Shown: positions 1 through 24,054 of the stretch, in pieces
How the letters are laid out: each line of letters starts with the position of its first letter
Position numbering within the stretch: position 1 is the first letter of the stretch
Virus record (IMG/VR): IMGVR_UViG_3300038369_000047
Span: 1 to 24,054 of that record
DNA length: 24,054 bases
Reading direction: 5' to 3' (one strand)
Source of the DNA: a virus
The notes under the pieces: generated by a model
Database searches by the model: none
Told to the model about the DNA's origin: nothing
Seen by the model: only the letters and a program-made list of their open reading frames with translations
Program-made: the position numbers and the translations under genes

Positions 1-582
1 GTTCAATCCCGCTGTCTGAACCTGAGTAAGTCCAATATTACCTTGATACCAACCAGTAGCAATATACTTTGAAGACATAGGAGGATTACCTCTATGTAAA
101 TGTGTGTAACCGCCTGGCCATATACAAACTGTTCCTTTCTTTGGTTTTACTTTACGTTTTTGATATAACCACTCTGTCTCTCCACCCTCCTCTACGTCAT
201 TCAGATATACCATCCATGCCATAGTTCTAGTATTATTATTCCAATTAAGATTCTCAGCATGGAACATATGATACCCCTCTGTGGGATCTGTCTTTTGTAG
301 TAAGACGACAGAACTGACATAGTTAAAATTAGTTAGATATGAAAACTCACTTATGTAATAATAGAGGCATCCATTTACTCCCTGCATTAAATCTCTTGCT
401 TCTCCAGGCGAGAAAGCATCAAGACAAATTTGTTTGTCTTTTACATGAGTATATCTTCTACCTTGAACTTGTTCTGCTGTGTCGATGTAGTTAGTTAGAT
501 AGTCGCAGAAATTTGGATCTATCGAATCGGGGAAGACACCAATAAAATCTGTTACATCAAATGGTGGGTTTTGGTCTTTCAT
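1..582 (-). CDS. 2OG-Fe(II) oxygenase (prolyl 4-hydroxylase-like), 3' end cut by window
   Basis: The frame stays open for 194 codons from an ATG at 580-582 to the window edge, so the C-terminus is missing. The fold is that of a 2-oxoglutarate/Fe(II) dioxygenase of the prolyl 4-hydroxylase type. A YHMFHAEN segment supplies the first metal ligands as HxE in place of the commoner HxD. It is followed by the core strand MVYLNDVEEGGETEW, and then by THLHRGNPP with the distal histidine and SSKYIATGWY with a basic residue that would hold 2-oxoglutarate. Proteins of this type are frequent in T4-like cyanophages and their substrates are unknown. Only 3 bases separate it from the gene upstream, so it is probably the distal gene of the operon read from the promoter near 1084-1112. 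Family assignment is confident; substrate is not inferable. Confidence 0.85.
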   Translation of the reverse strand, partial: MKDQNPPFDVTDFIGVFPDSIDPNFCDYLTNYIDTAEQVQGRRYTHVKDKQICLDAFSPGEARDLMQGVNGCLYYYISEFSYLTNFNYVSSVVLLQKTDPTEGYHMFHAENLNWNNNTRTMAWMVYLNDVEEGGETEWLYQKRKVKPKKGTVCIWPGGYTHLHRGNPPMSSKYIATGWYQGNIGLTQVQTAGLN

Positions 583-585
583 TTT

Positions 586-840
586 TTACCAATAATTTAG
601 GGGGCATCGAGAAGCAGTAAACTTAACTTTGTTGACTAGGAAACACCCACACTCTCTGCATAAGTGACGCTGTTCATCAAATCTATTACACTCTCTACAT
701 ATATCTATCCTTGCTTTTTTTACTTCTTTTGGCACTAATAAAGTACCCTTACTTACGAAACCTTTTATAACATCATACGCTGTCTTAGAAAATATTTTCG
801 CCTTCTCTAAGTTTGATGGTTCATCATTCAGTTGTGACAT
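586..840 (-). CDS. Small Cys-rich zinc-ribbon protein
   Basis: An 84-residue protein. The N-terminal half is helical and lysine-rich. The C-terminal half carries two CREC pairs (CRECNRF, then CRECGCF) and a final CPLNYW. The two CxxC knuckles and the extra cysteines are what a zinc ribbon needs, so it probably binds zinc and acts through nucleic acid or protein contact. I recognise the C-terminal pattern as common in small marine-phage hypothetical proteins but can name no function. Its start overlaps the end of the upstream gene by 17 bases and its stop is 3 bases from the oxygenase start, which suggests one transcript. The ATG at 838-840 is the only good start. Confidence 0.7.
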   Translation of the reverse strand: MSQLNDEPSNLEKAKIFSKTAYDVIKGFVSKGTLLVPKEVKKARIDICRECNRFDEQRHLCRECGCFLVNKVKFTASRCPLNYW

Positions 841-1063
841 GATCGTGAACGTAACATGGAACTCCAGCAGGGTCTAACCATTTTGTATACTCAAAGTCTT
901 CAATAGATGTTTTCATCTGCATCCAATTATCACAAAGATACATGTCTTTGTATCCATTGTGATTGTTCCACTTTTGAATACGATAATCTGGATGTCCATT
1001 CTCTAGGAGATCAGGCATCTTTACATACCTGTATGGGTCATGCTGATACAAAACTTCAATCAT
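824..1063 (-). CDS. Hypothetical protein, 79 aa
   Basis: I do not recognise this gene. It is a 79-residue acidic protein rich in Tyr, Trp, His and Asp, with no membrane segment, signal peptide or metal-binding cluster beyond scattered His and Cys. It is the first gene after a near-consensus sigma70 promoter (1084-1112), with the ATG about 20 bases past the -10 box, so it is probably expressed early. Its 3' end overlaps the zinc-ribbon gene by 17 bases. It follows an antitoxin-like gene but lacks the features of a RelE/ParE, Doc or PIN toxin, so I do not call it a toxin. Confidence 0.6.
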   Translation of the reverse strand: MIEVLYQHDPYRYVKMPDLLENGHPDYRIQKWNNHNGYKDMYLCDNWMQMKTSIEDFEYTKWLDPAGVPCYVHDHVTTE

Positions 1064-1083
1064 AATAAAATAGTATATACTTT

Positions 1084-1112
1084 ATTATACACAATCTTTG
1101 TTGGTAAGTCAA
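1084..1112 (-). promoter_or_regulatory. Sigma70-type (early) promoter, TTGACT-N17-TATAAT
   Basis: On the minus strand TTGACT (1107-1112) is followed after exactly 17 bases by TATAAT (1084-1089). Expected transcription start is near 1076-1078, about 15 bases before the ATG at 1063. The TGA inside the -35 box is the stop codon of the antitoxin gene (1109-1111). It would drive 824-1063 and the two genes after it using unmodified host RNA polymerase. Confidence 0.7.
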
Positions 1113-1309
1113 GCACCATCATCATGATTCCACATGTGTTCTATATCTTTTGCCTGTCCAGAATCAATAACTGGTTTAAGAATACCTTTGTCTGGAACTA
1201 AAGCTATCTGACCATCAGGAGTATCTAGTAAAAAAGTCTCACCAGCTTGTGCTCGATCAATTATCTCACTAAAATTTTCTTCAAGGTATTTGAGACTTAT
1301 AATTTTCAT
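1109..1309 (-). CDS. Phd/YefM-family antitoxin-like protein, no partner toxin
   Basis: A 66-residue protein matching the DNA-binding N-terminal domain of Phd/YefM antitoxins: a short strand (MKIISLKYLEENF), a helix ending in DRAQAGETF, then LLDTPDGQIALVPD, the usual 'G-E-x-hydrophobic / D-G-x-x-A-L-V-P' pattern. The C-terminal tail (HMWNHDDGA) is short and acidic and could be the toxin-contacting segment. No RelE, YoeB, Doc or PIN toxin lies next to it, so in this window it is an orphan. Its ATG overlaps the TGA of the peroxiredoxin-like gene (ATGA at 1306-1309), so the two are probably translationally coupled. Possible roles are neutralising a host toxin or acting as a small repressor; both are inference. 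Confidence 0.75.
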   Translation of the reverse strand: MKIISLKYLEENFSEIIDRAQAGETFLLDTPDGQIALVPDKGILKPVIDSGQAKDIEHMWNHDDGA

Positions 1310-1905
1310 CGAGGCATTGATAAATCTAAACTAGCATTATTCTCAGCATTAATACGATCTACTTGATTTCTCTTCTTTAAATGTTCTAGAATTTGATCTG
1401 GATGTGTCAATTCATATGGAACAATGTCACAATTATTTCTACCACTTTCATATCCAGCTGGAGTCTCTTCTTCAATGTATGTCATCTGGCAGTTGTCTTC
1501 AAGTAGGAGAGCAAAACGCCATGTTCTTTTTCCCATACCTCTGTTGTACATTTCAACAACGGTCATACCACCTGACATGCCACCCTGATGATCTATTCTA
1601 AGAGTTAAGGCACCATTACCATCTGGAAGATACTTACATTTTTTAATCTTCATTGACTTCCACCAAGCATCCATTACATATGGATCATTCATACAGACAA
1701 AGTATATTTCATCTACTTCAGTATCTTTTATGAATGTGTCATATGCAGCTTCATACTCTTTGACCATCTCAGTATCTGTTGGAGAGTAAGCAGCATTGAG
1801 TCCGATGAGAAGTACATCTTTACCCTCAAATAAACTAGTGGTGGATTTTCTAACAAGCTTCTTTCTACTCAAAAAGAAAAGTTCAGCATTAGGTAAAAAG
1901 TTCAT
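1306..1905 (-). CDS. Peroxiredoxin-5-like protein lacking the peroxidatic cysteine
   Basis: A 199-residue protein aligning by eye with atypical 2-Cys peroxiredoxins of the Prx5/AhpC-TSA type along most of its length. The family's active-site loop LPGAFTPTC appears as LNAAYSPTD (residues 36-44), so the peroxidatic Cys is Asp44 and the motif proline is Asn37. Downstream landmarks remain: VDEIYFVCMNDPYVMDAW (64-81), DGNGALTLRID (95-105) and GKRTWRFALL (from 125) with the conserved arginine at 127. Other cysteines (71, 90 and later) are not at the catalytic position. Peroxidase activity is therefore unlikely, and a binding, regulatory or decoy role is more probable. Transcription is expected from the promoter at 1946-1974, and the end overlaps the antitoxin gene by four bases. 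Family call firm, function unknown. Confidence 0.85.
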   Translation of the reverse strand: MNFLPNAELFFLSRKKLVRKSTTSLFEGKDVLLIGLNAAYSPTDTEMVKEYEAAYDTFIKDTEVDEIYFVCMNDPYVMDAWWKSMKIKKCKYLPDGNGALTLRIDHQGGMSGGMTVVEMYNRGMGKRTWRFALLLEDNCQMTYIEEETPAGYESGRNNCDIVPYELTHPDQILEHLKKRNQVDRINAENNASLDLSMPR

Positions 1906-1945
1906 TTCTTCAACTAAATTATTTGTATATTATATATGCCATTAT

Positions 1946-1974
1946 ATCATACCTCAATTCTGGTTAACCGTCAA
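1946..1974 (-). promoter_or_regulatory. Sigma70-type (early) promoter, TTGACG-N17-TATGAT
   Basis: On the minus strand TTGACG (1969-1974) and TATGAT (1946-1951) are 17 bases apart. They lie in the gap before the peroxiredoxin-like ATG at 1905, leaving a leader of roughly 30-35 bases. As at 1084-1112, the TGA of the -35 box is the stop codon of the gene upstream (1971-1973). Further TATAAT-like strings follow at 1930-1946 and could add weaker starts. Confidence 0.65.
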
Positions 1975-2507
1975 CCTGACATATTAATTGTTAATGATAA
2001 TCTGGGTTCTTCATTAGAACATACTGAATGTTGTGTTCCAGCAGGGATAATTAGAACACCTTCTGGACTCACCTTTTCTACTTGTCCATTGATCTTCCAT
2101 AAACAAGTTCCGTATATTGGTTTGACTATAACATCATAATCGTGATGATGAGGATCAAAACTTGGTCTCTTAACTTTAGTACCAGCACTTAAATAAAAAT
2201 TAGCATTTGTTTCAGATCCTTTAAACTCAAACAACTTATCATCAAGAGCTCTGAGTTCTGCGGTAAGATCCATGACATTATTAAGTAAAGTAGTAAAACC
2301 TAAGTCATATAATCTCTTCCATTTATCATAAATTAAAAATTTTCTAGAGTCAAAGAATCCATTAGAAGTATTACCACACTGATTGATAACTTCCAATGCT
2401 ACCTCTGGCCATCTATACTTTATTTGAAGTAGATCTAAGATATCTTCCTCACTTAAATTTATCTCATGCTCACCTATAATTGATGCAGCAGTTTCAAGAT
2501 ACATCAA
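1971..2507 (-). CDS. JmjC/cupin-4-like protein, possible Fe(II)/2OG oxygenase
   Basis: A 178-residue protein. Residues 1-90 are helical and unassigned. The C-terminal part is a cupin: PHHHDYDVIVKPIYG (119-133) holds an HxD pair (His121/Asp123) and the strand to the conserved glycine, and GVLIIPAGTQHSV (150-162) is the second cupin motif with the distal His160. The layout (H-x-D near 'D-x-hydrophobic-hydrophobic-x-P-hydrophobic-Y-G', then 'P-A-G-x-x-H') is closer to JmjC/cupin-4 hydroxylases than to sugar-binding cupins. A protein or nucleic-acid oxygenase is plausible but the substrate is unknown. Its start overlaps the GIY-YIG gene by 14 bases. It begins MMYLE, so either Met could be used. 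Its stop codon forms part of the next promoter. Confidence 0.65.
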   Translation of the reverse strand: MMYLETAASIIGEHEINLSEEDILDLLQIKYRWPEVALEVINQCGNTSNGFFDSRKFLIYDKWKRLYDLGFTTLLNNVMDLTAELRALDDKLFEFKGSETNANFYLSAGTKVKRPSFDPHHHDYDVIVKPIYGTCLWKINGQVEKVSPEGVLIIPAGTQHSVCSNEEPRLSLTINMSG

Positions 2508-2934
2508 AATAATCCTTCCTGTAATACCTTCCTAAAACGTTGCTATTGTAATATGCAGGCTCTCCATTGTCAAGAGCCTCTGTTAGAACGTTGTTAACAA
2601 ACAGTTGTCTGGTCTCTTCATAGTTGGTTTTCCCCAAAGTTGTATGGAGAGACAAGATCTCTCTGGAAAAATTGGATTTTCCAAACTCGGATACGTCGGC
2701 TTTGAGTTCGGGGGACGATCCATAATATTTCTTCCAATCCGATTCGCTAGTAACCTTTCTCTTTCCTCCCTTAGGCTTCCGTTTCTGTACGAAATATTTT
2801 CTGCCGATGTACTTCTTACCTGTTGTCTTATTTGTAATGCAGTAGACGAAACCGAAGAAATCATTAATATCGTCAGAAGTGAAAGGTTTACCCTCATATA
2901 GCCAGGGGTTTTCGTAATCTCCTCCTTCAACCAT
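2494..2934 (-). CDS. SegE-like GIY-YIG endonuclease
   Basis: A 146-residue protein with a GIY-YIG nuclease domain of the T4 SegE type. GFVYCITN (28-35) carries the first Tyr, KKYIGRKYF (40-48) carries the second Tyr and the catalytic Arg45, SDWKKYYGSSPEL (65-77) is the family's helix-loop, NYEETRQLF (104-112) holds the likely metal-binding Glu, and YYNSN (128-132) the C-terminal Asn. In T4-like phages these are free-standing homing-type endonucleases that cut related phage genomes or serve in recombination. No separate DNA-binding domain is visible; the N-terminal 25 residues are acidic. It lies 10 bases after the cupin gene and overlaps the next by 14 bases, so it is embedded in the operon and not inserted in a spacer. 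Confidence 0.85.
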   Translation of the reverse strand: MVEGGDYENPWLYEGKPFTSDDINDFFGFVYCITNKTTGKKYIGRKYFVQKRKPKGGKRKVTSESDWKKYYGSSPELKADVSEFGKSNFSREILSLHTTLGKTNYEETRQLFVNNVLTEALDNGEPAYYNSNVLGRYYRKDYFDVS

Positions 2935-2944
2935 TCCATCATTT

Positions 2945-3418
2945 TCATATCTTCACACTATGTATAACAGGTTTTTCGTTCCTCAAAACGTTGTATAGTT
3001 CTCTATTTTCAGAAGCAGATACAGGATAAAACTCAGCACTAGCATCGAATCCATCATACCTTTTTGCCTGATTGATTACGATAGAACCCTCCTCTCCTGA
3101 TTTTGATCTGTGAAATGTTCCACGAGGTATCAGTAGAGCGCCACTCTGTCTAGTAAGATTGACAAGATGATATGGATACTTCCATTGTAGATTTACTAAT
3201 TCAAATGTCCTTGACCCTTGAACCACTCTATTATAATCGTCTTGGAAACTATGAATATAAAATGACTTTGCACCTACACAATCATCAGGTGGTGAGGTAG
3301 CAGGGCCATCATGGATTACTAGGTCTGCTGCGTTAGATTCTTCAACAGATATATCATAGAATACAACAGCATCTGTCTCTCTAAAGATCCTATGTTTTAT
3401 AAACTGAACTTCATTCAT
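2945..3418 (-). CDS. RmlC-like cupin protein
   Basis: A 157-residue protein with a single cupin-like barrel. GALLIPRGTFHRSKS is a clear second cupin motif (G-x4-P-x-G-x2-H). The first motif is only partly present: FYIHSFQDDYNRVVQG has one histidine and an Asp in the glutamate position, so metal binding is uncertain. The C-terminus is charged. A TTG at 3424 would add two residues, but a GGAGG at 3427-3431 sits 8 bases before the ATG at 3416-3418, which decides the start. That ATG overlaps the TGA of the 53-residue gene upstream (ATGA). The protein resembles cyanophage hypothetical cupins; substrate and catalysis are unknown. Confidence 0.6.
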   Translation of the reverse strand: MNEVQFIKHRIFRETDAVVFYDISVEESNAADLVIHDGPATSPPDDCVGAKSFYIHSFQDDYNRVVQGSRTFELVNLQWKYPYHLVNLTRQSGALLIPRGTFHRSKSGEEGSIVINQAKRYDGFDASAEFYPVSASENRELYNVLRNEKPVIHSVKI

Positions 3419-3576
3419 GACCAAATCCTCCTTAACTGGCGAACATCAGTTACACCATATAATGCCTTGACAGTTGCTTCTGCATCCTCTCTTAAATTGG
3501 ATGGTGAAAAGAACTCTACTCTTGTCAATCTATTTGATTGTAACATTATTTGTGCTGTCCATTTAGTCTCTTTCAT
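3415..3576 (-). CDS. Small hypothetical protein, 53 aa
   Basis: A 53-residue open frame beginning MKETKWTAQIMLQ and ending LRRIWS. It fits exactly between its neighbours: its ATG overlaps the TGA of the HAD gene (ATGA at 3573-3576) and its own TGA overlaps the ATG of the cupin gene (ATGA at 3415-3418). That double overlap is the main evidence that it is real. The pattern (a strand, 'VEFFSPSNLREDAEATVKAL', then a short strand with 'DVRQLRRI') resembles the small alpha/beta hypothetical proteins common in cyanophages. I cannot give a function. Confidence 0.65.
   Translation of the reverse strand: MKETKWTAQIMLQSNRLTRVEFFSPSNLREDAEATVKALYGVTDVRQLRRIWS
3427..3431 (-). promoter_or_regulatory. Strong Shine-Dalgarno site GGAGG
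   Basis: The minus strand reads AAGGAGGATTTGGTC immediately before the ATG at 3418. It lies inside the last codons of the 53-residue gene, and few other genes here have so clear a site. It selects the ATG over the upstream TTG and lets the cupin be initiated independently of coupling. Confidence 0.65.
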
Positions 3577-4262
3577 TTTAATTTATTCCAAGTATCTTCC
3601 CAACCTAAGACTTCTACTACCATACCTAATTTATTTTTCTCGATAGCATCTGCCAATGGTCTGTCATTACCATGAGGATCTAATCTGTCTCCAAAGAATA
3701 CTACATCGCCATCAGGAAAGTCTCTGATAATCTGACTCTTATCACACCCTTTACTTGATATATCCACACCTGTTACACCACCTACAAAGGCATGTAAGTC
3801 TGGGAACTTTTTATTAAATCTTTCTGCTATCCCTTTTCTCTCCTCCTTGATACAATCCCAATCACTATAAACTAATCTCTCTGTTTGATTAGCACCTCTA
3901 CCCACTACACTAAAGTTGACACAGCCTGGTCTTTCTTCTATATGTGTTCCTGTTCTTACTGGAAAATGACTCTCGTGCAATTCCTCTAGAAGATGTTCTC
4001 TTGCTTCTAATGGTAGAGTCCAATCATTTCTGTATACTGAAATGTCACCTTCATACACATCATTGCCAGCACAATTATACACCCTCTTACAATTACAGTA
4101 GAGAAGGTGTGTAATTTGTTCTATAGTTTTATCTCTATCGCTTCCTGTAACGAGATAGACCTCATTTGCGAGAGCAAAACTGTTAAAGAATATTAGAAAG
4201 TCTGGGTCAATTTTCTTTCTGCTGGGAGTGAGAGTCCCATCAACGTCAAAAATATATTTCAT
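3573..4262 (-). CDS. Phosphomannomutase-like HAD-superfamily protein
   Basis: A 229-residue HAD-fold protein. The nucleophile motif is FDVDGTLTPSR (5-15) with Asp6 and acid/base Asp8. Motif II is VTGSD (38-42), and the acidic motif is VVFFGDRLDPHGND (187-200). The cap region with 'HIEERPGCVNFSVVGR' (107-122) matches the substrate-binding part of eukaryotic-type phosphomannomutases (HAD subclass IIB), as does 'VYNCAGNDVY' (61-70). The length is close to that family's usual size of about 245 residues. It probably acts on a sugar phosphate, either interconverting mannose-1-P and mannose-6-P or simply dephosphorylating. It lies directly behind a perfect sigma70 promoter that ends only six bases before the ATG, so its message may be leaderless. 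It heads the operon ending at 1971. A plain sugar phosphatase remains possible. Confidence 0.75.
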   Translation of the reverse strand: MKYIFDVDGTLTPSRKKIDPDFLIFFNSFALANEVYLVTGSDRDKTIEQITHLLYCNCKRVYNCAGNDVYEGDISVYRNDWTLPLEAREHLLEELHESHFPVRTGTHIEERPGCVNFSVVGRGANQTERLVYSDWDCIKEERKGIAERFNKKFPDLHAFVGGVTGVDISSKGCDKSQIIRDFPDGDVVFFGDRLDPHGNDRPLADAIEKNKLGMVVEVLGWEDTWNKLK

Positions 4263-4268
4263 AATATG

Positions 4269-4297
4269 ATTATAAGACTACTTGATTATTTTGTCAA
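4269..4297 (-). promoter_or_regulatory. Perfect consensus sigma70 promoter, TTGACA-N17-TATAAT
   Basis: On the minus strand TTGACA (4292-4297), 17 bases, then TATAAT (4269-4274). Six bases separate the -10 box from the ATG at 4260-4262, so transcription should start at or next to the start codon. It occupies the whole gap after the stop (TAG, 4300-4302) of the large basic gene and would initiate early expression of the HAD-to-cupin operon. Confidence 0.8.
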
Positions 4298-4299
4298 GT

Positions 4300-7221
4300 C
4301 TATTCTCCGCCGCCGTTTCCTCCACCATTTCCACCGTTGCCGTTACCACCATTACCGTTCCCATTGCCACCATTACCGTTCCCATTGCCATTAGAGCCGC
4401 CTTTTTTACCATTAGATTCATCTTTTTCATTTTCAATTGGTTTTAACATTCCACCATAACCTATCTTCATTCCTTTTGGAATATCTTTACATTTTTTTGA
4501 TTGATAACAATAATATTCACCTTTGCCACATGTCTTATTCATGTGACCTTCATCTATGAAACGAAGAATAGTTAGGTCTACATCATCCTTTACATATGAT
4601 AACCTCCTAGCCTTAGCTGCGGCATCAGCTGGGCCTCCAAGTGGTTGTTTTAATATCGAACCTTTCCTCTTCAAAGATTTTATCATACCAGAAACTTTCT
4701 TTGTGCCTTTTTTACCTGTCTTAGCATGTATACTTTTTTGTCTAGCTCCACTTCCTAAAACTTGAGGCCCTCTCTCCATGATCATTTCACCAGTCTCAGG
4801 TTCAAAGGAGCAGTTCCACTTACGAAGTGACTTATTGATCCTTGAATCTGGATCTCTTGCAGTCTTAGCTGAAGTGAGTTTCTTTTTCATACCTCTCATT
4901 CTTCTACAGAATGATAATCTTCTCTTAGCTGACTTAGATCCTTTCTTCAACTTAGATGGTTTGGTTGTAACCGCAGTCTTAAGTTTTGAGCCTGGGTTTG
5001 CAGCACGATATGATGCAACACCTTTTGCATTTAGACCACCTGACTCACTCTTCCCTGCCTTTCTCTGCCATGCTGGACTCTTAGCCTCACCCATCAGAGT
5101 GTTAGGTGTCTTATCATCTTTTGGATTTTTATCTACATTCTTCTTGAGTGCAGAACTGCCATCTTTCTTTATTGGATCACCGTATTCATCTCTTCCATAT
5201 TGTTTTCCAACTTTACCCATAGAAAACTTTCTACCAACTCTTGCTCCTGCCTCACTAATAGTTTCTTCTTTCACCCTTCTCATTATTTTATCTTTAGCCA
5301 TCTCAATACCCCTCTCTCTACTATCCATCTTTAAACGAGCTTTAACTTCTTTTTTTCTACTAGTCGTTTTGTTAGCCTTGTCTAACTGTTTGCTCGCTGA
5401 ATCACTGGCTTTATCAATATAATTAAGCATGGTTCTTGTTTTTAATTCATTAATATTCTCTTCACTCACTTTCTTTTTCTTTCTAGGACTATCAGTTTTA
5501 ACGTATGTTGGTTTAGCTGCACCTGTCTTAGACTGTTGATTTGGATCTGCCTTTTTCTTTCTTCTCTGAGCAGAGAGTCTCTCCGCCTTTGTCATTGACG
5601 CTCTCTTAGATGATGATACACACTTAGGAGTACCCTCACCTGGCTTGTCACTAGCACAAGTGCCACCTGTGACAACATTTACCCAACCGCCTTTACCATC
5701 TTTAGACTTAGATCCTTTGAACCACTGGTGTAGATTACCCTCAGTTTGCATTTTCTTTCTCTTTTTTCTTTTAGAAAATCCCGCTGGGTTATTGACATTT
5801 CCCTTCGCAGCATTTTTACGAGCCAGACTATTAGCTCTTCTTCTTTGTCTTGGATCTGTTAAATCTAATCCCTTTTCTTTTGCAATCTTGTTCATATGGT
5901 AGTTACCATCATACTCATATAGATTACCCTCCATTGTAGGAGTTCTTTGTGCATCAGGTTTGTCAAAAGATTTTTGAAGTGTATCTTTCTTTGAAATTAT
6001 TTCTTTTCTTTTTTTAGAAGCTGCATTGGTAAATTTCTCTACTTGTTTTTGTCTTTTATTAAATTCAGGCGTTCCTCTAGCTGCTTCACGTTTTGACATT
6101 GCTTGTCTTGCAGCCTGATTTAGAGTGTCTTGACTAAGTTCATTTATAGGCTCGTACTCTTCTTTACGAGTTCCCTTTTTCTTGACACAGTTTGGATATC
6201 TCTTACCAAACATAGTCTTCATACCTTTCTTTTCATATCCTTTCCAACACTTCTCCGAAATTACTGGTTCATAATCTTCTTTCTTAAGTTTTCTTTTCTT
6301 AGCAACCTTCAAATCCTGTAATCTTTCTCTCTTTGATATTGCAATAGCAGCCTGTTGTGCTGCATTGACTGCCTCATCAACATCTAAGAAATTAACATAT
6401 TTGTTATGTTCTTTCTGTTTAATCTTTTTCTTAGCAATAGCGCCTGCGTCTCTTTTAAATCTTTGTTTTGCTGTGATGGATTCTTGATGAACTTCACCTC
6501 TAGCAATACCCTTCAATAATTTTTGTGTCTCATTTTTTTGTGTTGGTGTTTTATATTTCTTAGAATACTTGTCCACTAATTCACCTTGTTTCTTTGCTTC
6601 GCCAGCTCTAGCTGTTATCATATCAGAGCTTGGTTTCTGTCTATCATATAACTTCTTCTCCATATCACTAATCTTTCTTTTCTCAGAGACCATTGCTTTC
6701 TCTAGATCATCTGCCTGTTTAGCATGTGTCTTAGAACCTTTTCTGAGTTTTCCTACTAATTTTTTTACAAATGGTTTATCATCTTTGTTTAACTCCTCCT
6801 TGACATCTCCTGTAATCTTAGGTGTCTTAGGAATCATGACAGGTTCCATCATCTTCTTCTTAGCCCAGTCATCTGGAACCATGAGATGTTTGGTCTTAAA
6901 TGCCATGTGTAATGTTGTAGTATCAATATCATTCTCTTTTGCAATTTTGCACATCAATTTGTCTACCTCATCATAGGTAGGATAGTCCATCTTAACTAGA
7001 CCATCTTCTAGTTCTTTGACGTAATCTTCGTTGAATGATTCTTTAGTCACTTTTTTCTCAGGTAAACCTTTATGTTTTGTTTTAGCGAATTTTTTTACGC
7101 TGGAACGCTTGGTGGTGGCAGCAACTTTGGCAACCTCAGGCGAGGGATTTTCCATTTCCCCTTTCTGAGTCGCTCTAACCATCCCGAAGAATCTTTGTTG
7201 CTTTTTAGATAATGCTGGCAT
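4300..7221 (-). CDS. Large modular lysine-rich protein (DUF3008-type N-terminus), possible capsid-interior polyprotein
   Basis: A 973-residue, extremely Lys/Arg-rich protein made of dissimilar modules. Residues 1-58 match the DUF3008 type (MPALSKKQQRFFGMVRATQK start, FAKTKHKGLPEKK end). A Cys module SEKCWKGYEKKGMKTMFGKR lies at 322-341. 'INEL' helical modules begin at 359 and 590. A module with KGGWVNVVTGGTC and SSSKRASMTKAERLSAQRRK lies at about 496-577 (DUF5872-like by memory). Residues 716-804 contain GGLNAKGVASYRAANPGSK and the DPDSRINKSLRKWNC end (DUF6321-like by memory). Another Cys module lies at 894-930 (KTCGKGEYYCYQSKKCKDIP). The tail from 941 is only Gly and Asn. Motifs ISE, INE, INE, ISE and MGE (ending at 323, 361, 592, 657, 712) stand between modules and resemble T4 prohead-protease sites. 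Function unknown; a DNA-binding protein packaged with the genome is my inference. It starts one base after the 114-residue gene. Confidence 0.8.
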   Translation of the reverse strand: MPALSKKQQRFFGMVRATQKGEMENPSPEVAKVAATTKRSSVKKFAKTKHKGLPEKKVTKESFNEDYVKELEDGLVKMDYPTYDEVDKLMCKIAKENDIDTTTLHMAFKTKHLMVPDDWAKKKMMEPVMIPKTPKITGDVKEELNKDDKPFVKKLVGKLRKGSKTHAKQADDLEKAMVSEKRKISDMEKKLYDRQKPSSDMITARAGEAKKQGELVDKYSKKYKTPTQKNETQKLLKGIARGEVHQESITAKQRFKRDAGAIAKKKIKQKEHNKYVNFLDVDEAVNAAQQAAIAISKRERLQDLKVAKKRKLKKEDYEPVISEKCWKGYEKKGMKTMFGKRYPNCVKKKGTRKEEYEPINELSQDTLNQAARQAMSKREAARGTPEFNKRQKQVEKFTNAASKKRKEIISKKDTLQKSFDKPDAQRTPTMEGNLYEYDGNYHMNKIAKEKGLDLTDPRQRRRANSLARKNAAKGNVNNPAGFSKRKKRKKMQTEGNLHQWFKGSKSKDGKGGWVNVVTGGTCASDKPGEGTPKCVSSSKRASMTKAERLSAQRRKKKADPNQQSKTGAAKPTYVKTDSPRKKKKVSEENINELKTRTMLNYIDKASDSASKQLDKANKTTSRKKEVKARLKMDSRERGIEMAKDKIMRRVKEETISEAGARVGRKFSMGKVGKQYGRDEYGDPIKKDGSSALKKNVDKNPKDDKTPNTLMGEAKSPAWQRKAGKSESGGLNAKGVASYRAANPGSKLKTAVTTKPSKLKKGSKSAKRRLSFCRRMRGMKKKLTSAKTARDPDSRINKSLRKWNCSFEPETGEMIMERGPQVLGSGARQKSIHAKTGKKGTKKVSGMIKSLKRKGSILKQPLGGPADAAAKARRLSYVKDDVDLTILRFIDEGHMNKTCGKGEYYCYQSKKCKDIPKGMKIGYGGMLKPIENEKDESNGKKGGSNGNGNGNGGNGNGNGGNGNGGNGGGNGGGE
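4306..4392. repeat. Gly/Asn-coding low-complexity tandem repeat
   Basis: The last 30 codons of the large basic gene are nearly all Gly and Asn. Within it a 19-base unit (beginning ATTACCGTTCCC on the plus strand) occurs twice, at 4351-4369 and 4372-4390, a 21-base period, with shorter imperfect copies towards 4306. Such tracts expand and contract by slippage, so tail length probably varies among relatives. Confidence 0.75.
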
Positions 7222-7222
7222 G

Positions 7223-7567
7223 TCAAGTTCCTAATCCTCCTTTACGAACAGCTTGTACGTTGACATAATCCTGTGTTGTCTTATACCCTGCGTCTTTTGC
7301 TTTCTTATCTAGTGCTTGATTATCTTTCTTCGCTTGAAGTTTCTTCATGTACTTACCACCTTCGTTAGGATTCTTCTCACCTTTCACTTTCTTCGGTTGA
7401 TTACTACCGCTTCTCATAATCTTTCCACCAGATGCGTAGATGGATTTCTTCACAGCATCTAATACTTTATCCTTACTTTTAGGTTTGTAGTCTGTTCCAC
7501 CTTTTACAAGTGTGCCAGTTTCTCTCTTGAGACGAGTGGACTCTTGAAACTCTTGAAAGTTTTTCAT
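7223..7567 (-). CDS. Basic hypothetical protein, 114 aa
   Basis: A 114-residue Lys-rich, Cys-free protein with the 'MKNFQEFQES' opening typical of a group of cyanophage hypothetical proteins. The rest is low in hydrophobic residues and probably largely disordered (SKDKVLDAVKKSIYASGGK, then KKVKGEKNPNEGGKYMKKLQ). Its ATG shares a base with the stop of the gene upstream (TAATG) and its stop is one base before the large basic gene, so the three form one transcription unit from the late promoter at 8405-8413. A role in packing or in the virion interior alongside its neighbours is inference. Confidence 0.65.
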   Translation of the reverse strand: MKNFQEFQESTRLKRETGTLVKGGTDYKPKSKDKVLDAVKKSIYASGGKIMRSGSNQPKKVKGEKNPNEGGKYMKKLQAKKDNQALDKKAKDAGYKTTQDYVNVQAVRKGGLGT

Positions 7568-8373
7568 TATTTCTTTCCTTTACCATAGTTCGCAGCACCT
7601 TTCTTACGGCACTGGACTAGTCTACCAGATGCATATGCACTTGGCCATACACTTGCACTTGCCTTTACCTTATGATAGCAGGCGTCTTTCTTACCACTGC
7701 CCTTTCCTTTCTTATCTGACTCTAAAAGTGCAGAGTCTACTGCTTCTCTGGAAGCCCAGAGATTATTCTCATTAATAAATGTATCAACTAACTCATCATC
7801 AGTCCATCTCTCAATATCATATCCCTCTTCTACTATACCGTCCAACCATTTATCAAACTGTTCTCTGTAGTTTTCAGTCTCTATAAGCTTGAGTGCTTCC
7901 CACTCTTTTCTAAACTTACCTGTTGTATCATTATACAACTCGGATTTTTTAGTTTTCATGTTATCAAATCTTTTCTTTTCATCAGCAGTAGATATAGTGC
8001 TAACAATTTTCTCTGATCTTTTCTGTGCCTTACTACCCTCTTTACTATCAAGTCCTTTACTAAGAGCTTTACGACTTAGATTACCAGCCTTGCGATACAT
8101 TTTTGTTTTAGGAAGAGGTTTCTTTTCTTCGTTAGTTGGTATTCTACTAGGGCCTTGTGGACTTGCAGTGTTCTTTACGAACCCAGCTTTACGTTTCTGA
8201 ACAGCTCTGTCGTAGTTTTGAGATGCCTTGTCTCTAAGTTCTTTTCTCTTCTCGGTATTTTCTGGGCCTTTGAGTTTACCCGCTTGTTCATCTCTTGCCT
8301 TAGAAGCTGCTAGTGCCGTCTCAGCAGAAATCTCATATATTGCAGAGTATGCTTCGTATAAATTCTTAGTCAT
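7567..8373 (-). CDS. Basic modular protein with conserved C-terminal Cys module, 268 aa
   Basis: The frame opens at 8400 (MIGILYPLK), but the late-promoter core at 8405-8413 would start transcription at about that point. The internal ATG at 8371-8373 (MTKNLYEAYSAIYE) is therefore the better start, and its sequence is typical of this family in marine phages. Residues 20-160 are charged and helical. Residues 170-218 form an acidic segment with 'EEGYDIERWTDDELVDTFI', a motif often seen in cyanophage proteins. Residues 229-263 are a conserved module with two Cys (CYHKV, VWPSAYASG, VQCRKKGAANYG). IYE, LIE and LLE triplets precede module borders, as in the 973-residue protein. Probably virion or core related; no biochemical function can be stated. 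Confidence 0.7.
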   Translation of the reverse strand: MTKNLYEAYSAIYEISAETALAASKARDEQAGKLKGPENTEKRKELRDKASQNYDRAVQKRKAGFVKNTASPQGPSRIPTNEEKKPLPKTKMYRKAGNLSRKALSKGLDSKEGSKAQKRSEKIVSTISTADEKKRFDNMKTKKSELYNDTTGKFRKEWEALKLIETENYREQFDKWLDGIVEEGYDIERWTDDELVDTFINENNLWASREAVDSALLESDKKGKGSGKKDACYHKVKASASVWPSAYASGRLVQCRKKGAANYGKGKK

Positions 8374-8404
8374 TTTCAAAGGATACAGTATACCTATCAT
8401 AACG

Positions 8405-8413
8405 TATTTATTA
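8405..8413 (-). promoter_or_regulatory. T4-type late promoter core (TAATAAATA), leftward
   Basis: The minus strand reads TATAATAAATACG across 8403-8415, matching the NATAAATA core used by T4-like late sigma factors, about 32 bases before the ATG at 8373. It would drive the three basic genes down to 4300. Its position argues against the upstream start at 8400. Confidence 0.6.
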
Positions 8414-8417
8414 TATC

Positions 8418-8425
8418 AATAAATA
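8418..8425 (+). promoter_or_regulatory. T4-type late promoter core (AATAAATA), rightward
   Basis: The plus strand reads CAATAAATAG at 8417-8426, 30 bases before the ATG of the 991-residue fibre gene (8456). It lies only four bases from the leftward core. A TATAAT at 8440-8445 without a -35 partner is also present. Confidence 0.55.
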
Positions 8426-8455
8426 GAAGACAGGGACTCTATAATTTTTAGCTAA

Positions 8456-11431
8456 ATGGCTCGTCAGGGAATATTTACTGGATTCACACCGAATGATGGT
8501 CTGGGAGATTCCCTTGCCTTGGGTGCAACCAAAGTAAACCAAAACTTTACGGAGATATATACTACTTTTGGTGACGGAACAAACCTAAGTGCCAATGCAG
8601 GGAGTGCTGGTACTTGGACGAAGGCAGGGAACACAGGGATATACACAAGTAAGAACGTAGGTATTGGAACAACTTTACCTACCGCAGCTCTATATGTGTC
8701 TGGTAACGCACAGTTAACAGGTATTACAACTGGAACATTCGTTGGAGATGGTTCTGGTCTAACTGGTGTGACTGCAACAGGTTCTGGTGTTGTCATTAAG
8801 GATAGTGGTGTTCTAGTTGGTGTTGCACAAAGTCTTAACTTCGATAGAAACTTAGATGTTACACAAGCATTTGGTGGTAACGTCACAATTGGTGCTGCTG
8901 ACACAGTAGGATTTGCATTTACCTCTGGATTCTCTACTGCATCTGGGTATGCAAACGTTGCTGGAGTATCTACCACATCAGGAACAGCTGGGTTCGCTGA
9001 CACGGCAACCTTGGCCATCAGTGCAAACTTCGCCACAGTCGCTGGTATTGTAACATACGCATCGGCATCTGGAGTTGCAACCAACTCAGGAGTAGCTGAG
9101 TATGCGAAGGTAGCTGGTATTGCATCATACGTTGCCAATGCAGGGTTCTCAACCATGGCAGGGTATGCACATACAGCAGGCATCGCCTCAGTCGCACAGA
9201 ATTTAACAGGAACTCCATCAATAGTTGTTGATAATGTCAACGGTACTGGAATTGTAACCTTCCCAGGCCAAGGTAGTAAGATGCGTTTTGATTTTGACGC
9301 AACAGGTGACTTACCTACTGCTACGAGTTGGAGAGGTATGTTTGCTTATGCAAATAATACAAAGAGTGCATATGTTTCTAGCGGAACCACAATGGGTGGT
9401 TACAACGGTTGGAGACAGATACTTCACCAAGACTTATACGGTAACTATCAAACTGTTGGTGTCATAACTGCTTCTAGATTCTCTGGTGATGGTTCTACTC
9501 TTACTAACCTACCATCAACAGATAGTATTTGGAGATCAAACTCCACTGGTATTCACACATTAACCAATGTTGGTATCGGTACTACTAACAATGAGGGTTA
9601 TAAACTCAAGGTTGTAGGTAATTACAGACTTGCTGGTCGTTTAGACGGAACTGCAACAGGTAATATTCTACCACACTTATGGACTAATTACAGTGATCTA
9701 CCAGCTGCTGGAATCAATCATGGTCAGTTTGCTCATGTTCATGAATTTAACAAGGGATATTTTGCTCATAATATAGGAACCACAATCAATGTTACAGTCA
9801 GCACCGATACTGTGGGAGGTCAAGCAACAGGTGTATTCTACTTCAATGGTGTAGAAAGACCTGGCAATTTCCCCATATCAAGAGGTGCTACTTACATCTT
9901 AAACCAAGATGATGCAAGTAACGTAAACTACAACAGTCAAGAACATCCATTGATGTTCAGTACAACTCTAGATGGAGAATTGGCTGGTGGTGATCATTAT
10001 ATGATGGGTGTCACCTATAAGTTAGATGGTGTTCAAGTCACCATGGCTGGATATGTTAGTGGATTTAGTAGTGCTACCACTCGTAGAATAGAGTGGACTC
10101 CAGTAGCAGCTGCACCTAACACACTATACTACTGGTGTCATTACCATACAGGACAAGGAAATACTTTATCCATCAACAATGAAGGTTGGATGGAACTTGT
10201 TAATAAAAATACTGACAGGACTGTAGGAACAGGAACTGAGAACTATAGAGTTGGTGTTGTGACTGCAACTACATTTTATGGTGATGGATCTAATTTAACA
10301 GGAACTGGATCTGGGTATGCAACCACAGCTGGAATCGCAACTCTAGCAAGAGGTTTAACTGGATCACCAAACATCACGGTTGGTGTAGTAACTGCAACTA
10401 GTTTTATTGGTGATGGTTCTGGAATAACTGGTGTTACTGCTTCTGGTACTGGTATCATAATCAGAGACGACGGCACACTTGTAGGAACCATTGGTACTAT
10501 TAACTTTGGTACAAATCTATCCGTATCTGCTGCATCTGCTGGTGTTGTAACAGTCACCGCATCAGGTGGTGGCGGAGGCGGTGGTATCTCTGGTATGGTA
10601 TACCAAGAGGAAGGATCTACCGTTGGTACTGCACAGACAGTTAACTTTATTGGTGCTGCATGTACAGTAAGTCATAGTGGTGGAGTTGCAACTGTCAACT
10701 TGGCAGGAGCAGTACCATTTACAGGCCCTGCAGCAAACATAACTGCACTTGATATCACACAATATGAGACTGCATACGCATGGGGCAATCATGCGAGTGC
10801 TGGATATCTAACAGGAATAGGTGGTCAAAACTTAGGTAACTTATCTAATGTTTCTAGTGCATCTCCAAGTACAAGTGATGTATTGACATGGAGTGGATCA
10901 CAGTGGGCACCAGCCGCACCTACAGGTGGTGGCGGTGGTGGTATCAATGGTATCACTATCAAGGAAGAAGGAACTAACGTTGGAACTGCAACCAGTATCA
11001 CATCCATCAACTTTGTTGGAACTGGAGTCACTGCAACTGCAACTGGTCAGGATGCAACTATTACTATCACTGCCGTAAGTGGTGGTGGAGGTGGTGGTGT
11101 ATCGACCACTGGATTCGGAACATACACTGCATCTGCTGGTGTAGAAACACAAATTGATTCATTCTCTGCTGCTAGTTACTCTGGTGCTGAGTACACGTTT
11201 ATGATTGGTCTAGGAACATATAGACAATCACAGAAAGTTCTCGTCATGCATGATGGAACTACAGCGTTCTCCCAAGAATATGGCATCATGTTCTCCCCAG
11301 AACAACTACAACAGGTATCCATTGCTGCAACAATAAGTGGTGGTAACGTTTTAGTTAAGTTCACACCAGAGGCAGGGATCTCTGGATTATCCACATATAG
11401 ATACGTCAAGACTCTGATTCAAGGCATATGA
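8456..11431 (+). CDS. Long fibre-like virion protein with cupredoxin-like insertion, 991 aa
   Basis: A repeat-rich beta protein, probably a trimeric tail or capsid fibre. Residues 1-45 (ending KVNQNFTEIYTTFGDGTNL) are an N-terminal domain shared with the minus-strand fibre and likely the attachment part. Then come 'GDGSGLTG' repeats (97, 652 and others), many 'YAxxAGIA' repeats (150-235), and a domain HGQFAHVHEFNKGYFAH (422-438) that resumes as GWMELVNKN at 577. Between them, about 440-575, lies a cupredoxin-like insert with His497, Cys561, His564 and Gln567. ITQYETAYAWGNHASAGYL is a motif seen in many phage fibres. Three poly-Gly linkers (704-710, 824-829, 876-881) separate beta modules. The C-terminal 110 residues look like a receptor-binding knob. 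It ends in an ATGA overlap with the protease gene. Confidence 0.85.
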   Translation: MARQGIFTGFTPNDGLGDSLALGATKVNQNFTEIYTTFGDGTNLSANAGSAGTWTKAGNTGIYTSKNVGIGTTLPTAALYVSGNAQLTGITTGTFVGDGSGLTGVTATGSGVVIKDSGVLVGVAQSLNFDRNLDVTQAFGGNVTIGAADTVGFAFTSGFSTASGYANVAGVSTTSGTAGFADTATLAISANFATVAGIVTYASASGVATNSGVAEYAKVAGIASYVANAGFSTMAGYAHTAGIASVAQNLTGTPSIVVDNVNGTGIVTFPGQGSKMRFDFDATGDLPTATSWRGMFAYANNTKSAYVSSGTTMGGYNGWRQILHQDLYGNYQTVGVITASRFSGDGSTLTNLPSTDSIWRSNSTGIHTLTNVGIGTTNNEGYKLKVVGNYRLAGRLDGTATGNILPHLWTNYSDLPAAGINHGQFAHVHEFNKGYFAHNIGTTINVTVSTDTVGGQATGVFYFNGVERPGNFPISRGATYILNQDDASNVNYNSQEHPLMFSTTLDGELAGGDHYMMGVTYKLDGVQVTMAGYVSGFSSATTRRIEWTPVAAAPNTLYYWCHYHTGQGNTLSINNEGWMELVNKNTDRTVGTGTENYRVGVVTATTFYGDGSNLTGTGSGYATTAGIATLARGLTGSPNITVGVVTATSFIGDGSGITGVTASGTGIIIRDDGTLVGTIGTINFGTNLSVSAASAGVVTVTASGGGGGGGISGMVYQEEGSTVGTAQTVNFIGAACTVSHSGGVATVNLAGAVPFTGPAANITALDITQYETAYAWGNHASAGYLTGIGGQNLGNLSNVSSASPSTSDVLTWSGSQWAPAAPTGGGGGGINGITIKEEGTNVGTATSITSINFVGTGVTATATGQDATITITAVSGGGGGGVSTTGFGTYTASAGVETQIDSFSAASYSGAEYTFMIGLGTYRQSQKVLVMHDGTTAFSQEYGIMFSPEQLQQVSIAATISGGNVLVKFTPEAGISGLSTYRYVKTLIQGI

Positions 11432-13638
11432 TTCATACTAGTACGAACACTCTTGATAGGACAGGACTGGCTACCAAGCCGACTGGAGCTGATGATAAGA
11501 AAGCGTACTCTATCAAGTGTTATACCAAAGATGATTGGGTATTCATTCACGAAGAACTAGAGAAAGATGGTTCACTGGAAGATAATATTCCAGACCCATC
11601 TATAGTATGTCCTGACAAGAAGGAACATAGTGATACCAGAGCAACCTACATGTTGACTGATGCAGAGGCAGAAGATCTTAGAAAACACGAGAAAGTACAG
11701 TGGGTTTGTATTGACTATGACGCATATCCAGGCAACTATTCTCCAGATCCAAAAGATATTATTGCTGGTGTAAGGAAGTTTGGTAGATTTAATAAGACAG
11801 TATCCAACTACAGAGCATGGAATACTGCACCATCTAGACCTCCTACATCTCAGGCTGGTATAGGTGCATCAGATAAGAATAGAACTGGATATCAGATACT
11901 AAGACACACACAAAAAGAAAACCCTTGGGATGCAACAGCAACTGGAGTGACTGGAAATGATCATTTAATAATAGAAACTGAACCAAAACAATTAGGTGAC
12001 GGAACTGGCGTAGATGCAATCGTATCTGATGATGGTTTCTGGATTGCACACCCAGAATTTGTAACAACTGCCGATGATCCTGTAGGATGGTCAACAGGAA
12101 ACGCATTGACATGGAGTGGTATATCTACAACACCAGGCACATGTGGTGTTCTAGATGTAGTTCTTGATGGGCCATACTATATTGATCCAGACTGGTTCAA
12201 TGCAGATCCAGGCAATAGATTAATTCAACGTTGGGATGGTACAACAGTTCCAGTAGAATCTGTTGCAAGAGCATGGTGGTCTGATTCAAGTCAGAGATCA
12301 GTAGGATTCTCTACTATAGGAACTACAAGTGGTATCAGTGGTTCATATACAAGAGCTAATTGCAATGGCACTAATACTGCAAAACCACAAAATAATTCTG
12401 ATCACGGAACTCAATGTGCTGGTCAGGTATTTGGTAAGAACTATGGTTCTGCATACAACTGTAACAAATGGGTAATCAATGGCATCGGTGGATCTAACGC
12501 TGGAATCAATGGTAGTCAGTTCGATGTACAAAAACTATTTCACTTGTATAAACCTAACTGGGATAGACATTCTGCAATAACTGGGAAACAAAATGACGAC
12601 AAAAATCCCACAACGTCAAGTAATAGTTGGGGATATAGGTCTAGTAGTATTCATAGTGGTGGATATTATTGGTATAGACCATCTGCAATAGACGGAACTG
12701 TAACTGGTGTGTCATATGGCAGTGGTAGTGAACCAGCTTTCTTTGATCTACTAGGTGCATATGGTGATGGTAGTAGATGTAAAGGTGAGATGATAGACAG
12801 TTCCGTCACCGCTGCTGGTGATGAGTTAGCTGAAGCGGGAGTCATATTCATTGCTGCAGCTGGTAATAGTAATCAGACTCAAACAAGTCCTGGCGATCTT
12901 GATTTTAATAACTATTGGTCTACAACTTCCCAAGGTGATAGTGTTTCATTACAATCTGCAACTCATTTTGAATTTGGTTTACAGTGTTACAATACTATCA
13001 ACAGAAGAGGGTGGCCACAGTCATTAGGTAAAACCACATCTGGATTATCAACTGCTGGAACTGAGTATGCTTGCATTAATATTGGTGCATTAGATGACCA
13101 ATATGTGAGTAATGGACTAGGTGGTAACAGCACAGACTACAAAGAAAAGAAAGTCACCTATAGTGATATGGGAACAGGTATTGATTGTTATGGTGCTGCT
13201 GATGATACACTCACAGCTGATGGTAGAGATTCAAACCTAACATATCCTCATCCAGAAGACTATACTGGACTAGGACTTGTCCCTTATGATGTTGACTTTA
13301 GTGGCACTAGTTCTGCATGTCCTACATGTGCTGGGTGGATTACCACCAAACTACAATATAATAGAGGTTGGACTTGGAGAGATGTCAAAAGTTGGTTAAA
13401 GAATAACTGTGGTGCTCAAGATCCTGACAGATTTTACTACGGTGATGATATAACAACCTTCACTGCTGAAGAAAATGCTTGGATAGATATGTATTCTCAT
13501 ATGGCATACGGTCAAGGCCCTGTTGTAATATGGGATGCTCCTACTGGTTCACCTTCTGAACCTAAAAAACCTGAGATCAAAATCGTAAACTCACGCAATC
13601 TTAAGATTAGTGGTGGAGTTGAGATAAAGTTCTCTTAA
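11428..13638 (+). CDS. Subtilisin-family (S8) serine protease, virion-associated
   Basis: A 736-residue protein with a complete subtilase catalytic set. Asp201 lies in IVSDDGFWIAHPEF, His326 in DHGTQCAGQVFG, the oxyanion Asn480 in FIAAAGNSN, and the nucleophile Ser628 in FSGTSSACPTCAGW. The order D-H-N-S and the spacing are those of family S8. Residues 1-100 (with YMLTDAEAEDLRKHEKVQWV) look like an inhibitor-type prodomain. The catalytic domain has long insertions and many cysteines. No signal peptide is seen. The C-terminal 40 residues after the domain (PTGSPSEPKKPEIKIVNSRN) form a linker and a short beta end. It is cotranslated with the fibre gene (ATGA) and under late control, so it probably sits in the virion and processes fibres, packaged proteins or host surface protein. 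Target unknown. Confidence 0.9.
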   Translation: MIHTSTNTLDRTGLATKPTGADDKKAYSIKCYTKDDWVFIHEELEKDGSLEDNIPDPSIVCPDKKEHSDTRATYMLTDAEAEDLRKHEKVQWVCIDYDAYPGNYSPDPKDIIAGVRKFGRFNKTVSNYRAWNTAPSRPPTSQAGIGASDKNRTGYQILRHTQKENPWDATATGVTGNDHLIIETEPKQLGDGTGVDAIVSDDGFWIAHPEFVTTADDPVGWSTGNALTWSGISTTPGTCGVLDVVLDGPYYIDPDWFNADPGNRLIQRWDGTTVPVESVARAWWSDSSQRSVGFSTIGTTSGISGSYTRANCNGTNTAKPQNNSDHGTQCAGQVFGKNYGSAYNCNKWVINGIGGSNAGINGSQFDVQKLFHLYKPNWDRHSAITGKQNDDKNPTTSSNSWGYRSSSIHSGGYYWYRPSAIDGTVTGVSYGSGSEPAFFDLLGAYGDGSRCKGEMIDSSVTAAGDELAEAGVIFIAAAGNSNQTQTSPGDLDFNNYWSTTSQGDSVSLQSATHFEFGLQCYNTINRRGWPQSLGKTTSGLSTAGTEYACINIGALDDQYVSNGLGGNSTDYKEKKVTYSDMGTGIDCYGAADDTLTADGRDSNLTYPHPEDYTGLGLVPYDVDFSGTSSACPTCAGWITTKLQYNRGWTWRDVKSWLKNNCGAQDPDRFYYGDDITTFTAEENAWIDMYSHMAYGQGPVVIWDAPTGSPSEPKKPEIKIVNSRNLKISGGVEIKFS

Positions 13639-13644
13639 TAAATA
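13636..13644 (+). promoter_or_regulatory. T4-type late promoter core (TAATAAATA)
   Basis: TAATAAATAC follows and includes the stop codon of the protease gene (TAA, 13636-13638) and lies 18 bases before the ATG at 13663. It could boost expression of the cupredoxin-ended protein over the genes upstream. Confidence 0.5.
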
Positions 13645-13662
13645 CTAAAAAAGACTAGCGCA

Positions 13663-14397
13663 ATGGCAGAAAAATCGTTTGGTGTAAAGGATCTTAATAT
13701 AGTTGGAGCAACTGGCGACCCAACTATAGAGAGTAATGGCGATCTGAATTTAAAGGCTGGTCAAGTTGCAATCCAGACTAACACCACAGTCACAGGAGTT
13801 GTTACTGCAACAGCATTTGTAGGTGATGGCGCTGGATTAACTAACCTTCCAGGCGGAGGTAGTTATGGTAACTCTGATGTTGACACACACCTCAATACTG
13901 GTACTGCTTCCACTGGAGAAATTCTAAGTTGGAATGGAAGCGACTATGATTGGGTTGCTGATCAAACTGGAGGTGCTGCAGCAAACAGCACTTTTGATAC
14001 CGTAGATGTTGTAGGTATTGTAACTGCTGGTAGTTTTGTTACTGATCTTATTACCGCAAATGGAACTGGTAGAGGATTCTGTACCAGATATTATATCACT
14101 GCAAACGGTTCTTCTTCATACAGTTTTGCAGGGCCTGGACAAAGAAATACTGTAGGAAATCCTACTCTTTACTTAATGAGAGGTTTCACATATATGTTTG
14201 AGAACTCTACTGGTGGTTCCCATCCATTCCGTATTCAATTTACAGGAACAACTACAGGTGTAGGAACATATGTCAGCGGAGCACAGAACGGAGTACAGAT
14301 ATTTACAATTCCACATGATGCACCAGGCAGTTATGAATATCAATGCACTGTGCCATCACACGCCAGTATGAAAGGAAGTCTCATTATCCCTAGTTAA
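13663..14397 (+). CDS. Fibre-like protein with C-terminal cupredoxin domain (complete type-1 Cu ligand set)
   Basis: A 244-residue protein. Residues 1-60 contain beta repeats of the fibre type (VVTATAFVGDGAGLTNLPGG). Residues 62-140 include DVDTHLNTGTASTGEILSW, a module common in marine-phage structural proteins. The C-terminal 110 residues form a cupredoxin-like domain: a strand with LYLMRGFTYMFEN, then SHPFRIQF with His187, and the end strand YEYQCTVPSHASMKGSLII with Cys228, His233 and Met236. These four residues are the mononuclear (blue) type-1 copper ligands in the usual order, with C-x4-H-x2-M spacing. No signal peptide is present, so it is probably a virion protein. Whether it binds copper or only uses the fold for adhesion is not shown by sequence. 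It follows a late-promoter core and lies 4 bases before the next gene. Confidence 0.75.
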   Translation: MAEKSFGVKDLNIVGATGDPTIESNGDLNLKAGQVAIQTNTTVTGVVTATAFVGDGAGLTNLPGGGSYGNSDVDTHLNTGTASTGEILSWNGSDYDWVADQTGGAAANSTFDTVDVVGIVTAGSFVTDLITANGTGRGFCTRYYITANGSSSYSFAGPGQRNTVGNPTLYLMRGFTYMFENSTGGSHPFRIQFTGTTTGVGTYVSGAQNGVQIFTIPHDAPGSYEYQCTVPSHASMKGSLIIPS

Positions 14398-14401
14398 TAT
14401 C

Positions 14402-15004
14402 ATGCCATTAGCATTTGGAATTGGAAAATCAAGAGGGTCTGCTTTTGACTTTGCGATAGAAGCCTGTAATTATATACAGTTTTATTGGAACTGGACTGAT
14501 GGAAAAGACTTTGATGTTAGAGCCGAATTCCTAAGACCCACTGCCTTATCAGGACAAGTAGTAGGAACAAATAGATTAGCACAGATTGTAGATGGTGGTG
14601 GATCTATCACCTACATGAAATGGGGTGGAGATAATTCAGAAGATACTGAGGGGTATGAAGGCATATACATTGATGTAGATGCAATCAAAACTTTACCTGG
14701 CGGTATCCCAGATAATCAGATTGAATTAGATTTAAGAGGAACATGGTATGCTGAGGTAGGAGCACAACCAGTGGTCATAAATGCTAGTGGATATGAAGGT
14801 GGAACTATGACATTAGAGAGAGATACACCAAATGTACCTGGCTATGGATTCATAAACACTGGATATGCGACTTCTTTTACAAACTTTAAAGTAGCGCCTG
14901 GAGTAGTGGTATCATCAGCAGGCCATAGTGAGTCAAATGGACAGAGATTAACCAAGGTGGTCATAGACTTAAACAGATTTACACTAACATTTTCTCAAAA
15001 CTAA
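14402..15004 (+). CDS. Hypothetical structural protein, 200 aa
   Basis: I do not recognise a named family. The protein is beta-rich, with one cysteine, no signal peptide and no membrane segment. Recurrent features are FYWNWTDGKDFDVRAEF near residue 27, MKWGGDNSEDTEGYEGIYID in the middle and ELDLRGTWYAEVGAQPV. Similar 'W-G-G-D-N' and 'D-L-R-x-x-W' patterns occur in marine-phage hypothetical proteins. Position within the late fibre operon suggests a virion or baseplate protein. It starts 4 bases after its upstream neighbour's stop, so it is probably coupled. No catalytic motif is visible. Confidence 0.65.
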   Translation: MPLAFGIGKSRGSAFDFAIEACNYIQFYWNWTDGKDFDVRAEFLRPTALSGQVVGTNRLAQIVDGGGSITYMKWGGDNSEDTEGYEGIYIDVDAIKTLPGGIPDNQIELDLRGTWYAEVGAQPVVINASGYEGGTMTLERDTPNVPGYGFINTGYATSFTNFKVAPGVVVSSAGHSESNGQRLTKVVIDLNRFTLTFSQN

Positions 15005-15009
15005 GTAAG

Positions 15010-15017
15010 TATAAATA
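15010..15017 (+). promoter_or_regulatory. T4-type late promoter core, exact TATAAATA
   Basis: TATAAATACGG at 15010-15020 is an exact match to the T4 late consensus, 26 bases before the ATG at 15044. Transcription would begin near 15023-15026. It drives the exported-protein trio. Confidence 0.7.
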
Positions 15018-15043
15018 CGGCTAGAAAAATAGTGGGAAATCAC

Positions 15044-15556
15044 ATGAAAAGATTCTTACCTATAATTATGCTTTTGATGGCGGCTCCCATGTCAGCTAGA
15101 GCCGACTTGATTCACAGATTGACTACGAGTACACAACTCAGCGTGGACGGGGCAGCGACTCAGGCTACAAGAATTGGTTCAACCTACAGTGTAAGTGGTA
15201 ACAATATCACCGCTGGTACTATGGGTGGACTCACCAAGGCAACTGGTGACAACGCAGCAACCGCCGCTGCAACACAAACTCAAGGTGCATACTCAGTTAC
15301 CACAGCAGGCTCAGCCTTCAGCCTTACTGAGTCATTTACTATGGGCGACGCTGTTGCTCCAATCGGAACTGGTGTTGACGTATCTACTGGTATTGTTGCT
15401 GACATGCCTGCATTTGGTAGTGTAACTACTCAAAGTGGTGGTGTGGCAGGAAGTCTTGCTGGTACAATTACTTCAGCGGGAGTTATGACACTAACAGCTG
15501 GCGGCGCTGGCACCTCAGCCACTGGCCAATTTGTGTCAGAAATAAGCGTGAATTAG
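15044..15556 (+). CDS. Exported protein with Sec signal peptide, 170 aa
   Basis: A GTG at 15032 is in frame, but the ATG at 15044 gives a standard signal peptide (MKRFLPIIMLLMAAPMSARA, with a predicted cut before DLIHRL) and fits the leader from the late promoter, so I choose it. The mature part is Ala/Gly/Thr/Ser-rich, Cys-free, beta-prone and repetitive (STQLSVDGAATQATRIGSTY, AGTMGGLTKATGDN), and looks like a surface or fibre protein. I recognise close relatives as conserved cyanophage and cyanobacterial hypothetical proteins. Export to the periplasm, where assembly of this virion type does not take place, is unexpected for a late phage gene. It is followed after 14 bases by a second exported protein. 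Function unknown. Confidence 0.75.
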   Translation: MKRFLPIIMLLMAAPMSARADLIHRLTTSTQLSVDGAATQATRIGSTYSVSGNNITAGTMGGLTKATGDNAATAAATQTQGAYSVTTAGSAFSLTESFTMGDAVAPIGTGVDVSTGIVADMPAFGSVTTQSGGVAGSLAGTITSAGVMTLTAGGAGTSATGQFVSEISVN

Positions 15557-15570
15557 CGTGATATATAATA

Positions 15571-16047
15571 ATGAAGAAACTTGTCGCTACAGTAGCACTG
15601 TTTTCGCTGGCTAGTCCAGTGATGGCAGTGCCAGTGGTGCCAAATTTCCAACAAGGCTCGATGACCTCCAGAACGGAAACTCAATCCACCGTGACGGAGA
15701 CGATAAATTCAATTGATATGAGGACAGGATGGGAGTATTCCGTGACGGGCACAAACGTTTCCAACAATGGAGAGGCTTTGAACCCACCAGTAAGTACATC
15801 AACAGTGAACGTGACACCAAGCAGTTCCAACAGCTCCACAGGAGGAGTAATGGTAACAGGAACGGTAACAAGTTCGTTCGACTCTTTAGACTTTTCAAGC
15901 CCAACAAACTTCACGATAACAAATCCAGGCGGGGCCTTCCAATTCACTCAGAGCTATCAAGGGCCAGGCATGACCAACCAGACCATAATACAGAGGGTCA
16001 CTACTATCCAAAGCGTCACCGACACAACTTCAACCTTTACCCAATAG
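15571..16047 (+). CDS. Exported protein with Sec signal peptide, 158 aa
   Basis: MKKLVATVALFSLASPVMA is a textbook signal peptide with a cut before VPVVPNF. The mature protein (FQQGSMTSRTETQSTVTETI, GWEYSVTGTNVSNNG, FTQSYQGPGMTNQTIIQRV) is Ser/Thr-rich, beta-prone and Cys-free. Similar proteins occur in cyanophages and cyanobacteria without known function. Codon use here has more CC and CG than the neighbours. It ends in TAG at 16045-16047, where the frame of the next gene is already open, and the next gene has no ordinary start codon of its own. Confidence 0.75.
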   Translation: MKKLVATVALFSLASPVMAVPVVPNFQQGSMTSRTETQSTVTETINSIDMRTGWEYSVTGTNVSNNGEALNPPVSTSTVNVTPSSSNSSTGGVMVTGTVTSSFDSLDFSSPTNFTITNPGGAFQFTQSYQGPGMTNQTIIQRVTTIQSVTDTTSTFTQ

Positions 16048-16901
16048 CTTTATGTCTAACACAGATTGTACTTGCCCCTGCCACACTGGCGGAGAATGTA
16101 GGGGGTGTGAGTGCAACAGCCAATCCAATAGCAAATAGTTCTGGCTCGGTTACGAATCAAGCTATACAGGTGCTACAGGGCCCATATATAACCAATACTT
16201 ATGGTAATGGTGTGCAATGTCAAGGTGCTACCATGAACATAACACCGTACTTACAATTTGCAGATTCAAGGAAAGATCCTTGGATAGATTTCTATAACGA
16301 ACCACAATATGATATGACCGACTTCACTGGTCGTGTTACACAACAAACTATTACAGTAAAGAACTATCCTTGGGAGTCATGGTATGACACAAGGACTAAG
16401 GCAGATGGAACTAGGTGGTTCCCAGACGGTGAAGATATGGATATAGTTGTAGATGTAGATGGCCCTGATGGTAAACCAGATAATCCAGGCAGTGTCATAT
16501 GGAACAAACCTGTTCGGACTGACTATCATGCCAATCAAAGTTTGAACTTAGGTTTGTCTGCTACTATCTCTATACCATTGAATAAGAAACTACAGAAACA
16601 GTGTATGGAGGCAGCAGATGCACAGAATGCCATGCAAACACAACTTGTGGCAAACAAAAGATTAGACTTTGAATTGGCTCGTCTTAAAAACTGTGGTGAA
16701 CTGATGAAGGCTGGCATCATGTTCCATCCCAAGTCACCTTACTACTCTATATGTGCCGACATAGTGGTTACAAACCCAGGCGGTAAGTTACTTCCTCACG
16801 AACACACAACTCCTCAACCAACATTCGTACCACCAAGTAATAGAAACAATCCAAAACCTAATGGGGATGCTTCTAGTTTAAAAACTATTTCGATCCCTTA
16901 A
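16044..16901 (+). CDS. Exported or virion protein with signal-like N-terminus and no canonical start codon
   Basis: The reading frame encodes IALCLTQIVLAPATLA, a signal-peptide-like segment, followed by ENVGGVSATANPIANSSGSV and TNQAIQVLQGPYITNTYGNG, which I recognise as a conserved cyanophage protein. The C-terminal part holds KRLDFELARLKNCGEL and GIMFHPKSPYYSICADIVV. The frame is open upstream only because it shadows the previous gene. Between 15964 and the signal segment there is no in-frame ATG, GTG or TTG. The start given here is an ATA at 16044-16046 overlapping the previous stop. A GTG at 16107 would drop the signal. An ATG at 16052 is one base out of frame. A start at 15729 is possible on paper but unlikely. 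Its 3' end overlaps the convergent gene by 17 bases. Confidence 0.7.
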   Translation: MALCLTQIVLAPATLAENVGGVSATANPIANSSGSVTNQAIQVLQGPYITNTYGNGVQCQGATMNITPYLQFADSRKDPWIDFYNEPQYDMTDFTGRVTQQTITVKNYPWESWYDTRTKADGTRWFPDGEDMDIVVDVDGPDGKPDNPGSVIWNKPVRTDYHANQSLNLGLSATISIPLNKKLQKQCMEAADAQNAMQTQLVANKRLDFELARLKNCGELMKAGIMFHPKSPYYSICADIVVTNPGGKLLPHEHTTPQPTFVPPSNRNNPKPNGDASSLKTISIP

Positions 16902-17733
16902 CTTTAATAGGAGGTAAGCCTCTCTTTGCACGATACTCATTCGCTATGATGTCGTTACGAGATAGTCTTGCCGCTTTTTTACCGAGTTTTTGTTGTATTG
17001 TTTTATAAATTTTTGTAATTATAGGTTTGAATACTCTAAGTAATAACGGTGTTGCAGCTGCACCAGCCGTAGCCACAACTGCGATTGCAACTGTAGTGGT
17101 GGTCTGATTTACAGAAGGCAGAAATTTTTCAACAGCAGTGGTAGGTTCATATAATGTCTCACAAATATTTACTTTAGGGTTGTTCGGATCAGGTATCAAC
17201 TGATGACCAACTACTCTCTCATCACCAGCCTGAGTTATGTCACCAACTCTTAGGTTTGCAGGGCCTGGGCAAGGAACTTCTTTCTCTTCATTTGGAGTTT
17301 TAGGTGGTTCAACGTCTGCCTCAGGAGGGCCTAAAGGTTCACCTGTGTCTACACCACTAACCTGTTCTTCTGGTTCCCCATAAACAGTCTGCCAAGTAAG
17401 CTCGTCAGCACGATAATCGGGTGGTTCATAGTATGGCATACCACCATCACACAAAACAACATTCTGATTAGGGTCATCATTTACGAGGGTACTACTTTTA
17501 TTACTTGGATTCTTTGCATTTTCTTTATGTATCTTGACACATCCTGGCATCTCTACAACAGGAACTCCTATGTTTACTGTGACAGGAGGTGTCCAAGGAA
17601 TTGCCTGTGGAGGAGTTCTCATCCAAGGTGTGTTTATATTTGCAATAGTCACCGTGCCAGTTTCTATCGGACTAAGATATCTCAGTCCACCAGTACTGTT
17701 AACATATATCTGTGGTATATTATTTGGCGGCAT
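16885..17733 (-). CDS. Proline-rich protein with C-terminal transmembrane segment, 282 aa
   Basis: Opens MPPNNIPQIYVNSTGGLRYL, an N-terminus I recognise from conserved cyanophage proteins of unknown function. Residues 30-100 contain WMRTPPQAIPWTPP, VEMPGCVKIHKENAKNP and VLCDGGMPYYEPPDY. Residues 110-155 form an acidic Pro/Glu linker. Residues 156-200 hold VPCPGPANLRVGD and ICETLYEP. A hydrophobic helix (TTTTVAIAVVATAGAAATPLLL) near 215-238 is followed by a basic tail rich in Lys and Arg. This topology suggests a membrane-anchored protein with a positive inner tail. Its start overlaps the 80-residue gene by 14 bases and its stop lies inside the end of the convergent plus-strand gene. No Shine-Dalgarno site is clear. 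Confidence 0.7.
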   Translation of the reverse strand: MPPNNIPQIYVNSTGGLRYLSPIETGTVTIANINTPWMRTPPQAIPWTPPVTVNIGVPVVEMPGCVKIHKENAKNPSNKSSTLVNDDPNQNVVLCDGGMPYYEPPDYRADELTWQTVYGEPEEQVSGVDTGEPLGPPEADVEPPKTPNEEKEVPCPGPANLRVGDITQAGDERVVGHQLIPDPNNPKVNICETLYEPTTAVEKFLPSVNQTTTTVAIAVVATAGAAATPLLLRVFKPIITKIYKTIQQKLGKKAARLSRNDIIANEYRAKRGLPPIKVKGSK

Positions 17734-17962
17734 CGGGCAACCTCAAACCCTTTACGGGGCCAGATGTCTGTGGCCATGCGTCTTTTAATTGAGTATATAC
17801 TTCTTCTGCAACTAATTCTTTTATTTGTTGTAGTTGTATTTCTTGTCTCTTTGCAGGCCCATCTGTGAGATTATCAACCACTGCACCACCACCTACTACT
17901 GCACCAGTTCCTACAACTGCAGCAGCACTTCCATAACTAAGAATTTTTTGTAAGTCCATCAT
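17720..17962 (-). CDS. Small glycine-zipper membrane protein, 80 aa
   Basis: An 80-residue protein. Residues 8-28 (SYGSAAAVVGTGAVVGGGAVV) form one hydrophobic, Gly/Ala-rich helix of the glycine-zipper type that can oligomerise in a membrane. It is followed by a polar helix with IQLQQIKELVAEEVY. It may begin at either of the two adjacent Met codons. The first overlaps the stop of the upstream gene (ATGA at 17959-17962). Its neighbours also carry membrane segments, so the group may act in the envelope. I recognise it only as a cyanophage-type hypothetical protein. Confidence 0.6.
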   Translation of the reverse strand: MMDLQKILSYGSAAAVVGTGAVVGGGAVVDNLTDGPAKRQEIQLQQIKELVAEEVYTQLKDAWPQTSGPVKGLRLPDAAK

Positions 17963-18174
17963 TCATCATCCTTGTATCTTTCAAGTTCGTTCTGATAGTG
18001 TTGCCATGTTGCACCACTGGTAGAACCTAGACAGGGGTTAATGCAATCGGGATCTTCAATCACGTTACAAACCAACCCTGCTAAGTCATGAGGGCAGGCT
18101 TCTTTTCCTGATTCACGCCAATATAATTGACCATCAATCCAAGTAGCACCACACTCATTACATACCTTAAGCAT
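17959..18174 (-). CDS. Small Cys-rich protein with CxxC motif, 71 aa
   Basis: A 71-residue protein with CNECGATW (5-12), then ACPHDLAGLVC and a CINPC pair, six cysteines and a histidine in all, consistent with one zinc site. The 'HDLAGLVCN' and 'NPCLGSTSGATW' strings are shared with small conserved cyanophage proteins, as far as I can recall. The acidic tail ends ERYKDDE. ATG and stop overlap the flanking genes (TAATG and ATGA), which supports its reality. Function unknown. Confidence 0.65.
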   Translation of the reverse strand: MLKVCNECGATWIDGQLYWRESGKEACPHDLAGLVCNVIEDPDCINPCLGSTSGATWQHYQNELERYKDDE

Positions 18175-18458
18175 TAACCTAATGGAGGTAATCCTACTGA
18201 AGTTGGTGGTGTAGGTGTTGGGTCAGAAGGTGATGGTAAACCTAGACCACCTCCAGTTAAACCTTCAAGTGCTCCAGTGCCAGCTCCTTCACCAAGTATT
18301 CCACTCATTCCGCCTGGCATCACAGATTCCATTATCTTGCCTTTGACGTTTTCGATAATCGCATCCTTGCGTATGAATACATACCCAACAGTACCAACGA
18401 CGGTGAGAGATATAACACCACTAGCAATAGCGATTCCATTTACGATTTTTTGTAACAT
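18174..18458 (-). CDS. Small membrane protein with Pro/Gly-rich tail, 94 aa
   Basis: Residues 4-29 (KIVNGIAIASGVISLTVVGT and on to YVF) make one transmembrane helix, followed by a basic stretch RKDAIIENVKGK. The C-terminal half is a Gly and Pro-rich low-complexity tail (GLTGGGLGLPSPSDPTPTPP). It is placed 2 bases after the two-helix membrane gene and shares TAATG with the next. Conserved in cyanophage genomes as far as I recall; no function is known. Confidence 0.6.
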   Translation of the reverse strand: MLQKIVNGIAIASGVISLTVVGTVGYVFIRKDAIIENVKGKIMESVMPGGMSGILGEGAGTGALEGLTGGGLGLPSPSDPTPTPPTSVGLPPLG

Positions 18459-18460
18459 GA

Positions 18461-18877
18461 TTATTTTTGATCAGGGACAATTTTTACAGGAGCCTGTTCT
18501 ATACGAACTACCTGTGCAGGGGCAGTCTGAGATGCCTTCTCAATAAGGATCTCCATATCTTTTTTAGATATGTTTGCACCACCACTAGATCCACCATTAC
18601 TCTTACTCTTTCCAGCTTGAACGCCGAAAGTTGCTAGCACGCCAGTAAAGACAGATGCTATGAAAGTTGGATCAAGATCTTGTTTTGGTATTTTAAGAGC
18701 TGGTGGCAATTCAACGTATGCGAGAGTTAATATCGCACCACTCCAGACCAAGATACCTAGCCGTACAAATGTACTCAGGATCATCATCTGCTCTTCTTTG
18801 TCTTCCGCAGCTTCTTTTAATTTACCAATTAGACCTTTTGGCTTATCCTCTTTAGGAGGAGTCTTTGTGTCTGCCAT
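18461..18877 (-). CDS. Two-helix membrane protein, holin-like, 138 aa
   Basis: Residues 1-30 are highly charged (TPPKEDKPKGLIGKLKEAAE). Two hydrophobic helices follow: FVRLGILVWSGAILTLAYV (about 37-55) and PTFIASVFTGVLATFGVQA (about 70-88). Next comes a Gly/Ser linker and a helical, polar C-terminus ending APVKIVPDQK. Charged N-terminus plus two close membrane helices plus polar tail is a holin-like layout, but I know no experiment for this family, so a general membrane role is equally possible. No lysin gene adjoins it. It starts 20 bases after the fibre-associated gene; the gap contains ATAATAAAA, a weak late-promoter-like string. Confidence 0.6.
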   Translation of the reverse strand: MADTKTPPKEDKPKGLIGKLKEAAEDKEEQMMILSTFVRLGILVWSGAILTLAYVELPPALKIPKQDLDPTFIASVFTGVLATFGVQAGKSKSNGGSSGGANISKKDMEILIEKASQTAPAQVVRIEQAPVKIVPDQK

Positions 18878-18897
18878 AGTAAAATTTTATTATCCTA

Positions 18898-19206
18898 TTA
18901 TATATACGGATACTTTGCTCTTATTTCTGCAACCTTTGAGTCATAGTCTGCCTGTGTTACTTCACCTCTTTGCACTTTGAAATACATTGGGTCTGCAAAC
19001 TCACGGAACTCTTTTTCACGCATGTACTTATGGTAAGCATTCTGTTTTTCTTTATCCGTTGTGACTGCAGCTGCATCTACTAACGCTTGATCAACTTCAA
19101 ACGGTGTAGTATCACTGATATCTCTATCAAATATACCAACATCATCACAGATTAATAAATTTTTATCTGGATATGCTGCACGGATTGCTTCGTGATTGTA
19201 ATTCAT
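18898..19206 (-). CDS. Small protein downstream of fibre gene, possible fibre chaperone, 102 aa
   Basis: The frame can be extended to 19233, but the ATG at 19204-19206 shares a base with the fibre gene's stop (TAATG) and has a GGAGG about 10 bases ahead, so I use it. The 102-residue protein starts MNYNHEAIRAAYPDKNLLIC, has an acidic middle, and ends with a helix and 'ADPMYFKVQRGEVTQADYDSKV', then EIRAKYPYI. That C-terminal pattern recurs in small phage proteins encoded beside tail fibres. A role in fibre folding or assembly is an inference from position. Confidence 0.65.
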   Translation of the reverse strand: MNYNHEAIRAAYPDKNLLICDDVGIFDRDISDTTPFEVDQALVDAAAVTTDKEKQNAYHKYMREKEFREFADPMYFKVQRGEVTQADYDSKVAEIRAKYPYI

Positions 19207-21359
19207 TAGGGTTGTACCTCCATTACTGTACATCTACTACCAGATGCCCTATAACTTGCATAGTTATAATATCCACGATCTCTGTTTATGAAAAAATCAA
19301 CACTATACGTTCCTCTAATTATTGGAGTATATGTTATTGCACTTGTCGTGCCAGGAGTATCCACATACCAGTAATCAAATGGATGCATCTCAAAGTTTTG
19401 AGAGGTGCCAGGCCATTGTACCATAGTTCCTTGTCTATTACTATCGCCAGGATAGTTTATATCAGTTGTAGCACCACCAGATATGGCTCTTCTAATACCC
19501 CATATCATATTATCTCTACCATTCAGCGACTCTCCCAAGATGAATACATTTATAAGAAACTTACTGTTTGAATTAGTGGGAGTAATAACACAACCCAAGC
19601 CAGGAACTGCTGTGAAACTTGAATTGTTCAAACTAAAACTAGTTCTTGTAGTATATTCTGCTGCCTGGAAGTTTGGTCTAGCATCAATACCACCAGTGAT
19701 GGCACTAACTGGTATATTAGAAAGACCCGCTCCAGAACCACTGAATTGTGTAGCGTATAACTGACCTGTATTAGAGTTGAAATATAAATTAGATCCAGTC
19801 TTCAATGACTGTGTACCTATTCCTGAGTTAGCAAATGTGGGATAACAAGTAGTGTCTGAGGATTCATCACTTAAGAGAACAGCAGATGCCACATTTGCAC
19901 TGGTAGCTTGAGTGGCACTCGTAGCATTACCACTAAATGAACTAGCAGTTATGATACCAGTTGCGTTAATGTTAGTTGGTTTTAGAGTTCCTGTTACAGA
20001 ATCAAAAGTTAAGTTACTTCCTGTTTTGGCAGCCTGATAACCTGAGGCCGCATTAGTATACAATACACTACATGTGAGATCTGTAGATTCGTCAACGACT
20101 GCAATGTTATTTGCATTTGAGGAAGTGGTGGCAGTCCCTGCTGAAGTGGCAGTGTCTGCATTTCCAGTCAAAGGCCCACTAAATGATGTCGCAGTTACAA
20201 CACCAGTAGCATCAATACCACCAGCTAAAACTTTGATACCTGTTCTTGCTGTAATTAATCCAACAGAATCAATATTAGTTACGTCTTCGTATGTTAATGT
20301 ACCACCGATTGATACATCACCAGTTACATTTAATGATGTTAGAGTGCCTAGTGATGTGATATTTGGTTGTGCTGCGGTGATTACATTTCCAATCAATCCT
20401 CCATGAACATCAGTGATGTAAGCAGATGACACACCAGTTATAACTGTGTTACCATCACCTGTAATATTTCCATTCGCTTTGATATCTCCAGTAAAAGTTG
20501 AGACACCAGCAATTTCTAATTGATTGTATTGGGTGACAGAAGTTACAGTAACAATACCAGCAGATAAAGGTGATACTGTTGCACCATATCCAAAGTTTAC
20601 TGTAGCAGCAATACCAATACTACTATCATTATCTTTGATAAGAATACCACTTGATGCAGCGACAACTCCTGTAAGTCTAGATCCATCACCATCAAAAGTT
20701 CCAGTAGCAAGACCGACAACAATATTAGGTGATCCAGTTAGTCCTTGAGCATTGACTGCAAGAGTGGCGATACCAGCAGTAGTTGCATACCCAGATATAG
20801 TCGATACACCAGCAAGTTGGGCGTATACTGCTCTCTCAGAATCTGTAGATAGACCAGCCTTGAAGGCATAAGTTCCTAATCCAGCAGTGTGAGCATATCC
20901 AGCCGTTCCTGTGATGTCACCTATGACGTTACCAGTAAGACTAGTAGCAGTTATTTCATTTACAGTAATACTAGGAGTTGCAGTTAGTCCGTATGCAAGA
21001 GAGGAACGAACAGATGATGATGCTGTACCAACAAGACTACCTGTAACTACACCAACAACATTACCTGTTAGATTTCCAATAAAAGTTTTACCAGAAATAG
21101 TGCTGGGTAATTGACCGTTGTTCAAACTACCTGATGTCTGGTTAGTTAAATCTGTGTAAAATGATGCTGGTTGTCCTCCAAGTTTGTTAGAATCGCTACT
21201 GATACCAGAAGTTTTGGCAAAACTAACAAGGTTGTTAGAGTCACCAAAAATTGAGTATATTTCATTAAAGTTTTCATTGACTTTGAAGGCACCCTGTCTC
21301 AGGGTATCTCCTGTTCCATCATTACTGGCGGAACCAACGCCAATCGATTGTTTAGCCAT
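19206..21359 (-). CDS. Second long fibre-like virion protein, 717 aa
   Basis: Residues 1-45 (VNENFNEIYSIFGDSNNLV near the end) parallel the N-terminus of the 991-residue fibre: ND-G-x-GD, then G-A-x-KVN-x-NF-x-EIY-x-x-FGD-x-x-NL. The shaft has 'GDGSRLTGV', 'AGIATLA' and 'TGNVxG' repeats. One beta module (GILIKDNDSSIGIAATVNFG) is also found in the other fibre, and two DESTDLTCSVLY/DESSDTTCYPTF repeats form a second kind of module. The C-terminal 150 residues (TSFSLNNSSFTAVPGLGCVI, GESLNGRDNMIWGIRRAIS, FINRDRGYYNYASY) are a knob domain of a kind common in cyanophage fibres, likely the host-contacting part. Transcription probably starts in the 36-base gap after nrdB. Confidence 0.8.
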   Translation of the reverse strand: MAKQSIGVGSASNDGTGDTLRQGAFKVNENFNEIYSIFGDSNNLVSFAKTSGISSDSNKLGGQPASFYTDLTNQTSGSLNNGQLPSTISGKTFIGNLTGNVVGVVTGSLVGTASSSVRSSLAYGLTATPSITVNEITATSLTGNVIGDITGTAGYAHTAGLGTYAFKAGLSTDSERAVYAQLAGVSTISGYATTAGIATLAVNAQGLTGSPNIVVGLATGTFDGDGSRLTGVVAASSGILIKDNDSSIGIAATVNFGYGATVSPLSAGIVTVTSVTQYNQLEIAGVSTFTGDIKANGNITGDGNTVITGVSSAYITDVHGGLIGNVITAAQPNITSLGTLTSLNVTGDVSIGGTLTYEDVTNIDSVGLITARTGIKVLAGGIDATGVVTATSFSGPLTGNADTATSAGTATTSSNANNIAVVDESTDLTCSVLYTNAASGYQAAKTGSNLTFDSVTGTLKPTNINATGIITASSFSGNATSATQATSANVASAVLLSDESSDTTCYPTFANSGIGTQSLKTGSNLYFNSNTGQLYATQFSGSGAGLSNIPVSAITGGIDARPNFQAAEYTTRTSFSLNNSSFTAVPGLGCVITPTNSNSKFLINVFILGESLNGRDNMIWGIRRAISGGATTDINYPGDSNRQGTMVQWPGTSQNFEMHPFDYWYVDTPGTTSAITYTPIIRGTYSVDFFINRDRGYYNYASYRASGSRCTVMEVQP

Positions 21360-21373
21360 TCTCTACAGGACTA

Positions 21374-21387
21374 CTACTTTATAAAGT
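21374..21387. repeat. 14-bp perfect palindrome before the fibre gene
   Basis: TACTTTATAAAGTA is identical to its reverse complement. It lies in the short gap between the nrdB stop (21395) and the fibre ATG (21359), with TATAAAG on the strand of the fibre gene. It may be a promoter element or operator; it is too short and has no T-run for a terminator. Confidence 0.4.
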
Positions 21388-21394
21388 ATTTAGA

Positions 21395-22525
21395 CTATAG
21401 TTTAAATCCGCTGAATGAATTTTTCTTCATGTCTTGCTTGATACCACCAACAACATAAGATTCTACCTCTGTTTCCTGTGGTGCAACCTGTAGTCCTTTT
21501 GATGAAATCCAGTGTTGTGTCCAAGGTAAGGGATTGTTTCTTAGTGGTTGATCGTAAATAGGATCAATTCCAAGAGCTTTCATTCTCTTATTAGCAATCC
21601 ACTCTACATATTGTCCTAATAATTTGTCATTAAGACCTATCATACTACCATCTTTGAATAGGTATTCAGCCCATTCTTTCTCTTCTTTCACTGCGTTCTT
21701 AAACATGGAGATAACATTATCTTTTTCTTCTTCAGCTATCTGTTGCATCTCTGGATCATCACCGTTCATCCAGTTTTTCATTATATTTTGTGTGAGAACT
21801 AGATGCTGGTTTTCATCCCTACTGATGAGGGATATAATTTTTGCTGATCCCTCCATAAGTTTAAGCTCTCCAAATGCAAACGAGCAAGCGAAGGAGACAT
21901 AGAACCTAATTCCTTCAAGTATGTTAACATTTGCAACCGCTCTGTAAAGTTTTCTTTTGAGTTCATTTAGTGAGTTGTCTTTTGCTTGTGTGTTTTCCCA
22001 TCCATCTTTCCACAGGTTACTTTGACCCCATTGCTGGGCCTCATTTATAAATTCATCGTATGCCCGAGTTACTGACTTTGCTCGGTCTAAAATTCTTTCA
22101 TCATTGAGAATGGTATCTAATACTTCGGATGGGTCTGAATACACATTCTTGATAATGTATGTATATGATTTTGAGTGTATCATCTCCATGAACTGCCATA
22201 CATTCATGGCAGATTCTAGTTCTGGTAATGCAGTGTATGGTGCAAAAGCCATGCCTGGCCCACGACCTTGTACAGAATCTAAAAGAATTTGGTATTTTAG
22301 ATTAGATGTAAAGATATGTTTTTGTTCTGGGCGTAGAGATTGATAATCAGATCTATCTTTCTGTAAAGATACTTCCTCTGGTCTCCAGAAATACCCTAGC
22401 ATTTGAGTAGTAAGTCTATCAAATACTGGATACTTGAATGAATCATATCTTTGAACACCAAGAGGTTGTCCAAAAAACATTGGTTGTTTCTTAGTATCTA
22501 CTTCTTCTGAATTAAAGACGGTCAT
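21395..22525 (-). CDS. nrdB: Ribonucleotide reductase class Ia small subunit NrdB
   Basis: A 376-residue protein from the ATG at 22525; a GTG at 22555 would add ten residues and overlap nrdA by 20 bases. The ATG version (MTVFNSEEVD...PMFFGQPLGV) aligns with E. coli NrdB's start. Counted from the GTG, the diiron ligands are Asp93, Glu124, Glu214, Glu248, His127 and His251, and the radical Tyr is Tyr131 in MIHSKSYTYI, all at expected positions (LLDSVQGR, NILEGIRFY, SRDENQHL). The C-terminal region (QVAPQETEVESYVVGG, ending SFSGFKL) matches the tail that binds NrdA. It makes the tyrosyl radical for dNTP synthesis during phage replication. It lies 10 bases after nrdA, in one operon. Confidence 0.95.
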   Translation of the reverse strand: MTVFNSEEVDTKKQPMFFGQPLGVQRYDSFKYPVFDRLTTQMLGYFWRPEEVSLQKDRSDYQSLRPEQKHIFTSNLKYQILLDSVQGRGPGMAFAPYTALPELESAMNVWQFMEMIHSKSYTYIIKNVYSDPSEVLDTILNDERILDRAKSVTRAYDEFINEAQQWGQSNLWKDGWENTQAKDNSLNELKRKLYRAVANVNILEGIRFYVSFACSFAFGELKLMEGSAKIISLISRDENQHLVLTQNIMKNWMNGDDPEMQQIAEEEKDNVISMFKNAVKEEKEWAEYLFKDGSMIGLNDKLLGQYVEWIANKRMKALGIDPIYDQPLRNNPLPWTQHWISSKGLQVAPQETEVESYVVGGIKQDMKKNSFSGFKL

Positions 22526-22535
22526 ACCGTCAGGT

Positions 22536-24054
22536 TTAGATGGTGCAAGAGTCACAAGCTTCTTCCTCTGATAGTTCTGTTAGTAGTTTTTCTAATTGTG
22601 GTTTCACTTCTTCTACATCATCAGGTTCATCACTCTTCATATCATATGTGTTCTGGTAATAAGATGTCTTCCAACCATATTTGTATGTGGTTAAAAGATC
22701 CTGTGCCATCACAGTAACTGGCACTTCGTTGTCTGGATAATTTTTAGGATTATAACTCCAGTTTCCACTGATGGCCTGATCAAAGAACTTCTGCATTACT
22801 GCAACTACTTTGATATACCCAGCATTACTCTCCATATCCCAAAGAAGAGTGTAATTATTTTTCAACGTTCCATAAGACGGAACCACTTGTTTAAGAGGCC
22901 CTTTCTTTGACTTCTTAATGGACAGATAATCTCTTGGTGGTTCGATTCCGTTTGTTGCATTAGACACAACGGAACTACTCTCCGATGGCATCTGTGCTGA
23001 CAGTGTTGAGTGTCTAAGGCCGTGTTCCAAGATAGATGCTCTAAGAGATTCCCAATCATACTTCAAATCTTCCTTACTGATTTCGTCTACGTCGCTCTTA
23101 TATGTATCAATTGGAAGAATTCCATCAGCGTATTTTGTGCTTCCGAAATCTACACAAGCGCCTTTCTCTTTTGCAATCTGATTAGAAGCTTTGAGTAGAT
23201 GATACTGGAAACTTTCAGTAAGTCTATGTACTGCATCCCAGGCGTCTTGTGAGTCATAATTAAACCCATTCTTAGCAAGATAATGTGCCAGACCAATGAA
23301 CCCCACTCCAAGCGATCTACGACCCAATGTGGCTAATTCAGCGGCTTTGACAGGATAATCTTGATAGTCAATCAACTCCTCTAGAGACCTCACAGACAGA
23401 TCACAGAGTTCCTCTAACTCATCAAGGTTCTTTAACTTACCTACGTTGATAGCAGATAGGATACAGAGTGCAATCTCACCGTCTATAGCGTCGATATGTT
23501 GAATTGGTTCTGTAGGTAGAGTGATCTCTTGACATAGATTACTCATGCTTACCTTGTCTTTGAAGGATGAATGTTCATTACAGTGGTCAATATTCATGAT
23601 ATAGATACGACCTGTCTCTGATCTCTCCTTTAGGAGATCCATTATCAATTCCTGAGCTCCGATTGTGGTTCTGGGGATTGATTTATCATTTTCGTAACTG
23701 CAATATAGCTCATCAAAGTCAGGGGTGCCAAAACTCTCAAACAAGTCAGGAACACTATGGGGAGAAAAAAGCGAGATTTCCTCATCTTGGATAAACCTTT
23801 CGTAAAAGAGTTTTGAGATTTGGATTGAGTAGTCAAGTTTTCTGACACGATTGTCCTCCGTTCCTTTATTGTTCTTTAGTACTAATATGTCCCTTATTTC
23901 TTGGTGCCAGATTGGGAAGTGGACAGTCGCTGATCCACCTCTAATGCCATTTTGAGTGCAACATCTGACAGTTGCTTCAAACTTTTTGAGGAACGGTACA
24001 ACGCCTGTGTGTTGAACTTCTCCACCCCTGATTTTACTGTTGATACCCCTGATC
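22536..24054 (-). CDS. nrdA: Ribonucleotide reductase class Ia large subunit NrdA, 5' end cut by window
   Basis: The frame is open to the window edge, so the N-terminal third is missing; 505 residues are visible. A TTG at 23744 is internal, because homology continues upstream (RCCTQNGIRGGSATVHFPIW, LFSPHSVPDLFESF). The finger-loop SNLCQE supplies the catalytic Asn, Cys and Glu (Cys codon at 23532-23534), and GEIALC holds the second redox Cys. PSESSSVVSNATNGIEPPR is the conserved substrate-phosphate region. KTSYYQNTYD carries the tyrosine pair of the radical path, and the C-terminus CDSCTI has the redox Cys pair (CxxC where E. coli has CxxxxC). It reduces ribonucleoside diphosphates with NrdB. 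The allosteric N-terminal cone lies outside the window. Confidence 0.95.
   Translation of the reverse strand, partial: IRGINSKIRGGEVQHTGVVPFLKKFEATVRCCTQNGIRGGSATVHFPIWHQEIRDILVLKNNKGTEDNRVRKLDYSIQISKLFYERFIQDEEISLFSPHSVPDLFESFGTPDFDELYCSYENDKSIPRTTIGAQELIMDLLKERSETGRIYIMNIDHCNEHSSFKDKVSMSNLCQEITLPTEPIQHIDAIDGEIALCILSAINVGKLKNLDELEELCDLSVRSLEELIDYQDYPVKAAELATLGRRSLGVGFIGLAHYLAKNGFNYDSQDAWDAVHRLTESFQYHLLKASNQIAKEKGACVDFGSTKYADGILPIDTYKSDVDEISKEDLKYDWESLRASILEHGLRHSTLSAQMPSESSSVVSNATNGIEPPRDYLSIKKSKKGPLKQVVPSYGTLKNNYTLLWDMESNAGYIKVVAVMQKFFDQAISGNWSYNPKNYPDNEVPVTVMAQDLLTTYKYGWKTSYYQNTYDMKSDEPDDVEEVKPQLEKLLTELSEEEACDSCTI

Follow-up and report, generated by a model that had tools for sequence, protein, structure and literature searches.

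A conserved branch of phage Prx5-type peroxiredoxins bears aspartate at the position of the peroxidatic cysteine

The stretch of viral DNA analysed here (24,054 nucleotides, in the following referred to as the window) encodes a Prx5-type peroxiredoxin in which an aspartate, Asp44, occupies the place of the peroxidatic cysteine. This aspartate recurs in many related phage proteins and the proteins that carry it are subject to purifying selection. As judged from their sequences, proteins of this form are probably not thiol peroxidases, because the peroxide-attacking thiol is gone and this thiol is essential to peroxiredoxin chemistry; the conclusion is firmest for members that are free of cysteine altogether. 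We consider it possible, with a probability of about 0.45, that they represent selected, non-peroxidatic peroxiredoxins of a binding or chaperone type, in which Asp44 mimics a charged or sulfinic cysteine opposite the active-site arginine.

Results

The open reading frame at 1306..1905, which a first, sequence-only reading had already assigned to the Prx5-type peroxiredoxins, matches Pfam Redoxin (4.3e-10, above the curated cut-off), PHROG 2281 (4.9e-48) and the 1-Cys peroxiredoxin from Plasmodium falciparum (PDB 1xiy, E 1.6e-24), and the assignment is thereby borne out. NCBIfam and PADLOC yielded no matches to this protein or to the Phd-like protein encoded next to it. An AlphaFold2 model of the window protein (pLDDT 88.9) aligns with 4d73/1xiy at Z values of about 25 over 164 residues (25.6 for 4d73), and models with pLDDT values around 89, including those of the most divergent Asp-bearing members, match Prx5 structures at Z 24-26. 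By homology and by its predicted thioredoxin-like Prx5 fold, the protein belongs to the Prx5/type II peroxiredoxins. Among the hallmarks of the enzymes it retains the catalytic arginine (R127 in PRDX5, R130 in the window). It lacks the peroxidatic cysteine expected in the first helical turn of alpha-2 (Asp44) as well as the proline and threonine of the PxxxT(P)xxC motif (N37 and S41). The gene and the two codons of major interest are:

1306..1905, minus strand: Prx5-type pseudo-peroxiredoxin gene, 199 amino acids, ATG start, Asp44 at the peroxidatic position
1774..1776, minus strand: codon of Asp44 (GAT) at the position of the peroxidatic cysteine, computed from the end of the reading frame; GAT also in the identical locus L001
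1516..1518, minus strand: codon of Arg130, equivalent of the catalytic arginine of Prx5, computed from the end of the reading frame; invariant in all Asp forms

The window very probably stems from a T4-like cyanophage, since its RNR beta subunit shares 84% identity with the counterpart in Synechococcus phage S-SSM7 and the local gene order is common to both. From this kinship we infer a Synechococcus-type cyanobacterium as the host. When genome contigs were examined for a cellular origin of the subfamily, only two weak peroxiredoxin matches (31-34%) were obtained.

The loop LNAAYSPTD of the window protein stands in place of the canonical LPGAFTPTC, and the spacing from residue 38 (G/A) to residue 44 equals that between glycine and cysteine in PGAFTPTC. 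In HMMER profile alignments the cysteine of 1xiy falls into a one-residue insertion beside Asp44; as the gap adjoins the aspartate, a deletion of the cysteine combined with a change of the following serine would also account for this alignment. The S-SSM7 clade (36 sequences), however, has the same shortened loop with cysteine exactly at column 44 (GAFTPPC-TEM versus AAYSPTD-TEM in the window), so that Asp44 is the positional replacement of the cysteine. Spacing and S-SSM7 clade together confirm the loss of motif proline and peroxidatic cysteine that had been read from the loop alone. Helix alpha-2 begins at P42 in the model of the window protein and at P43 in that of L110, two residues ahead of the aspartate, which places the latter in the first turn of the predicted helix in both. 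The S-SSM7-type Cys forms (L064-L101) exhibit a peculiarity of their own: a second cysteine replaces the motif proline (VCGAFTPPC), resulting in an unusual pair of cysteines seven residues apart (residues 37 and 44). Via the R-x-x-R segment, R130 of the window protein corresponds to the catalytic Arg127 of PRDX5. The earlier statement that Arg127 is kept is correct for the catalytic residue itself, but the number is that of human PRDX5, and R127 of the window protein is a neighbouring conserved arginine.

Scans of viral contigs with peptide patterns, together with phage records, revealed aspartate at column 44 in 53 contigs encoding 45 distinct proteins, while 68 rows of the same collection have cysteine; no third residue occurs at this column in either set. 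The Asp44 of the window is therefore not confined to one sequence; such a confinement would have spoken against the original proposal. Four of the five scans employed patterns away from the active site; in the remaining one, a single pattern out of six (DTEMVKEY) includes the aspartate, and nearly all loci found by it were also recovered by active-site-free patterns. The Asp set comprises 24 groups below 85% identity, with a minimum pairwise identity of 30%. In 24 proteins less than 85% identical the entropy at Asp44 is zero, compared with 1.95-2.8 bits at residues 37, 41 and 43. The columns of the motif proline and threonine are variable among the Asp forms (residue 41 is T, S, N, I, M, L, C, V or D) and eight residue types occur at position 43. 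W129 and R130 are invariant throughout, as are E52 and D95; the second arginine (R127) is gone from L110, L111 and L113. Such strict conservation of Asp44 along with R130, W129, E52 and D95 in a pocket with a remodelled motif might also be expected if the fold had been turned to non-thiol chemistry, with Asp44 as a new catalytic or metal-binding residue. We regard this as decidedly improbable: the invariant residues include no additional conserved His/Cys cluster suggestive of a metal site, and Asp and Cys forms interconvert on the phylogenetic tree, a behaviour more in keeping with an isostere than with a new enzyme.

A thiol peroxidase could persist if the peroxidatic cysteine had been relocated to Cys90 or Cys71, and within the clade of the window most Asp members do possess Cys90. 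This residue is, however, also present in the sisters with Cys44, both Cys90 and Cys71 are missing from many Asp members, and the alignment places Cys90 at a V/L position directly preceding a Prx5 strand and not in the active-site helix. The Asp members L080 and L086 contain no cysteine anywhere, which excludes relocation for these two proteins. For the group as a whole we regard it as very improbable; the sequence-only reading, which had named either cysteine at the peroxidatic site as the finding that would overturn it, withstands this comparison. Thiol-based redox sensing is likewise excluded for L080 and L086. A strict coupling of Asp44 and Cys90 held in the first 21 loci and broke down on the larger set.

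Pairwise dN/dS values among the Asp forms amount to about 0.13-0.5. The Asp forms are under purifying selection, as revealed by the very comparison that had been suggested along with the original proposal. The loss of a catalytic residue might point to a decaying gene or to a sequencing or assembly error, but 45 distinct intact proteins from many metagenomes, dN/dS well below 1 and a conserved gene neighbourhood make this explanation practically negligible. Both GAT and GAC are in use as the codon of residue 44, and glutamate was not seen at this position in any Asp form although one base change would suffice. The recurrence of specifically aspartate, the invariant arginine opposite to it and the absence of glutamate argue for the need for a carboxylate of just this size.

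The main rival explanation holds that the aspartate is a structural replacement only, fixed after loss of peroxidase function, which stabilises the N-terminus of helix alpha-2 as part of a capping box (S/T-x-x-D, residues 41-44) and leaves a scaffold without sulfinate mimicry. With the modelled helix starting at residue 42, position 41 is the N-cap and position 44 is N3, the classic spacing, and S or T is found at residue 41 in 12 of the 24 non-redundant Asp forms. On the other hand, several Asp proteins retain Asp44 although residue 41 has become I, L, M, V or C, which weakens the view that the aspartate serves the capping box alone. Furthermore, glutamate is favoured at N3 of capping boxes and yet never appears here, and R130 opposite remains invariant. 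We therefore consider a purely structural role unlikely.

In the main trees, calculated without the active-site columns, at least three changes between cysteine and aspartate are required, and a topology constrained to a single clade of all Asp rows is rejected (p-AU 0.00017). Trees from half-alignments gave two changes for the N-terminal and four for the C-terminal half, with L016 and L017 shifting place, so that recombination may contribute to the distribution of the two forms. The S-SSM7 Cys clade is possibly sister to the Asp group of the window (support 74/66). More than one switch is supported, and it may have occurred in either direction, as gain or reversal, given the disagreement of the half-alignments and the possible sister relationship just mentioned. 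A separate observation concerns L215, where positions 1399-2010 encode a peroxiredoxin with canonical Cys loop (PGAFTPTCSQRH) and a KSMKIKK motif, followed by a Phd-like open reading frame; this protein is a possible intermediate to the subfamily.

The Prx-like gene is surrounded by the following genes:

1109..1309, minus strand: Phd-like antitoxin gene, 66 amino acids, downstream, sharing 4 bp (ATGA) with the end of the Prx-like gene
824..1063, minus strand: gene of unknown function (phrog_481), downstream, syntenic
586..840, minus strand: small Cys-rich gene (phrog_13558, weak DUF6171), downstream, syntenic
1971..2507, minus strand: cupin-like gene (phrog_29157), upstream, syntenic in many loci

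The Phd-like protein matches phrog_375 (1.8e-10), while its Pfam match is weak and below the cut-off. Its gene follows the Prx-like gene in every Asp locus long enough to show it and in related Cys loci, mostly with overlapping or abutting stop and start codons (ATGA or TAATG), and is absent beside nearly all canonical hli/psbA-linked cyanophage peroxiredoxin genes examined, L215 being an exception. This arrangement could indicate a dedicated pair, either a toxin-antitoxin-like or a redox-regulated repressor module. Of a type II toxin-antitoxin system the adjacent Phd/YefM-like antitoxin gene is indeed present, but no cognate toxin of the ParE/RelE, Fic/Doc or YoeB families was detected in the window, S-SSM7 or Sf-FS3, and the Prx-like protein is devoid of any known toxin motif. 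Moreover, the Cys forms are accompanied by the Phd-like gene too, and in other cyanophages it follows glutaredoxin (S-PM2, with the order glutaredoxin-Phd-T4-GC 250) or transaldolase (S-H9-2). It is therefore probably not a dedicated partner of the Prx-like gene and may mark a cargo site, which would fit its distribution, and we hold a dedicated pair to be improbable. The description of an orphan antitoxin given by the sequence-only reading was accurate in so far as the gene adjoins and no such toxin was found; its significance is diminished by the occurrence of Phd-like genes behind unrelated auxiliary genes elsewhere. For a different gene cluster, Sullivan et al. (PMC3037559) put forward that a plasmid stability protein could assist in mobilising a cyanophage gene cassette. 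In S-PM2 (L217, 1189-1404) the Phd-like gene overlaps the gene for glutaredoxin NrdC, which occupies the slot of the window's Prx-like gene.

Some further genes of the window deserve mention. A Subtilase-family (S8) protease is encoded at 11428-13638 on the plus strand (PF00082, 3.8e-11; phrog_9158 'unknown'), flanked by tail-fibre/baseplate-connector genes. Two tail-fibre-like proteins (13663-14397 and 8456-11431, both plus strand) contain the stretches QCTVPSHASMKG and YYWCHYHTGQGN, which by eye resemble cupredoxin copper sites; the former protein has no Pfam match. The minus strand at 4300-7221 encodes a lysine-rich repetitive protein of 973 amino acids, parts of which match many PHROGs of unknown function.

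Discussion

The family to which the window protein belongs is already known and annotated as 'peroxyredoxin antioxidant'. In the literature searched, the coverage of which was partial, we found no report of a phage peroxiredoxin with aspartate at the peroxidatic site, and within this scope the conserved Asp-bearing branch is undescribed. That the fold has been kept for a use other than peroxide chemistry, as originally put forward from the window alone, is supported by the recurrence of the aspartate, the absence of a substitute cysteine and purifying selection.

Asp44, situated in the first turn of helix alpha-2 and predicted to face the conserved arginine, would provide a permanent negative charge resembling that of the thiolate or of a sulfinic, i.e. 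hyperoxidised, cysteine. The protein may thus be locked in a state that cysteine peroxiredoxins reach only after oxidation. Such a form would work stoichiometrically, independent of oxidant supply and reductant, most likely by binding and modulating host redox or photosynthesis proteins or, while infection proceeds, as a holdase. Most Prx5-type proteins form dimers, and the switch to a chaperone has been characterised best for decameric 2-Cys peroxiredoxins, so that the analogy to the latter may not carry over. In Arabidopsis, the C54D variant of a 2-Cys peroxiredoxin is the standard laboratory 'pseudohyperoxidized' form with an interactome of its own. Its binding partners included thylakoid and redox proteins, and it was a stronger inhibitor of carbonic anhydrase than the wild type (PMC7346168). 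A bolder proposal, which we consider rather doubtful, is that phages repeatedly convert a putative peroxidase into a constitutive signalling or chaperone form by exchanging cysteine for aspartate, thereby controlling photosynthetic redox enzymes of the host, and that lineages may switch back.

Cysteine-to-aspartate is the very mutation that biochemists use for freezing peroxiredoxins in the hyperoxidised state. A natural, recurrent and strictly conserved version in ocean viruses would allow functions of peroxiredoxins that are independent of peroxide chemistry to be tested, with closely related Cys and Asp sisters constituting a natural experiment. It also serves as a warning that many cyanophage genes annotated as 'antioxidant' or 'peroxiredoxin' probably do not encode peroxidases.

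Among known systems, the Cys-type Prx5 proteins of cyanophages (PHROG 2281, T4-GC 1143; SSSM7_244 of S-SSM7) share family, loop length and gene neighbourhood with the window. SSSM7_244 is 56% identical to the window protein and contains the same long insert after PDGNGA, but has cysteine at column 44 (TPPC-TEM) where the window has aspartate. The closest solved structure is that of the 1-Cys Prx5 AOP from P. falciparum (1xiy, 4d73; Z 25, 35% identity over 164 residues), which possesses the canonical PGAFTPTCST with the peroxidatic cysteine and lacks the phage insert. Human PRDX5 and plant type II peroxiredoxins have the fold and the conserved RxxR segment in common with the window protein (Z 21-22), whereas the peroxidatic cysteine, proline and threonine present in them are all replaced in the latter. 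The engineered pseudohyperoxidised C54D protein likewise carries aspartate for cysteine at the peroxidatic site; it is, however, a laboratory mutant of a decameric 2-Cys peroxiredoxin (PMC7346168), while the window encodes a natural phage Prx5.
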